From Prochlorococcus sp. AG-355-P07 (GTDB lineage Bacteria > Cyanobacteriota > Cyanobacteriia > PCC-6307 > Cyanobiaceae): a stretch of 64,000 nt of DNA. The notes under the pieces are model-generated. The model was not told the origin of the DNA, ran no database searches, and saw only the letters and a list, made by a program, of their open reading frames with translations. Both the position numbers and the translations under genes were made by a program. Each line of letters starts with the position of its first letter. Position 1 is the first letter of the stretch. This document shows positions 1 to 64,000 of the stretch, one piece after another. Where the stretch lies: contig QCEN01000008.1 of NCBI GenBank assembly GCA_003280575.1, forward strand, positions 1-64,000, read 5' to 3'.

Positions 1-600
1 TTTTCCTCCCATTGCAATATTTTCAAGTCTTAATCGCCATCCATCTCCAGCAAAAGGAGGAGTATCAACTTCAACCATAGTTTGATCTTCAAGTTCGATT
101 AGTATTGAAGCTCCGTTTAAGGCCTCATCAGGGGTTAATTCAATAATAGTCTCTATATCTTGATGGACTTTAACTGGAGGTGGTTCTTCTGGAGATGTAG
201 TAGGGTATTCGCAATTATTGAATTCATCATTTTCAATATTCGTGGTTTCATCATCAAGTGGTTCATAAGTATATTCGTCATCATTACGAGCGTTATATTC
301 ATATCCAAATAATGACTCAAGATAGTCTTGAAAATGAGGAAAACCTGTTTTGAAATTATTATTTTCGTAATCTTCCTGAATATTTACATCTGAATTCTTA
401 TTTCTTTTATTGGGATCACGAAGATATTCGTATGCTTCGTTAATTAATTTAAATCTTTCTTCTGCATTTAAATCATTTTTATTTAAATCAGGATGCCATT
501 TTCTAGCTTCTCTTCGAAATGCCTTTTTTAGTTCCTTATCGTCGAAATCATTGGATAAACCCAAAATCGACAAATAGTCATTTTTAGAGGAAGTAGTCAT
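1..600 (-). CDS. DnaJ-like J-domain co-chaperone (C-terminus beyond left edge)
   Basis: No stop codon occurs from the ATG at 600 down to base 1, so at least 200 residues are visible and the end is missing. The N-terminus is a J domain: helix II is basic ([11 protein letters not shown]) and is followed by the HPD motif at residues 36-38, which stimulates Hsp70 ATPase activity. After the J domain comes an acidic linker rich in Asp, Glu and Asn. A beta-type segment then begins ([27 protein letters not shown]), resembling the substrate-binding part of DnaJ proteins. No CxxCxGxG zinc-finger repeats appear in the visible part, so it is not a full type I DnaJ so far. Its start overlaps the 3' end of dnaK by 17 bp, implying co-transcription and partnership with that Hsp70. 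Confidence 0.88.
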
Positions 601-2581
601 TGTCCCATGGATCATCATCCCTAGAATTACCATACCTCGAATTTCGATAATTTCTATTCATTTGATTATCCCAAGGATCATCATCCCAATAATCGTCTGA
701 AAACAGTTCATCTTTTAAAGATCCAAATGTATTTTTAATACCCTGTAAGGGATTGTTATCAGATTTCTTTTCAGCTGCAAATTTTCTGTTTAAACCAAAT
801 AATGCTTCTTGGAGAGCACTTACCGAAATTTCTAATTCTTGGGGATCATTATCATCTATGTATTCTTCGACATCTTCAATAGCTAATTCGACAGCCCGTT
901 GTTGTCTTTCAGCTCCATAAGGACCAAACTCTAGAGAAGCATCTCTAAGTCTTCTCTCGGCTTGAGCAATAAGAGTTAAAGCACTATTTTTTCTATCAAT
1001 GACTGATTTTTTCATTCTATCTTCGTTCGCTTTTGTTTTAGCTTCTTCAATTATCGAATTAATTTCTTGTTCATTTAAATTAGAGCCTCCAGAAATTGTA
1101 ACTGTTTGCTTTCTTCCAGTTGTTCTATCAGTAGCACTAACTTCTAAAAGACCATTAGCATCAATATCAAATGCAACCTGAACTTGTGGTATTCCTCTTG
1201 GTGCTGGAGGTATTCCTGATAGCCTAAATTTGCCAAGTGATTTATTTTCAGAAGCCAATGGTCTCTCACCTTGTCTTACTTGAACAACCACTGAAGATTG
1301 ATTAGCTTCTGATGTACTAAAAACATCAGATTGCCTTACTGGTATAGGTGTATTACGAGGAATAAGTACCTTCATAAGACCACCAATGGTTTCTAAACCT
1401 AAAGATAAGGGTGTAACGTCATTTAGCAATAAATCTTGTAAATCACCACTCATGATTCCGGATTGTATAGCAGCACCAATTGCAACTACTTCATCTGGAT
1501 TAACTGATTGGCAGGGGTCATTAGGAACAAGAGTCTTGACTAATTGTTGAACCATTGGGATTCTAGTACTACCGCCTACAAGTACAACCTCATCTATATC
1601 TTCTGCGTTCCATCCAGAGTCATCTAGGGCTATTTGTACAGGCTCTAGTAACCTGTCCAATAAATCTTGAGATAACGACTCAAATATTTTTCTATTCAAT
1701 GTCTCCTCAATATGCAATGGCCCCTCTTTACTAGTTGTGATAAAAGGTAGCGATATTTTTGTTTTTTGCAATCCTGACAGCTCGCATTTTGCTTTTTCAG
1801 CTGCTTCAGTTAATCTCTGCAAAGCTTGCCTATCCCTTCTAAGATCGATATTATGCTTAGCAATAAATCTTTCAGCAAGCCAATCAACTATTTTTGAGTC
1901 AAAATTATTACCTCCTAATTGGGTATCTCCGCAGGTGGCTTTTACATCAAATACACCATTTGAAATCTTTAATAACGAAACATCAAACGTTCCTCCCCCT
2001 AAATCAAAAACCAAAACATTATTAGATGAACTTTTTTCAAAGCCATATGCTAGAGCTGCTGCAGTAGGTTCATTTAGGATCCTATCAACTTTAATTCCTG
2101 CCAATATTGCAGAATCCTTTGTAGCTTGCCTTTGAGATTCATTAAAATAAGCGGGGACTGTAATAACAGCAGAGTCAACAGTATCTCCAAGATATGTTTC
2201 AGCATCATTGATTAATTTTCTAATTAATGAGCTGATTAGTTCTTCAGGTGCATACTCTCTTTGTGTATTTGGACTAAGAACCCTTACACTTCCAGTATTA
2301 TTTGCTTTGACATTATAAGGAACAGATATACTAGTATCATCTAAATCGTCCCAGTCACTACCTATAAATCTTTTTAAATTATAAAAGGTATTCTTTGGAT
2401 TTAAAACAAGTTGTCTTCTTGCTTGGTCACCTATAACAATTTCTTTGTCTTTTGTAAAACCAACTATTGAAGGAGTAGTTCTAGATCCTTCGGAATTTGC
2501 AATTACAATTGGACGACCAGCTTCTATAACTCCAACAACAGAGTTAGTAGTACCTAAATCAATTCCAACTATTTGCCCCAT
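584..2581 (-). CDS. dnaK: Hsp70 chaperone DnaK
   Basis: This is a 665-residue Hsp70, an ATP-driven foldase that binds exposed hydrophobic peptides. The N-terminal ATPase domain (about residues 1-380) has the phosphate-1 motif GIDLGTTNS at 6-14, phosphate-2 FDLGGGTFD near 193 and the adenosine motif VGGSTRIP near 340. The beta-sandwich peptide-binding domain and helical lid follow. The extreme C-terminus is unusual: it lacks the EEVD- or EEVK-like ends common in DnaK and instead carries two copies of DDDPWDN separated by an Asn/Arg/Tyr-rich stretch. Cyanobacteria encode several DnaK paralogues, and this tail suggests one of the divergent forms rather than the main housekeeping copy, though I cannot assign the number. 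The J-domain gene overlaps its 3' end. Confidence 0.95.
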
Positions 2582-2793
2582 GATTTTAGATTGCTAAATA
2601 AAAGCAAAATTTACTAATAATAAAATCAATTTATATCTTTGATATTTACATATAATAGTAAAAATCAAATATTTTCAACTTAATTTAAATAAATAAGATT
2701 ATTTATAACCTGTCAAATTCCCTATCCTCAATTTCCAAGTATCCTTTCTAGAAGGGTTGTTGATGTAATTAACCAAAATCAACTAAACTAAAA

Positions 2794-2880
2794 CGGAGAG
2801 AGAGGGATTCGAACCCTCGATAAAGTTGCCCCTATACAGCATTTCCAGTGCTGCGCCTTCAACCACTCGGCCACCTCTCC
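2794..2880 (-). tRNA. tRNA-Ser (GGA anticodon)
   Basis: Read on the minus strand, the sequence folds as a class II tRNA with a long variable arm. The acceptor stem GGAGAGG pairs with TCTCTCC, with one G-T pair. The anticodon stem CAGCA/TGCTG encloses the loop CTGGAAA, giving anticodon GGA at 2844-2846, and a GTTCGAATC T-loop is present. The 3' CCA is not encoded. It would read UCC and UCU codons. It lies alone in the divergent gap between dnaK and the ferredoxin gene. Confidence 0.95.
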
Positions 2881-2929
2881 CAAAGTAACTATTTTAACCC
2901 TTTATTATCCCATTTTTGAGGAAAGTTAT

Positions 2930-3304
2930 TTGAAAAAGACTTTCACAGTCACTATTAAAAATAAAGAGTCCGGAAAGATCTACCAAGAGCGGGTTAATAG
3001 TGACGAGTATATACTTAAGGAATTTGAAAAGAAAGGTTTCAAACTTGCATTTTCATGTAGAAATGGTTGCTGTACAAGTTGTGCAGTTAAAATAATATCT
3101 GGAACTTTACAACAACCTGAAGCCATGGGTGTATCTCAAGCTTTAAAAGATAAAGGTTATGCACTCATTTGTGTTGCCAAAGCAACTTCAGATCTTGAAG
3201 TTGAAACTACATACGATGATGAAGTATACGATTTACAATTTGGACAATATTTTGGGAGGGGAAATACAAGAGTTGCGCCACCTTGGGAATTTGAGGAAGA
3301 TTAA
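2930..3304 (+). CDS. 2Fe-2S ferredoxin, plant type
   Basis: A 124-residue soluble electron carrier. The cluster ligands follow the plant-type pattern: Cys43-x4-Cys48-x2-Cys51 and a distant Cys81, with an additional Cys47. The fold matches the beta-grasp ferredoxin domain, with an acidic C-terminal extension (WEFEED) of about 25 residues beyond the usual PetF length. It is therefore probably one of the minor ferredoxins rather than the main photosynthetic PetF, and its partner enzyme cannot be read from the sequence. The start is TTG; no in-frame ATG precedes the conserved domain. The inositol-monophosphatase-family gene follows 5 bp downstream, suggesting co-transcription. Confidence 0.9.
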   Translation: MKKTFTVTIKNKESGKIYQERVNSDEYILKEFEKKGFKLAFSCRNGCCTSCAVKIISGTLQQPEAMGVSQALKDKGYALICVAKATSDLEVETTYDDEVYDLQFGQYFGRGNTRVAPPWEFEED

Positions 3305-3309
3305 TTATC

Positions 3310-4158
3310 ATGTTTGAATTAAGTGATATAAAGGATCTAGCAATTCAAGAAAACTTCGCCAATTTGTATGAAATAGCTAAGAAATCAGCACAAATTGGTA
3401 ATGAAATTTTAAAAGTTAATTACAACAAAATTCAGAAAATATCATCAAAGGGTAGGAAGGGTGATCTAGTTACCAATGTAGATTTGGAAGTTGAAAATAA
3501 GATAAAAGAATATTTATTAGAAGAGACACCAAACATATCTATAAATGCAGAGGAATCAGGTAAATTAACCAAATCTTCGGATTTAACTTGGTGTATAGAC
3601 CCATTAGATGGTACAACAAATTATTCCCATGGATATCCTTTTTTTGGGACTTCTATTGGTCTTGTATATAAAAACAAGCCAATTATAGGGGCTATATCAG
3701 TACCTTATCTAAATGAACTATATTCAGCCTGTATAGGTTTAGGCTCATTCTGTAATGATAGTGTACTTAAAGTATCGAATCCCTCTAATCTTTCAGATAG
3801 TCTACTTGTAACTGGTTTCTCTTATGACAGATTTGAGACAGAGGATAATAATTATGCTGAATTTTGTTATTTAACACATAAAACTAGAGGAGTTAGAAGA
3901 GGAGGAGCAGCAGCAGTTGATCTAGCATTTGTTGCTGCGGGTAAGGTTGATGGTTACTGGGAAAGAGGATTAGAAGTATGGGACCTAGCCGCCGGTGCTA
4001 TTATTGTTAAAGAGGCTGGTGGTATTATTTCTGATTATCCATCAGGCGAATTTAATTTAAGTTCAGGAAGAATTTTAGCTTGTTCTCCCAGCCTTGAACA
4101 TGAATTAAAAAATGAACTAGATATAGTCTCTCCATTTAAAAAACACCTCTATACCTAA
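3310..4158 (+). CDS. Inositol monophosphatase family protein
   Basis: A 282-residue member of the Mg2+-dependent, Li+-sensitive phosphatase superfamily. Metal-binding motif A is clear (CIDPLDGTTNYSHG, with Asp97 and Asp100 as likely ligands), Glu81/Glu82 lie just upstream in NAEES, and the second signature (EVWDLAAGAIIVKEAGG) is near residue 222. Family members hydrolyse inositol-1-phosphate, histidinol phosphate or related small phosphates. Because hisZ is the next gene, 18 bp downstream, histidinol-phosphate phosphatase is a possible role, but that is inference from context only. There is no signal peptide. Confidence 0.88.
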   Translation: MFELSDIKDLAIQENFANLYEIAKKSAQIGNEILKVNYNKIQKISSKGRKGDLVTNVDLEVENKIKEYLLEETPNISINAEESGKLTKSSDLTWCIDPLDGTTNYSHGYPFFGTSIGLVYKNKPIIGAISVPYLNELYSACIGLGSFCNDSVLKVSNPSNLSDSLLVTGFSYDRFETEDNNYAEFCYLTHKTRGVRRGGAAAVDLAFVAAGKVDGYWERGLEVWDLAAGAIIVKEAGGIISDYPSGEFNLSSGRILACSPSLEHELKNELDIVSPFKKHLYT

Positions 4159-4176
4159 AATTAGTTAAATATTAAA

Positions 4177-5325
4177 ATGACAGACATAAAGGAAATTAAA
4201 TTAGTAGATGTAAAAAATAACTCAAACATCATAAACAAGTTAAATAGCATTTATAAACTATGGGGCTATGAAGAGGTTTCACCCTCATTTATAAATACTT
4301 TAGAGACGATAAAAGGCCGTGGCGTTATTGACGAAAATCAGGTTGTTGGAATAGTAAGTAATAATTCATTATGTCTCAGGCCAGAAATGACAACATCAAT
4401 TGTTAAATTGTCATCTACTAGATTAATAAATAATAAAAGGCCTATAAGATTATTTACTAATGGGATGGTCTTTGATAAAAAACATAGTAAAAATACTATT
4501 AAGTTACAGGAGAAACTGCACAGTGGAATTGAATTAATTGGATATGATACCAAGTGCCCTGAAATAGAAGTTATTAATATTTTGTTTGATGCAATCGATA
4601 ATATTAATTTGAAGGAAGGTTGTAACTTATGTCTACTAGTTAGTACCACAAAAATAATGGACTTGATACTGAACAAATATAAGAATAATAATTTCGAAGA
4701 AATTAAGAAAAGTCTGGTTAATTTTGATCAAGATAATTTATCTAAATTAGGAATAGATGAAGATGATAAATACATTCTTAAAGATCTTTTATTCACACGA
4801 GGAGAACCAATTGCAATATTAAAAAAATTAAAAACTATATATGGCACTAGTAAAACTTTAGATGATTTAAATTTTTTATTTGAAACATTATCAAAAATAG
4901 CAAATAGATATTGTGTTAAATTACAACTTGATCCAACTTTTCAACCTCACTTGAATTTATATGAAGGAATAGTTTTTCAACTTATAGGGGATAATGGTAA
5001 AAATAAAAGCGTCATCGCAAAAGGCGGAAGATATGATGAGTTAGTAAGATCTTTTAGTCCTAATGAGAAAATATTTAATGGGATTGGATTTACAATTTCA
5101 ATAGACATTTTAAGAAATTTAATTAAGGAAGAAAAGACAGATAAAAAAAAGATTTTATTGATATTTAAAGATTCTTATTTGTTAGAAAAAGGAATGAATG
5201 AACAAAAAGTACAACAGAATAAAGGGAATATTGCTGTCTTATATTTAAACCCATGTGATGACTTGGATAAAGCCAATCAAATTATGAATGAAAATAATTG
5301 TAGTGAGATTTTTTGGGTAAAATAA
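4177..5325 (+). CDS. hisZ: ATP phosphoribosyltransferase regulatory subunit
   Basis: A 382-residue HisRS-like protein without aminoacylation function. It has the class II synthetase core (RPEMTTSIVKL near residue 69, AKGGRYDELV near 283) but is shorter than HisRS and lacks its anticodon-binding domain. In organisms with a short HisG, HisZ joins it in a hetero-octamer that catalyses and feedback-regulates the first step of histidine synthesis. HisG is not in the window. The protein is relatively divergent, so the call rests on the core motifs and length. It follows the monophosphatase gene with a short gap and is probably in the same transcript. Confidence 0.85.
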   Translation: MTDIKEIKLVDVKNNSNIINKLNSIYKLWGYEEVSPSFINTLETIKGRGVIDENQVVGIVSNNSLCLRPEMTTSIVKLSSTRLINNKRPIRLFTNGMVFDKKHSKNTIKLQEKLHSGIELIGYDTKCPEIEVINILFDAIDNINLKEGCNLCLLVSTTKIMDLILNKYKNNNFEEIKKSLVNFDQDNLSKLGIDEDDKYILKDLLFTRGEPIAILKKLKTIYGTSKTLDDLNFLFETLSKIANRYCVKLQLDPTFQPHLNLYEGIVFQLIGDNGKNKSVIAKGGRYDELVRSFSPNEKIFNGIGFTISIDILRNLIKEEKTDKKKILLIFKDSYLLEKGMNEQKVQQNKGNIAVLYLNPCDDLDKANQIMNENNCSEIFWVK

Positions 5326-5389
5326 AAACTTTAGAATATTATCTAACTTATAAATTCATAAATTGTTCGGACAATACTCCTAATTAAAC

Positions 5390-5418
5390 TTGATTAACTA
5401 GTTTTTAGGAAATAGGAT
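5390..5418 (+). promoter_or_regulatory. Candidate sigma70-type promoter for htpG
   Basis: TTGATT at 5390-5395 and TAGGAT at 5413-5418 are separated by 17 bases, which would place the transcript start near 5425 and give a leader of about 16 bases before the htpG ATG at 5442. In DNA this AT-rich such matches arise often by chance. No CIRCE-type inverted repeat is visible here. Confidence 0.3.
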
Positions 5419-5441
5419 TTATATGTTTAATTTTTTTTTAA

Positions 5442-7346
5442 ATGGAAAAAGGCGAAATTCGTATTAATACCGAAAATATTTTCCCAATTATCAAGAAGGC
5501 AGTATATTCTGATCATGAAATCTTTTTAAGAGAACTTGTTAGTAATGGTGTTGACGCAATTAGTAAAAGAAGAATGGCCTCTATGGCAGGTGATTGCGAA
5601 AATACTGAGGAGCCTCAAGTAAAAATAACCATTAACCGTGAAAATAATACATTAACAATTTCCGATAATGGAATTGGAATGAATGATGAAGAAATTAAGA
5701 AATACATAAACCAAGTTGCATTTTCAAGTGCAGAAGAATTTTTAACAAAATATAAAAAAGATAATGATGAATTCATAGGGCATTTTGGACTAGGTTTTTA
5801 TTCAAGTTTCATGGTGGCAAATAGAGTTGATATATTAACTAAATCAGCAATTGGGGAATCAAAGGCTTTCAAATGGTCTTGTGATGGATCGCCAAATTTC
5901 ACGTTAGAGGAATCAGAAAGAGAGACTATTGGTACAGATGTGATACTTCACTTACTTGATGAAGAAAAAGAGTTTATCGAGCCTGAAAGGATTAAATCAC
6001 TAATAAAAAAATATTGTGACTTTATGCCAATAGATGTGTTACTCGAAGGTGAGACAATTAATAAGAAAAATCCTCCATGGAGAAAACAACCTAGCGAATT
6101 AAAAGATGAAGATTATATTGAGTTATATAGATACCTTTATCCTTTCCAGGGAGATCCACTGTTATGGATTCATCTAAATACAGATTATCCGTATGACTTA
6201 CAAGGTATATTGTATTTTCCAAAGTTGTCGGGTAGAGCTGATTGGGAAAAGGGAGAAATAAAACTATTTTGCAATCAAGTATTCGTAAGCGATTCAATTA
6301 AAGAAATAGTACCAAAATACCTTTTACCTCTAAGAGGAGTTATTGACTCCACGGATATTCCTTTAAATGTTAGTAGAAGCGCATTACAAACAGATCGAAA
6401 AGTAAGATCTATATCATCATTTATCTCAAAAAAAATTGCTAATAAATTGAAAGACTTGATAAAAAATTCTCCAGAATTTTATGCAGAAATTTGGGATTCC
6501 ATCTCTGCTTTTATTAAAATTGGTGCTATAGAAGATGAAAAATTTGCTGATTTAGTCGATAACAGTATAATTTTCGAAACAATAATAAATTCAGAGGAAG
6601 ACGTAACTAAAGATATTGAAAATAAATCCCTTATCAAGTCCAATGATAAATATTTCACAACTCTCGCAAATTACAAAGAGCGAAATAAATTAACTGATTC
6701 TAAAAAAATAATTTACTGTTCAGATTTGATTGCGCAATCTAGTGCATTAAATATCTGTTTATCTGATAATAAAGAAGTTATTAAATCAGATCCCTTAATT
6801 GATGCACAATTTCTTCCATGGTTAGAAAGTAAAAATGAAGATTATCAATTCCAAAGAGTTGATTCAGAAATAAATGAAATAGAAGATAAAGAATCAAAAG
6901 AAATTGTAGATAAGGATGGCAAATCAAACACAGATAATCTTAGAGATACAATAGTTAAGGCCCTTAACAATGAGAAAGTAACAGTTAAGGTGCAGTCACT
7001 TTCAAGTAAAGATGCTCCACCAGCGATGATCTTGCTTCCAGAACAAATGAGAAGAATTAATGATATGGGAGCTTACATGGAACAAAAGATACCTGGCTTA
7101 CCTGAATATCATGTACTCTTAATTAATAAAGAACATCCACTTATTGTTGGGCTTAATAAAATTACAGGTAACAAAATAATTATTGATGAAAAAGATCCTA
7201 TTGAGAATCTATTGGCATCAAAAATTGCAAATCATGTTTACGATATGGCTAAGCTTTCCGTTGGTGGCTTAGATCAAGAAGAGATAATTAATTTACAAAA
7301 TAATAATGCCGAATTAATTTCAGAATTACTTAATTCAACAAATTGA
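5442..7346 (+). CDS. htpG: Hsp90-family chaperone HtpG
   Basis: A 634-residue bacterial Hsp90. The GHKL ATPase domain shows the N-box (ELVSNGVDAI near residue 31), the DNGIGM motif and the ATP-lid signature GHFGLGFYSSF. The middle domain carries the conserved NVSRSALQ segment, which supplies the catalytic arginine region. A charged insert before the C-terminal dimerisation domain (about residues 475-500, rich in Glu, Asp and Lys) is typical of family variation. There is no MEEVD tail, as expected for a bacterial homologue. In cyanobacteria HtpG is a heat- and oxidative-stress chaperone. The gene stands after a 116-bp gap, so it likely has its own promoter. Confidence 0.96.
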   Translation: MEKGEIRINTENIFPIIKKAVYSDHEIFLRELVSNGVDAISKRRMASMAGDCENTEEPQVKITINRENNTLTISDNGIGMNDEEIKKYINQVAFSSAEEFLTKYKKDNDEFIGHFGLGFYSSFMVANRVDILTKSAIGESKAFKWSCDGSPNFTLEESERETIGTDVILHLLDEEKEFIEPERIKSLIKKYCDFMPIDVLLEGETINKKNPPWRKQPSELKDEDYIELYRYLYPFQGDPLLWIHLNTDYPYDLQGILYFPKLSGRADWEKGEIKLFCNQVFVSDSIKEIVPKYLLPLRGVIDSTDIPLNVSRSALQTDRKVRSISSFISKKIANKLKDLIKNSPEFYAEIWDSISAFIKIGAIEDEKFADLVDNSIIFETIINSEEDVTKDIENKSLIKSNDKYFTTLANYKERNKLTDSKKIIYCSDLIAQSSALNICLSDNKEVIKSDPLIDAQFLPWLESKNEDYQFQRVDSEINEIEDKESKEIVDKDGKSNTDNLRDTIVKALNNEKVTVKVQSLSSKDAPPAMILLPEQMRRINDMGAYMEQKIPGLPEYHVLLINKEHPLIVGLNKITGNKIIIDEKDPIENLLASKIANHVYDMAKLSVGGLDQEEIINLQNNNAELISELLNSTN

Positions 7347-7384
7347 GCCATGTGTTAGAATTTTTAAAGAAATAATTCAAAAAT

Positions 7385-7621
7385 ATGTCAAGAGTTTGCG
7401 AACTGACCGGTGCAAAAGCTAATAACGGGATGGCAGTGAGTCACTCACATATTCGTACAAAAAAATTGCAACAAGTTAATCTCCAAAAAAGGAGATTATG
7501 GTGGGATGAGGGCAAAAAATGGGTAAATATAAAAATAAGTACCAAAGCCCTAAAGTCTATACAAAAAATAGGTATAGATAAATTTGCTAAATCAAATGGA
7601 GTTGATTTAAAAAAATTCTAA
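7385..7621 (+). CDS. rpmB: 50S ribosomal protein L28
   Basis: A 78-residue basic protein with the L28 signature: [23 protein letters not shown] at the N-terminus (the usual zinc-ribbon form is not complete here) and a Trp-rich central strand ([12 protein letters not shown]). It is a structural protein of the large ribosomal subunit and contacts 23S rRNA near the E site. The length is normal for cyanobacterial L28. It starts 38 bp after htpG. Confidence 0.95.
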
Positions 7622-7626
7622 TTTTG

Positions 7627-8160
7627 ATGAGAATTTTAGTTGTTTGTATATTAATACCTTTTATTCTTTTATTTAATTGTAATTCAGCCTTCTCTTTTGA
7701 TTTTGCTCCTGAAGTTGGTGATTATGCTCCTAACTTTCAGTTAGAAGGTTTTAATAAAAAATTAAACTCAAAAAAAACATGGGAATTAAGTGATTTTGAA
7801 GGTCAGTGGCTAGTTTTGTATTTTTATCCAAAAGACTTTACAGCAGGTTGCACTCTTGAAGCTAAAGGTTTTTCGGAATTAAAAAAAGATTTTTCAAAAT
7901 ATAATGCCGAAATTGTTGGCATTAGCGCTGATAATGAAGATTCTCATGAAAGTTTCTGCAGCGAGAAATCCATAAACTACACTTTATTATCTGATCCTGA
8001 CGGAATTATTAGTAATAAATATGGTTCCTGGATTCCTCCATTCTCAGATAGAAATACTTTTTTGATTTCTCCAGATGGGGAAATTTCTTATAGATGGATA
8101 AGTGTTTTACCTATAAATCATGCTAAAGAAGTTCTCAACGTATTAAAGAAAAAAATATAA
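7627..8160 (+). CDS. Secreted peroxiredoxin (Bcp/PrxQ type)
   Basis: A thiol peroxidase of about 177 residues that would reduce hydroperoxides using thioredoxin. The thioredoxin-like fold is evident, and the peroxidatic cysteine lies in YPKDFTAGCTLEA (Cys75). The PrxQ resolving cysteine normally five residues later is absent, but another Cys near residue 111 (SHESFCSEK) could take that role or the enzyme could be 1-Cys. The first roughly 24 residues form a hydrophobic signal peptide (ILVVCILIPFILLF) with an NSAFS cleavage-like end, so it probably acts in the periplasm or thylakoid lumen. I start at the ATG at 7627; a TTG codon directly precedes it in frame. Confidence 0.9.
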   Translation: MRILVVCILIPFILLFNCNSAFSFDFAPEVGDYAPNFQLEGFNKKLNSKKTWELSDFEGQWLVLYFYPKDFTAGCTLEAKGFSELKKDFSKYNAEIVGISADNEDSHESFCSEKSINYTLLSDPDGIISNKYGSWIPPFSDRNTFLISPDGEISYRWISVLPINHAKEVLNVLKKKI

Positions 8161-8164
8161 AATT

Positions 8165-8467
8165 TTGCACGAATTATCATTTGGAACTTGGTTAATACAT
8201 ATCTCGTCAGTAATAGAATGGATTTTTGCCATATTAGTCATAAACAAAATTTCAAAATATAAAAAATATAATTTATTTTTTTGGTTAAGCCTCGCTATGG
8301 TCCCAAACCTAATAGGTGCTATGTGTGCGATCACCTGGCATATCTATGACAACCAAGAAAATCTTTACGGTCTAGTATCACTTCAAGGATTATTTACATT
8401 TATAGGAAATTCAACATTAGCCTTAGCTGCAATAATTATTTTTAATGGGAAAGAGACTTATGAATAA
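8165..8467 (+). CDS. DUF2499 membrane protein (Ycf49-like)
   Basis: A 100-residue integral membrane protein with about three hydrophobic helices. Its sequence (GTWLIHISSVIEWIFA, PNLIGAMCAITWHIYDN) matches, from memory, the cyanobacterial and plastid DUF2499 family, also called Ycf49-like, whose biochemical role is unknown. The start is TTG at 8165, four bases after the peroxiredoxin stop. The stop overlaps the start of the next membrane gene by 8 bp, so the two are likely translationally coupled and may form one complex. Confidence 0.85.
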   Translation: MHELSFGTWLIHISSVIEWIFAILVINKISKYKKYNLFFWLSLAMVPNLIGAMCAITWHIYDNQENLYGLVSLQGLFTFIGNSTLALAAIIIFNGKETYE

Positions 8468-8795
8468 TTTATTTTTTAAATTTATAGAAGAATTAGGTTC
8501 AATTGATAACACATTATTGTTCGCAGTATCAATAATTCCATATGCAATATTTTTGTTTTACTTATATAAAATCAAATCTGTTAATATTTTTGTAAAAACA
8601 GGATTTTGCTTAACTGTTTTATTCGTATTCATAACTATATTGGTATCTATCTTCACACTAAATTACTATGATAAAACCCTTGTTGAGGTTGATTTTCTGC
8701 ATGGCTTTGCAGAATCCTTCCTAACTCTAAGTGATTTTGTTATTTTGTTTGGATTTATAAAGTTGTTAAACAACTTAGAAGTAAACAACTCTTAA
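8460..8795 (+). CDS. DUF3593 membrane protein
   Basis: A 111-residue membrane protein with about three transmembrane helices. Motifs DNTLLFAVSIIPYAIFLFYLY and VDFLHGFAESFLTLSD fit the cyanobacterial DUF3593 family as I recall it; function unknown. The longer in-frame ORF begins at 8445, but the ATG at 8460 is the better start because it sits in an ordinary overlap with the upstream DUF2499 gene. The conserved adjacency of the two families suggests a joint thylakoid or plasma-membrane role. Confidence 0.83.
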   Translation: MNNLFFKFIEELGSIDNTLLFAVSIIPYAIFLFYLYKIKSVNIFVKTGFCLTVLFVFITILVSIFTLNYYDKTLVEVDFLHGFAESFLTLSDFVILFGFIKLLNNLEVNNS

Positions 8796-8861
8796 GACCT
8801 TTTACAATTTTGTGTTTTTTAGGTAAAAGTATTAGAGAATATATGAAAATAACGATTTATT

Positions 8862-9122
8862 ATGTTTACTACATTATTTGCAGCTGCAGATCCAGCAACA
8901 TTTTCTTGGTCTCCAAAGTGTGCCGTCGTAATGATTGCATGTAATGTTTTTGCTTATGCAATTGCTAGAGCAACAATAAGAAAACCTAATGAAGGTTTTG
9001 AAATACCTAATTCAAAATTCTTTGGTGGTTTAAGTCACGCGTCAGTTGTAGGAGCGAATTGCCTAGGTCATATTTTCGGAATTGGAGCAATCTTAGGATT
9101 AGCCTCACGAGGTGTTTTATAA
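8862..9122 (+). CDS. psaK: Photosystem I subunit PsaK
   Basis: An 86-residue photosystem I antenna subunit. It has the two transmembrane helices and the small-residue-rich C-terminal helix of PsaK (FFGGLSHASVVGANCLGHIFGIGAILGLA), with a basic stromal-type loop (ARATIRKPNEGFEIPN) between them. PsaK binds chlorophyll at the edge of the PSI core and takes part in energy transfer from peripheral antennae. The short N-terminus ahead of helix 1 is normal for the family. It has a 66-bp upstream gap and is probably transcribed alone. Confidence 0.93.
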   Translation: MFTTLFAAADPATFSWSPKCAVVMIACNVFAYAIARATIRKPNEGFEIPNSKFFGGLSHASVVGANCLGHIFGIGAILGLASRGVL

Positions 9123-9141
9123 ATATTTATTTATTTAATAT

Positions 9142-11031
9142 TTAATTAACTAACTTAAATTTCTCAACAATTTTATCTGCCATCTGATCAGGCATAAGTC
9201 CTAGTTTTTCTTTGCTCTGATCAGGTGAAGCATGATCAACTAAAACATCAGGTATACCTATTCTATATACAGGAATGTTTATTTCGCTATCGTTTAATAA
9301 TTCAACTATTGCGGAACCAAATCCACCTATTAAGGTTCCTTCTTCCATGGTTACAACTTTTTGAATCCTACTTGCTAAAGGCAGAATAAGATTTTTATCG
9401 AGAGGTTTAACAAATCTAGCATTAACAATGCATGCATTAATGTTCATGTTTTTTAAGATCTCTGCAGTTTTGATTGCTGATGAGACCATAGAACCATAAG
9501 CAATAATTAAAATATCTTCTCCTTCTTCAAGTATTTCAGCTTCGCCTATATTCAAAGGTTCCCAACCCTCATCCATTACAGCCACTCCTAATCCAGAACC
9601 TCTTGGTATTCTTAGAGCTGTAGGACCATTATGGTTTATTGAAGTTATTAACATTCTCTGTAATTCAGACTCATCCTTTGGAGCCATCAATACAAAATTA
9701 GGTATAGATCTCATATAACTGATATCGTACTGACCTTGGTGAGTAGGACCGTCAGCTCCAACTATCCCTGCTCTATCAAGTACGAATGATACAGGTAAAT
9801 TTTGTATTCCTACATCATGAATTAATTGGTCGAAAGCACGTTGAAGAAAAGTACTATAAATAGCTACTACAGGTTTAAGACCATCGCAGGACATTCCTGC
9901 TGCAAGAGTAACTGCATGTTGTTCTGCTATTCCTACATCGATATATTGATCAGGAATATTTTTTTGCAATATATCTAAACCAGTGCCTGTTGCCATTGCA
10001 GCTGTAATACCAACGACTTTACTATCTTGCTCACATATTTTTAACAAGGTTTGACCAAATATTTTACTATAACTAACAGGTTTAGGTTTCTTTGATGGAA
10101 TAGATTTCCCAGTTGTAAGATCAAATGCAGACTGAGCATGATAACCAACCTGATCGGCTTCTGCATATGGATAACCCTTCCCTTTTGTTGTGACAACATG
10201 AACAAGTACAGGTCTTTTAAGTTTATGGGCTGTGTTAAAGGTCTTAACTAAGTTACCAATATCATGACCATCAATAGGACCCATATATGTAAATCCTAGT
10301 TCTTCAAAAACAGCTCCTACCTTAGGCACAGATAGTCGTCTAACGCTTCCTTTAATATTTTTAAGTTCTTCAGGGATATCCCTACCAATTAAGGGTATAT
10401 TTTTTACACTTTCTTGAACACTTTCAGACAAAAATTGCAATGGTGGACTTACTCTTACCTTATTTAAGTAAGATGAAAGGGCTCCAACCGGAGGTGAAAT
10501 AGACATGTCATTATCATTTAAAATTACTACTAAAGGAGTATTTGGTAAGTGACCTGCATGATTTATTGCTTCTAATGCCATTCCTCCAGTTAGTGCTCCA
10601 TCTCCAATAACAGCGACACATTTATAATTTTCACCTTTTCTATCTCTTGCTATTGCCATTCCTAAAGCAGCAGAAATAGAAGTACTCGCATGTCCAGCAC
10701 CAAAATGATCAAATTTACTTTCACTTCTTTTTAGATATCCAGCAACTCCATTTTGTTGCCTTAGAGAATCAAATTTACTGAAACGTCCTGTAATTAATTT
10801 ATGAGGATAACCTTGATGTCCTACATCCCAAACAACTTTGTCAAAATCAAGATCAAGAGTTTGATATAAAGCCAATGTCAACTCAACTACACCCAAGCCA
10901 GGACCAAGATGTCCTCCACTAGTAGATACTACCTGAAGATGTCTTTCTCTGATTTGACAAGCAATTTCCTCTAATTGTGAAACTGTTAAGCCATGAAGTT
11001 GATTTGGATGACTTAACTCACTTAAAAGCAT
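9142..11031 (-). CDS. dxs: 1-Deoxy-D-xylulose-5-phosphate synthase
   Basis: A 629-residue thiamine-diphosphate enzyme that condenses pyruvate with glyceraldehyde-3-phosphate, the entry step of the MEP isoprenoid pathway supplying chlorophyll phytyl chains, carotenoids and quinones. The TPP/Mg-binding motif [13 protein letters not shown]...LNDNDMSIS lies near residues 143-175, the transketolase-type pyrimidine domain carries [15 protein letters not shown] (catalytic Glu near 369), and a transketolase C-terminal domain ends the protein. Length is normal. It is convergent with psaK (19-bp gap) and divergent from ilvA. IspE, another enzyme of this pathway, is encoded elsewhere in the window. Confidence 0.97.
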
Positions 11032-11148
11032 TTAACAATAATTGGTATCTATATAATCTAAAACGCCGAGGTGCAAAATGAGTATTTTTTTTTGAAATAG
11101 CTCATGTAATGTTTTATTAGATTAATAATTAATGCTAAAAATATATAT

Positions 11149-12690
11149 ATGAATGATTATTTTGAAAAAATACTTCAAGCTGAAGTCTATGAAGTTGCAA
11201 AAAAAACACCACTAGAGAAAGCTCATTATTTGAGTAATAAACTTAATAATGAAGTTTTTCTAAAAAGAGAAGATCTTCAGGATGTATTTTCATTCAAAAT
11301 AAGAGGTGCATATAACAAAATGAGTAAGCTAAGTAATGCTCAGCTTGCTCAGGGAGTAATTACTTCAAGTGCTGGCAATCATGCTCAGGGGGTTGCACTT
11401 AGTGCTCTTAAGTTAAATTGCCAAGCAACCATATTAATGCCCATTACAACACCTCTAGTAAAAGTTAATGCAGTAAAAAATTTAAAAGCAAAAGTTATAT
11501 TATATGGCGATAACTATGATGAAACTTACAAAGAGGCAATAAGGATTAGCCAAGAAAGAAATTTATGCTTTATTCATCCGTTTGATGATCCAGAGGTTAT
11601 AGCAGGACAAGGAACTATAGCTATAGAACTTGAACAGCAGCTTAAGGAAAAACCTTATGCAATTTATATTGCTGTAGGTGGTGGGGGATTGATATCAGGA
11701 ATATCCTTATACGTTAAAAAAATATGGCCCGAAGTTAAAATAATTGGTGTAGAACCAGAAGATGCTGACGCTATGACGAAATCTTTGGAAGAAGATAAAA
11801 TTGTGGAATTATCTTCTGTAGGTCAATTTGCAGATGGAGTGGCGGTTAAAAAAATTGGTAAAAATACTTTTGATATTGGCAGAAAATATATAGATAAGAT
11901 GATTAAGGTTAATACTGACGAAATCTGTGCTGCTATAAAAGATGTTTTTGAGGATACTAGATCCATACTAGAGCCCGCAGGTGCCTTATCAATAGCGGGA
12001 ATGAAAAAAGATATCTTAAATTCGAATCATTCAAATAGAAAAATGGTTGCGATTGCATGTGGTGCAAATATGAATTTTGAGAGGCTAAGGTTTGTTGCAG
12101 AGAGAGCTGAACTTGGAGAGTGTAAAGAAGTAATGATGGCTGTAGAAATTCCTGAACGTGCTGGTAGTCTAATAGATTTTTGTAAGTTACTTGATAATAG
12201 AAATTTAACTGAATTCAGCTACAGGATGTCAAATTCTAAGAATGCACAGATCTTTGTAGGGGTTCAAGTCTATGGTTTAAATGATAAAAAAAATCTATTA
12301 AATGCATTTAGAAATTCTCAGTACTCATTTATTGACATAAGTGAAGATGAATTATCTAAAAATCATCTAAGACATATGGTAGGTGGAAGATTACCAAGGG
12401 ATTTTAAAGAGATGGAATATAGAAACTTTATTGAACTTTTATACAGATTTGAGTTTCCTGAAAGGCCTGGCGCATTAATAAACTTCTTAAATAATATGAA
12501 ATCAAATTGGTCTATAAGCGTATTTCACTACAGGAATTATGGAGCTGATGTGGGAAAAATTGTCATTGGAGTTTTGATCGATAAAAATGATATTTTAGAG
12601 TGGAATAAATTTGTAAGAATTCTAGGCTATAAATTCTGGGATGAAACTCAAAACGATACATATAGATTATTCCTTGGTGCATCAGATTAA
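11149..12690 (+). CDS. ilvA: Threonine ammonia-lyase, biosynthetic
   Basis: A 513-residue PLP enzyme that deaminates threonine to 2-oxobutanoate, the committed step to isoleucine. The PLP lysine is in SFKIRGAYNKM near residue 59, the substrate loop is SSAGNHAQG, and the phosphate-binding loop is VGGGGL near residue 183. The C-terminal third (about 330-513) holds two ACT-like regulatory repeats (VEIPERAGSLIDFCKLL and FEFPERPGALINFLNNM), as in long IlvA forms feedback-inhibited by isoleucine. The start ATG follows a 117-bp divergent gap to dxs. Confidence 0.96.
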   Translation: MNDYFEKILQAEVYEVAKKTPLEKAHYLSNKLNNEVFLKREDLQDVFSFKIRGAYNKMSKLSNAQLAQGVITSSAGNHAQGVALSALKLNCQATILMPITTPLVKVNAVKNLKAKVILYGDNYDETYKEAIRISQERNLCFIHPFDDPEVIAGQGTIAIELEQQLKEKPYAIYIAVGGGGLISGISLYVKKIWPEVKIIGVEPEDADAMTKSLEEDKIVELSSVGQFADGVAVKKIGKNTFDIGRKYIDKMIKVNTDEICAAIKDVFEDTRSILEPAGALSIAGMKKDILNSNHSNRKMVAIACGANMNFERLRFVAERAELGECKEVMMAVEIPERAGSLIDFCKLLDNRNLTEFSYRMSNSKNAQIFVGVQVYGLNDKKNLLNAFRNSQYSFIDISEDELSKNHLRHMVGGRLPRDFKEMEYRNFIELLYRFEFPERPGALINFLNNMKSNWSISVFHYRNYGADVGKIVIGVLIDKNDILEWNKFVRILGYKFWDETQNDTYRLFLGASD

Positions 12691-12711
12691 ATTTAAGGTA
12701 AATTAGGAAAG

Positions 12712-13263
12712 ATTTCGGTAATTAAAATCAATCAATCTGATCTAAATACTAAGCCAATATCTGATATAGATCTAGTTACTAAAGTTGAAGCTGTTCTATA
12801 TTTGAAAGGCAGACCAATAACAAAAAAGGATCTTTCAGAAATTACTAATTCTGATATAAACTCAATAAATGATGCAATTAAAGATCTAAAAAATAAATAC
12901 TCTAACCCCAAATCAGCCATTGAATTAAATGAACTTAATAGTAGTTTTTCTCTCGAACTAAAATCTAGTCTTAATGAATTCGTCGATGATTTACTTCCTT
13001 CTGATTTGAAAACATCCGAATTAAGGACATTGGCAACTATTGCGATCAAAAAAAAGATCCTTCAGTCGGATCTTATACTTCTTAGAGGTTCAGGTGCTTA
13101 TGATCATATTAAAGAATTATTAGAAAAGAAGTTCATCGTCAAACGGAAGCAAAAAGATGGTAGATCATATTGGCTATCATTGTCAGAAAAGTTTTTTCAA
13201 ACTTTTGCTGTAAGTAATGAATATCTTTCAAATATAGGAAGCGGTAACAATAAGCAGCAATAA
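12712..13263 (+). CDS. scpB: Segregation and condensation protein B
   Basis: ScpB dimerises and binds ScpA to form the kleisin part of the SMC chromosome-condensation complex. Two winged-helix domains are visible; conserved blocks include KVEAVLYLKGRPIT near the N-terminus and a second wHTH containing LRTLATIAIKKKILQSDLILLRGSGAYDHIKELLEKKFI. The family block EAVLYLKG lies upstream of the first conventional start in frame (TTG at 12802), so the real gene must begin earlier. The frame is open from 12697, after a TAA at 12694, and contains no ATG, GTG or TTG there. I therefore propose ATT at 12712, preceded by an AGGA sequence at 12705-12708, or ATT at 12721. The 5' end is uncertain; the product is not. 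Confidence 0.8.
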   Translation: MSVIKINQSDLNTKPISDIDLVTKVEAVLYLKGRPITKKDLSEITNSDINSINDAIKDLKNKYSNPKSAIELNELNSSFSLELKSSLNEFVDDLLPSDLKTSELRTLATIAIKKKILQSDLILLRGSGAYDHIKELLEKKFIVKRKQKDGRSYWLSLSEKFFQTFAVSNEYLSNIGSGNNKQQ

Positions 13264-13301
13264 TGAGTAAATGTTAGAATGATTAAAATTAAGACAAGAT
13301 A

Positions 13302-13580
13302 ATGTTATCTGAGATTTTTGCTGTTCTGGGTCAGACTTTATCAATTTATTCTTTCATATTGATAATAAGAATTTTACTTACATGGTTTCCAGGTATTGAT
13401 TGGAGTAACGGTGTTTTATCTGCATTAACTTCTATCACAGATCCTTATTTAAACATTTTTAGAGGTATTATCCCTCCAATAGGTGGATTTGATATTTCAT
13501 CTTTGTTAGCTTTTTTACTTTTAAATGTTATTCAAAATTTAATTACAAATCTCCAGTATGCAAGCTTAGGTTATAGCTGA
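13302..13580 (+). CDS. YggT family membrane protein
   Basis: A 92-residue membrane protein with two hydrophobic segments and the family signature RILLTWFPGIDW followed by TDPYLNIFRGIIPPIGGFDISSLLAF. Homologues (YggT, YlmG, and chloroplast CCB3/YLMG) are linked to cell or nucleoid division and to cytochrome b6f heme attachment in plastids; the precise bacterial role is unsettled. It lies 38 bp after scpB, and a link to chromosome or cell division would fit, though that is inference. It is convergent with the MazG-like gene. Confidence 0.88.
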   Translation: MLSEIFAVLGQTLSIYSFILIIRILLTWFPGIDWSNGVLSALTSITDPYLNIFRGIIPPIGGFDISSLLAFLLLNVIQNLITNLQYASLGYS

Positions 13581-13582
13581 AT

Positions 13583-13912
13583 TTATCTATCATCTCCAGA
13601 ACCTCTTATCTTGCCTTTAGCAGCTCTTAATTTTAATTTTTCAAGGTTTTGTAATGCAACATCTTCTAAATTGAAATTTAATTCTGTACAAAGATTTGAT
13701 ACATACCACAAAACATCTCCTAACTCTTTTTTAATACCTAATTTTGATTCTTTATCAAATATTCCATTTTTATCTCTTATGACCTTTTTCACTTTTTCAG
13801 CCACCTCACCAGCCTCCCCCACTAAACCAAGAGTTGGATAAATATTATTTGAACCTAAATCTGGGTATTGCGCTGTTTCTCTAGCTTTTTTCTGATATGT
13901 TTTAAAATCCAT
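13583..13912 (-). CDS. MazG-like nucleotide pyrophosphohydrolase
   Basis: A 109-residue all-alpha NTP pyrophosphatase of the MazG/dUTPase-2 superfamily. The signature EAGEVAEKVKK...KELGDVLWYVSNLCTEL supplies the acidic Mg2+ ligands (EExxE plus ExxD pattern), and an N-terminal helix contains YQKKARETAQYP. It is a single-domain form, so it is not the long cellular MazG. Such enzymes remove non-canonical nucleotides or tune NTP pools; the substrate here is unknown. It ends 3 bp from the YggT gene on the opposite strand. Confidence 0.88.
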   Translation of the reverse strand: MDFKTYQKKARETAQYPDLGSNNIYPTLGLVGEAGEVAEKVKKVIRDKNGIFDKESKLGIKKELGDVLWYVSNLCTELNFNLEDVALQNLEKLKLRAAKGKIRGSGDDR

Positions 13913-13973
13913 GACTTAAATAACTAACTTTGGGTATGGTAAATTTATTTATATCTAGCAATATTATCTATAT

Positions 13974-15764
13974 ATGTCGAATATTGATTTAAAAAGAAGA
14001 ACAAAAATAGTAGCAACTATTGGCCCTGCAACACAATCTGAGGAGATAATTACAAATTTAATTAAAGCTGGAGTAACAACATTCAGATTAAATTTCTCAC
14101 ATGGAGATCATAAAGACCATGCTGAGAGAATAAAAACTATAAGAGAAGTATCAAAAAAGTTAGATATAGATATTGGAATATTGCAAGATCTTCAAGGACC
14201 TAAAATACGATTAGGGCGCTTTAAAGATGGGCCAGTAAAAGTTAAAAAAGGGGATAAATTCACACTGACATCAAATGAAGTCGAATGTACAAATACTATT
14301 GCAAATGTAACCTACGACAAACTTTCTCAAGAAGTTAGCGAAGGGAAAAGAATACTTTTAGATGACGGTAAAATAGAAATGATTGTAGAAAAGGTTGATA
14401 CAAAAGCTAATAATTTGGAGTGTATGGTAACTGTAGGAGGGGTACTTTCAAACAATAAAGGTGTTAACTTTCCAGATGTTCAATTATCAGTAAAAGCATT
14501 AACAGAAAAAGATAAAGACGATTTAAAATTCGGTTTATCTGAACAAGTTGATTGGATAGCACTAAGTTTCGTAAGAAATCCATCCGATATAAATGAGATA
14601 AAAGATTTAATAAACAAAAGTGGGCATTCAACTCCTGTAGTCGCAAAAATAGAAAAATTTGAAGCGATTGATCAGATTGATACAGTATTACCCTTATGTG
14701 ATGGGGTTATGGTTGCAAGAGGTGATTTGGGAGTAGAAATGCCTGCTGAAGAAGTTCCCCTTTTACAAAAAGAGTTAATAAGAAAAGCTAATACATTAGG
14801 TATCCCAATAATTACAGCGACTCAAATGCTTGATTCTATGGCTTCTAACCCAAGACCAACTAGGGCCGAAGTCAGTGATGTTGCAAATGCAATTCTGGAT
14901 GGGACAGATGCTGTAATGCTTTCAAACGAAACTGCAGTTGGGGATTATCCTGTAGAGGCAGTTGAAACGATGGCAACCATAGCGAGAAGAATTGAAAGGG
15001 ATTATCCACTTAAGGCTATTGAAAGCCACTTACCCAGTACGATCCCAAATGCTATCAGTGCAGCAGTAAGTAATATAGCTAGACAACTTGACGCAGGGGC
15101 TATAATCCCATTAACTAAATCAGGTTCTACAGCTCGAAATGTAAGTAAGTTCAGACCACCAACACCTATCTTGGCAACTACTACAGAAAGAAGTGTAGCG
15201 AGAAGATTGCAACTTGTTTGGGGAGTTACTCCAATAGTCGTTAAAAATGATGAAAGAACAGCAAAAACTTTTAGTTTAGCTATGCAAATTGCTCAAGAGA
15301 TGGGGATCCTAAATCAAGGAGATTTAGTAGTTCAAACCGCAGGTACATTAACTGGAATTAGCGGCTCTACAGATTTAATAAAAGTCGGTTTAGTAAGAAA
15401 GATTGTATCAAGAGGAATTTCAATAGGGGAAATCGGTGTTACAGGTAAAGCAAGAATAATTAAAAATAATCTCGATATATCCTTAATTTGCCCAGGAGAA
15501 ATATTATTTGTTCCGAAGGAATTAATGAAAAATATTCCGCTGAGTAAAAATATTGCCGGGATTGTTACGAACCAAAATGTAAATGATGTTTATGCTTTTT
15601 TTAACAAAAATAATAAAAAGATTTCTACAATTTGTAATCTAGAAAGTATTGATAATCATCAAATCAGTAATGGCGATCTTATTACACTCCAGCTTAATGA
15701 AGGTGTTATATACATGGGACAAATTGAAGATGATGATGCAATAGATAAATATAAATATGTCTAG
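13974..15764 (+). CDS. pyk: Pyruvate kinase
   Basis: A 596-residue enzyme transferring phosphate from phosphoenolpyruvate to ADP in lower glycolysis. The barrel carries IGPATQS at the N-terminus, the Mg2+/K+ catalytic segment VAKIEKFEAID near residue 223, MVARGDLGVEMP, and the TATQMLDSM loop near 282. It is longer than the 470-residue core: residues about 475-596 form the extra C-terminal domain (GISIGEIGVTGKARII...NDVYAFFNKN...) related to the PEP-utilising phosphohistidine domain, as seen in cyanobacterial and Bacillus enzymes. The stop overlaps the next gene by 8 bp, so the two are probably co-transcribed. Confidence 0.96.
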   Translation: MSNIDLKRRTKIVATIGPATQSEEIITNLIKAGVTTFRLNFSHGDHKDHAERIKTIREVSKKLDIDIGILQDLQGPKIRLGRFKDGPVKVKKGDKFTLTSNEVECTNTIANVTYDKLSQEVSEGKRILLDDGKIEMIVEKVDTKANNLECMVTVGGVLSNNKGVNFPDVQLSVKALTEKDKDDLKFGLSEQVDWIALSFVRNPSDINEIKDLINKSGHSTPVVAKIEKFEAIDQIDTVLPLCDGVMVARGDLGVEMPAEEVPLLQKELIRKANTLGIPIITATQMLDSMASNPRPTRAEVSDVANAILDGTDAVMLSNETAVGDYPVEAVETMATIARRIERDYPLKAIESHLPSTIPNAISAAVSNIARQLDAGAIIPLTKSGSTARNVSKFRPPTPILATTTERSVARRLQLVWGVTPIVVKNDERTAKTFSLAMQIAQEMGILNQGDLVVQTAGTLTGISGSTDLIKVGLVRKIVSRGISIGEIGVTGKARIIKNNLDISLICPGEILFVPKELMKNIPLSKNIAGIVTNQNVNDVYAFFNKNNKKISTICNLESIDNHQISNGDLITLQLNEGVIYMGQIEDDDAIDKYKYV

Positions 15765-16989
15765 GAATATTTCAATAAAAGAAGCCTTGGGCATGGCAAC
15801 AAAAACTTTAGTTTCGAACAAATTGAGAAGTTCGTTAACAATGCTTGGGATAATTATAGGAAATGCCTCAGTTATTACTCTTGTTGGACTTGGAAGAGGT
15901 GCTCAAACATTAGCAAAAAACCAATTAAGTAATTTAGGTGCCAATGTTTTATTCATTGTTCCAGGAAATAATGACACAAGAAGAAGAGGTATTTCATTTC
16001 CTAAAAACCTTGTTTTAGAAGATGCTATAGCAATAAGCAATCAAGTCCCAACAGTTAAAAAAGTAGCTCCTCAAATCTCTGCTAACGAAATAGTGCAATC
16101 AAATTCTAAAAGTTTAAATATATCAATTGCTGGAGTTACGCCTGAATTTCTTGAAGTACGAAGCTTTGAAGTTGATAAGGGTAGATTTTTATCAAAAAGT
16201 GATGTCAATAGTGCAAGAAGTTATGTTGTGATAGGTCCTGATCTTAAAGACGAATTTTTCAAAGATAAATCTTCATCACTTGGAAAAAAAATCAGAATTA
16301 AAGACCATACCTATGAAATTATCGGAATATTAAAACCTAAAGGTGCTGTATTTGGAAGTAATCAAGACAAAAATGCTTATATTCCCTTAACTACCATGGT
16401 AAATAGGATTACTGGAAAGGATCCTACATATGGTATAAGTTTAAGCTTCATTAGTGTTGAGGCGATAAATAAAAATGCAACTAGTGCCGCTAAATTTCAG
16501 ATTACTAACTTGTTAAGGCAAAGACATAAAATAATCAGAGATGATGACTTTGCGGTTAGATCACAAGAAGATGCGCTGAATATAGTAACCAACATTACAA
16601 GTGGACTAACTTTTTTATTGGCTGGTATTGGGGCAGTATCTTTAGTGGTTGGAGGCATAGGAATCATGAATATCATGCTTGTTTCTGTAAGCGAAAGGAC
16701 TGAAGAGATTGGACTAAGAAAAGCAATAGGAGCTAAACAGTCTGATATATTAATTCAATTTTTAATTGAGGCATTGATTTTATCTACAATTGGAGGATTA
16801 ATTGGAACAACAACGGGATTATCAGGTGTTTTTCTATTATCTCTGATAACACCACTTCCTGCATCGGTAGGAATTACAACTACTTTGTCCACCATGATCA
16901 TTTCAGGATCAATAGGTTTAATCTTTGGCGTTTTACCTGCAAAAAGAGCTTCTAAATTAGATCCAATTGTTGCATTAAGAAGTTTATAA
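15757..16989 (+). CDS. ABC transporter permease, MacB/FtsX family
   Basis: A 410-residue permease with the MacB layout: an N-terminal transmembrane helix (LRSSLTMLGIIIGNASVITLVGLGRGAQ), a periplasmic MacB-type domain (about residues 50-270) and three C-terminal helices of the FtsX domain, including GGIGIMNIMLVSVSERTEEIGLRKAIGAKQ. MacB-type transporters use mechanotransmission to export peptides or lipoproteins or to drive envelope proteins. No cognate ATP-binding subunit or membrane-fusion protein adjoins it, so the partner must be elsewhere. Its start lies within the last codons of pyk. Confidence 0.9.
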   Translation: MSRNISIKEALGMATKTLVSNKLRSSLTMLGIIIGNASVITLVGLGRGAQTLAKNQLSNLGANVLFIVPGNNDTRRRGISFPKNLVLEDAIAISNQVPTVKKVAPQISANEIVQSNSKSLNISIAGVTPEFLEVRSFEVDKGRFLSKSDVNSARSYVVIGPDLKDEFFKDKSSSLGKKIRIKDHTYEIIGILKPKGAVFGSNQDKNAYIPLTTMVNRITGKDPTYGISLSFISVEAINKNATSAAKFQITNLLRQRHKIIRDDDFAVRSQEDALNIVTNITSGLTFLLAGIGAVSLVVGGIGIMNIMLVSVSERTEEIGLRKAIGAKQSDILIQFLIEALILSTIGGLIGTTTGLSGVFLLSLITPLPASVGITTTLSTMIISGSIGLIFGVLPAKRASKLDPIVALRSL

Positions 16990-17004
16990 ATAGAATTTAT
17001 AATA

Positions 17005-17574
17005 ATGCTCAATTTTTATAAATTAATTGAGATACTGGTGAGTCTTCAATCACTTGTAATAACATCAATGTTACCTGTTTATATTCCACTATCATTTATC
17101 TATAAATCTAGTAATAACTATGAGTTACCTACCACATGGCAAATACCAACAATAATTTTATTAACACTAATATTCCATAAAAAAGTTGTTTTCAGAGCAT
17201 TTTCTATATATATAGTTTTGGGATTATTTTTATTTCCTGTCTTTCATCAAGGAGGTTCAATAGGTTATTTGCTCACTCCAAATTTTGGTTATTTATTAGG
17301 TTATTATCCATTAATCATGATAATTGATAATTTAAATACTAGAGATAATATAAACGTTGTTAACTTTTTAAAAAATGGATTTATAGCAATAGTTGCTATG
17401 CATTTAACTGGAATATTTTACAACTTCATACAAATAATTTTCTACAGTCAATTTAATTTATTTTTATATAATTTAGGGAAATACTCATTAGGTAAGATTG
17501 GATATCATTTTTTAATGCTTTTTCCACTTTTATTACTTATTAAACCTATAAAACGTTTAAAACATAACAAATAA
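17005..17574 (+). CDS. BioY-family transporter substrate-binding subunit
   Basis: A 189-residue, very hydrophobic protein with about six membrane helices. The central segment FHQGGSIGYLLTPNFGYLLGYYP resembles the Gly-rich loop typical of BioY, the S-component that captures biotin for energy-coupling-factor transporters. No EcfT or ECF ATPase gene is adjacent; BioY can use shared ECF modules or act alone. Substrate assignment is from family resemblance only. The stop TAA overlaps the lspA ATG by one base. Confidence 0.8.
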   Translation: MLNFYKLIEILVSLQSLVITSMLPVYIPLSFIYKSSNNYELPTTWQIPTIILLTLIFHKKVVFRAFSIYIVLGLFLFPVFHQGGSIGYLLTPNFGYLLGYYPLIMIIDNLNTRDNINVVNFLKNGFIAIVAMHLTGIFYNFIQIIFYSQFNLFLYNLGKYSLGKIGYHFLMLFPLLLLIKPIKRLKHNK

Positions 17575-18032
17575 TGATTAATAAAATACAAACAAAAATA
17601 TATTTTTTATCATTAAGTATTTTTATTGTTCTAATAGATCAATTATCGAAATATTTAATGTCTTATAATAATAAATTATTTATCAATAAAGATTTTATTT
17701 TTTTCAAATTAGACTTTGTAAAAAATTACGGGGCAGCATTTAACATATTTAGTGGTAGTAGAATATTTTTATCTTTAATAAGTATTATTTTTTCAATTTT
17801 ACTAATTTATTTAATTTTTAGAAAAAATACTTTAAATTCATTTGATCTATATGCTTATAGCTTTATTCTTGGTGGAACTATTGGTAATGGTATAGATAGG
17901 ATATATAAAGGTTTTGTGGTTGATTTCATAAATTTAAATATTATAAATTTTCCAGTATTTAATATTGCTGATATTTCTATTAATATTGGTTTTATTTTTT
18001 TACTGTATAACATATTTAAGAATAGTAGATAA
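17574..18032 (+). CDS. lspA: Lipoprotein signal peptidase (signal peptidase II)
   Basis: A 152-residue inner-membrane aspartyl protease that removes signal peptides from diacylglyceryl-modified prolipoproteins. Family motifs are present: IVLIDQLSKY in helix 1, KNYGAAFNIFSG, GGTIGNGIDRIYKGFVVDFIN with the first catalytic Asp, and FPVFNIADISIN with the second. Four membrane helices are predicted. The gene is coupled to the bioY-like gene by a TAATG junction and is followed one base later by the GTPase gene. Confidence 0.94.
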   Translation: MINKIQTKIYFLSLSIFIVLIDQLSKYLMSYNNKLFINKDFIFFKLDFVKNYGAAFNIFSGSRIFLSLISIIFSILLIYLIFRKNTLNSFDLYAYSFILGGTIGNGIDRIYKGFVVDFINLNIINFPVFNIADISINIGFIFLLYNIFKNSR

Positions 18033-18033
18033 A

Positions 18034-19533
18034 ATGAATTACTTGAAATTAAAATATTTAAAGTATGTTGTATTTATAATTTTTCTATATATTTTATTTT
18101 CAATATTTGTAAGAATAGTAAATATTTATACACTTTTATTTTTAATAATAATAATTTATATCTTTTATAATGTTGATAAAAAATTATTTAAAAAAATAGT
18201 TTATAAAGTTATATATAAAAATAAAAAAAATACACTTTTATTCAAAAATACATATGGTGCTGCCAAGATAAGTTTGGAAGGGGTCGAGAAAATTAATAAA
18301 AAAATAAACGATAAAGTAAAAGTTGAATTGTTAAATTACCAAAAAAATAAACTAGAGTCCCAATTAAAAACAGGAGATTACAATGTTACTCTTTTTGGAG
18401 CAGGTTCCTCAGGAAAAACATCTATAGCAAGATCATTATTGAAAAATATTGTTGGACAAACTTCACCAAAAATAGGTACAACAAAGCATATTAATAGCTA
18501 TAAAATTCGTATCCCAATCTTAAAAAGAAACATTAATATAGTAGATACTCCGGGTTTATTCGAACCATCTAAATTAGGAGAAGAAAGAGAAAAAACAACT
18601 ATTATACAAGCAACAAATTCTGACTTGGTTCTTTTTGTGTTAGATCAGGACATAAATAAATACGAAAACTATTTAATTAAGGAATTATTAGAATTAAGGA
18701 AAAAAATAATAATAGTTCTAAATAAATGTGATTTGAGGTCTAGAGATGAAAACAATCTCATCAAAGAAAATATAATTTCAATAACTTCCGCTAGAAAAAA
18801 TAAAATTTCAGTTGTTAAAACAATTGCAGTAGCTCAAGAATCTCCCTATGTAAATTCAGATGCTTTAAATTTAGTTCCAGAGGTAGGAAGTTTATTTAGA
18901 GAAATAATTGAAACGCTCGATAATAATGGTGAAGAGTTATTGGCAGATAATATTCTTTTTCGCTCAAATAAGCTAGGTATTAAAAGCAAAAATTTCGTCC
19001 AAGAACAAAGATATTTAATGTCAAATAAAGTGATTAATAAATACATGTGGATAACAGGAGGTGTAATACTGGTTAATCCACTACCAGCTGTTGATTTCCT
19101 TACTACTACCTCGGTAAACATTCAAATGATAATGGAATTGTCAAAAATATATGAAATAAAGCTTACAAAAAAAGATGCAAAAGATTTAGCGACTTCATTG
19201 CTAAGCGCTTTGGCTAAACAAGGAATACTAAAGGGGGGTCTCGCCATTCTTTCTCCTGCTTTAGCCACAAGCTTAACTAAAATAATATTATCTAAATCTA
19301 TACAATCAGTTACAGCAGGCTGGTTAATAAGAATAGTAGGACTAAGTTTGATTGAGTATTTTAAAAATGGTCAAGATTGGGGTGATGGAGGAATTCAAGA
19401 AGTAGTAGATAAGATCTATAAAATAAGTAAGAGAGAGGACATTTTAAACAACTTCGTAAAAGAAGCTATTTCAAAAATTGAAATGAAAAAATATTTTAAA
19501 TCAAATAAAAGGTTGCCTCCATTTACTATGTAA
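18034..19533 (+). CDS. Membrane-associated GTPase with C-terminal DUF697-like domain
   Basis: With the ATG at 18034 the product has 499 residues. Two hydrophobic helices occupy residues 10-46. An Era/Dynamin-like G domain follows, with P-loop GAGSSGKTS at 122-130, the switch II DTPG in NIVDTPGLFEP, and G4 motif NKCD. The C-terminal part (about 340-460) has two or three amphipathic or hydrophobic segments rich in Ala and Gly (VILVNPLPAVDFLTT, GGLAILSPALATSL), typical of the YcjF/DUF697 family common in cyanobacteria. Function is unknown; membrane remodelling or envelope stress roles are guesses. An in-frame codon at 17965 would extend it into lspA and is unlikely to be the start. Confidence 0.87.
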   Translation: MNYLKLKYLKYVVFIIFLYILFSIFVRIVNIYTLLFLIIIIYIFYNVDKKLFKKIVYKVIYKNKKNTLLFKNTYGAAKISLEGVEKINKKINDKVKVELLNYQKNKLESQLKTGDYNVTLFGAGSSGKTSIARSLLKNIVGQTSPKIGTTKHINSYKIRIPILKRNINIVDTPGLFEPSKLGEEREKTTIIQATNSDLVLFVLDQDINKYENYLIKELLELRKKIIIVLNKCDLRSRDENNLIKENIISITSARKNKISVVKTIAVAQESPYVNSDALNLVPEVGSLFREIIETLDNNGEELLADNILFRSNKLGIKSKNFVQEQRYLMSNKVINKYMWITGGVILVNPLPAVDFLTTTSVNIQMIMELSKIYEIKLTKKDAKDLATSLLSALAKQGILKGGLAILSPALATSLTKIILSKSIQSVTAGWLIRIVGLSLIEYFKNGQDWGDGGIQEVVDKIYKISKREDILNNFVKEAISKIEMKKYFKSNKRLPPFTM

Positions 19534-19657
19534 AATTAGATAATTGATCATTTAAATATGTTCTGAAATCAAACATAGTTATTAAGAGTAAATAAGCAAT
19601 ACAAATAGTTATAGATATAAACCCTGTTACAATTGCAATAATTTTTGGTCTTCCCAT
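19526..19657 (-). CDS. Small single-helix membrane protein (43 aa)
   Basis: A complete ORF with ATG at 19657 and TAG at 19526-19528. It encodes MGRPKIIAIVTGFISITI followed by more hydrophobic residues (CIAYLLLITMFDFRTYL), a single membrane helix with a basic N-terminus. The segment pattern IVTG-I-S---AYLLL----DFR seems familiar from small conserved cyanobacterial proteins, but I cannot name a family. It lies 9 bp downstream of the PLP-decarboxylase stop on the same strand and overlaps the tail of the opposing GTPase gene by 8 bp. Confidence 0.65.
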   Translation of the reverse strand: MGRPKIIAIVTGFISITICIAYLLLITMFDFRTYLNDQLSNFT

Positions 19658-19666
19658 ATTCACTAT

Positions 19667-21052
19667 TTAAGAATTTAAAAGTTTCAAAAGTTCCTCAATA
19701 TGAGATTCTTTTGTATTGTAATTTCCCATAACAACCCTTAAAAAATATTTGCCTTTAAATTTTGGTCTTGAAAGCATAAAATTATTGTTAATTAGTTCAT
19801 TAACTTTAGTTTGAGTCCATGCATCAGAGTCTTTTGGCTCGAGTTTCTTTGGTAAGAATGAAACAATATGAAGAGGACCTGAATATATATCAAATTTATT
19901 GTTATTAATATTTTTTATAAAAAAATCTTTTCTTTTGATTGATGATTTTAATATATTTTCTATTCCATTCAGACCTAAAAAACGTAATCCAAGCCATAGT
20001 TTGATAACCTCTGCAGGTCTAGAACCTTGTATGCCTATCTCTCCTCTATTTATAATATTTTCATTAGATGATATATATGGTAGTCCAGTATTAAAGGTAT
20101 TTTTTAAAGTACTCATATTTGATACCAATAACAAAGATGAAGTTTTTGTAATGCCAATAATTTTTTGTGGATTTATCGTTATCGAATTGGCCTGATTAAT
20201 ATTATTTAAACCTTCTATTTGAATAGAAGTTATAGCAAAAATACCGCCTATTGAACCATCAATATGTAACCATATATTTCTTTGTTTACAGATATCACTA
20301 ATTTCTTTAATAGGATCAACGGCTCCTCTTATAGTTGTTCCAAGGGTGGCAACAATAGCAAATATTTTTTTATTTTCTATTGAACATTTATCTAAAGACT
20401 TTCTGAGATCACTTATATCCATTCGACCTTGATTATCAGTTTTAATCCTGACAAGATTATTAGTATCAAGACCCATTATTCTTATACATTTAACGAAGGA
20501 AGAATGAGCATCTTCACTAACAAGCAATACAGAATTAGGATTTGTACCTAATCCAGCATTATTTCTAGCTGCTATAAGTGCATTCAGATTACTTAATGTA
20601 CCTCCGCTAGCTGCTATACCACCTGAGAAATCATTAAACCCTATTTTTTGGGCAAACCATTTGCATAATGATTCTTCAAGCAAAGTAACACTTGGTGATA
20701 ACTCGTAAGCCAGAAGATTATTATTTAAACCAGCTGCAATCAATTCTCCCAATATTGAAAAAATTAAAGGTGGGGGATCAAGGTGAGCTAGTGAGCCGGG
20801 ATGAACAGGATTAAATGAATTCTTCAAAAGAGATTCAATCTCAGAAAACAAATCTTCTTCAGAGTTACCATCCTCCGCAGGCATAATGCACTTGAAGCTC
20901 TTATCAAGTGGTAAAGGACCATTTTTATCAGCTTTAGAGAACCATTCACAAAGAATTTGACTTGCTCTATTCAGAAGCGTAATCAATTTGTCATTAGTCC
21001 CTAAATATGAGGGAAAATATATATCTTTATTATTAATTAAATCTTCAGCCAT
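19667..21052 (-). CDS. PLP-dependent group II amino-acid decarboxylase
   Basis: A 461-residue fold-type I PLP enzyme of the glutamate/aromatic/2,4-diaminobutyrate decarboxylase family. Recognisable blocks are GGIAASGGTLSNLNALIAAR (cofactor phosphate), VATLGTTIRGAVDPI, WLHIDGSIGG with the ring-nitrogen Asp, and INPQKIIGIT carrying the Schiff-base lysine (the usual His before it is replaced by Gln). The His substitution and moderate similarity make the substrate unclear; L-2,4-diaminobutyrate, aspartate and glutamate are all possible. It is divergent from tadA and followed by a 43-residue membrane ORF. Confidence 0.85.
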   Translation of the reverse strand: MAEDLINNKDIYFPSYLGTNDKLITLLNRASQILCEWFSKADKNGPLPLDKSFKCIMPAEDGNSEEDLFSEIESLLKNSFNPVHPGSLAHLDPPPLIFSILGELIAAGLNNNLLAYELSPSVTLLEESLCKWFAQKIGFNDFSGGIAASGGTLSNLNALIAARNNAGLGTNPNSVLLVSEDAHSSFVKCIRIMGLDTNNLVRIKTDNQGRMDISDLRKSLDKCSIENKKIFAIVATLGTTIRGAVDPIKEISDICKQRNIWLHIDGSIGGIFAITSIQIEGLNNINQANSITINPQKIIGITKTSSLLLVSNMSTLKNTFNTGLPYISSNENIINRGEIGIQGSRPAEVIKLWLGLRFLGLNGIENILKSSIKRKDFFIKNINNNKFDIYSGPLHIVSFLPKKLEPKDSDAWTQTKVNELINNNFMLSRPKFKGKYFLRVVMGNYNTKESHIEELLKLLNS

Positions 21053-21095
21053 CAGATAAAATATCTATTAATAATTCTATTCTCAATATTGGTAA

Positions 21096-21611
21096 ATGAG
21101 ATATATTTTTGAAAATGGAAATAGTAATGAAGATCAACAAAGAAAAACAAATAATTCAAAATACACTTTGTGGATGAATTCGATATTAAGAAGATCCAAA
21201 GAAATTGGAAAAGTTGAGCTACCAATCTGTTCAATAATATTAGATGAGAGAGGAAGATGTATAGGGAGAGGTGTTAACAAGAGGCATATAAATAATGACC
21301 CATTGGGTCATGCTGAGATAATGGCACTTAGGCAGGCATCTCTTATAAAAAATGATTGGAGATTTAATGAATGTACTATTATCACAAATTTAGAACCTTG
21401 TACTATGTGTTCCTCTGCTCTTATTCAAGCGCGGATGGGTAAGGTTATTTTCGGGGCTTACGATAAGAAAAGAGGTGGATTAGGTGGCTCAATTGATCTA
21501 TCAAAACATGAAAGTGCTCATCACAAAATGGAAATAATTGGAGGTATCCTAGAAGATGAATGCATTCAAATTTTACAGATTTGGTTCAAAAAGTTGAGGA
21601 CTCAAAAATAG
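21096..21611 (+). CDS. tadA: tRNA-specific adenosine deaminase
   Basis: A zinc deaminase converting adenosine-34 to inosine in tRNA-Arg(ACG). The catalytic HAE motif occurs in DPLGHAEIMALRQA and the zinc cysteines in NLEPCTMCSSALIQARMGKVIFGAYD. The ORF gives 171 residues, but the conserved domain starts around the Met at 21174 (MNSILRRSKEIGKVELPICSI), and the first 26 residues, which are polar, may be a non-conserved extension or may not be translated. Its 3' end overlaps the aminotransferase gene on the other strand by 26 bp. Confidence 0.92.
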   Translation: MRYIFENGNSNEDQQRKTNNSKYTLWMNSILRRSKEIGKVELPICSIILDERGRCIGRGVNKRHINNDPLGHAEIMALRQASLIKNDWRFNECTIITNLEPCTMCSSALIQARMGKVIFGAYDKKRGGLGGSIDLSKHESAHHKMEIIGGILEDECIQILQIWFKKLRTQK

Positions 21612-22770
21612 AAAATTTCTTTAGCTCTGTATCAAAGAGGTTTAATAATCTGTCAACATTCTCCTCACATGAATTAAAACCCATTAGCCCTACACGCCAT
21701 ACCTTACCGGATAATTCTCCAAGTCCATTTCCTATTTCAATTCCAAAGTTTCTTAAGAGATGATTTCTAAAAGCATCCCCATCAACTGCTGGAGGTATTT
21801 TAACTGTTGTTAAAGTTGGTAATCTATAATCCTCTGATACATGTAATTCCATGCCAAGACTTTCTAAACCATTCCAAAGTTTCTTTGCATTAGTATTGTG
21901 TCGATTCCAAACGTTTTCTAAACCCTCATTCGCAATTAATCGTAAACCTTCACGTATAGCAAAATTCATATTTACTGGAGCAGTATGATGGTAAACACGA
22001 TCAGAACCCCAATATTTATTTAATAGAGATAAATCTAAATACCAGTTAGGTACTTTTGTTTTTCTTGAACTTAGTTTTTCTTCAGCTCTTTTATTCATTG
22101 TAAAAGGGCTTAATCCTGGAGGACAACTTAATCCCTTTTGACTACAGCTGTATGCTAGATCAATTTTCCATTCATCTATCAATAATTCTAAAGCGCCAAG
22201 TGAAGTAACTGCATCAACTAAAAACAAGCAATTATTTTTTCTACATATATCCCCTATACCATCAAGAGGTTGTAGAACACCACTTGATGTTTCAGCATGG
22301 ACAATAGCAAAAATATCTGGTTTTTTAGTCTCTATTTCATACTTAATTTCCTCATAAGTAAAAGCCTCACCCCATGATTTTTCAATGACGGAAACTTGAG
22401 CTTTATATCTAGTTGCCATATCAACTAATCTATTTCCAAAATATCCTTTTTTAGCAATAAGAATTTTTTCGCCTTCTTCAATAAAATTAGCTATTGAAGC
22501 TTCCATCGCTGCACTGCCAGTGCCACTCATTGGAAGTGTAAGACGATTATTGCACTGCCAGGTATACCTTAGAAGTTGCTGTACGTCGGACATCAATGAG
22601 ATATATGCTTCATCTAAATGCCCAATAGGATTCAAAGAAAGAGCGCTTAATACTTCTGGATGTGCATTTGAAGGTCCAGGTCCTAATAAAAGTCGAGACG
22701 GAACATAAGTCTTTGAAAAATGAGATAAATTCTCTTCATTTAAAGCCGAAATAAGTTTTGCTTCTGTCAA
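21586..22770 (-). CDS. Alanine-glyoxylate / serine-pyruvate type aminotransferase
   Basis: A 394-residue class V PLP aminotransferase. Blocks LLLGPGPSNAHPEVLSAL, MSGTGSAAMEASIANFIEEGEK, HAETSSGVLQPLDGI and SCSQKGLSCPPGLSPF (PLP lysine) are characteristic of alanine-glyoxylate/serine-pyruvate aminotransferases. In cyanobacteria this enzyme takes part in photorespiratory glyoxylate metabolism, making glycine. It can be related to the D-glycerate kinase in this window, which completes the glycerate arm of photorespiration. The start is TTG; no ATG or GTG occurs in the upstream in-frame stretch. Confidence 0.92.
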   Translation of the reverse strand: MTEAKLISALNEENLSHFSKTYVPSRLLLGPGPSNAHPEVLSALSLNPIGHLDEAYISLMSDVQQLLRYTWQCNNRLTLPMSGTGSAAMEASIANFIEEGEKILIAKKGYFGNRLVDMATRYKAQVSVIEKSWGEAFTYEEIKYEIETKKPDIFAIVHAETSSGVLQPLDGIGDICRKNNCLFLVDAVTSLGALELLIDEWKIDLAYSCSQKGLSCPPGLSPFTMNKRAEEKLSSRKTKVPNWYLDLSLLNKYWGSDRVYHHTAPVNMNFAIREGLRLIANEGLENVWNRHNTNAKKLWNGLESLGMELHVSEDYRLPTLTTVKIPPAVDGDAFRNHLLRNFGIEIGNGLGELSGKVWRVGLMGFNSCEENVDRLLNLFDTELKKFSIFESSTF

Positions 22771-22802
22771 AGCATTACATCCAATTTCTTTTAAATTAAA
22801 CT

Positions 22803-22825
22803 AATATCGCCACATAAGCGATATT
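22803..22825. repeat. Perfect inverted repeat between agt-type aminotransferase and glnA
   Basis: AATATCGC at 22803-22810 and its reverse complement GCGATATT at 22818-22825 flank a 7-base loop. The element is 33 bases upstream of the aminotransferase TTG start and about 100 bases upstream of the NtcA-type site of glnA. It could be a protein-binding operator or a leader hairpin of the minus-strand transcript. It has no T-run that would suggest an intrinsic terminator on either strand. Confidence 0.5.
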
Positions 22826-22920
22826 TATTTAAAGAAATTCATTCAATTTAAATATTTAGGTAAACAATTATTAAACTTATGACTTGAAACACTAAAAGAA
22901 GACATCAATTCTTAAAAAAA

Positions 22921-22962
22921 GTGACCATTGATACATAACAAGAATCATCATGTTATTAATTT
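22921..22962 (+). promoter_or_regulatory. NtcA-activated class II promoter of glnA
   Basis: GTG-N8-TAC at 22921-22934 differs by one base from the NtcA consensus GTA-N8-TAC. Exactly 22 bases later, at 22957-22962, lies TAATTT, which matches the TAN3T -10 element. This spacing is the classic arrangement of NtcA class II activated promoters, where NtcA replaces the -35 box. Transcription would start around 22969, about 15 bases before the glnA ATG at 22984. NtcA responds to 2-oxoglutarate, so glnA should be induced by nitrogen limitation. Confidence 0.7.
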
Positions 22963-22983
22963 CATATAAGGTATTACAAAATT

Positions 22984-24405
22984 ATGTCTAAATCTCCTCA
23001 AGATGTTTTAAGTCAAATTAAAGACGAAGGAATTGAACTCATTGATTTAAAATTCACTGACATTCATGGAAAATGGCAACATTTAACTCTTACATCAGAC
23101 ATGATAGAGGAGGATTCTTTTACAGAAGGTCTAGCATTTGATGGCTCATCAATAAGAGGTTGGAAAGCAATTAATGCCTCGGATATGTCAATGGTGCCCG
23201 ATGCAAGTACAGCATGGATAGATCCTTTCTATAAACATAAAACTCTAAGTATGATTTGCTCTATACAAGAGCCAAGAAGTGGAGAACCTTATGATAGGTG
23301 TCCAAGGGCTTTAGCTCAAAAGGCATTAAAATATTTAGACTCGACGGGTATTGCAGATACCGCATTTTTTGGACCAGAACCAGAATTCTTTTTATTCGAT
23401 GATGTTAGATATGACTCTAAAGAGGGAGGTTGTTTTTATAGTGTAGATACTATTGAAGCACCATGGAATACAGGGAGAATTGAAGAAGGGGGAAACTTAG
23501 GATATAAAATACAATATAAAGAAGGATATTTTCCAGTAGCTCCAAATGATACTGCTCAAGATATCAGATCTGAGATGCTTCTTCTTATGGGTGAATTAGG
23601 AATACCCACAGAAAAACATCACCATGAAGTTGCTGGAGCCGGTCAACACGAGCTTGGGATGAAATTTGATTCGTTAATAAATGCTGCTGATAACGTTATG
23701 ACCTATAAATATGTTGTCAGAAATGTTGCAAAAAAATATGGAAAAACAGCAACATTTATGCCCAAGCCTGTTTTTAACGACAACGGAACAGGAATGCATG
23801 TTCACCAAAGTTTATGGAAGAGTGGACAGCCACTATTCTTTGGTGAAGGATCATATGCAAATTTATCTCAAACAGCAAGATGGTACATAGGAGGAATACT
23901 TAAACATGCACCTTCATTCCTAGCATTTACTAACCCAACTACAAATAGTTATAAAAGATTAGTTCCAGGATTCGAAGCACCTGTAAATCTAGTTTATTCT
24001 GAAGGTAATAGATCAGCTGCGGTTAGAATACCTTTAACAGGTCCAAGCCCTAAAGCTAAAAGATTAGAATTCAGATCAGGTGACGCACTTGCAAATCCTT
24101 ACTTAGCATTCTCTGTAATGATGCTTGCTGGTATTGATGGAATTAAAAATCAAATTGATCCTGGTGATGGAGTAGATGTAGATTTATTTGAACTTCCAGC
24201 TGATGAACTTGCTAAAATCGATACAGTACCTTCATCTCTAAATGACTCACTTAATGCGCTAAAAGCAGATAAAGATTATTTATTAGCTGGTGGAGTATTT
24301 ACTGAAGATTTTATTGATAACTTTATCGATATAAAATACGAAGAGGTACAACAATTAAGACAAAGGCCTCATCCTCATGAATTCTTCATGTATTACGATG
24401 CATAA
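22984..24405 (+). CDS. glnA: Glutamine synthetase type I
   Basis: A 473-residue GSI subunit (dodecamer), making glutamine from glutamate, ammonia and ATP. Signatures: [17 protein letters not shown], the ATP/metal site [12 protein letters not shown], the [11 protein letters not shown] region, and [23 protein letters not shown]. The C-terminal region aligns with the GSI-beta adenylylation loop, but the target Tyr (LYDLPPEE in enteric bacteria) is Phe402 here (DLFELPADE). This fits the cyanobacterial pattern in which GS is controlled by inactivating-factor proteins and NtcA rather than adenylylation. A strong terminator follows. Confidence 0.98.
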
Positions 24406-24430
24406 TTAGAATAATAAATTTATTTAAAAT

Positions 24431-24479
24431 AATCAATTTGAGAAATATCACAAAATATTCTCAAATTGATTTTTTTTTT
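24431..24479 (+). terminator. Rho-independent terminator after glnA
   Basis: An inverted repeat with left arm at 24431-24448 (AATCAATTTGAGAAATAT) and right arm at 24455-24471 closes a stem of about 17 pairs with a short A-rich loop. It is followed immediately by a run of T residues to 24479. The stem is AT-rich, as expected here, but long. It ends the glnA transcript 25 bases after its stop. Confidence 0.85.
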
Positions 24480-24507
24480 GTTGGAATATAGTTATATAAA
24501 ATAAAAA

Positions 24508-25563
24508 ATGGCTAGGGAATCTATTTCAAAAATTGCATATAAAACGCTACAACAAAGCAAAAGCATTGCGGGGTTCGCCCACAAGCAGATCAGTTCAAGA
24601 TTAATGAATTTTATTCTTCCCGATTCGAAGCTTGAAAATTTTGATATAGATAAGGATCTTCTAATTCAAATCCAAAATTCAATGGAAATTTTAAGAGAAG
24701 AAGATTGGAATGATGCAGAAAAAAATATATACCCGAAAAAATTATTGTTTGACGAGCCATGGCTTAGATATCTAACTCAATATCCTAAAATTTGGCTCGA
24801 TATGCCTAATACATGGGATAGACGCAGAAAACAAAACTTTGATGATCTCCCAAAATCAATTGATAAAGATAATTATCCTCAATATTACTTGAGAAATTTT
24901 CATCATCAAACAGATGGTTATTTATCAGATTTTTCAGCTAGCATTTATGACCTACAAGTAGAGATTCTTTTCAATGGAAGTGCTGACTCAATGAGAAGAA
25001 GAATAATTAAGCCAATAAAACAAGGACTTGAAAATTTTAGCGATAGAAAAAAAAGTTCTATTAAAATACTAGATGTGGCTACAGGATCAGGAAGAACATT
25101 AAAACAATTAAGAGCTGCATTTCCTAAAGAAAAAATTACAGGAATTGATTTGTCTGATTCATATTTAAAAGAAGCAAGTAGATATATTTCAGATTTAGAG
25201 GGTGATTTAATAGAGTTGATAAAAGGTAATGCTGAAGAATTACCTTTCGAAAATAACAGTTTTCAATGCATTTCTTGTGTTTACTTATTTCATGAATTAC
25301 CTAGAACAATTAGATCTAAAGTATTAAATGAATTTTTTAGAGTTCTTGAACCTGGTGGGATTTTAGTATTAGCTGATTCAATTCAAATAAGTGATTCACC
25401 TGACTTTACATCCGTAATGGAAAACTTCTATAAATCTTTTCATGAGCCTTTTTATTGTGATTATATAAAAGAGGATATAGATTCTAAAATAAAGGAAGTA
25501 GGATTTAAAGATGTAAAAACAAATTCTTTTTTTATGACCAAAGTATGGTCTGCTGTAAAGTAA
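24508..25563 (+). CDS. SAM-dependent methyltransferase
   Basis: A 351-residue protein. A class I methyltransferase domain occupies about residues 180-330, with motif I ILDVATGSGRTLKQL, an acidic loop after beta-2 (ITGIDLSDSYLKEA), motif NAEELPFENNSFQCISCVYLFHEL and a LEPGGILVLADS strand, all typical of the UbiE/MenG/gTMT-like group. The 180-residue N-terminal part is charged and contains Trp-rich stretches (DMPNTWDRRRKQNFDDLP) that I do not recognise. Cyanobacterial homologues are annotated only as methyltransferases; substrate unknown. It sits alone after the glnA terminator. Confidence 0.85.
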   Translation: MARESISKIAYKTLQQSKSIAGFAHKQISSRLMNFILPDSKLENFDIDKDLLIQIQNSMEILREEDWNDAEKNIYPKKLLFDEPWLRYLTQYPKIWLDMPNTWDRRRKQNFDDLPKSIDKDNYPQYYLRNFHHQTDGYLSDFSASIYDLQVEILFNGSADSMRRRIIKPIKQGLENFSDRKKSSIKILDVATGSGRTLKQLRAAFPKEKITGIDLSDSYLKEASRYISDLEGDLIELIKGNAEELPFENNSFQCISCVYLFHELPRTIRSKVLNEFFRVLEPGGILVLADSIQISDSPDFTSVMENFYKSFHEPFYCDYIKEDIDSKIKEVGFKDVKTNSFFMTKVWSAVK

Positions 25564-25575
25564 ATAAAAACTTCT

Positions 25576-25839
25576 ATGACCTATTGGGATAAAGATACTA
25601 TTCAGCTTGTTCAAAATCTTAATAACAAATTAAAGATTGATCATTCTAAATGGCATAAAGATAAAGGGAATAAATATAAACGATCTGCAGAACTAATTTC
25701 GGCGGGATTATGCCATTTAATTATTTCTTGTAATGAGAAGGAAACTATTGAGTATATAGAAGAAAGTATTAAATGGTTAAAAGAAATAAACGTGGATCAA
25801 CCTTGCCCTAGTAAAAATCACCTTTTTAAAGCTAATTGA
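25576..25839 (+). CDS. Conserved cyanobacterial small protein (possibly DUF6439)
   Basis: An 87-residue soluble, largely helical protein. It is rich in charged residues, with a central AELISAGLCHLIISCNEKETIEYIEESIKWLKEI segment and a C-terminal CPSKNHLF. The pattern resembles a family seen in cyanobacteria which I tentatively recall as DUF6439; no function is known. It begins 12 bp after the methyltransferase and probably shares its transcript. Its last 22 bp overlap the opposing RsbW-like gene. Confidence 0.7.
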   Translation: MTYWDKDTIQLVQNLNNKLKIDHSKWHKDKGNKYKRSAELISAGLCHLIISCNEKETIEYIEESIKWLKEINVDQPCPSKNHLFKAN

Positions 25840-26252
25840 AGTCTATTACCTTTACTACTCCATCTAATATCATCAAAACATTCATTAATAATGTATAAGC
25901 CACGGCCATTTACACTGCTTATTTTTTTTGGTAATTTGTAATCTCTTTTTTTTATTTCTAAACCACTACCTTGATCTTGAATTTGCCAAACACACCAATT
26001 TGGGGTAATTATTCTTCTTACTCTAATATTTTTTTTAGGATCTAATTTATTTCCATGTTTTACTGCGTTGACTAGAGCTTCATGTAAACCAAGTTTGATA
26101 AGATAACTTGATTGAGAATTTTTAATAGGACCTAATAATAAATCAACAAATTCATTTAACTGTAATGTCGATTCGTATTCATAGTTTGACCAGTTAATCT
26201 TCGGTCTTTTAAAAAATTTTTTTAAAATATTTTTGCCCCGAAATAAGGACAT
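25818..26252 (-). CDS. RsbW-like anti-sigma / serine kinase (HATPase)
   Basis: A 144-residue GHKL ATPase of the RsbW/SpoIIAB kind. The N-box is EALVNAVKHGNKLD, the G1 box is QDQGSGLEI and a G2-like box is SVNGRGLYIINECFDDI. Such kinases phosphorylate a STAS-domain antagonist and sequester sigma or other partners in partner-switching systems. A STAS protein that could be the partner is encoded at 50231-50545, but no PP2C phosphatase is in the window. Specificity is unknown. The basic N-terminus (NILKKFFKRPKINW) is a short extension. Confidence 0.82.
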   Translation of the reverse strand: MSLFRGKNILKKFFKRPKINWSNYEYESTLQLNEFVDLLLGPIKNSQSSYLIKLGLHEALVNAVKHGNKLDPKKNIRVRRIITPNWCVWQIQDQGSGLEIKKRDYKLPKKISSVNGRGLYIINECFDDIRWSSKGNRLQLALKR

Positions 26253-26300
26253 AATAATATTTTGATACTGTCCTTATTTTAGCTTATTAAATAGCTAAAT

Positions 26301-27020
26301 TTAAAGAATATTATTATGTCTCTCTGCAATAGCAGGATGCCGTAGGATGGAGTCCATAAGTCTTACTCCTCTAAGTTGATTTATTAAAGGCATATGTCCA
26401 TCAGGAGCATCCAATGACCAACGAAAAGATCCAGGATATCTAGTCCAAAAGCCCTCTTTTTTCCAACCTATCTTCGGCCACATTAATTCATATTTTTTAC
26501 CTACTGATTTTAATATCTTAGCTTGAATTGAGAATCCAAATCTACCATTAGAATAAATGGTCCATAATCTATCAATTGTTTGTAGGTCTATACCTGACAT
26601 ATTCTTAACCTCACTATAGAAAACATATCCACGTTTTTCAGCTAATTTTCCAGCTAACTTACGCAAGTAGGAACTTGTTAATCTATCTGCATCCTCAAAT
26701 TTTTGTTCAACCAACTTTAATTGTAAATCTTTATAATTGATATCCATATCTGAATATGTGTTAAACCAATTATTGAATTTAGTGTTTTCAAAGAATTCAG
26801 GCTTAGATTTCTTTAAAACTTGCAATATCCAACCAGCAGCCCAGTCATCTCCATCACTATCAAAAATTTCAAAAAGTTTAGGGCCAAGGTTAAAAATATT
26901 TTCGACTTCAGATTCTATTTGTGTTAATGAATTTATTCTCTTTCTTTGATTCGAATCTACAAATTTTTTTATCAGATCTAATGTAGCATTACTATAGTTA
27001 TCTTTTTCTTTGTTATTCAT
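26301..27020 (-). CDS. GUN4 domain protein
   Basis: A 239-residue protein whose C-terminal part (about 95-235) is a GUN4 porphyrin-binding domain: MSGIDLQTIDRLWTIYSNGRFGFSIQAKIL and GFWTRYPGSFRWSLDAPDGHMPL. GUN4 binds protoporphyrin IX and Mg-protoporphyrin and stimulates magnesium chelatase, committing tetrapyrroles to chlorophyll. The N-terminal helical bundle (about 1-85) resembles the extension found in cyanobacterial Gun4. I cannot tell from sequence whether this is the main Gun4 or a paralogue. It is divergent from mnmH with a 36-bp gap. Confidence 0.9.
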   Translation of the reverse strand: MNNKEKDNYSNATLDLIKKFVDSNQRKRINSLTQIESEVENIFNLGPKLFEIFDSDGDDWAAGWILQVLKKSKPEFFENTKFNNWFNTYSDMDINYKDLQLKLVEQKFEDADRLTSSYLRKLAGKLAEKRGYVFYSEVKNMSGIDLQTIDRLWTIYSNGRFGFSIQAKILKSVGKKYELMWPKIGWKKEGFWTRYPGSFRWSLDAPDGHMPLINQLRGVRLMDSILRHPAIAERHNNIL

Positions 27021-27056
27021 TTTAAAAAATCAATCTAAAAAAAATAAAAACTATCC

Positions 27057-28100
27057 ATGTATTTCAGAAGAAAAGAACTAAAGAAATTTAGAAGTTTTAA
27101 AGGACCACTTATAGATGTTAGGAGCCCGAGTGAATATTATAAAGGACACATGCCTAATTCTATTAACATTCCTCTTTTTGATGATGATGAGAGATCAATA
27201 ATTGGCACAATTTATAAAAAAGAAGGAAGAAAAAAAGCTGTAATAGAGGGATTAAAATGTTTTGAAAAAAAAATGGATTTACTTCTTGATAATTTATTCA
27301 TGAGTATTGACTATGATAAAAATATTTCTGAAAAAAATAATAAAGAATTTTTTATAAGAATATATTGTTCTAGAGGGGGAATGCGTTCACAAAGTATTGC
27401 ATGGTTATTAGAAAAATTTAAATTAAATACTATTACACTTGATGGAGGGTACAAAATATATAGAAGATGGGTATTAGATAGTTTCTCAAAAAAGTTGAAT
27501 ATAGTAGTTATTGGCGGAAAAACAGGTACAGGTAAGACAAGATTATTATCATTATTAGAGAAATATAAATATCAAACTATTGATCTTGAGGGATTTGCAT
27601 GTCATAGAGGAAGTACATTTGGAGGTTTAGGAATGAGAGAACAACCTTCAAATGAACAATTCGAAAATAAAATTGCAGATAAATTAAATTCATTTAAATG
27701 TTCTAATAATATTTTTGTAGAGGCTGAAAGTGCAAATATAGGTAAATGTAAAATACCTCATGAATTTTTTAATCAGATGAAAAACTCCAAGAGAATTGAA
27801 ATTCTAAGGAGCGAATCTAACAGGTTAGATGAGTTGATAGATACTTATAGTATTTTTAAGAAAGAGGAACTCCAAGAATCTGTATTAAGGATAAAAAAAA
27901 GATTAGGACCGCAAAGAACAAAAATAGCACTTGAATCAATTAATAATGAAAAATGGGACTTAGTTTGTAGATCAGTACTAGATTATTACGATAAGTGTTA
28001 TGAATATGAAAAGGTTGGCAAAACAAATATAAAGATACTAGATTTAACCGACAAAAAATATGATGAAAACATCTTAAAGTTAATAAATAACGTTTTATAA
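27057..28100 (+). CDS. mnmH: tRNA 2-selenouridine synthase
   Basis: A 347-residue protein with a rhodanese domain ([16 protein letters not shown]; active-site Cys in [11 protein letters not shown] near residue 104) fused to a P-loop domain ([12 protein letters not shown] near 155). This architecture is specific to MnmH/SelU (YbbB), which swaps sulfur for selenium at the wobble uridine of certain tRNAs via a geranylated intermediate. Activity needs selenophosphate from SelD, which is not in this window. The Cys and P-loop are intact, so it looks functional. Confidence 0.92.
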
Positions 28101-28158
28101 AATAATTACAAACGAATACGAAAATTTTTTCTTAAAGTATATGTTTGATCCGAATATT

Positions 28159-28512
28159 ATGGCAAATAATAAAACAGCAAGAATACAGTTTTATGAAGGA
28201 ACTGATGAACCAGTTGTCCCGGAGATAAGGTTAACAAGAAGTAAAGATGGTACAACTGGACAAGCCTTATTTATGTTCGAGAAACCTCAAGCATTATCAT
28301 CTATTGCAGAAGGTGAAATCACCGGGATGCGTATGATTGATAATGAAGGTGAGATATTAACAAGAGAGGTTAAAGTTAAGTTTGTAGATGGGGAACCTAT
28401 CTTTTTAGAAGCAGTTTATATTTGGAAGAATACCTCAGACTTTGATAGATTCATGAGATTTGCAAATAGTTATGCCAAATCTAATGGATTAGGATATTCT
28501 GAGAAGAAGTAG
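28159..28512 (+). CDS. psb28: Photosystem II assembly protein Psb28
   Basis: A 117-residue protein with the Psb28 fold signature: [37 protein letters not shown] and [32 protein letters not shown]. Psb28 binds transiently to the cytoplasmic face of CP47/PSII assembly intermediates and supports chlorophyll-protein biogenesis and repair. I chose the ATG at 28159 because conserved homology begins there. An upstream in-frame ATG at 28141 would add six residues (MFDPNI). Confidence 0.94.
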
Positions 28513-28525
28513 AATATCATCTAAA

Positions 28526-29569
28526 TTGAGTAGTTCATCATATTTCAAGTTAGTAGTAATTTTAATCACGTCTTTAATAATATGGAGTTTAAGAGATTTC
28601 CTACTTTTAATAATTTGCTCATTAGTAATTTCAAATATTGTTTGTAATTTATGTAATCAAATACACAAGGGGTTGAAAATCCCTCGCCTCCTATCTTTGT
28701 TAATTGTTTTAACTATTATTTCAATAATAGTATTTACCATATTTATTCTTATCTTGCCTCCGTTTGTGAAAGAATTCAATGAAATACTAGTTGATATTCC
28801 AAATGGTTTATCAAAAATAAATATTTTAATTAATACATATCTAAATAAATTGAATAACCTTTTTTATGGTGAAGAATCTGAAAATGTTGTTGAAATATTT
28901 AATCTTATAGATAATGTAGTTACCATTCCAGATGCGGCAACTATTGCTAAAGCTATTCAAGAGAGTTTTAAAAACTTAATAAATATAGCGGGGAATCTTG
29001 GTTCAGGTCTTCTAAGATTAATTTTCGTTTTAGTGGTAAGTTTGATGATTTCCATTGAACCAAATCAATATAAAGAAAATATACTTCTATTAATACCTAA
29101 AAATTATCGTAATAAATTCAGGAATATTCTGGATAAATGTAATATTGCATTAGCAAATTGGACTTTTTCTATGGTCATAAGCTCATTATCAGTAGGTCTT
29201 TTATCATTAATAGTCCTTTCGATTTTAGATGTCAAATATGTTGTTTCTAATGCTTTAATAGCAATGGTTTTAAATATTATTCCAAATATAGGACCTGTTA
29301 TTAGCGGAATATTTCCAATTTCAATTGCACTACTAGATAATTTTTGGAAACCACTTGCCGTTTTAGGTTCATATGTAATTATTCAAAATATTGAAAGTTA
29401 TATAATAATGCCATCAATAATGAAGAAAAAGGCTAATTTACTTCCTGGGATTACATTAATCTCACAATTTGGTTTCACCTTCATTTTTGGTCCTCTAGGA
29501 TTAGTTCTATCACTTCCTCTCGCTGTAGTAATTCAAGTTTTAATCAAAGAAACAATTAAAGATATATAA
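28526..29569 (+). CDS. AI-2E family transporter
   Basis: A 347-residue polytopic membrane protein of the AI-2E (TqsA/YdiK/PerM) family. Hydrophobic helices appear near residues 5-40, 55-80, 150-175, 205-235, 240-295 and 300-340, and the family motif ALIAMVLNIIPNIGPVISGIFP lies near residue 252. Members export autoinducer-2 or act as Na+/H+ antiporters; the substrate here is not evident, and quorum signalling is unproven in Prochlorococcus. The start is TTG at 28526, close after psb28. Confidence 0.88.
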   Translation: MSSSSYFKLVVILITSLIIWSLRDFLLLIICSLVISNIVCNLCNQIHKGLKIPRLLSLLIVLTIISIIVFTIFILILPPFVKEFNEILVDIPNGLSKINILINTYLNKLNNLFYGEESENVVEIFNLIDNVVTIPDAATIAKAIQESFKNLINIAGNLGSGLLRLIFVLVVSLMISIEPNQYKENILLLIPKNYRNKFRNILDKCNIALANWTFSMVISSLSVGLLSLIVLSILDVKYVVSNALIAMVLNIIPNIGPVISGIFPISIALLDNFWKPLAVLGSYVIIQNIESYIIMPSIMKKKANLLPGITLISQFGFTFIFGPLGLVLSLPLAVVIQVLIKETIKDI

Positions 29570-29572
29570 AAA

Positions 29573-29755
29573 TTATTTACTTAATTTCTTATATAAATAT
29601 GGATAGGAAAAAAGTATAAAAAAAGCTAAGGGATGTTTAGCAAAAGCGAAGTATAGTGAATTAAAAGTAAAATGATCAAATAATATTCTTAATTCTGTAG
29701 AAAGATCAATTAAAACTAAAGAAAGTAAAAGTAAGAGATAGTAATTCAATTTCAT
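29573..29755 (-). CDS. Small membrane protein downstream of secF (60 aa)
   Basis: An ATG-started ORF in the gap between secF and the opposing AI-2E transporter gene. It has one hydrophobic helix at the N-terminus (NYYLLLLLSLVLIDLS), a polar part with HFTFNSLYFAFAKHPLAF and a second hydrophobic stretch, ending with basic YKKLSK. It lies 18 bp after secF on the same strand, which suggests it is the last gene of the secDF operon. I recognise no family; a similar short ORF in related genomes would confirm it. Confidence 0.62.
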   Translation of the reverse strand: MKLNYYLLLLLSLVLIDLSTELRILFDHFTFNSLYFAFAKHPLAFFILFSYPYLYKKLSK

Positions 29756-29773
29756 AAAGTTAGAAGCTTAAAC

Positions 29774-30688
29774 TTAATCTTCAAGCAAAAAGGATGGCGC
29801 TAACAAAATACTCGAATAACTTCCAATTATAATTCCTAATGATAATGACAAAGAGAACCAAAAGAGTGAATAGGAACCAAACAAAATTAGACTTAGTAAA
29901 GGGATTAAGGTGGTAATACTAGTAAATGTTGTTCTCCTAAATGACTCATTAACTGATAATTGAATATTTTCGTTATATCCTTTTTTACTTGATCTTAAAT
30001 TCTCGCGAATCCTATCAAATATAACAACAGTGTCATTTACAGAGTAACCAGCAATAGTTAATAAGGACACAGCAAATAAACTATTTACCTCGACAGATAA
30101 TATAATTCCCAACCAGGAGAATATACCGAATACAATTAATAAATCATGGAATAAAGCTAATAATGCGAATAACGCATATTTTTTATCAAATCTAATAGTT
30201 ATATATAAAGATATTGCAAATAAAGAAACTAATAAAGAAGTAACACAATTAATAAGTAATCTTTTCCCAAGCTTTGGACCTATTAATCTTGAATCCTTAC
30301 TCTCATAATTAAGAGGTCCAATAATATTATCTAGATTATTAATTAGATTAGTTGATTCTTCGATACTCAAATAAGGCGTTCTTATTGAAATTAATTTATT
30401 ATTATTTTGAGATTGTAATTTAATATTATTTAAAACGTTTTTATTTTGAGAGATCTCTCTTAAATATTCTATAACTGAATCAGGGGAAAAATTAGAACAT
30501 TCTTCTTCACAAACTCTTTCTATTCTTATTTCATTGCCTCCAACAAAATCCATCCCTAGATTTATAGGTTTCTTATAAGAAGTATTAAAAGTTGAATATA
30601 GAATTCCTATAAGACTCAACAAAATAAGAACAGTTGAAAAACTAATTATCTTTCTTTTATTTTTTATTAGTTCAAGATTGTATTTCAT
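29774..30688 (-). CDS. secF: Protein translocase subunit SecF
   Basis: A 304-residue partner of SecD in the SecDF complex, which uses the proton gradient to pull translocating preproteins out of SecYEG. Six membrane helices are present. RND-type signatures are MDFVGGNEIRIE in the P1 region and GYSVNDTVVIFDRIRENL in helix 4, carrying the conserved Asp. Length is normal for cyanobacteria. It lies 21 bp after secD. Confidence 0.95.
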   Translation of the reverse strand: MKYNLELIKNKRKIISFSTVLILLSLIGILYSTFNTSYKKPINLGMDFVGGNEIRIERVCEEECSNFSPDSVIEYLREISQNKNVLNNIKLQSQNNNKLISIRTPYLSIEESTNLINNLDNIIGPLNYESKDSRLIGPKLGKRLLINCVTSLLVSLFAISLYITIRFDKKYALFALLALFHDLLIVFGIFSWLGIILSVEVNSLFAVSLLTIAGYSVNDTVVIFDRIRENLRSSKKGYNENIQLSVNESFRRTTFTSITTLIPLLSLILFGSYSLFWFSLSLSLGIIIGSYSSILLAPSFLLED

Positions 30689-30709
30689 GGGTAAATTAGA
30701 AATAAAAAA

Positions 30710-32179
30710 TTAATTTGAAAAATTCTTCCTGGGTAGATAGAGACTTTTTTGTCTTAAAGTTTGATATGTTGTAAAAAATCGCAAAATAGTTTTAGAACAA
30801 TTTAATGAGGTAAACAAGCTTATTAAAACTCCAATACCTAATGTTGCCGCAAAACCTTTAACAAAATTTGTTCCTAATAAAAACAATACAAAACAACTCA
30901 AAATAGTTGTAATATGGCCATCAACTATTGATGAATTAGCTCTTTGAAAACCGCTATCAATAGATCTTGTAAGAGTATTACCATCATCTAATTCTTCTCT
31001 AATTCTCTCAAATATTAGAATATTTGCATCAACGGCCATACCAATGCTGAGTATTAACCCAGATATTCCAGGTAATGTCAAAGTTACAGGAATTAAGGAA
31101 TATAGGGCTAAGTTTAGAAAACCATAAAGTACTAAAGAAAGAACTGAAACAAAACCAAGAATCCTATAATTAAAGATCATAAATATACCAACAAGAATTA
31201 ATCCACAAATAGCTGCATAAAGACTTTTTAAAATATTTTTAGATCCTAATAAAGCCCCTATAGTATTAGCTTCTACTATTTCAATTGGTAATGGCAATGA
31301 ACCACCTTTAAGTTGAACTTCTAATTCTCTAGCATTTTCAGCACTAAAATTACCGCTTATTGTTGCTGATCCACCTGTAATACCTGTATTAGCAAATTGA
31401 CTACCAACACTGGCCTCACTTATTGATTCGCCATCAAGAATAATAGCCAATAGTTGATTAGTGCCCGCAATGGACTTTGTGAGTTTTGCAAACTTTTCAC
31501 CTCCTGAACTACTAAAAGTTAATAAAACTTCCCAATTACTATTTGTTTGTTCTTGCCTCCTTCCTGCGTTAATAAGATCCTTACCAGATAAATCTGTTTT
31601 AATAAACAAATTTGTAATTTCTTTATCAATATACTTCTTAATTTCAATTAACTTCCCATATAAATCACTACTGGTAGATGAATAGTCTAATTCTTGCTCT
31701 ATCTCCTTAAGATCATCTTGAATAATCTTTATTAAATTAGCATCATATTGACTATTTTCTGAAATGGAAAACTGTTCAGTTAATTCTTTAATATTCAATC
31801 TCTGAATTTGCAAGTTTTTTAAATTTGTAGATGTTCCTTCTTTTTGGGTCCTAAATTCTAATAATGCAGTCTTGCCTAAAACTCTTGAAGCAACTAATGG
31901 ATTTTGTTCTCCGGGTAATTCTAAAATCAATTGATCTCCACCTAGGGTTTGTAAGTTAGACTCAGATACCCCTAAGTTGTTTACGCGTCTATCTATAACC
32001 GAATAAACTGCATCAAGTTCATCATTTGTTACCTTCCCTTCCTCTTTAATAATTTGTAGCGTAAGCTGGGAACCCCCTTGTAAATCCAATCCCAACTGTA
32101 AAGGATAATTTATTAATAGATAAACAGATAAAGTAAGGAGAAATATAATAAAAAAAAGCCAACCTTGCCTTCTTTTCAT
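30710..32179 (-). CDS. secD: Protein translocase subunit SecD
   Basis: A 489-residue protein. It has an N-terminal helix, the LGLDLQGGSQLTLQI motif, a long periplasmic P1 domain with GRRQEQTNSNWEVLLTFSSSGG, and five C-terminal helices with GMAVDANILIFERIREEL supplying the proton-path residues. Together with SecF it drives the late stage of protein export across plasma and thylakoid membranes. It starts 3 bp after pdhB, indicating co-transcription. Confidence 0.95.
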   Translation of the reverse strand: MKRRQGWLFFIIFLLTLSVYLLINYPLQLGLDLQGGSQLTLQIIKEEGKVTNDELDAVYSVIDRRVNNLGVSESNLQTLGGDQLILELPGEQNPLVASRVLGKTALLEFRTQKEGTSTNLKNLQIQRLNIKELTEQFSISENSQYDANLIKIIQDDLKEIEQELDYSSTSSDLYGKLIEIKKYIDKEITNLFIKTDLSGKDLINAGRRQEQTNSNWEVLLTFSSSGGEKFAKLTKSIAGTNQLLAIILDGESISEASVGSQFANTGITGGSATISGNFSAENARELEVQLKGGSLPLPIEIVEANTIGALLGSKNILKSLYAAICGLILVGIFMIFNYRILGFVSVLSLVLYGFLNLALYSLIPVTLTLPGISGLILSIGMAVDANILIFERIREELDDGNTLTRSIDSGFQRANSSIVDGHITTILSCFVLFLLGTNFVKGFAATLGIGVLISLFTSLNCSKTILRFFTTYQTLRQKSLYLPRKNFSN

Positions 32180-32182
32180 TAC

Positions 32183-33166
32183 CTAAATACTCCCACTAAT
32201 TAAATCTTCAACTTTTTCAACTATTTGATGTGGTTGGATTATTGTCAAATTCTCAAGATTTCCATTATATGGAGTTGGAATATCCTGACTTGATAATCTA
32301 ATTGGTCGGACATCAAGATCATCAAAACACTCTTCTGTTATCAAAGCAATTAATTCTGCCCCAATACCTCCAGTCTTCATACATTCTTCAACAATAATTA
32401 CTTTATTTGTTTTTCTTATTGATTTTGAGATAGTTTTCATATCAAATGGTTTTAAACTTATTAAGTCGATTAACTCAACGTCTATTCCTTTTTTTTCTAA
32501 TTCTTCAACAGCCTTAATGCAGTGATGTCTCATTCTTGAATAAGTCAATAAAGTAATATCTTTGCCTTCTTTTACTACGTCAGCCTGATCTAATGCGCAA
32601 GTAAAATCACCCTCAGGTAATTCTTCAGACAAGTTGTATAGAAGAACGTGTTCAAAAAAAAGAACGGGATTATCATCTCTTATAGCCGCTTTCATTAAAC
32701 CTTTAGCATTTGTAGGTGTACTGCATGCAACAATCTTTATGCCAGGAACTGCATGAAAATATGCTTCAAGTCTTTGACTGTGTTCAGCACCAAGTTGACG
32801 ACCAACTCCTCCAGGTCCTCGAACAACTGCTGGTATTTTATAATTTCCTCCACTTGTATATCTAAGCATACCCATATTATTTGAGATCTGATTAAAAGCT
32901 AAAAGCAAAAACCCCATATTCATTCCTTCTACTATTGGTCTTAACCCAGTCATTGCAGCACCCACAGCCATACCGGTGAAACTATTCTCTGCAATTGGAG
33001 TATCTAAGACTCTTAACTCTCCATATTTTTCATATAAATCCTTAGTTACCTTATAAGATCCTCCATATTGACCAACATCTTCTCCCATAACGCAAACATT
33101 TACATCATTTGCCATTTCTTCATCAATAGCCTCTTTCAAAGCATTAAATAATAATGTTCCAGCCAC
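32183..33166 (-). CDS. pdhB: Pyruvate dehydrogenase E1 component, beta subunit
   Basis: A 327-residue beta subunit of the alpha2beta2 E1 of pyruvate dehydrogenase, which feeds acetyl-CoA to fatty acid synthesis. Blocks [62 protein letters not shown] and the transketolase C-domain ([17 protein letters not shown]) are standard. The alpha subunit PdhA is not in the window, so the two subunits are unlinked. The next upstream element is a tiny membrane ORF. Confidence 0.95.
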
Positions 33167-33215
33167 AATTAATTACCTAATTAATCACATTTATAATCCT
33201 ACCACTTTGATTAAT

Positions 33216-33311
33216 TTAACCTCCTTCAGCAAAGGTTATAAGTAGTAATATTGACAAAATCATTCCTGGTGAAAGCAAAAGTATTAAAAGTCCTAGGTCA
33301 TGTAAAGACAT
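33216..33311 (-). CDS. Very small membrane protein (31 aa)
   Basis: ATG at 33311 and TAA at 33216 enclose 31 residues starting MSLHDLGLLILLLSPGM and continuing as one hydrophobic helix ending in AEGG. It is the size of small photosystem, cytochrome b6f or NDH-1 subunits, and the PGM/AEGG ends are the right style for such a protein, but it does not match PsbM, PsaM, PetM, PetN, PetL or PsbX as I remember them. It lies on the same strand between the DUF3082 gene and pdhB. Confidence 0.6.
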   Translation of the reverse strand: MSLHDLGLLILLLSPGMILSILLLITFAEGG

Positions 33312-33346
33312 TCAAAGAAAGTGTCTTATTTAATATTATTGGTAAT

Positions 33347-33649
33347 TCAACTTTTCTTCAGAAAAAAACTGCGAATAAATACAATAAAAAGTCCTATACC
33401 TATAAAAGCAAAAGAAAAAGATAGCAAAAATGATAATCCAATTATTAAGGTACTAATACTAGAAGAAATATTTTGGACTATTTCAGAAGAATTAGATGTT
33501 TTATGTATTGAAAAATAAATTGCAATTTTATTACTTAAAAAATAAAAAAATACAAATAATAAAAAACTTGTTAATGATCCTACAATAAAATTTAATGGTC
33601 CTTTTTCAGGAATATTTTTTTTAACATTCTCATTACTATTATCAGCCAC
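33347..33649 (-). CDS. DUF3082 membrane protein
   Basis: A 100-residue protein with a polar N-terminus, two membrane helices (PLNFIVGSLTSFLLFVFFYFLSNKIAIYF and SSSISTLIIGLSFLLSFSFAFIGIGLFIVF) and a basic tail. This is the layout of DUF3082, a cyanobacterial family often placed next to ispE; function unknown. It lies 21 bp downstream of ispE. Confidence 0.85.
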   Translation of the reverse strand: MADNSNENVKKNIPEKGPLNFIVGSLTSFLLFVFFYFLSNKIAIYFSIHKTSNSSEIVQNISSSISTLIIGLSFLLSFSFAFIGIGLFIVFIRSFFLKKS

Positions 33650-33670
33650 AATAAAATTTTGTATAAAAAA

Positions 33671-34606
33671 TTAAATGAATGTTATTCCCTTTTCAAGGAA
33701 AGTGCAAACCCATGAATCATAGCCTCTTTCTTTAAATAATTTATAATTTGCAGTTAATTCTTTTTTAGCAGTATTTACATCTTTAAAAAGTGCAAAGCAT
33801 GTAGGGCCTGATCCACTCATTGAAAATGTCAGACAATTCTCTAATCTAGAAAGTAAATCTAATGCCTGCTTTACAGAATCATTGTCATTTTCAACAACTA
33901 ACTGCAAATCATTTTTTATAGTTAAATGTTGATTATCAAAATCTAAATTATTTAAACCATTATCTCTTAAATTTTTTCTTATATTCTCAATCATTTCTCT
34001 ATTAGTAAGATATTTATCACAAAATCTGTTACTGTATTTCTTATAAGTTTCAGAAGTAGATACTGATATATTTGGATTTTTTAAAAGAATTACTCCATAT
34101 TCAAAGTTTGATTCTAATTTCTCCAAAATTTCACCTCTTCCAAAACATAATTGAATACCACCGTTTATAAAAAAGGGAATATCAGATCCTAAAGTTGATG
34201 CTAATGAACATAAAGTTTCTTGATCTAAGTTCAAATCCCATAATTTATTAAGACCAATTAATGTTGCTGCTGCATTACTGGATCCACCAGCTAATCCTGC
34301 ACCAATTGGAATATTTTTTCTCAAAAATATATTCGCACCGAAATCTATATTTAATTTTTTCTTTAATAGATTTGCCGTTTTAACAATTAAGTTATCACTA
34401 GATAAGCTTAGATGATTACAATCAGATTCAAGTTTTATTAAACCATTATTATTAATTCGAAATTCTAAATAATCAGAAAGATCAATATTTTGCATAATCA
34501 TTGCTAACTCATGGAATCCGTCCTCTCTTTTACCAATAACTTCAAGGTGCAAATTTATTTTGGCAGGAGATTTTATATTAATTTTCCTTTTAGCTAAATC
34601 TGGCAT
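33671..34606 (-). CDS. ispE: 4-Diphosphocytidyl-2-C-methyl-D-erythritol kinase
   Basis: A 311-residue GHMP kinase that phosphorylates CDP-methylerythritol in the MEP isoprenoid pathway, the same route as dxs. Motif 1 is SPAKINLHLEVIGKREDGFHEL, motif 2 the P-loop-like PIGAGLAGGSSNAAA near residue 95, and motif 3 SMSGSGPTCFALF. It lies 12 bp after ksgA and upstream of DUF3082. Confidence 0.95.
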   Translation of the reverse strand: MPDLAKRKINIKSPAKINLHLEVIGKREDGFHELAMIMQNIDLSDYLEFRINNNGLIKLESDCNHLSLSSDNLIVKTANLLKKKLNIDFGANIFLRKNIPIGAGLAGGSSNAAATLIGLNKLWDLNLDQETLCSLASTLGSDIPFFINGGIQLCFGRGEILEKLESNFEYGVILLKNPNISVSTSETYKKYSNRFCDKYLTNREMIENIRKNLRDNGLNNLDFDNQHLTIKNDLQLVVENDNDSVKQALDLLSRLENCLTFSMSGSGPTCFALFKDVNTAKKELTANYKLFKERGYDSWVCTFLEKGITFI

Positions 34607-34618
34607 ATACTTATATTT

Positions 34619-35443
34619 TTATTTTTTAATTTTAATACAATTTTCTGCAAGCTTAATCCATTGGTTAATTGAGATATCTTGTGGCCTTAAATTAAAACAA
34701 ACTTTTGAAGATTCAGATAATTTATTTATCTCTTCATTTGAGAGTATTGAATTAAGAGTATTTCTAAGCATTTTTCTTCTTGAATTAAATGAAATTCGGA
34801 GCAGTTTATCTATATATTTTTCTACACTAATGTCTAATCTTAAATCACTTTTAATTGGTTCGAAAATTACTAAAGATGAATAGACTTTTGGAGGCGGACT
34901 AAATGATGAAGGCGGAACATCACAAATTCTTTTTATTTTTGATAGTAGTTGCATTCTTATACTTAGCGCACCAGCATTTGGACTACCTTCTTTTGACAAA
35001 ATCCTATCCACAACGTCTTTCTGCATTAAAAAAATTATTTTTTCGTAATTATAGTTTCTTATAATGCCCAATCGCCCTATGAAAATATCCAATATTGGGC
35101 CAGTAATATTGTAAGGAATATTTGCAATCACTTTTGTAATCTTCTTATTAATCGAATCTAAATTTACAGAAAGAATATCTCCCTGCTGAAGTGAAAACTT
35201 ATCATTATTATTAAATTTATCACTTAATAAATTTATTAAATCTTTATCTAATTCAATCGCATGTAATTTTTTAATTTCTGAATCCAATAACTTTGATGTT
35301 AATGCTCCTTTACCTGGACCAATTTCTAAAATAAAGTCATTTTCGTTAAGAACAGCACTTTCTTTAATTTTTTCTAATATTTTTTTATTTATCAACCAGT
35401 GCTGTCCAAATCTTTTTTTTTGATGATAGTTTTTAGAATTCAT
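34619..35443 (-). CDS. rsmA: 16S rRNA dimethyladenosine transferase
   Basis: A 274-residue methyltransferase (KsgA) that dimethylates two adjacent adenosines in the 3' terminal hairpin of 16S rRNA, a late checkpoint in 30S assembly. Markers are [11 protein letters not shown] at the N-terminus, SAM motif [14 protein letters not shown], and the catalytic [11 protein letters not shown]. The C-terminal domain carries [17 protein letters not shown]. It heads the long minus-strand series that includes ispE, pdhB and secDF. Confidence 0.96.
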
Positions 35444-35499
35444 CTAAAAGATAAATAATATGTTTAAATTAAATAGATATTTATTTAATACTCTATATC

Positions 35500-35832
35500 A
35501 TGAGCTTATCAAAAAAGAATTTAGATAAACTCAATAAATTTAAAAAAAATAAATATTTAAATAACGAAAGTCAAAATATAAGTAACTTAAAGAATATACC
35601 TAAAAATGATAATTTAATAAACAATCCACTTAATTCAAAAGATCCCAATAAAATCTTTTATTCGTTAATTGATAATTCAGAATCTTTAGAAGAGACTTCT
35701 AATGTTAATAATTCACTAAGAAAAAGTGAGCTTAATCAAATAAATATGAATTCTAGAAAAGCTAATTTTTCTAAGAAATTAACAACCGAAGAGGAACTAT
35801 ATGATGAATTTAATTATCTTCTTGATGAATAA
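35500..35832 (+). CDS. Uncharacterised Asn/Lys-rich protein (110 aa)
   Basis: A hydrophilic, low-complexity 110-residue protein rich in Asn, Lys, Ser and Leu. It has no membrane helix and no recognisable domain, apart from an acidic end (TTEEELYDEFNYLLDE) that looks like an ordered motif. It lies between ksgA (divergent) and rlmH (16 bp downstream), so it is probably co-transcribed with rlmH. Function unknown; the middle may be intrinsically disordered and the C-terminal acidic motif may be the conserved part. Confidence 0.7.
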   Translation: MSLSKKNLDKLNKFKKNKYLNNESQNISNLKNIPKNDNLINNPLNSKDPNKIFYSLIDNSESLEETSNVNNSLRKSELNQINMNSRKANFSKKLTTEEELYDEFNYLLDE

Positions 35833-35848
35833 TTAGTTTTTATTATTT

Positions 35849-36265
35849 ATGCTTCAGTGTAATAGATTAACAATTTATGCTATCGGCAAAATAAAGAAAC
35901 TTTGGATTAGAGAGGGAATTAATCAATTCAAAAAAAGAATTCCTGAACTTATCATCAATGAGTTAAAGACTTTTAATATAAATAATCTTAGATCTAATAA
36001 CAATATTATTATCTGCCTAAGCGAAGAAGGGAAACAGTTTAATTCAGTTGAACTTTCTTCTTTACTATTAAATTTTAGAAATAAAAAAATTAATTTCTTA
36101 ATTGGCGATACCGATGGAATTAGTTCAGATATAAAAGAAAAATCAGATCTTATACTAAGTCTGTCTCCTTTAACTTTTCCTCATGAATTAGCTAGATTAA
36201 TCCTAATTGAGCAAATCTATAGAGCTATTTCCATATCTAATAATTCCCCTTACCATCGTTCTTAA
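35849..36265 (+). CDS. rlmH: 23S rRNA (pseudouridine-1915-N3)-methyltransferase
   Basis: A 138-residue SPOUT methyltransferase that modifies pseudouridine 1915 in helix 69 of 23S rRNA. Signatures: [22 protein letters not shown] at the N-terminus, [19 protein letters not shown] forming the SAM knot, and the C-terminal [34 protein letters not shown]. The length is close to the family norm of about 155, with a short N-terminus. Confidence 0.95.
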
Positions 36266-36335
36266 AAGATTAAATTTAATTTAAAATTAATCTATAAAAG
36301 TTTAATAACTAACAATTTTTTTGATTTTTAATATA

Positions 36336-36351
36336 TAGTACATATATACTA
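36336..36351. promoter_or_regulatory. LexA (SOS) box upstream of umuDC
   Basis: A 16-bp element with perfect dyad ends (TAGTA at 36336-36340 and TACTA at 36347-36351). Its core AGTACATATATACT matches the cyanobacterial LexA consensus RGTACNNNDGTWCB as I recall it at 13 of 14 positions. It ends 12 bases before the umuD TTG start, a position suited to blocking transcription until LexA cleavage during DNA damage. Confidence 0.7.
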
Positions 36352-36363
36352 TTAATTTAAGTC

Positions 36364-36780
36364 TTGGATTCCTTTGATTCGGCTACTAAAAAGTTTAAAA
36401 TACCATTATTAACTGATTCGGTATCAGCAGGATTTCCTTCTCCTGCAGATGACCATACAGAAGAAAATATTGATTTAAACGAATATTTAATATCTAATCC
36501 GTCCAGCACTTTTTTTCTTAGAGTTAAAGGTGACTCAATGATAAATGCAGGAATTAAAGATAAAGATTTAATAATAGTAGACAAGAGTTTAACAGCCAGG
36601 CCAGGAAATATTATCATTGCAATGATAGATGGAGAATTTACAATAAAAAGATTATCTATAAAAAATAATGAATTATATTTAAAAGCAGAAAATAATAATT
36701 ATCCTGATTTTAGATTTAAAAACCATATCAATGTACAGATATGGGGGGTGGTCATTTATTCAATACACAGCTATTTATGA
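36364..36780 (+). CDS. umuD: UmuD translesion polymerase accessory/autoprotease
   Basis: A 138-residue S24-family protein. The RecA-stimulated self-cleavage site is Ala22-Gly23 (SVSAGFPSP), and the Ser58 (KGDSM)/Lys95 (FTIKRL) dyad is intact, so it should produce UmuD', which joins UmuC to form DNA polymerase V. The start is TTG, 12 bases after the LexA-type box. The stop overlaps the umuC start in ATGA, coupling their translation. Confidence 0.94.
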   Translation: MDSFDSATKKFKIPLLTDSVSAGFPSPADDHTEENIDLNEYLISNPSSTFFLRVKGDSMINAGIKDKDLIIVDKSLTARPGNIIIAMIDGEFTIKRLSIKNNELYLKAENNNYPDFRFKNHINVQIWGVVIYSIHSYL

Positions 36781-38063
36781 GAATTTCAAGTATTGATGCG
36801 ATAGCTCTTATAGATGCTAATAATTTTTACGCATCATGTGAACAAAATATTAATCCTCATTTAAGAAATAAACCAGTAGTAATTTTATCTAATAATGACG
36901 GATGTATCATTGCGAGAAGTCCTGAAGCGCGATCTTTAAAAATTAAAATGGGAACTCCGTATTTTAAGGTCAAAGAAAGGTTAAATAAATTAGATGTAGC
37001 AGTCTTAAGCTCAAACTACTCGCTTTACGGCGATATGAGCAAAAGGCTAATGAATTTACTAAAAAACTACTGTGAACAGATAGAAATTTATTCTATTGAC
37101 GAAGCATTTGTCTCTATCTCTAGACCTAATGATAAAAATCTATATCCTTGGGCAAGAAGTTTAAGATCATTAATATATCAGAATCTAGGGATTACTATAA
37201 CAGTAGGAATAGGAGAAAATAAAGTAAGAGCAAAAATTGCTAATAAATTAGCTAAAAATATTGATTATTCAGCTGGAATATTTGATTTGGCTAGAACCGG
37301 AAATGAGAATAATTATTTGAAAATAATTAGTGTAGATAATATATGGGGAGTAGGGAAACAAACATCTAATTGGTTACAAAGTAAAGGTATTAAAAATGCG
37401 AGAGAATTAAGAGATATGGAAGAAAATGAAATCATTAAGAAATTAGGCATCGTAGGGAAAAGATTGCAATTAGAACTGAAAGGTCATAGATGTCTGCCTA
37501 TAGAAAAAAACAAGAAATCAAAAAAAGAGATTCAGGTGAGTAGGAGTTTCGGTACTCCTGTCACAAAATTAGAAGACTTAACTCAAGCATTGGCAACTCA
37601 CGCAATAAAAGCGTCTGAAAAAATGAGAAGCCAGAATTTGCAATCATCTGATATTAGAGTATTTGCCAGAACCAGTAAATATTCCAGTCAAAATTATCAG
37701 AGAAGTGCTCATAGAAAACTTACAAATGCGACAGATGACACAAATAATATTTTAAAAATAGTAGTTGAATTATCTAAAGAAATTTATAATCCCGAATATA
37801 AATTTTCAAAAGCTGGAGTTTTAATGCAAGATTTAACAAACAGCGAATATTTACAGCAATCAGTTATCAATTATAAATCTCAGAAAGACCTAAAAAAATC
37901 AAAAAATCTTATGAGAACGATTGATTTATTAAATAAAAGATTTAATGACAATGCAATTACATGGGCTATTACAAAAAACCCACAAGGTTGGAAGATGAAT
38001 AAAAATTTCTTAAGTCGCTCATCTACAACTGATATAGAACAAATCCCAACTATAGTGGAATAA
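36777..38063 (+). CDS. umuC: Y-family DNA polymerase V catalytic subunit UmuC
   Basis: A 428-residue error-prone polymerase. The palm carboxylates are present: Asp13 in ALIDANNFYASCE, then Asp108 and Glu109 in YSIDEAF. The helix-hairpin-helix thumb (VDNIWGVGKQTSNWLQSKGIKNARELRD) and little-finger domain follow, ending in the DUF4113-like tail (DNAITWAITKNPQGWKMNKNFLS) typical of UmuC. The ATG at 36777 is used; the in-frame ATG at 36741 would run far into umuD. Confidence 0.95.
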   Translation: MRISSIDAIALIDANNFYASCEQNINPHLRNKPVVILSNNDGCIIARSPEARSLKIKMGTPYFKVKERLNKLDVAVLSSNYSLYGDMSKRLMNLLKNYCEQIEIYSIDEAFVSISRPNDKNLYPWARSLRSLIYQNLGITITVGIGENKVRAKIANKLAKNIDYSAGIFDLARTGNENNYLKIISVDNIWGVGKQTSNWLQSKGIKNARELRDMEENEIIKKLGIVGKRLQLELKGHRCLPIEKNKKSKKEIQVSRSFGTPVTKLEDLTQALATHAIKASEKMRSQNLQSSDIRVFARTSKYSSQNYQRSAHRKLTNATDDTNNILKIVVELSKEIYNPEYKFSKAGVLMQDLTNSEYLQQSVINYKSQKDLKKSKNLMRTIDLLNKRFNDNAITWAITKNPQGWKMNKNFLSRSSTTDIEQIPTIVE

Positions 38064-38073
38064 ACAGAATAAT

Positions 38074-38541
38074 ATGGAATTTATATTATTTTTAAGCAAA
38101 TTAGATAAAGAGATTCTTGATTTATTAATAAAAGCAAACTACATAGTTGAAGAAAATAAAATTGAATGTCTAATCAACAAAGAAATAAAAGGACTACATA
38201 ATTTTGAAGAAAATAAAATAATAATATGTACTGGAAATGCAAAAAGGAAAACAAATTATAGAAATAAAAAGCACCAACCAGACAAAGAAAACTTCAAAAC
38301 AGAAAGGGCAATAAGAAAAGCATTAAGACATGAAGCTACTCATGCCATACAAAAATGTAATAACAATAAAACAGTAGGTGACATAAAAATTTTAGAAAAT
38401 AAATTACATCAAAGTAAGAAAAGAGCATTAGAGTTTTCTACTTCCAATTTTTCTGGGACATATGCAAAAGAAGTAGAGGCATATATTCTTGAAGACAAAC
38501 CCAAAAAAGTAAAAAGAATGATTAAAAAATATTGCCTATAA
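38074..38541 (+). CDS. Small predicted HEXXH metalloprotein in the umuDC operon
   Basis: A 155-residue, lysine-rich cytosolic protein. Residues 86-90 are HEATH, an HEXXH zinc-protease motif within RHEATHAIQKC, and Glu133 or Glu135 (AKEVEAYILE) about 43-45 residues later could be the third zinc ligand, giving a gluzincin-like site. I know no named family for it. It starts 10 bp after the umuC stop on the same strand with no terminator between, so it probably shares the LexA-controlled transcript. A role in DNA-damage-induced proteolysis is a hypothesis. Confidence 0.75.
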   Translation: MEFILFLSKLDKEILDLLIKANYIVEENKIECLINKEIKGLHNFEENKIIICTGNAKRKTNYRNKKHQPDKENFKTERAIRKALRHEATHAIQKCNNNKTVGDIKILENKLHQSKKRALEFSTSNFSGTYAKEVEAYILEDKPKKVKRMIKKYCL

Positions 38542-38557
38542 ATTTAAAGGGAAAAAA

Positions 38558-40591
38558 TTAACTAGCAATGAAATTGCCACAACGTTGTTTGTCTAAAAAA
38601 TTTATATGTTGTCTTTCTAAGTAATATAATTCCTGAAATTTAATCGCATCTGAGTTTAAATCCTTAAAAAGATCATCTATCTCCTTATTTGTATTTGAAG
38701 AATCTGGAGAAGGATTATCAATTAAAATAGATATACAATTTTCTAAAGTTTTTAATCTTTGAGATCCCCAAGATTCGATCAAGTGTCTACATCTTTTTAG
38801 GGAATTATATTTCTCAAGAAGTGATAATGTTCCAAGTAAATTGTCTTTAGGATTACTAAGCAATGTTAAAAACAATTCATTTGGATTAATAAAAATATTA
38901 ATTTTATTTGATAATTCAGGATTATTAAGAGATAGGTAGTCAGGGAGATGTGAAATCAAGTTAATAGAAGAAAAATCTTTTTGAAGAATTTGACTATTAG
39001 ATTGTTTTAAATCATTTAAGTAGCTTAAACCTAAATTATTTTGTTCAATTTTTGAAATAGCTTCCCATAAATTTTGAATATAACTAGTATTAAAACCGCT
39101 AATTTCTCTTTTGAGAAATTCATCACGAATAAATAGCCTAAGGTGAGGACAATGTAAATAATAAAAGATTATTTCCGATTCATTTTTTTCACGTCGAGAA
39201 ATTTCATTTGGTTGTTCAAATTTTTTTGATCTACCATGCCAACGAAATCCCTTAACTTGATTTCTTAAATCTTGTTCAAACTGTATTGCTAACCTAGCTT
39301 GACCATTACTTAATTGTTCGGAAACTTTTTGTAAGTAATGAGTTCTAGTTGAAGATTGAGGTAATTTACTCAACAATCTTACCAATGAAGAAATAACACT
39401 CTGGAAAATTTCAGACTTAGTTAAATCTTTATCTTTAAAGATCTGATCAATCTCCCAATCAATCCAAAAGGATGAATTATCAATTAAATTAAAATAATCC
39501 TCAGGTGTATGACTATTCAAATATTCATCAGGATCTTTAAAGTGACTTAGTTGAAGTATCTTAAGATTAATTTGATCATGAATAGATAGATTCTCCACTT
39601 CTTTGATTACTCTTTTTGTAGCTGAAATTCCTGCATTATCAGAATCAAAATTTAAAATAATATTTTTATTATCTGTACATCTACATAGTTGAGAAATTTG
39701 ATACTTGTTTAATGCAGTACCGAGAGAAGCCACAGAATTATTAATACCCTTTGAATGAAGAGAAATAACATCAAAGTAGCCTTCGACAATTATAGCTTTA
39801 TCTCTTTTTCTGATATTGCTAGAAGCTTTCTCGAACGCAAACAACATTTTTCCCTTTTCAAATATCTCTGATTCAGGAGAATTAAGATATTTGGGTTCCT
39901 GACCATCAAGAGATCTTCCTCCAAAGGCAACTACTCTTCCCTGCATATCATGTATTGGAACCATTAATCTATTTCTAAAACGATCAAAAATCTTGTCAGA
40001 ATTATCCTTAGAAATTGCAAGGCCAGAAGCTAATATTAAATTAGTAGGAAATTTTTCTACCTTAGACAAATAATTAAATAAATCATTCCACGAATTTGGG
40101 GCATAACCTAATTCAAAGTTATCAATAATCTTGTTACTCAAGTTTCTCTTTGTTGTTAAATATTTCATGGCTTCAACACCGAGAGAATTATTTAATTGAG
40201 ACTTAAACCAATTTTTTGTAACTCTTAATATTTTATAGAGTTCTTCCTTTCTAGATAATTTTTTTTTATAAGCTTCCACTTGTGGACCCTCAATATTTTC
40301 AACATTAATATTATTTTTTTTAGCGAGAGAAAGTACAACATCTGAAAAATTTGCACGAGTAAATTCCATTAAAAATTTAATAGAGTTACCACCAGCACCA
40401 CAAGAAAAACAATAATAGAATTGTTTTAATGGTGATACAGTCATAGATGGCTTAGTATCATCATGAAAGGGACAAATACCAACAAATTCCTTGCCTTTCT
40501 TTTTAAGAACAATATGTTCAGATATAACGTCAACTATATCCGCCTTTTCCTTAACCTCTTGAATAGTTCTTGGGTGTATAGAGTGAACCAT
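38558..40591 (-). CDS. dnaG: DNA primase
   Basis: A 677-residue primase that makes RNA primers at replication forks. The N-terminal CHC2 zinc ribbon has Cys40, His43, Cys61 and Cys64 (ICPFHDDTKPSM, YCFSCGAGG). The polymerase core has RFRNRLMVPIHDMQGRVVAFGGR and the TOPRIM motif KAIIVEGYFDVISLH with acidic metal ligands NFDSDNAG. The C-terminal DnaB-binding region is present in length but divergent. Convergent with the HEXXH gene. Confidence 0.96.
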   Translation of the reverse strand: MVHSIHPRTIQEVKEKADIVDVISEHIVLKKKGKEFVGICPFHDDTKPSMTVSPLKQFYYCFSCGAGGNSIKFLMEFTRANFSDVVLSLAKKNNINVENIEGPQVEAYKKKLSRKEELYKILRVTKNWFKSQLNNSLGVEAMKYLTTKRNLSNKIIDNFELGYAPNSWNDLFNYLSKVEKFPTNLILASGLAISKDNSDKIFDRFRNRLMVPIHDMQGRVVAFGGRSLDGQEPKYLNSPESEIFEKGKMLFAFEKASSNIRKRDKAIIVEGYFDVISLHSKGINNSVASLGTALNKYQISQLCRCTDNKNIILNFDSDNAGISATKRVIKEVENLSIHDQINLKILQLSHFKDPDEYLNSHTPEDYFNLIDNSSFWIDWEIDQIFKDKDLTKSEIFQSVISSLVRLLSKLPQSSTRTHYLQKVSEQLSNGQARLAIQFEQDLRNQVKGFRWHGRSKKFEQPNEISRREKNESEIIFYYLHCPHLRLFIRDEFLKREISGFNTSYIQNLWEAISKIEQNNLGLSYLNDLKQSNSQILQKDFSSINLISHLPDYLSLNNPELSNKINIFINPNELFLTLLSNPKDNLLGTLSLLEKYNSLKRCRHLIESWGSQRLKTLENCISILIDNPSPDSSNTNKEIDDLFKDLNSDAIKFQELYYLERQHINFLDKQRCGNFIAS

Positions 40592-40683
40592 TGAGATTTT
40601 TTCAAAAATAGATAACGATTTATTTGTTATAGTTCAAAATCAAATAAGAATCTACTTTATTTCACAATAAAACTATTTATTAA

Positions 40684-41574
40684 ATGATAAATATCGCAGA
40701 AATTGAAAAAAAAATTAATTCATTGAATAAGTTTAATTTGGTTTTGGCCTCATTTTTCTTTAGTTTGATGACTTTGAGCGTAAAAAATATAGATAAAAGG
40801 ATACCTATTTATGAATTAGTTTTCTTCAGATCATTTTTGAGTCTAATAATCACATTATTCATAATTAATCTAAAAAATATAAATCCTTGGGGCAAAAATA
40901 GACCATTACTTATCTTAAGAGGTGTTTTAGGTACTTTAGCTTTAGTTTGTATTTTTTATGCGATAAGAAATATGCCTCTTAGTATATCTACTGTCATACA
41001 GTACACATATCCAATTTTTATATCTATATTTGCTGGCATATTTATAAATGAAAAAATAACTAGGAATTTAGTTTTTGCTTTATTTATTGGCTGGATTGGA
41101 ATATTGGTAATATTAAATCCAACTCAATTATCAAATATAAAAGTTGAAATTGAAACTGTTTCGATTTCAATTGCATTTTTAGGTGCAATTTGCACTGCAC
41201 TAGCTTATGTTACAGTAAAGAAACTTTCATTTACTGAAGATGTTTATGTAATTATTGAATATTTCCCACTTGTTTCTTTTATAACTTTATTGCCAATTGT
41301 ATTAATAAACTGGGTTACCCCAAATTGGAATGAATTAATTTGGATAATTGGTATTGGATTATTTACTCAACTAGGTCAGACTTTCTTAACTATAGGATTA
41401 AAAAATTTACCTGCTTCTGAAGCATCAACAATTAACTATCTACAAGTTTTATTCGGATCAATTTGGGGCATTTTGTTTTTTAGTGAAATAATAAACATAA
41501 ATTTTTTATTAGGTGCTTCACTAGTTTTATTAGGAACTATTATATCTACTACCAAAATAATCAAAAGGACATAG
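40684..41574 (+). CDS. EamA/DMT-family transporter
   Basis: A 296-residue, ten-helix membrane protein formed of two EamA repeats (about residues 12-140 and 155-290). Repeat signatures include SVKNIDKRIPIYELVFFRSF, VIQYTYPIFISIFAGIFINEKIT, and in the second half EASTINYLQVLFGSIWGILFFSEI. The drug/metabolite transporter superfamily moves amino acids, nucleotide sugars or small metabolites; the substrate is not deducible. It is divergent from dnaG. Confidence 0.9.
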   Translation: MINIAEIEKKINSLNKFNLVLASFFFSLMTLSVKNIDKRIPIYELVFFRSFLSLIITLFIINLKNINPWGKNRPLLILRGVLGTLALVCIFYAIRNMPLSISTVIQYTYPIFISIFAGIFINEKITRNLVFALFIGWIGILVILNPTQLSNIKVEIETVSISIAFLGAICTALAYVTVKKLSFTEDVYVIIEYFPLVSFITLLPIVLINWVTPNWNELIWIIGIGLFTQLGQTFLTIGLKNLPASEASTINYLQVLFGSIWGILFFSEIININFLLGASLVLLGTIISTTKIIKRT

Positions 41575-41596
41575 AATATTAAAAGAATTAATAAAA

Positions 41597-41956
41597 ATGG
41601 TGAAATTTTTCTATTTAACTTTATTGTTTTGTTTTTCTCCTATTGTTCAAGTTAATGCCACGACTCCAAAGTCTGTAACTTGTACTAGAACTGAATATAG
41701 AGAGGAGTATATTCCTGGAACGAAATCAAACCCTGGCTACGTAAAAAGTTATGAAGTAGACGTTGTAATTCCCTGTGGAGGTCAAAGTAAGGCTGAAAAA
41801 ATAGATGATAACGACTGTAGTGAAGGTTCTGTTATTGGCGGTATCCTTGGTGCTGGAATAGCACTATCCTCCTCTAGAGGAAAAGATAGATTCTGGGCTG
41901 TACCTGCTGGCGGGACTGCAGGAGCGCTAATTGGATGTCAGGTGGATGGTGGTTAA
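41597..41956 (+). CDS. Secreted glycine-zipper protein
   Basis: A 119-residue protein with a signal peptide (MVKFFYLTLLFCFSPIVQVNA), then a Tyr/Glu/Thr-rich segment with two cysteines, and at the C-terminus a glycine-zipper repeat (SVIGGILGAGIALSSSRGKDRFWAVPAGGTAGALIGCQ). Glycine-zipper 2TM segments occur in envelope and outer-membrane-associated lipoproteins. It starts 22 bp after the EamA gene and abuts ruvA with no gap. Function unknown. Confidence 0.75.
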   Translation: MVKFFYLTLLFCFSPIVQVNATTPKSVTCTRTEYREEYIPGTKSNPGYVKSYEVDVVIPCGGQSKAEKIDDNDCSEGSVIGGILGAGIALSSSRGKDRFWAVPAGGTAGALIGCQVDGG

Positions 41957-42634
41957 TTGATTAGTTGGATAAATGGAAGGTTAGTTGATTTATGGCAAAC
42001 TAATCAAAAATTTTTTGCTTTAATAGATTGTCAAGGACTAGGATATGAAATACAAATACTAGAACCCTTTTTTCTCAAATTAAAAACAAATCAGATATCT
42101 AATAAAAACATCACTCTTTGGATAAAACATATTAAGAAAGAAGATTCAGATTTATTGTTTGGCTTTACATCAAAGGAACAAAAGAATTTCTTTATTGAAA
42201 TTTTAAGTATCCGCGGTGTTGGATCTCAAATTGGGATGGGGATATTAAATAAATTATCCATTAGTGAAATTATCAATGCAATAAATACACAAAACAAAAA
42301 ATTAATTTGTTCCGTGCCAGGTGTAGGTCAAAAAATGAGTGATCGGTTAATTTTAGAATTAAAAAGCAAATTCAAAAGTGAAATAGAATTTGAAGAAAAA
42401 AAAGTCAAAGATGAATTTGATATTAAGAATCCTGCGATTAATAAAATGATTGAAGACATCCAATTAACCCTTCAATCATTAAATTACAAAAATAAAGAAA
42501 TAAATTTAATTCTACCAATTATTATTAAAGAATTAGATGTCCTTGCTATTAAAGAAAATAATTTATCATTTGAAAATTTATTGAAATTAGCTATTGATTA
42601 TCTAGATAATGATAGTAGTAATTTAGCTAGATGA
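41957..42634 (+). CDS. ruvA: Holliday junction branch migration protein RuvA
   Basis: A 225-residue protein forming the tetramer that binds four-way junctions and loads the RuvB motor. An N-terminal OB fold (MISWINGRLVDLWQ...GLGYEIQILE) precedes two helix-hairpin-helix motifs (ILSIRGVGSQIGMGIL and ICSVPGVGQKMSDRLILEL). A C-terminal RuvB-binding domain ends the protein. The start is TTG at 41957, the base directly after the preceding stop codon. Confidence 0.95.
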   Translation: MISWINGRLVDLWQTNQKFFALIDCQGLGYEIQILEPFFLKLKTNQISNKNITLWIKHIKKEDSDLLFGFTSKEQKNFFIEILSIRGVGSQIGMGILNKLSISEIINAINTQNKKLICSVPGVGQKMSDRLILELKSKFKSEIEFEEKKVKDEFDIKNPAINKMIEDIQLTLQSLNYKNKEINLILPIIIKELDVLAIKENNLSFENLLKLAIDYLDNDSSNLAR

Positions 42635-42666
42635 CGTAGTATCATAGAATTAAAGAAAATAAATTT

Positions 42667-42936
42667 ATGTCATTAGATACAGCTGAAAAACAGAAGCTGA
42701 TTGAAACTCATCAAATACATCCTACTGATACAGGTTCAGCGGAAGTTCAAGTTGCAATGCTTTCTGAAAGAATATCGAAATTAAGTGATCATCTTCAAGG
42801 AAATATTCATGATTTCTCTTCAAGGCAAGGATTATTAAAAATGATTGGTAAAAGAAAAAGATTATTATCTTATATAAAAGATAAAAACATCCAGAAATAT
42901 AAAGAACTAGTAAAGAAAATTGGAATCAGGGGATGA
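42667..42936 (+). CDS. rpsO: 30S ribosomal protein S15
   Basis: An 89-residue primary-binding 30S protein that organises the central domain of 16S rRNA. The family block [27 protein letters not shown] and [21 protein letters not shown] are fully recognisable. Length is typical. It lies between ruvA and the PAM68 gene, spaced 32 and 9 bp. Confidence 0.97.
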
Positions 42937-42945
42937 TTTCAATTA

Positions 42946-43395
42946 ATGAAAAAAAAGCAATCTAAAAAAAAGAAGCAAAATAAAAAGAAAAATAATTATT
43001 CTGAGATAACTGCTTTTGCCAATCTGGAAAAAACATCTAATACAGTAACTACCCCTAAGCGATCATCAAATGGGATACCTAAATATGTTGCTGATAGAAT
43101 GGCAAGAAGAATATTATTTACAGCAGGCATACCAACCATACTAGGAATGTCAGTTTTTGTTGTTAGCTACATTATCGTTACGAAAAATATTGCTGAAATT
43201 CCTCCTTCCTCAACAATTGCAATTTCAGCGTTGTTTTTCTTATTAGGTCTTGCAGGATTAAGTTTTGGAATATTATCAGCTAGTTGGGATAAGGAACCTG
43301 GATCTTTTTTCGGTATTGAAAATATTCCGATGAATATACAACGTGCAAAAGCTGCTTTTAAACCTGCAACTCAAAATTTTGACGAAAATGGTTAA
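42946..43395 (+). CDS. PAM68-family photosystem II assembly protein
   Basis: A 149-residue protein with a strongly basic N-terminus (KKKQSKKKKQNKKK), the conserved GIPKYVADRMARRILFTAGIPTILGMS region entering helix 1, and a second helix (STIAISALFFLLGLAGLSFGILSASW), then DKEPGSFFGIEN. This is the PAM68 (DUF3464) family, which helps assemble early PSII intermediates with Ycf48 and CP47. It converges with dnaE 1 bp away. Confidence 0.9.
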   Translation: MKKKQSKKKKQNKKKNNYSEITAFANLEKTSNTVTTPKRSSNGIPKYVADRMARRILFTAGIPTILGMSVFVVSYIIVTKNIAEIPPSSTIAISALFFLLGLAGLSFGILSASWDKEPGSFFGIENIPMNIQRAKAAFKPATQNFDENG

Positions 43396-43396
43396 T

Positions 43397-46300
43397 CTAG
43401 GAAACTAGAGATTTCAAAATAACATGGAAAGATTTATCTTCTAATAATCTGCATGCACCCTGTATATCATCAATACAAAATTGTTCCCCAAATTTAACGT
43501 AAGTAACGTTATTTTTATTTCTTACTGCAGCCAAAACTGGAATCTTGATTCCACACCTGCCTTTATCTGGTTTAAATTTTATTAAGCAGTTTTTCAAAGT
43601 ATTTTGTACTCTTATATCGGACGCTTGAGAACTTTCAAGATTAATAATAAGCAATTTAAGGTTATCTATTTCTCTACAATCATCAATAATTAATTGAGTT
43701 TTATCACTTTTTTTATCTATTGTTCCCCATAACAATAATCTAGTATCAGTCAAAAGAAATTCAGATAATCTGACATAGGTTTTTGGAAAAACTATTGCTT
43801 CGCAACTTCCAGAAAGATCTTCAAGCTGAACTATAGCCATCCTATCTCCTTTTCTAGTTGTTATTTGCTTCAAATCAGGGATCATTCCAACTAAAGATAC
43901 TTTGGTTCTATCTTTTGTTTCTTCTAACTGCGAAATGCTTATAGGAGATATAAGTTTTGCTGGTTTAGTTAAATGTTTAAGAGGATGATCAGATAAATAA
44001 AAGCCTAATAGCTGCTTTTCTAACTTTAACTTCTCAGTAAGTGAATAATCATCAACCTTAGCTAATTGTGAATCTGTAAAAGCAACATTAGAAAATTCTT
44101 CTTTAGAATCAAATAGATTTCCTTGACCGGATAATCTATCAAGATTTCGTGAAGAGGCCCACTCAATAACATGTTCAAGATCTGACAATAACTGAGCTCT
44201 ATTATTATCATTTGAAAACTCATCTAATGCTCCACAATGGATTAGAGATTCAAGACTTCTTTTATTAAGAACATTAGAAGGCAAACGATCGCATAAATCC
44301 GAAAGTGACTTAAAGATTCCAAAACTATTTCGGTTTTCTATTATATTTCTAATTGCAGAATCTCCTAAATTCTTAATTGCAGATAGCCCGAATAAAATCT
44401 TATTATTTTGAATAGTGAAATCAACCCCAGAGAAATTAATACTTGGAGAAATAACTTCAATTCCCATGGAATAACAATTAGAAATGTATCTTTGCATCTT
44501 GTCACTAGAGCCAGAATTTACGCTTAGAAGGGCTGCCATATATGCAACAGGGAAGTGGGCTTTTAAAAATGCAGTTTGATAAGTTACTGCTCCATAAGCA
44601 GTTGAGTGACTTTTGTTGAAACAATATTCTGCGAATAAAACCATTTGATCAAAAAGATCATTCGCTAATTTATCTTTTACACCCTTCTTGATAGAACCCT
44701 CTACAAAAATATTCCTATGCTTTACCATCTCAGATACTTTCTTTTTTCCCATTGCTCTTCGAAGTAAATCAGCATCACCTAAAGAATAACCAGCTAGGTC
44801 TTGTGCAATTTTCATGATTTGTTCTTGGTAAACCATAATTCCATAGGTTTCAGTGAGAATTGACTTAATAAAAGGATGAGGAAAATCCACCTTTTCGTTC
44901 CCATTTTTTCGATTTATAAATTTGGGGATAAGGCCTGCATCAAGAGGACCAGGTCTATAAAGAGCCAATATGGATGAAATATCCTCTAGAGAGTTAGGTT
45001 TAAAATCCTTAACAACCTGTTTCATGCCCGAAGATTCAAGTTGAAAAATACCTTCAAGATCTCCTCTCCCTATAAGCTCAAAGGTTTTACTATCATTTTG
45101 AGGTAACTCATCAATTTTTATTTTCTTTCCTGTAGATTGATTAATAAGAGAAACTGTCTTTTCAATCATCGTAAGATTCTTAAGACCCAAGAAATCCATT
45201 TTCAATAATCCGAGTGATTCGATATCATCCATAGAATATTGGGTTATTATTTGTCCTTCATTATTCCTTTGAAGAGGAACAAGTTCGTCAAGAGGATCTG
45301 ATGCGATAACAACTCCTGCAGCATGAACTCCATATGTTTTATTAGTTCCTTCAATTCTCAAAGCCAAATCAACCCATTTTTTCACCCTATTATCATTAAT
45401 ATATTTGTCTCTAAACTCTTGGCTAGGAGAATTCTTATCAATCATTTCATTTAGTTTATAAGGTTTTCCTCTTACAACAGGTATTAACTTAGCTAATTTA
45501 TCGGCTTCTCCGTATGGTATGTCTAGAACCCTTGCAACATCTTTCAAAACCGCCTTGGAGGTCATTTTATTGAAAGTAATTATTTGCGCAACCTTATCTT
45601 CGCCATAACGATTAGTAACATAATCAATAACTTCATTTCTCCTATCAATACAAAAGTCGGTATCAATATCTGGCATAGATTTTCTTGCCGGATTTAAAAA
45701 TCTCTCAAACAACAATCCATGTTCAACAGGATCTATATTTGTGATTTGAAGGGCATAAGCTACTAAAGAGCCTGCTGCAGAACCTCTACCTGGTCCTACT
45801 GGGATAGAGTTATCTCTAGCATATTTGATGTAGTCCCAAACAACTAAAAAATAATCCGGAAAACCCATATCCTTAATAATTTTCAATTCTGAAGATAATC
45901 TTTTTTTATAAGTATCATCAACGTCTTTTAGATCATTTTTTTTAAGTCTTTTTAGTAGACCTTCATAAGATAACTGTGATAGAAGAGAAAATGAATCTTT
46001 GCCTTTATTGATGGGGAATTTAGGCATTCTATATGTACCAAACAATTCAAAGATTTCTATTTTTTGTGAAATTTCTACTGTGTTATTTAGTGCCTCTTTA
46101 ATTGATGCATTATCAATATGATCCTTAAAGAGTTCAAGCATTTCGTCTTCACCTTTAATATATTCTGTACCTGTATATCTCAATCTTTTTTCATCGCTTA
46201 TAAGTTTTCCAGTTAAAACACAAAGTAAAGCATCATGTGACTCTACATCCATATTTGATATGTAGTGAGCATCATTGGTAGCGATGACTTTTATTTGATG

Positions 46301-46900
46301 CTTCTTCCCAATTTTTAATAATTCGACATTTACAATTCTGTCTTCAATAGAGCCATGATCTTGTATTTCTAGATAAAAATCGTCTGCAAACAATTTTTTA
46401 TACCAAAGAGCTATATCCTCTGCTACATCTAATCTTCCTCTCAAGATGGCTTGAGGTATCTCACCTCCAAGACAAGCAGTAGAGACTATAAGTCCATCCT
46501 TATATTTATTTAAAAGAGATTTATCAATACAAGGTCTAGAGAAAATACCTCGGCCTCTCATACCATTTAGGTGACTTATAGTTGTTAGCTTTACGAGATT
46601 CTTATAACCAGTATGATTTTTTGCTAAAACAACCAAATGATATCTTTTTTCTTTTTTTGGTTGAGGATTATCAATAGAACCATTAATCACATACATCTCA
46701 TTACCAATAATAGGTTTTATGCCTTTCTCTCTACACTTCTTAACTAAATCAAGAACTCCATACATTACTCCATGATCAGTCAGAGCGATAGAATCCATTC
46801 CAAGATCATAAGCTCTATCAACAATTTTAGAAATTTGACTTGCCCCATCAAGCAGACTATAGTCACTATGATTATGGAGTGAAACGAAACCCATACTCAA
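43397..46900 (-). CDS. dnaE: DNA polymerase III alpha subunit
   Basis: A 1167-residue replicative polymerase. The N-terminal PHP domain ([15 protein letters not shown]), palm catalytic motif [12 protein letters not shown], the fingers region ([16 protein letters not shown]), tandem HhH ([25 protein letters not shown]) and an OB-fold ([24 protein letters not shown]) are all present. It is one continuous ORF without an intein, unlike the split DnaE with trans-splicing intein of many other cyanobacteria. Start ATG at 46900. Confidence 0.97.
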   Translation of the reverse strand: [1167 protein letters not shown]

Positions 46901-46984
46901 TTAATTTATATATATAAGATAGAGAAAATTTTTAAAAGATCTATACTTTGTGATTACAAATTAATTATTAATACAAATTTGACA

Positions 46985-48427
46985 TTAAAATCTATTTTTA
47001 ATTACTTGAGCATCAATTTCGAAAATATTTGCCGCATTCAATATTTTATTCTCCTCTAATACGTTTCCTATTAATTGAAGTCCTATAGGTAATCCTTTAG
47101 TATCAAAACCGCAAGGGATACTAATAGCTGGGAGTCCCGCTAAGTTAGCAGGTACAGTTAATAGATCAGACAAATACATAGATAGCGGATCATTTGCAAA
47201 ATCACCTTTCAAAAAAGCTGTAGTAGGGCATGTCGGAGTCAATAAAATATCTACTTTCTTAAAAGAATTATCAAAATCTTTTCTAATTAATGTTCTAACT
47301 TTTTGCGCTTTTTTATAATAGGCATCACTGTATCCCGCTGACAGAGCATAAGTTCCTATCAAAATTCTTCTTTGTACCTCATCTCCAAATCCTTCAGCTC
47401 TGCTTTTAGAAGTCATATCTAAAAGATTAGAACCTTCATTAGATCTGTAACCATATTTAACTCCATCATATCTAGCTAAATTTGCAGACGCTTCAGATGG
47501 CGCAATTACATAGTATGTAGCAATTCCGTCGTTAAATCTAGGGCATTCAACATCAATTATTTCTGCTCCTAGAGTTTTGAATCTCTCAACTCCTAAAAGA
47601 ACTGATTCTTTAACTTCTGGATTAAGGCCTGGATGTTCAAAGCATTCTCTGATGATCCCAATCTTTAAATCCTTTATGGATTTATTTAAATCACTCAAAT
47701 AATTTGGTACTGGTTCGTCAAGACATGTTGAATCCAAGGGGTCTTTGCCAGATATTGTATAAAGAATTTCAGCAGCATCTGAAACAGTATTTGTTATAGG
47801 GCCAATTTGATCAAGAGAGCTGGCAAATGCTATCAGTCCCCATCTACTTACTCTGCCATAAGTGGGTTTAAGTCCTACGACACCACAAAAGGAAGCTGGT
47901 TGTCTTATGGAACCGCCAGTATCCGAACCTATGGCTGCAGCACACAATCCTGCTGCAACTGAAGCGGCGCTACCACCTGAACTTCCACCAGGAACTCGTT
48001 TTTTGTCCCAAGGATTTGAAGTAACTCCAAATAAAGAAGTTTCTGTTGAACTACCCATTGCAAATTCATCCAAATTTGTTTTTCCTAAACAAATACCACC
48101 TGAAGACCATAATTTACTTGAGGCTGTTGATTCATAGGGTGCAATAAAGTTTTTGAGCATTTTACTTGCACAAGTGGTCGTAACACCCTTGGTACAAATA
48201 TTGTCTTTAATAGCTATGGGCATACCTGCTAAGGGAGGTAGTACTTCGTTATTTTGTATTAATTTGTCTATATTTTCTGCTTGAGCAATTGCATTTTCTT
48301 TTGTAAGACATATGTATGAATTAATTTCAGGGTCCTTGGAATCAATTTTTGAAAAAATTTCTTGCATTAATTCTTTAACAGAAGAATTTCTACTATTAAT
48401 TTTCTTTCTTAAAGAACTAAAATTCAT
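46985..48427 (-). CDS. gatA: Glutamyl-tRNA(Gln) amidotransferase subunit A
   Basis: A 480-residue amidase subunit of GatCAB, which releases ammonia from glutamine to convert Glu-tRNA(Gln) to Gln-tRNA(Gln). The Ser-cisSer-Lys triad region is intact: [12 protein letters not shown] (Lys), and [34 protein letters not shown] (serines). The C-terminal segment contains [14 protein letters not shown] and [13 protein letters not shown]. GatB and GatC are not in the window. Confidence 0.96.
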
Positions 48428-48458
48428 TTCTTAAATTATTTGCAAGTTTTGATAATTA

Positions 48459-48674
48459 TTAAACAGTTAGTGGTTCTTCTTTTTTGCAACGAACTAAACT
48501 ATATTTAATATTTGTAGAACCTTCATCAGAAAGATCTTTAATAAAAGAAATTATATTCTCTTCTAAATTACGTTTAGTAAGAAATGGACCATACCAATAT
48601 GTGGCGTTTGGATTTGCCGTTTCAATTTTAGCCCACCAAGCTAATCCGAGTTTGTTTCCAAAATTTCTAATCAA
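48459..48674 (-). CDS. DUF1816 domain protein
   Basis: A 71-residue protein with the cyanobacterial DUF1816 pattern: LAWWAKIETANPNATYWYGPFLTKRNLEENIISFIKDLSDEG. Related proteins resemble CpcD-like linker domains in some phycobilisome-containing cyanobacteria, but no phycobilisome role is expected here and the function is unknown. The start codon is TTG at 48674; no ATG is available in frame upstream. It lies 31 bp upstream of gatA on the same strand. Confidence 0.82.
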   Translation of the reverse strand: MIRNFGNKLGLAWWAKIETANPNATYWYGPFLTKRNLEENIISFIKDLSDEGSTNIKYSLVRCKKEEPLTV

Positions 48675-48819
48675 TTTAATTGGTCGAGTAGATCTTCTAT
48701 TATGGTTAAATTCTATACAATTTAGTATTAAAAATTCAAGAAATATTCAATTATTATAAAAATATATTGAAATAACAATATTAAAGGAACCTTAAATAAA
48801 GTTTTCTGAAATAATAAAC

Positions 48820-49830
48820 TTAATTATTAGTCAAATGAAATAGTGAGATAGCAGCGGCAACAGATGCATTTAAACTTGACGTTTTACCTTTAAGAGGAAT
48901 CCTTGTAAGTAAATCGCATTTTTTTTGAGTTAGCAAAGATATGCCTTTATCTTCAGCCCCTACTATTACAACTAAGGGTGTTTTTTCATGAAACTTTGAT
49001 ATCGATAATTGACCATCTCCAGATAACCCCATAACAAGAAAACCATTATTCTTAAGCTGTTCTAGTGCCCTATTTAAATTCACAACTCTACTAACTGGCA
49101 AATGTTCCAATGCGCCAGCTGCAACCTTGGCAACTGTTCCAGTTAGCCCAGCAGATCTTCTTTGAGGAATAATAATCCCCTTACAGTCAAATGCCTCTGC
49201 TGATCTTATAATTGCACCAACATTATGTGGATCAGTTATTCCATCTAAAGCAAGAATAATGGGATATGCAGAGTTTTTTTTAGAAATATCAATTAATTTT
49301 TCTAGAGGTATTGTTTTGGAGCTTGATAGTTGCAACACAACACCTTGATGTGAAGCACCAAATGTCAATTGGGAAAGCCTAGCCCAAGGAACTTCTTCAA
49401 CGAGGACGCCATTAGACTTAAGGTTCTTTAGTAGGATATAGAATTTTTCAGAAGAAAAAATTTCAGATGTACACCAAATCCTATTTATAGATCTTTCATT
49501 AATAAGGGCCTCAAAAACTGAATGTTTTCCCCATATCCAATCATCAAAATTTTTTTTATTTGAATGTTCTTTATTGATACCTTGACCTTTATTTAGAGCT
49601 TCTAAATTAGATTTGTATGTTGAATTACGTGTTTTTAAATTCGAAAAATTATTTTTATTTTTATTTTCTGTATTTAATTTGTAAGCATCTTTGTTCTTAG
49701 GAGATTTATGTGAAAATCTATTATTTGTTTTCGAAGAGTTTGTATTTTTAGAGTAGATTTTAGAATCTAGACTTTTATTGTATTTATTACTATTTTTTTC
49801 AGGGTGATTATTTTTAGAAGTGTTTTTCAT
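48820..49830 (-). CDS. rlmB: 23S rRNA 2'-O-ribose methyltransferase, TrmH/RlmB family
   Basis: A SPOUT methyltransferase of about 336 residues. A substrate-binding domain (WGKHSVFEALINERSINRIW) is followed by the SpoU domain with LDGITDPHNVGAIIRSAEAF, GIIIPQRRSAGLTGTVAKVAAGALEHLPV and VIVGAEDKGIS...IPLKGKTSSLNASVAAAI. RlmB modifies G2251 in the 23S P loop. The first roughly 95 residues are a disordered, Asn/Lys/Ser-rich extension not found in the bacterial core enzyme. I use ATG 49830; a TTG at 49839 would overlap mrnC by 4 bp. Confidence 0.92.
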   Translation of the reverse strand: MKNTSKNNHPEKNSNKYNKSLDSKIYSKNTNSSKTNNRFSHKSPKNKDAYKLNTENKNKNNFSNLKTRNSTYKSNLEALNKGQGINKEHSNKKNFDDWIWGKHSVFEALINERSINRIWCTSEIFSSEKFYILLKNLKSNGVLVEEVPWARLSQLTFGASHQGVVLQLSSSKTIPLEKLIDISKKNSAYPIILALDGITDPHNVGAIIRSAEAFDCKGIIIPQRRSAGLTGTVAKVAAGALEHLPVSRVVNLNRALEQLKNNGFLVMGLSGDGQLSISKFHEKTPLVVIVGAEDKGISLLTQKKCDLLTRIPLKGKTSSLNASVAAAISLFHLTNN

Positions 49831-49835
49831 AAAAA

Positions 49836-50234
49836 TCAATTCATTTTAATTTCAAGATATTCAAAAAGTTTTGATAGTCTTTGAGGATCCTTCAGAAATA
49901 GCCAACCAATTAGTGTTTCAAAACCAGTTGCTCTTGAATATATTGTGGGATCTGAAGACTTTGGAAATCTCTTTGTTTTGTTTCTAGCACGTCTAATTAA
50001 ATCTATTTCATTTTGATTCAATAAATGTTCAATTTGACTCAAAGATTTTGATTGAGATTTGGCTTTTACTTCGTTTACTACTGATAAATGAAGTTCTTTT
50101 GATTTTAATGGGAAATGAACATGTCGAAGTCTTTGATGGAGTTCCCATACAGAATCTCCAAGCCAGGCTAGCTGAATAACTCCTATTTCTTCAGGAGAAC
50201 CATATGGAACCAAATTTTGAATCCAATAATTCAA
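49836..50234 (-). CDS. mrnC: Mini-ribonuclease 3
   Basis: A 132-residue RNase III catalytic domain without the dsRNA-binding domain. The signature IGVIQLAWLGDSVWELHQRLR carries the acidic catalytic residues, and the second block FETLIGWLFL is recognisable. In bacteria, MrnC matures 23S rRNA ends, which suits its neighbour rlmB. Its ATG overlaps the stop of the STAS gene by 4 bp, so the STAS-mrnC-rlmB genes should be translationally coupled. Confidence 0.93.
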   Translation of the reverse strand: MNYWIQNLVPYGSPEEIGVIQLAWLGDSVWELHQRLRHVHFPLKSKELHLSVVNEVKAKSQSKSLSQIEHLLNQNEIDLIRRARNKTKRFPKSSDPTIYSRATGFETLIGWLFLKDPQRLSKLFEYLEIKMN

Positions 50235-50545
50235 TTTTTCAAATAAGTTAAAGCATCTGCAAGACTTGACTTTAAATTAAGAAAATCCCCTAATCGTACA
50301 AGTTTAATAGTTTGAGCAACTCTCGAATTCCCAACAACTGAAAATCCTAACTTTAACTTTTTACATTCTTTAGCAGTCTGAACAAGGGCTCCCAGACCAG
50401 AAGAATCTACAAAATCAATTTTTGTAAGATCGATAACGAACGGAAGCTCATTCCCTAAATTATTAATAACAAAAGTCTTAAATTGTTTTTCTGAGAAGGC
50501 ATCAAGTTGCCCTTTGAAAGTGAAAACAATAATATTTGTTTTCAC
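50231..50545 (-). CDS. STAS-domain anti-sigma factor antagonist
   Basis: A 104-residue STAS protein of the SpoIIAA/RsbV kind. The conserved phosphorylatable serine is in VDSSGLGALVQ (Ser48 or Ser49). It would act in a partner-switching pathway, being phosphorylated by an RsbW-like kinase such as the one at 25818-26252, though the pairing is inference. The GTG start lies inside a perfect 26-bp inverted repeat. The gene overlaps mrnC by 4 bp. Confidence 0.9.
   Translation of the reverse strand: MKTNIIVFTFKGQLDAFSEKQFKTFVINNLGNELPFVIDLTKIDFVDSSGLGALVQTAKECKKLKLGFSVVGNSRVAQTIKLVRLGDFLNLKSSLADALTYLKN
50520..50545 (-). repeat. Perfect inverted repeat covering the STAS start codon
   Basis: Arms GTGAAAACAA (50520-50529) and TTGTTTTCAC (50536-50545) are exact reverse complements with a six-base centre TAATAT. 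In the minus-strand mRNA the first base of the repeat is the first base of the GTG start codon, so codons 1-9 could fold as a 10-bp stem that traps the initiation codon. It may instead be a DNA operator for a dimeric regulator. Confidence 0.6.
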
Positions 50546-50656
50546 TTCAAGGTTTCCTCTTAAAGAAACAGTTAGCTTCTGGAAATCTTCTATGATCTAG
50601 TTCCTCCAAAAATTAATGTATCAAATGTAATTATCAAATCAAAATAAAACGATATG

Positions 50657-51796
50657 TCAACATTTTTCTAACATTTGAGAAACAAATTTTTTAAATAAAT
50701 AATCTGAATCATGTGGACCAGGTCCAGCCTCAGGATGATATTGCACGCTAAATATTGGTTTGTTTATAACTTCCAATCCTGCAACAGTACTATCATTAAG
50801 GTTGTAATGAGTTATTTTAACTAAATCTTTTGGAAGAGAATTAGGGTCAATAGCAAATCCATGGTTCTGACTAGTTATCTCAATCAAATTATTCTTTCCG
50901 CAAGGATGATTTAAACCGCGATGTCCAAAAGGCAGTTTATAAGTTGAAGCTCCTAAAGCTATTCCAAATATTTGGTGGCCAAGGCAAATTCCAAACATAG
51001 GTATTTCTCCGTGTTCCATAAGAGATTTAGCTAAATTTATACCTTCAGAAACTGAGGAGGGATCGCCTGGACCATTTGAGAAGAATACACCATCGGGCTT
51101 ATTTTCTAAGACATCATTTAAAGATGATCGGGAAGGTAAAACTAGAATTTCGCACCCATGGGAGACTAATCTATTTAAGATCGATTTTTTTATTCCAAAA
51201 TCAATTGCTACAATCTTTAATTTTTTAGAATTTTTAGAATAAATCGTTCTACGGTCAAAATCTGTTTCTGTAGGCTTTTGCCATAAATATTTTTGTTTTG
51301 TTGAAACTATTTTTGATAAATTCAACCCTTCCATCTTTGGCGATTGTGAAATAATCTCTAAACAATTTTCTACAGATTTAGCTTCAGAAGTGAGAACTCC
51401 GTTCATAGAGCCACTAGATCTTAATATTTTAACAAGAGCTCTTGTATCAATTCCATGAAGACCAATAACATTTTTTTCTAATAACCATTGATTAAAATTT
51501 TTTGAAGATCTCCAATTACTATTATTAGACGAATAATTTCTAACGATAATCCCTTTAACAGTTTCAAAAGATTCTGAATCTTCTATGTTAATACCAGTAT
51601 TTCCAATTTCTGGATAAGTGAATGTTAATATTTGTCCGTAGTAACTTGGATCTGTAATAACTTCCTGATATCCGGTCATTCCAGTATTAAAAACTATTTC
51701 ACCTACAGTGGTACCTGAAGCCCCAAAAGAAAATCCAGGAAATGTAATTCCATTACTTAAAACTAATTTTGCATTTTTCTTGTAGGGATTAATCAT
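50657..51796 (-). CDS. carA: Carbamoyl-phosphate synthase small subunit
   Basis: A 379-residue glutamine amidotransferase subunit. The N-terminal CPSase small-chain domain ([28 protein letters not shown]-type block, beginning [16 protein letters not shown]) is followed by a class I GATase domain with the nucleophile in [11 protein letters not shown], and His and Glu in [13 protein letters not shown]. It supplies ammonia to CarB for carbamoyl phosphate used in arginine and pyrimidine synthesis. It is 5 bp downstream of trpD on the same strand. Confidence 0.96.
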   Translation of the reverse strand: [379 protein letters not shown]

Positions 51797-51801
51797 GAAT
51801 T

Positions 51802-52845
51802 TTAAATTAATTCATCTGAGGATAAATAAGTTTTTAAGAGTAAAAATTTTTCCCATGGATTTCCTTGATTTATTGAAAATAAAGCTTTATTAAAGCCTTC
51901 ATGCAAATTATCCTCTATTCCAGCTGCCCAGAGGACTAAAGCAGCATTCAATGCCACAACATATTTATGAGCATTTTGTCCAGAACCATTTAAGACAGAC
52001 TTTAATATTTCTTCGTTAGAGTCAATATCTGAAACTACAAGCTTTTCATTTGATATTTTTTCATAACTAAACTCTGAAATATTTATTTTCGAAAATCTTA
52101 ATTTACCATTTTCAACAAATACTAATTTATTATCTCCTTGAAGAGATGCCTCATCAAGGCCGCCAGATCCATAAACTACTATTGCTCTATCCATACCCAT
52201 TTTTAAAAGCGCGCTTCCCATAGGCTCTAAAAGATCCTCCGTTGCCACACCTAACACTTGCGCGTTAGGTCTTAAGGGATTTACCAATGGACCAAGTTGA
52301 TTAAATACAGTCCTTATTCCAAGAGCCTTTCTTAATGGAGCAAGTTTTATTAAAGATCTATGCCAAACGGGTGCAAACAAAAAAGTTACTCCTATTTCAT
52401 TGACGGCAGAGATTACTTTTTCTAATGAACAATTTAAATTTAAACCAAGATTTAACAAAACATCCGCAGAACCCACTTTCCCACTAGCGCTTTTATTTCC
52501 GTGTTTAGCGATATTTACACCACAAGATGCAGCGACAAATGCTACTGCAGTAGAAATATTAAATGTATTAGCGCCATCTCCTCCAGTTCCACAAGTATCT
52601 ACCATGTGCAAATTTGGTCTTTCTACTGGCAATTCGCATACATTTAAGAGTTCCTCCGCCATAGAAGACAATTCAACTCCAGTACAGCCTTTTGCTCTCA
52701 AAGCGCTCAAAAAAGCTCCTGTTTGAACATCAGATATTTCATCGTTAAGCCATCTTTTCATTAATAATCTTGAAGTTAAGTCATCAAGGTTTCTACCATC
52801 TAACAAACTATTTAAGATTTCAACGTTAGATAAAATTGAAGTCAT
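51802..52845 (-). CDS. trpD: Anthranilate phosphoribosyltransferase
   Basis: A 347-residue enzyme that transfers phosphoribosyl from PRPP to anthranilate in tryptophan synthesis. Family motifs: [82 protein letters not shown], and the glycine-rich [10 protein letters not shown]. It precedes carA closely, so amino-acid and nucleotide synthesis genes share a transcript here. Confidence 0.96.
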
Positions 52846-52880
52846 TTATTTATTAATTAAAGGAATTTTTGTAGAGAAAT

Positions 52881-53177
52881 TTAATTTGAAGTATCAAAAC
52901 CTGAACCAACTAAATCTTTATTTCTGTTAGGGGGTCTGAAGCTTTTTGACCAAATATTTTTTGTTTTTGAAAAAAGTTCATTTTTAGTAATTTTCCAAAA
53001 TTTTAATATCTTTTCAATATCGTTTTTAATTTCAGTTTCACCGGGGAAATTAGTATAACGATTTAATAACCTGGCTAAATTAATAAAGTCTAGATCATCT
53101 GGTTTTTCTTTTGTAATCAGAGAATCTATAATAATCTTGTCTGTTGTACGTAAAGGATGAGTTTGTTCGTTACTCAT
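52881..53177 (-). CDS. DUF3288 protein
   Basis: A 98-residue soluble protein matching the DUF3288 family: HPLRTTDKIIIDSLITKEKPDDLDFINLARLLNRYTNFPGETEIKNDIEKILKFWKITKNELFSKTKNIW. Members are small helical proteins of cyanobacteria with no assigned function. I choose the ATG at 53177 (MSNEQTHP), where the homology begins; an in-frame ATG at 53195 would add six residues. It lies 35 bp upstream of trpD, same strand. Confidence 0.83.
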   Translation of the reverse strand: MSNEQTHPLRTTDKIIIDSLITKEKPDDLDFINLARLLNRYTNFPGETEIKNDIEKILKFWKITKNELFSKTKNIWSKSFRPPNRNKDLVGSGFDTSN

Positions 53178-53257
53178 AAATAAATAATGAATCATTTATA
53201 AAACTAGCTCACATATTTAAAAATGAAACATTATCTTAATCATATCGGCAAAAATAA

Positions 53258-55003
53258 ATGAAAAAATTAAAGCTTAAAGTTATATACAAATACCTTAGGC
53301 CATACAAAAAGGAATTTCTATACGGTGCACTGGCTCTTTTGATAGTTAATATTTTAAGCGTCGTAATACCTTTAGAAGTAAAAAATATAATTGACCAATT
53401 GCAAAATGGCTTCTCTTCTGATTTTGTGATTTCAAAATCATTGTGGCTAATCTTATTAGCTACCTCGATGGGTTTAATTAGACTGTTTTCTAGACAGATT
53501 GTCTTTGGAATAGGTCGTAAGGTTGAGGTAAATCTACGACAGAAACTTTTCGATCATTTACTTATTCAGGATCCAGAATGGATTCAAAAAAAAGGTAGTG
53601 GAGACATAATTAGTAGAGCTACGAGCGATGTTGAAAATATAAGAAGGCTTCTAGGTTTTACTGTTTTAAGTTTATGCAACATTGTCTTAGCTTATTCACT
53701 GACCATACCTTATATGTTTTCGATTAACAAAACATTAACAATATCCGCTTTAATGATTTTTCCATTAATCCTTGGAATCGTAAGTTTATTCGGCAGTAAA
53801 ATGGTTAACCAAAGAAAAGCTCAACAAGAATCATTATCAAAACTAAGTGATCTTATACAAGAGGATCTCTCAGGAATAAGCGCTATCAAAATTTACGCAC
53901 AAGAAAGTGCTGAGAAGAAAGAATTTAATATTTATAACAATGCTTATCGTAATTCTGCGATAAAACTTGCAAGGACAACAAGTACTCTTTTCCCATTGCT
54001 GCAAGGTATTTCCTCAATTTCATTATTAATATTATTAGGATTAGGAACTTTTCAACTAGAGAGTGGATTTATTTCAATAGGTGGTCTAGTAGCTTTAATT
54101 CTTTATGTTGAGAGGCTTGTTTTCCCAACAGCACTATTGGGATTTACATTGAACACTTTTCAACTCGGTCAAGTAAGTCTAGATCGTGTAGAAGAAATCT
54201 TTCAGAACTACCCAAGTATTGTAGATGGGAAAAACACGAGACTTTTAAAGAAAAAATTAAAAGGTTTATTAGAAGCGAAAAATTTAACTATAAGATATCC
54301 AGGATCAAAATTTAATTCATTAAATGGTCTTAGTTTTAAAATTTTTCCCGGAGAACTAATCGCAATAGTTGGGCCTGTAGGTTGTGGTAAAACAACATTG
54401 GCAAAGTCTCTTGGAAGAACAATTTTAATTCCTGATGGTCAACTATTTTTAGATGATATTGATGTAAAAACTATTAAATTAGAAGAGCTTAGAAAAAATA
54501 TTGCAATCGTACCGCAAGAAGCCTTCTTATTTACTTCTACAATCTTAGAAAACCTACGTTTTGGAAAACCCAAAGCTTCTAAGCAATTAGTCAAAGAGAG
54601 TGCTTCTAAAGCTGGGATGATTGAGGATATTAATAATTTCCCTAAGAAGTTTAAAACAATTGTTGGTGAACGAGGTATTACACTAAGTGGTGGTCAAAGG
54701 CAAAGGACAGCACTTGGAAGAGCTCTACTAGTAAACTCTCCAATTGTTGTTCTTGATGATGCTTTAGCAAGCGTTGATAATAAAACCGCTGCAAGAATAA
54801 TAGATGAAATGAGAGAAAGAAGTAATAAAACAATTTTAATGATTAGCCACCAACTATCAGTAGCTGCCACATGTGACCGGGTTTTAGTAATGGATAAAGG
54901 AGAAATAGTACAGGAGGGTAATCATAAGGATTTAATAAGAGAAGAAGGGTTGTATAAAAAACTTTGGGAAAGGGAAATAGCCACTAATATTGTTAAAGGC
55001 TAA
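53258..55003 (+). CDS. ABC exporter, fused permease-ATPase (MsbA-like)
   Basis: A 581-residue half-transporter. The N-terminal six-helix domain (about residues 15-305) contains the type I exporter motif DIISRATSDVENIRRLLGF. The ATPase carries Walker A GPVGCGKTTL near 378, the Q-loop IVPQEAFLF, signature LSGGQRQR, Walker B PIVVLDDALASVD and the H-loop MISHQLS. It would work as a homodimer exporting lipids or hydrophobic compounds; the substrate is unknown. Confidence 0.92.
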   Translation: MKKLKLKVIYKYLRPYKKEFLYGALALLIVNILSVVIPLEVKNIIDQLQNGFSSDFVISKSLWLILLATSMGLIRLFSRQIVFGIGRKVEVNLRQKLFDHLLIQDPEWIQKKGSGDIISRATSDVENIRRLLGFTVLSLCNIVLAYSLTIPYMFSINKTLTISALMIFPLILGIVSLFGSKMVNQRKAQQESLSKLSDLIQEDLSGISAIKIYAQESAEKKEFNIYNNAYRNSAIKLARTTSTLFPLLQGISSISLLILLGLGTFQLESGFISIGGLVALILYVERLVFPTALLGFTLNTFQLGQVSLDRVEEIFQNYPSIVDGKNTRLLKKKLKGLLEAKNLTIRYPGSKFNSLNGLSFKIFPGELIAIVGPVGCGKTTLAKSLGRTILIPDGQLFLDDIDVKTIKLEELRKNIAIVPQEAFLFTSTILENLRFGKPKASKQLVKESASKAGMIEDINNFPKKFKTIVGERGITLSGGQRQRTALGRALLVNSPIVVLDDALASVDNKTAARIIDEMRERSNKTILMISHQLSVAATCDRVLVMDKGEIVQEGNHKDLIREEGLYKKLWEREIATNIVKG

Positions 55004-55041
55004 AAGTAGGATTTTTAACTTATGATATAAACATTTAAGTT

Positions 55042-55770
55042 ATGTTTGAATTTCTAAAAAATATTATGAATAATAAAAAACCAAATCTAACAAATGAGGT
55101 TAATTCGATTCATAGAATATTAAAAACAGATTTTAAAAAAGATCCTAATCATCAAGAAGATGAAATAATATTTGGATGTGGTTGTTTCTGGGGAGCTGAA
55201 AAATGTTTTTGGAAACTTCCAGGAGTTGTAACAACTTCGGTTGGGTACGCTGGTGGTAATAAAAGCAACCCAACTTATTATGAAGTTTGCTCAGGTTTAA
55301 CTGGTCATTCAGAAGTTGTAAGAGTTATCTGGAATAAAAGTGAAATAGATATAAGCGATCTATTAAAAATGTTTTGGGAATGTCATGACCCTACACAAAA
55401 AAATGGACAAGGTAATGATATTGGGACCCAGTATAGGTCCGCAATATATTTTAAAAATGAAAATAATAAAAAAATTATATTAGCCAGTAAAGAACAATAC
55501 CAAAAAGAACTAAATAAAAAAAATCTTGGTCTTATCGAAACAGAAATAAAAATGATTGATACTTATTTTTATGCAGAACAGTACCATCAACAATATCTCG
55601 CGTCAGCAGGTAGCAGGCAGTATTGTTCTGCTTCTCCAACAAAAATTAAGTTAGGAAGTTATGAAGGAAGTAATTATAAATTAAAAGATAATATTTGGGA
55701 AAAATTTAATTGGGAAGTTGATAAGTGTGTATTGAGATCTGATAACAATCCTATAAAGAATAACATTTAA
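55042..55770 (+). CDS. msrA: Peptide methionine-S-sulfoxide reductase MsrA
   Basis: A 242-residue enzyme that reduces the S form of methionine sulfoxide in oxidised proteins. The catalytic motif is GCGCFWGAEKCFW, with the nucleophilic Cys in GCFWG near residue 52. Further blocks GVVTTSVGYAGGN, YYEVCSGLTGHSEVVRV, DPTQKNGQGNDIGTQYRSAIY and AEQYHQQYLA confirm the family. Recycling would use C-terminal cysteines (KCVLRS near 231 and SPTKI-adjacent Cys) via thioredoxin. About 40 polar residues precede the domain. It starts 38 bp after the ABC gene. Confidence 0.94.
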   Translation: MFEFLKNIMNNKKPNLTNEVNSIHRILKTDFKKDPNHQEDEIIFGCGCFWGAEKCFWKLPGVVTTSVGYAGGNKSNPTYYEVCSGLTGHSEVVRVIWNKSEIDISDLLKMFWECHDPTQKNGQGNDIGTQYRSAIYFKNENNKKIILASKEQYQKELNKKNLGLIETEIKMIDTYFYAEQYHQQYLASAGSRQYCSASPTKIKLGSYEGSNYKLKDNIWEKFNWEVDKCVLRSDNNPIKNNI

Positions 55771-55799
55771 TATACATCTTATCTTTATAGTAATAACTA

Positions 55800-55873
55800 C
55801 GGGGCGTAGCGCAGTTTGGTAGCGCACCACTTTGGGGTAGTGGGGGTCGTGGGTTCAAATCCCGCCGTTCCGA
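55800..55873 (+). tRNA. tRNA-Pro (GGG anticodon)
   Basis: The 74-base cloverleaf has acceptor arms CGGGGCG and CGTTCCG (with two G-T pairs), a D-stem GCGC/GCGC, and anticodon stem CCACT/AGTGG around loop TTGGGGT. The anticodon is GGG at 55834-55836, reading CCC and CCU. The T-loop GTTCAAATC is standard. The CCA end is not encoded. Confidence 0.94.
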
Positions 55874-56002
55874 TCATTTATCTTCCTCATTTATGAGGGA
55901 CTTATATAATTTATATGAGCTTATACCGACTGCTATAAAAGTAAAAGAGGAAAAAAAGGCTAATACTAATATCGTAAAGTTTGAAACCTCAACTTCACCA
56001 AG
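55874..56002 (-). CDS. Small single-helix membrane protein (about 42 aa), possible frameshift
   Basis: A minus-strand frame ending in TGA at 55874-55876, immediately beside tRNA-Pro, encodes a hydrophobic helix (NFTILVLAFFSSFTFIAVGI) followed by SSYKLYKSLINEEDK. In this frame only TTG (56002), GTG (55999) or TTG (55993) can serve as start. An ATG at 56027 in the neighbouring frame encodes MNIFISFQLGEVEVS and would join smoothly if one A of the AAAA run near 55982-55985 were absent. So it is either a short TTG/GTG gene or a frameshifted 50-residue gene. Family unknown. Confidence 0.45.
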   Translation of the reverse strand, partial: LGEVEVSNFTILVLAFFSSFTFIAVGISSYKLYKSLINEEDK

Positions 56003-56078
56003 TTGGAAAGATATAAAAATATTCATTAAAGACCATTTTTTTAAACATTAACATAATTGAAAAAATTTTTTTATCGAA

Positions 56079-56879
56079 TTATAAATTTAGAAGAATTACA
56101 ACACCGAATACAATTCGATAGAAAATAAATAATTTCAAACCATTTGAAGAAAAATACTTTAATAAGAAATCGATAGCAAATAATGAAGATACAAAAGTAG
56201 TAGTAAGTCCTAAAATTAAAGGGAAAAAACTAAATGAGTAAAATCCATCAAAAGAAGTAATCAACTCAACAATTGCAGCAATAGAGATAGCCGGTATGCC
56301 TAAAATAAAGGAAAATTTTGCTGCATCAACTCTTTCCCAACCTGATACTAAAGCGGTAGAAATTGTAACGCCAGATCTTGAAATACCAGGGAAAATAGCA
56401 AAGGCTTGAGAAAGACCTATTAAAAAACTATCCGAATAGTTATGATTTTTTATATTTGTAGAGCCTTTTTTTGATTTTTCAGCTATGTACATAAAAATAG
56501 ACATCATGATTGAAACTAATGCTATTGATAAATTTGAACGAAGAATCTTTTCAAAAAAATTAGGTATAAATAATTTTACGGTCCCACCAAGCAAAACAAT
56601 TGGGATAGTACCAATCAAAATAGATATTAATAACCTTTGATGTAGGAAAGAATCAAAAATGCTAGTTTTCGATTGACTTCTAAATTTAAAAATATCTTTC
56701 CTAAAATACCAAAACAAAGCAAAAATACTACCTAGTTGAATAATTGCAGATAATGATGATCCTGGGTCATCAATACCTAAAACTAGAGCTATGACTTTTA
56801 AATGAGCAGTACTACTTACAGGAATAAATTCTGTTAAACCTTGAATTAAGCCATATAAAAAGAATTCTAAATATTCCAA
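56079..56879 (-). CDS. uppP: Undecaprenyl-diphosphatase UppP
   Basis: A 266-residue polytopic enzyme (BacA) that dephosphorylates undecaprenyl pyrophosphate to recycle the lipid carrier of peptidoglycan and polysaccharide synthesis. The two family motifs are present: LIQGLTEFIPVSSTAHLKV near residue 12 with the catalytic Glu/Ser region, and FPGISRSGVTISTALVSGWERVDAAKFSFILGIPAI near residue 163. About eight helices are predicted. Confidence 0.95.
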   Translation of the reverse strand: MEYLEFFLYGLIQGLTEFIPVSSTAHLKVIALVLGIDDPGSSLSAIIQLGSIFALFWYFRKDIFKFRSQSKTSIFDSFLHQRLLISILIGTIPIVLLGGTVKLFIPNFFEKILRSNLSIALVSIMMSIFMYIAEKSKKGSTNIKNHNYSDSFLIGLSQAFAIFPGISRSGVTISTALVSGWERVDAAKFSFILGIPAISIAAIVELITSFDGFYSFSFFPLILGLTTTFVSSLFAIDFLLKYFSSNGLKLFIFYRIVFGVVILLNL

Positions 56880-56962
56880 AAACTAATACAAATTACCTAA
56901 TTAATTAATAGCAATTTACAAAATTCAATTTACATTTAATAAGTAAAAGCTAATATTAATAA

Positions 56963-57241
56963 ATGAAAAAAAATTTTACCCTAATACCTTTTTTTCTTTT
57001 TTCACTGTTCTTTTTTTCTGATTCTGTAAATGCTAATTATTGGTTAGTAATTGGAACATATAGACAAGGGCCTGGGGGTAGACCCGAAGTAAGTGGAATA
57101 ACAAGTCCTTCTTTACATTCAATTCCAATGAAAGACCTTGATAGTTGTAAAAAAGCAGGCGACAAAATTTCAAAAGAGATATATAAACCAGTTTGGCAAT
57201 TTGATAGTAAATGGACTTGTGTATATGATGGCAATATTTAA
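56963..57241 (+). CDS. Secreted small protein, unknown function (92 aa)
   Basis: A 92-residue protein with a strong signal peptide (NFTLIPFFLFSLFFFSDSVNA) followed by a short mature domain of about 67 residues. It has two cysteines (DLDSCKKAG and KWTCVYD) that may form a disulfide and a Gly/Pro-rich loop (RQGPGGRPEVSGITSPS). The pattern NYWLVIGTYR and the paired Cys look like a family of small periplasmic proteins of picocyanobacteria, but I cannot name it. Confidence 0.7.
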   Translation: MKKNFTLIPFFLFSLFFFSDSVNANYWLVIGTYRQGPGGRPEVSGITSPSLHSIPMKDLDSCKKAGDKISKEIYKPVWQFDSKWTCVYDGNI

Positions 57242-57246
57242 AATAA

Positions 57247-57381
57247 TTACCTCTTCACATCGTGAGCACAGCCATCACCTTTATAATTCTCACTTTCGTA
57301 AAAGTCATTTTTTGTGCCAAAGTAAACTGTTAATAAAACGAAAGGCAGACTTAATATAAATAGAATTGTTGTTAAATCCAT
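57247..57381 (-). CDS. Small membrane protein (44 aa)
   Basis: ATG at 57381 and TAA at 57247 enclose 44 residues. A hydrophobic helix (MDLTTILFILSLPFVLLTVYFG) is followed by a polar tail (TKNDFYESENYKGDGCAHDVKR). No family recognised. It converges with the secreted protein gene, ending 5 bp from it, and is upstream of nothing on the same strand within the gap. The compact design resembles other small membrane proteins of picocyanobacteria. Confidence 0.62.
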   Translation of the reverse strand: MDLTTILFILSLPFVLLTVYFGTKNDFYESENYKGDGCAHDVKR

Positions 57382-57445
57382 AGTTAAATTTTGAATTAAT
57401 AAGGTTATTAAAAATTAAATAACCATTTGTTAACTAAATTCAGCT

Positions 57446-57571
57446 TTAATAATCGGTAGGTCCTTTAATACCAAGATAAAAGAAGGCACCTAAACCTACT
57501 AAAAGTAAAACCCCGGCAATAGCTGCAGATGGGACAAATCCTCCTATCGCAAATGAAGAAAAACAATACAT
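57446..57571 (-). CDS. Small glycine-rich membrane protein (41 aa)
   Basis: ATG at 57571 and TAA at 57446 enclose 41 residues. The middle is one hydrophobic helix (PSAAIAGVLLLVGLGAFFYLG) and the C-terminus is IKGPTDY. Size and composition resemble small photosynthetic membrane subunits, but no known subunit matches from memory. It lies 64 bp upstream of the 44-residue membrane ORF on the same strand. The rest of the 57242-57662 stretch holds only these two ORFs and AT-rich spacer. Confidence 0.6.
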   Translation of the reverse strand: MYCFSSFAIGGFVPSAAIAGVLLLVGLGAFFYLGIKGPTDY

Positions 57572-57662
57572 CTCTTAAAAACTAAAACTAGTTAGATAAT
57601 ATCAATAAAAAATAGGTAATTGTAAAAAATATGGACTCGAAGACAATTATAAAATTTTTTAT

Positions 57663-57908
57663 CTAAGCAACTAGAGAAGAATCTTCACTATCCGATGATA
57701 TTCTTATTCTCTCTTCCAATTTAGGACCATATAATTCATTTCCCCAGATTTCTACCTTTGAATCATTTGGAGCCATAAAAGTTAGAATTTCCGTTGGAAA
57801 TAAAACTCTCTCTAAAAAAAAATTTGATGGACCAATACATCTCAAAACAACCATCCTACAACCTTCATTTTTGTACGAAAATTCAACCATCTCAAACCAA
57901 CAAAACAT
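57663..57908 (-). CDS. DUF1830 protein
   Basis: An 81-residue protein with the DUF1830 layout: an N-terminal segment (EFSYKNEGCRMVVLRCI), then FFLERVLFPTEILTFMAPNDSKVEIWGNEL and a polar tail. DUF1830 proteins are common in cyanobacteria, function unknown. The best start is the ATG at 57908; a TTG at 57914 precedes it by two codons. It lies 73 bp downstream of the glycerate kinase gene on the same strand and may be part of that transcript. Confidence 0.78.
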   Translation of the reverse strand: MFCWFEMVEFSYKNEGCRMVVLRCIGPSNFFLERVLFPTEILTFMAPNDSKVEIWGNELYGPKLEERIRISSDSEDSSLVA

Positions 57909-57981
57909 ATTCAATTAAACAACATTTAGATTCACATAAAATGTATAAAAAATTACTGAAAAAAAAGAAATTTAGAAAAAA

Positions 57982-58926
57982 CTACTTATTCAGTCTAGCC
58001 TCAATTAAATTTCTTTCTTGATCAATTAAAAACATCGCATAAGAATTTATTAAATCGAAACTTTCACGAGGTATCGATACATTAAGCATTCTCAAAAAAT
58101 TTGATAATTTTTTATCCTGTAGAGCACTTCCTTTATGTAATAACATCTCTTTTTCTTGATTTGATTTCCACATATTCATATATTCAAACTTCAATGGCTT
58201 TAAGTGCCAAATGTTGTCTAATAAACTCCAAATCTTTACATATGAATTTAAATTTTTTTGTATATTAAATCTATAGAGAGATTCATCAGGGCTCAAATTT
58301 AATGATTTGATATGTTGTTCTTCAATACCATTGGATAAAGGTTCTATTCCCAAAAACCATCCCTCAATAATTAACAAATCAGGATTAACTGATCTCCAAT
58401 GCGATCTATCTCCTAAGCCATTTCTTAAAGATTTATCAAAAACGGGTACATTTAACTCTCCACTTATCTTCCAATTTAGTAATTTGTCATGCATTAACTC
58501 AACTGAATGACTCCCAGGAAAACCTCTAGAAACATTCCAAGGGTTATTCTTAATCGCTAATTTCATCTCATCTGAAGGTAGATAAAAATCGTCAATTGAA
58601 ATAACAGCAATCTTGAAATCTAATTTAAACGATATGGCTTCAAGCCATTTACCTAATGTTGTTTTACCAGTCCCAGGTAGAGCTGAGATTCCAATTATTT
58701 TTCGATCAGAAAAATTTTGTTTAAATTTATATGCCTGAGACAGTAGAGGTAATGCTAAACCCCAAATCCAATCATCATTTACTTTATTACTCCAGAATTG
58801 ATCAATTGAAAGAATTTTTTTTTGATTATTCCAAAAATTGATCCAATCACCCATGGATTCCCAGCCAATATCAATAATTAATTTTTCAAATTTATCAAGA
58901 GGAAAATTAATATCAAAATCTATCAT
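57982..58926 (-). CDS. D-glycerate 3-kinase
   Basis: A 314-residue P-loop kinase of the plant/cyanobacterial GLYK type. The Walker A is SALPGTGKTTLGKWL near residue 84. Nearby blocks ISIDDFYLP, NPWNVSRGFPGSHSVEL, VPVFDKSLRNGLGDRSHW and PDLLIIEGWFLGIEPL are diagnostic. It phosphorylates D-glycerate to 3-phosphoglycerate, the last photorespiratory step, and would also use glycerate released by the neighbouring sugar phosphorylase. It starts 4 bp after the GpgP-type phosphatase gene, indicating one operon. Confidence 0.92.
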   Translation of the reverse strand: MIDFDINFPLDKFEKLIIDIGWESMGDWINFWNNQKKILSIDQFWSNKVNDDWIWGLALPLLSQAYKFKQNFSDRKIIGISALPGTGKTTLGKWLEAISFKLDFKIAVISIDDFYLPSDEMKLAIKNNPWNVSRGFPGSHSVELMHDKLLNWKISGELNVPVFDKSLRNGLGDRSHWRSVNPDLLIIEGWFLGIEPLSNGIEEQHIKSLNLSPDESLYRFNIQKNLNSYVKIWSLLDNIWHLKPLKFEYMNMWKSNQEKEMLLHKGSALQDKKLSNFLRMLNVSIPRESFDLINSYAMFLIDQERNLIEARLNK

Positions 58927-58930
58927 CTGT

Positions 58931-59740
58931 CTAAATAAGTTCTCGCTTAATTATCAATTTATTAATTTCTTTTTTCCAACCATATCCATTTGGTTCAGAA
59001 GCTAACGTAAATTCAAAATCTTTTAATTTATCTAGTAAATTTAAATTAGGTCCATCTATTCCAGGAATAACAATTTTAATATCAGAGTTTAAAAGTAGAG
59101 GTAAATCATTTGGAGAATCGCCCAAACCTACAATTTCAACATTTTGAGTATTTGAATATTCTTTAAGGACATTTATTGCTTTACCTTTATTAGATTTTAC
59201 AGATAATAAGTGACTCATTCTATTCCCCTTGAAAATTTCAACATTGAATTTTTTACAATAGATGTTAATTTTTTCTTCTAAATAACTTGGCGGATTTAGA
59301 AAAGGCATGCTCCAGTGTCGGTCGCGCATTAAGTCCAATGAGTTACCTTCTAAACCTGTTAGCTGAGTTGCTTCTTGATCAGTGAGATTATTAAGAGGAG
59401 TAAGTTTAAAATTAATTTCTTTAGAAATAAAATTTAAGATATCTTCAAGAAATTCGTATTTTATTCCAAGAATAATTTCTCCATTAACTCTTTTAAGAGA
59501 TTCACCATATATTGCCGCACCATTTTCTACAATGTAGGGATCCGTTAAATTTAGTTCCTTCCTAATAACATTTACTTCAGAAGCAGTTTTACTTGTACAA
59601 AGAATTACGGGTATAGATAATTTTTGAAGTTTTTTTATAGTTTCTCTAGCAGGTGACAAATCATAGGAGTGATCCATTAAAGTACCATCTACATCACTTA
59701 CTATCCAAATAGAAGAATTTTCTATCATTTTATAAAGCAC
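58931..59740 (-). CDS. gpgP: HAD phosphatase, glucosyl/mannosyl-3-phosphoglycerate phosphatase type
   Basis: A 269-residue HAD-IIB phosphatase. The nucleophile loop is VSDVDGTLMDHSYDLSPA (Asp near 15), motif II is ILCTSKTASEV, and the acidic motif IV is GLGDSPNDLPLL. The cap domain is of the MPGP type (YIVENGAAIY, WSMPFLNPPSYLEEKI). In this setting it most likely dephosphorylates glucosyl-3-phosphoglycerate, the product of the gpgS gene at 61541, giving glucosylglycerate. The GH13 gene overlaps it by 11 bp. Confidence 0.85.
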   Translation of the reverse strand: MLYKMIENSSIWIVSDVDGTLMDHSYDLSPARETIKKLQKLSIPVILCTSKTASEVNVIRKELNLTDPYIVENGAAIYGESLKRVNGEIILGIKYEFLEDILNFISKEINFKLTPLNNLTDQEATQLTGLEGNSLDLMRDRHWSMPFLNPPSYLEEKINIYCKKFNVEIFKGNRMSHLLSVKSNKGKAINVLKEYSNTQNVEIVGLGDSPNDLPLLLNSDIKIVIPGIDGPNLNLLDKLKDFEFTLASEPNGYGWKKEINKLIIKRELI

Positions 59741-61490
59741 TAAGCCAAATTACTTGAAAAGGATCAAGACTAATGTTTTTGCAATTGTATTTAGTGGATG
59801 TTAAAAAATCTTGGGTATTGACATCATTATCAATTATTTTTGGTAGATCATTATCATTCAATTGATAATTAATTTTATTTTCAGTCATATTATGTATTGC
59901 AAAAACAGACTCAGTACCTTTACTTCTTTTAATTACAACAATATCACTTCTACCATTAGACAAACATTTCATTTCCGAACAGGGGTGAAATTGCTTTAAT
60001 TCTGATCTGACATCCATAGCATTTCGTAGATACTTTAAGTTTTTATTGGCATTAGATTCAGGATTATTTAAAACTGCCAAAAGATTTTCTGATTTAAACT
60101 TTTCCCTATTTAGGTCTCTTCTTTGACCAGTCATAGAAAAACTTTTTATATCATTTTCTGAAGCTAGTAATGCGGGTAAATAAAAGGCAGGAACTCCTTT
60201 CAAAGCCATTACCAATAATTGACTCAAAATAAATCTCTCATATTGAAATCTTTTAGCATCTCTACTGGAGTCTTCCATTGCACTCCACCAACTAATATTC
60301 AATTCATAAGGCTTATCATCACCATTTGATAAACGTCTATGACTTACTAATCCGCCTCTTTTCTCACAATTAATTAATAAATCTTTTATTCTCTGCTCGT
60401 TCATTAAACCCTCAAGAGCTCTTAGCCCAACGCCATCGTGCGATGCAGTAAAATTAAAAAGAGTAGTATTATCAGGTAAGTCTGGCCAATCAAAAATCCA
60501 TGAGTTTAGAATATCAGCTCTTGAAGTAATAATTGCTTCGAGTATAAGAGGAGGCAATGGAAAATTGTATGCCATATGTGCTTCATCATCAGGAATCAGA
60601 TAAGATAGATTTTCCTTCTGAGGAACATTAGTTTCAGTTATTAAAACCCCCTCATCAAGAAGATTATTTAAAAGAACTCTTAAGAGTTTAACAATTGAAT
60701 GTGCTTTGGGTAAATGCAAGCATGTTGTCCCTGATTCCTTCCATATAAAACCTACTGCATCAAGCCTGAACCATTTAATTCCATTAGATAAATAAGTAAT
60801 AATTAAGTTTAAGAACTCAAGAGTCATCTTTGGATTATGCCAATTCAAATCAATTTGATCTGGACCAAAAGTTGTCCAAACTTGTTTAGGACCGTCTTCA
60901 GTATTTATTTGAGAAAACAAGGAGGAACTTCTTGGCCTAACTACATTTGACCAGTCAAGATTTTGCTTCGGTGAAAAAACATTTGATATACCCGGTTCTT
61001 GAGATTTAATAAATTGTTGAACCCATGGGTGAGATGATGAGACATGGTTAAGTACTAAATCAGCCATCAAATCATGATTTTTAGAAATACTTTTGAGATC
61101 ATCCCAACCACCAAATTTCTCTTCTAAGGAATCATAACTTGAGACTGCAAAACCTCCATCACTTGTAGATTTCAAAAAAGGAAGAATATGTACAACTTTA
61201 GAAAGACTGCCAAAATGTTTGCTTAACAACTCACTAAGAGTTATTAATGTTTCCTCGCCATTTTTATAAATACTATCAGCATAAGTTATCAGAACCGAAT
61301 GAGATTCATTCCACCTTTCCTTATCTATTATTTCTTCATAAGCAGATTTCTCTGAGAAATCAACTAAAATCTGTAATAATTGATTTGAAATAAAATTAAT
61401 TTCTTCTGTAGTATTATTTGAATAAATTGTTTTTAACAATTTATCGATCTTTAATCTATCTAATTTTTTCTCTGAATCAATTTGCTTCAC
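59730..61490 (-). CDS. GH13 sugar phosphorylase, probable glucosylglycerate phosphorylase
   Basis: A 586-residue GH13 (alpha-amylase fold) enzyme of the sucrose-phosphorylase-like subfamily. Motifs: DLVLNHVSSSHPW, nucleophile Asp in WFRLDAVGFIW, acid/base Glu in LITETNVPQKENLSYL, and ASHDGVGLRALEG. Sucrose phosphorylase and glucosylglycerate phosphorylase share this subfamily. Its operon with a GpgP-type phosphatase and D-glycerate 3-kinase, next to gpgS, favours glucosylglycerate + Pi giving glucose-1-phosphate + D-glycerate. The start is GTG. The substrate is inferred, not shown. Confidence 0.82.
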   Translation of the reverse strand: MKQIDSEKKLDRLKIDKLLKTIYSNNTTEEINFISNQLLQILVDFSEKSAYEEIIDKERWNESHSVLITYADSIYKNGEETLITLSELLSKHFGSLSKVVHILPFLKSTSDGGFAVSSYDSLEEKFGGWDDLKSISKNHDLMADLVLNHVSSSHPWVQQFIKSQEPGISNVFSPKQNLDWSNVVRPRSSSLFSQINTEDGPKQVWTTFGPDQIDLNWHNPKMTLEFLNLIITYLSNGIKWFRLDAVGFIWKESGTTCLHLPKAHSIVKLLRVLLNNLLDEGVLITETNVPQKENLSYLIPDDEAHMAYNFPLPPLILEAIITSRADILNSWIFDWPDLPDNTTLFNFTASHDGVGLRALEGLMNEQRIKDLLINCEKRGGLVSHRRLSNGDDKPYELNISWWSAMEDSSRDAKRFQYERFILSQLLVMALKGVPAFYLPALLASENDIKSFSMTGQRRDLNREKFKSENLLAVLNNPESNANKNLKYLRNAMDVRSELKQFHPCSEMKCLSNGRSDIVVIKRSKGTESVFAIHNMTENKINYQLNDNDLPKIIDNDVNTQDFLTSTKYNCKNISLDPFQVIWLSAL

Positions 61491-61507
61491 TTTGAAAAAA
61501 TCAACGA

Positions 61508-61519
61508 AGTATTAATACT
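61508..61519. repeat. 12-bp perfect palindrome in the gpgS divergent promoter region
   Basis: AGTATTAATACT is its own reverse complement and is centred in the 50-bp gap between the divergent GH13 (GTG at 61490) and gpgS (ATG at 61541) genes. It also overlaps possible -10 sequences on both strands. It may be an operator for both promoters, but AT-rich palindromes can occur by chance. Confidence 0.4.
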
Positions 61520-61540
61520 ATTCTGCACATCAATTAGAAA

Positions 61541-62767
61541 ATGGACTTTCAACAAGGGTTAATCACAACAATACATGAATATGGAGTTACAAGAAATTTA
61601 CTTAAAGAATTAAACAAAAGTCTTAAAAAAAGATCAACTAGTATTTTAATACCTTGCTTATATGAAGAGTTTGAGCGTCCAGCATTAAAAGATATAAGGG
61701 AAGTTTTAAAAGACCTTACAGGCTTAAATGAATTAGTTATTGCTCTATCTGCAAAAACTGTTGATCAAGTTAAAGCAGCTAAATCATTTTTTCACTCAAT
61801 GCCATTTCCAGTTCACGTTCAATGGACTAATTCTCCCTCTGTAATAGAACTATTAAAAAGCCAAGAAAAAAATGGGTTAGAACTTTTAGGAACTCCAGGT
61901 AAAGGATGGGCTGTCTGGCAAGGCATAGGAGTAGCGACGAGAAAATCAGAAGTTGTTGCTCTTTTTGATGCTGACATAAGAACTTTTACTCCTTTGTATC
62001 CTTCAAGAATGATACTTCCACTTCTGGATGAATCATATGGAATTTCATATGTAAAGGCTTTTTACAGCAGGTTATCCCTAGAGACCAATCAATTGCAAGG
62101 TAGAGCAACAAGACTATTTGTGGGTCCCTTATTGGCAAGTCTTGAGCAGTTAGTAGGAAAAGGTCCCTTTTTACAATATCTTCAATCATTTAGGTATCCT
62201 TTGGCCGGTGAGTTTGCTTTCACTAAAGACCTTGCTATGAATTTACGAATTCCTTGTGACTGGGGTTTAGAGATAGGTTTATTGTCAGAGGTTTATAGAA
62301 ACGTAAGAACCTCCAAAATAGCTCAAGTTGACCTAGGTCTGTTTGATCATAAACATAAGAATATTGGTGATTCATCTAAAGAAGGATTGCAAAAAATGTG
62401 CACAGAAATACTTTCAAGTGTTTTAAGAGGTCTTATGGAGCATCAAGCAGAAACATTAACAAGTACTCAACTAGCAACCCTAGAAGTACTTTATAAAAGA
62501 GTTGGGGAAGATCGGGTAAAACAATTTGGATTAGATTCAGCAGTTAATCAACTTCCATACGATAGGCATGAAGAAGAGCTATCAGTACAAAAATTTGCAA
62601 AACTATTGAGACCTGCTACAGAAGATTACTTAGCTTGTCCTACAACCCAGCAGTTACCAAGTTGGTCAAGAGTTTTATCTTGTGAAAACAAACTGCAAGA
62701 AGATTTGGCAATTGCTGGGTCACAAGATATAAATAAAATTGAAAAAGAATTAATTAAAAACTTCTAA
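61541..62767 (+). CDS. gpgS: Glucosyl-3-phosphoglycerate synthase
   Basis: A 408-residue retaining glycosyltransferase (GT81 type) that transfers glucose from NDP-glucose to 3-phosphoglycerate. Recognisable blocks: [14 protein letters not shown] near residue 37, [17 protein letters not shown], the metal-binding DxD in [10 protein letters not shown], and [10 protein letters not shown]...[11 protein letters not shown]. The product is converted to glucosylglycerate, a charged compatible solute made by marine picocyanobacteria, often more under nitrogen limitation. Its 3' end overlaps the opposing ureC by 4 bp. Confidence 0.93.
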
Positions 62768-64000
62768 AGTAAAAAGTATCTTTGAGCCATTGGGACTTCA
62801 TCAAGAGGTTCACAAGTAAGTAGTTCCCCATCAGAAAAAACTTCATAAGTTTGAGGATCAACTGAAATATTCGGTAGCAAACTATTAAGTTTTAAGTGTG
62901 ATTTATTTATATTTCTGGTATTTTCTACGGCAATACATTTCTTCTGTAATCCTAATTTATTTGGAATATTTTGGTCAATTGAATTTTTACTTAAAAAGGT
63001 AAAAGAACTCTTAATTAAAGATTGACCGAAACTTGCAAACATAGGACGACCATGTACAGGCCCTGGAGTAGGAATTGAAGCATTTGCATCACCCATTTGG
63101 GACCAAACTATAGATCCTCCCTTAACAACTAATTCAGGCTTTACTGCAAAAAAGGAAGGTTTCCACAATACCAAATCCGCAATTTTACCTTTTTCTATAG
63201 ACCCAACATATTTATCTATACCATGAGCTATTGCAGGATTAATTGTGACTTTAGAAATATATCTCTTTACTCTGTAATTATCGTTTCTATCAGAATCCTG
63301 CGATAGCGGCCCTCTTTGAACTTTCATTTTATGAGCGGTTTGAAAAGTTCTTGTAATTACTTCACCAACTCTACCCATAGCTTGAGAATCACTAGCAATA
63401 ATTGAAAAGGCACCTACATCATGCAAAATATCCTCAGCTGCAATAGTCTCTCTTCTGATCCTTGATTCAGCAAATGCAATATCTTCTGGGATTTTTGAAT
63501 CTAAATGATGACAGACCATTAACATGTCAAGATGTTCTTCTAATGTATTCCTCGTATAAGGTCTTGTTGGATTGGTACTACTAGGAAGTACATTCTTTTC
63601 TCCACAAATTTTAATAATGTCTGGAGCATGACCTCCACCTGCTCCTTCGGTATGAAAAGTATGAATAGTTCTTCCTGCAATAGCGTTGATGGTATCTTCA
63701 ACAAAGCCTGACTCATTCAACGTATCAGTATGAATACATACTTGTACGTCAAACTTATCTGCAACATTAAGGCAAGAATTTATGGTGGATGGGGTAGTTC
63801 CCCAATCCTCATGAAGCTTCAATCCACATGCACCAGCTTCAACTTGATCAATAAGATTGCTCTCATTTGTTGAGTTTCCTTTTCCAAAAAAACCTAAATT
63901 CATGGGGAATGCTTCTGCAGATTGAAGCATTCTTGTAATATGAAAAGAACCCGGAGTACATGTAGTGGCATTTGTGCCAGTTGCAGGACCAGTTCCTCCT
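62764..64000 (-). CDS. ureC: Urease alpha subunit UreC (5' part beyond right edge)
   Basis: The reading frame continues through the right edge, so about the last 412 of some 570 residues are visible. Ni-site motifs include the carbamylated lysine segment [42 protein letters not shown] and, for the active-site flap, MVCHHLD. The upstream part reads [14 protein letters not shown] as in other ureases. Urease hydrolyses urea to ammonia and carbonate. Because the start lies outside, the rest of the urease cluster is expected beyond 64000. The ORF at the in-frame ATG (63930) is internal, not a start. Confidence 0.96.

Follow-up and report, generated by a model that had tools for sequence, protein, structure and literature searches.

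The window analysed here, a stretch of 64,000 nucleotides from Prochlorococcus sp. AG-355-P07 (a genome of 1.52 Mb in 30 contigs, 96.87% complete), carries four neighbouring genes with a putative role in the metabolism of the osmolyte glucosylglycerate (GGA). Three of them lie on the minus strand, namely glyK (57982-58926), predicted to encode a class III D-glycerate 3-kinase (GLYK), gpgP (58931-59740), for a putative HAD-IIB glucosyl-3-phosphoglycerate phosphatase of the MPGP family, and a GH13_18 gene (59730-61490), whose product contains RLDAVGF, TETN, SHDG and the loop A sequence PYEL and is a predicted glucosylglycerate phosphorylase (GGaP). The fourth, gpgS (61541-62767), is found on the plus strand and probably encodes glucosyl-3-phosphoglycerate synthase. 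The four open reading frames that the initial annotation had grouped together were all recovered at these positions, and so was the spacing it had described: glyK and gpgP are separated by 4 bp, gpgP and the GH13 gene overlap by 11 bp, provided that the GTG start assumed for gpgP is right, and gpgS is divergent. In same-genus relatives, the gpgP match starts at residues 1-5, and in one locus (L041) the gpgP and GH13 genes do not overlap. It is presumed that glyK, gpgP and the GGaP gene form a single transcript, with gpgS read divergently from it. At its 3′ end, gpgS overlaps the convergent ureC gene by 4 bp.

The 50 bp gap between gpgS and the GGaP gene (61491-61540, not assigned to either strand) is the presumed promoter region. 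It contains the palindrome GTATTAATAC, which was exact in 74 of the 81 rows compared, and the GTG start of GGaP that borders it was kept in all 80 relatives examined, the best-matching among 199 named ones. Control of this gap by NtcA was considered and rejected, since the GTAN8TAC box was absent around it from all 81 rows.

Identity of the encoded enzymes

The names of the NCBIfam and Pfam models matched by gpgS, glyK and the GH13 gene were not decisive. The gpgS product scored 401.6 bits against NF040724 (GpgS_Meth, equivalog cut-off 700) and 104.7 bits against NF010496 (cut-off 262), and it aligned with the solved GpgS 7pdo, its DAD standing opposite the DSD of that structure. For gpgP, the score against NF001215 (554.7 bits) exceeded the equivalog cut-off of 488, in a model named for a mannosyl substrate, and the solved relatives were 1xvi and 3ztw. 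The glyK product gave no Pfam match at E 0.001; its best solved relatives were the D-glycerate 3-kinases 7xpc (E 6.1e-18) and 6ckg (E 6.4e-17), with which it shares the conserved P-loop GTGKTT and the SIDDFYL motif, and a single match was found in the genome, indicating a single-copy gene.

The identity of the GH13 protein deserves closer consideration. Its best NCBIfam model was sucrose_gtfA, at 168 bits and under the cut-off of 334.4, and its best PDB relatives were glucosylglycerol and sucrose phosphorylases. The best 80 of 199 named relatives, with 92-97% identity, were all Prochlorococcus or Synechococcaceae records, including MIT 9401 and MIT 9314, which we take to be high-light strains. 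For plasmid-borne relatives, the annotation given is just "sugar phosphorylase". Three presumably catalytic residues, namely Asp in RLDA, Glu in TETN and Asp in HDG, are common to the other GH13_18 rows. Two marks have been published for GGaP, a (T/S)ETN motif located at the strand 5 tip and a loop A Glu replacing Gln (accessible text of PMC7178133), and both are present in the window protein: the alignment places TETN at residues 285-288, and PYEL of loop A is aligned to the YQ of sucrose phosphorylase (SP), giving Glu for Gln. The same pair occurs in E. coli YcjM, annotated as a glucosylglycerate phosphorylase, in a Meiothermus protein (TETN and PYEL) and in a Pseudalkalibacillus protein (TETN and VYEL). 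It was also found in all 30 family loci fetched from the 50 GGaP-positive genomes, one of them the window's own, a count in which the open reading frames of the relatives had been chosen for the presence of ETN and RLD, a potentially circular choice, although each of the 30 loci yielded such a frame. E-I/V-H and YQ were found instead in BaSP and GGoP, in three proteins annotated as gtfA and in an unannotated relative from Pseudoalteromonas.

A maximum-likelihood tree of 33 rows separated 27 TETN/GGaP-type rows, YcjM among them, from six SP/GGoP rows with a support of 100/100. Seven of the 40 rows were omitted from it, all close relatives and one of them from the window's own genome; the tree was midpoint-rooted, with its long branches flagged, and placement inside the GGaP side is unsure. 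Taken together, the two published signatures and the tree support the assignment of the window protein as a glucosylglycerate phosphorylase, a substrate that had previously been proposed from gene context. In the phylogeny that had been suggested as a check on that proposal, the protein groups with YcjM and away from the phosphorylases acting on sucrose and glucosylglycerol, and no clustering with the sucrose phosphorylases was seen.

Two other activities have to be weighed against this assignment. The protein could be a sucrose phosphorylase linking sucrose to glucose-1-phosphate, as its top NCBIfam model and the sucrose phosphorylases among its PDB relatives would suggest; however, that model scored below its cut-off, the SP loop A motif N(L/V)D(I/L/V)YQ is missing from the window protein, which reads GDDKPYEL, and TETN, the loop A Glu and the position on the YcjM side of the 100/100 split all point elsewhere, so that this identity is highly improbable and was rejected on motifs and tree. 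It is also unlikely, to a lesser degree, that the protein is of the XpGP type, a bifunctional GGA phosphorylase also active on sucrose, which would both make GGA from sucrose and degrade it. A GH13_18 enzyme of this kind is known (PMC11009771, in its accessible text), but here dedicated synthesis genes adjoin the GGaP gene, gpgS in all 50 GGaP-positive genomes of the family and gpgP in 49 of them. The assignment as GGaP is shared with the strict enzymes of EC 2.4.1.352 from M. silvanus and S. thermophila and with E. coli YcjM (accessible text of PMC7178133), which the window protein resembles in TETN, the loop A Glu, its side of the tree and the neighbouring gpgS, gpgP and glycerate kinase genes. 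In contrast to these, it belongs to a separate, long-branched cyanobacterial lineage and is known here from its sequence.

A probable synthesis and recycling module and its published counterparts

With these identities, GpgS would join 3-phosphoglycerate to NDP-glucose and GpgP would remove the phosphate to yield GGA. When the solute is in surplus, GGaP would split GGA with phosphate into glucose-1-phosphate and D-glycerate, and GLYK would phosphorylate the D-glycerate to 3-phosphoglycerate. It is very likely that the locus represents a GGA synthesis and recycling module of a known kind, with activities and flux direction predicted from the genes. Such a cycle is already published for Prochlorococcus and is not new; the value of the present locus is that of a well-supported annotation. 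A 2024 study (PMC11631117, accessible text) described a GGA metabolism operon in Prochlorococcus NATL2A, in which recycling leads to glucose-1-phosphate and 3-phosphoglycerate, and reported that in dark-tolerant cells the synthesis transcripts were lower and the recycling transcripts higher, with a putative transporter gene as a neighbour. The window resembles this operon in the co-location of synthesis and recycling genes and in the predicted conversion of GGA to the same two products, and the closed loop proposed in the initial annotation agrees, as a set of predicted activities, with both the NATL2A operon and the conserved core of the cluster described below. Earlier work had predicted GpgS and GpgP in Synechococcus WH8102 (SYNW2436 and SYNW2434) and added SYNW2435, from the GpgP operon, as a possible pathway member (accessible text of PMC2874817), and GGaP genes were found to be frequently accompanied by genes for glycerate kinase, gpgS or gpgP (PMC7178133, likewise).

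The two loci differ in their flanks. According to the accessible text of PMC11631117, the transporter gene lies directly beside the NATL2A operon, whereas gpgS of the window meets the convergent ureC. In one related genome (G100, locus L128, 3999-4772), a TauE/SafE permease gene of 131.5 bits adjoins gpgS, with the 3′ ends of the two genes facing each other; if this permease corresponds to the transporter of that study, it would be convergent with gpgS and not part of its transcript. The sole TauE/SafE match in the window's genome lies on contig C28, other than that of the window.

Conservation of the cluster

Of the same 80 named relatives (the best among 199), 77 carry all four genes, 76 of them at full length and one (L036) with gpgS cut by the contig end, and in all 77 the order and orientation are the same; in the remaining three, the contig stops inside gpgP. 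Such constancy speaks against a chance arrangement. The mean protein identity to the window was 97.2% for gpgS (79 loci, range 96-99%), 95.4% for GGaP (80 loci), 90.0% for gpgP (77 loci) and 80.0% for glyK (77 loci).

A wider survey covered 111 genomes of the same family, drawn evenly and each at least 90% complete. A GGaP match of at least 531 bits was found in 50 of them, the next best genome reaching 118.5 bits. In the comparison of single loci, L140 was left out, since picking the longest of overlapping frames missed the cluster there. The gpgS gene is adjacent and divergent to GGaP in all 50 genomes, and gpgP follows GGaP directly on the same strand in 49, being placed on a different contig in the remaining one (G083). 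By contrast, 23 of the 50 have glyK downstream of gpgP at a distance of up to 150 bp, its match being elsewhere in the other 27. These frequencies indicate a three-gene core of gpgS, GGaP and gpgP that was joined by glyK in one lineage set. Therefore, the conservation expected for a four-gene cluster holds for the core, and for glyK it extends to the 23 genomes alone. In three of the 27 (G012, G043 and G064), which carry GGaP, gpgS and gpgP, the match to a GLYK-like kinase is weak, at 41-50 bits; the contigs of G043 and G064 stop at gpgP, so that a neighbouring glyK may have gone unseen there.

Copies carried by phages were also considered and rejected. In the phage collection, gpgS had no match, and none of the 37 records matching GGaP was named as a cyanophage, their names starting with Listeria (24), Bacteriophage (5), Arthrobacter (4), Enterococcus (3) and Staphylococcus (1). 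The hits H41-H50, named Listeria phage LM 4-11-1 or 4-14-1, are GGaP-like with 34-37% identity over 73-92% coverage, and these hits may be host contigs that were filed under phage names.

The supply of D-glycerate to GLYK

According to the accessible text of PMC2063504, class III glycerate kinase is photorespiratory in plants, and the class was noted in Prochlorococcus, its role in bacteria being called unclear. The glyK product of the window shares homology and motifs with this class. However, its gene is encoded with those of GGA metabolism, in a genome where no GlcD or GOX-type gene is detectable. In the family survey, a GLYK match of at least 80 bits was present in 99 of the 111 genomes, including 52 of the 61 that lack GGaP, which argues that, family-wide, GLYK is a shared enzyme not tied to the osmolyte. 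GlcD (PF02913) was found in 86 genomes. A GOX-type FMN protein (PF01070, with E no higher than 1e-15) occurred in 16, all of them among the 25 genomes without GlcD, so that the two never co-occur in the 111. This mutual exclusion looks like a replacement, after which the window's genus lost both: nine of the 111 genomes gave neither match, comprising the eight sampled from the window's genus and G013, and the window's own genome (96.9% complete) lacked matches both to PF02913 and, at E 1e-15, to PF01070. All eight genomes of the genus carry GGaP with GLYK linked in the operon. More broadly, GLYK is linked in all 21 genomes with GGaP and without GlcD, as against two of the 29 with both, these two belonging to genus g17; most of the 21 come from related genera, so that the counts are not independent and as few as one or two events may lie behind the association.

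In the accessible text of PMC9723591, the path from 2-phosphoglycolate to glyoxylate in MIT9312 is described as incomplete, with a 2PG phosphatase analog, GlcE and GlcF missing; a GOX candidate was reported in none of the high-light genomes that it examined, and candidates for tartronate semialdehyde reductase were confined to Alteromonas and the two Synechococcus strains. A GOX candidate was reported there for NATL2A, in contrast to the window's genome, where none is detectable. Since no GlcD or GOX-type gene is detectable in the window's genus, GGaP is the only D-glycerate source that was detected, and GLYK is most likely kept there for solute recycling. That GLYK acts in this genus as an osmolyte-recycling enzyme, with GGaP as its likeliest main though perhaps not exclusive source of D-glycerate, is a reading to which we attach about an even chance. 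The initial annotation had offered GLYK as either dedicated to solute turnover or shared with it; across the family the shared role prevails, and a dedicated one is the better though tentative reading within the window's genus.

Alternatively, GLYK could be kept mainly for glycerate from another source, be it serine by way of hydroxypyruvate or a remnant of photorespiration that uses a GlcD2-like enzyme. Its position in the operon would then be incidental, and this explanation is of lesser but appreciable probability. The wide occurrence of GLYK in genomes lacking GGaP agrees with it, as does the retention of GLYK in two decayed clusters: in G055 (locus L142), gpgS, gpgP and glyK are intact and GGaP is reduced to a remnant of its last part with stops (6971-7393), and in G014 (locus L143, 4973-6842), glyK stands next to an incomplete gpgS that contains a stop, and neither GGaP nor gpgP gave a match. 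However, G055 has a GOX-type gene and G014 has GlcD, so that a photorespiratory explanation is available for their GLYK, and neither gene is detectable in any of the eight genomes of the window's genus. The decay of these clusters would agree with a GLYK that works for two suppliers and persists while one of them remains, to which G013 is the exception: this genome (95% complete) has a GLYK match of 229 bits (locus L151, G013:C1:1414335-1415180) and no GlcD, GOX-type or GGaP match, which favours another glycerate source, as does the GlcD2-like candidate reported for MIT9312 in the accessible text of PMC9723591. A second 2-hydroxyacid dehydrogenase of 318 aa (PF02826) in the sister genomes G062 and G085 points in the same direction; in the window's genome, one full-length member of this family was found, a SerA-like frame of 528 aa. 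SerA-like proteins may carry out the hydroxypyruvate reduction step, and the PF02826 counts were therefore not used as proof either way.

For the recycling role of GLYK, a succession of events may be outlined, to which we give slightly less than an even chance. GLYK would have been drawn into the GGA operon in a setting like that of genus g17, where GlcD is present; GlcD would then have been replaced by a GOX-type protein in related genera, and the latter lost in the window's genus, leaving GLYK kept only for osmolyte recycling. In the single open-access library searched, no report was found that ties the GLYK of high-light Prochlorococcus to solute turnover without a glycolate route. If a very abundant phototroph keeps GLYK without the steps that would feed it from glycolate, finding GLYK in a genome is no evidence that a C2 cycle operates, and metabolic models in which glycolate supplies its glycerate would be mistaken.

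The evolutionary rates of the four genes bear on the same question. The median dN/dS against the window was 0.035 for gpgS, 0.077 for the GH13 gene, 0.137 for gpgP and 0.175 for glyK, and all four genes are under purifying selection, glyK the least. Being the fastest evolving of the four, glyK fits a weak demand, which counts against the recycling role proposed for GLYK.
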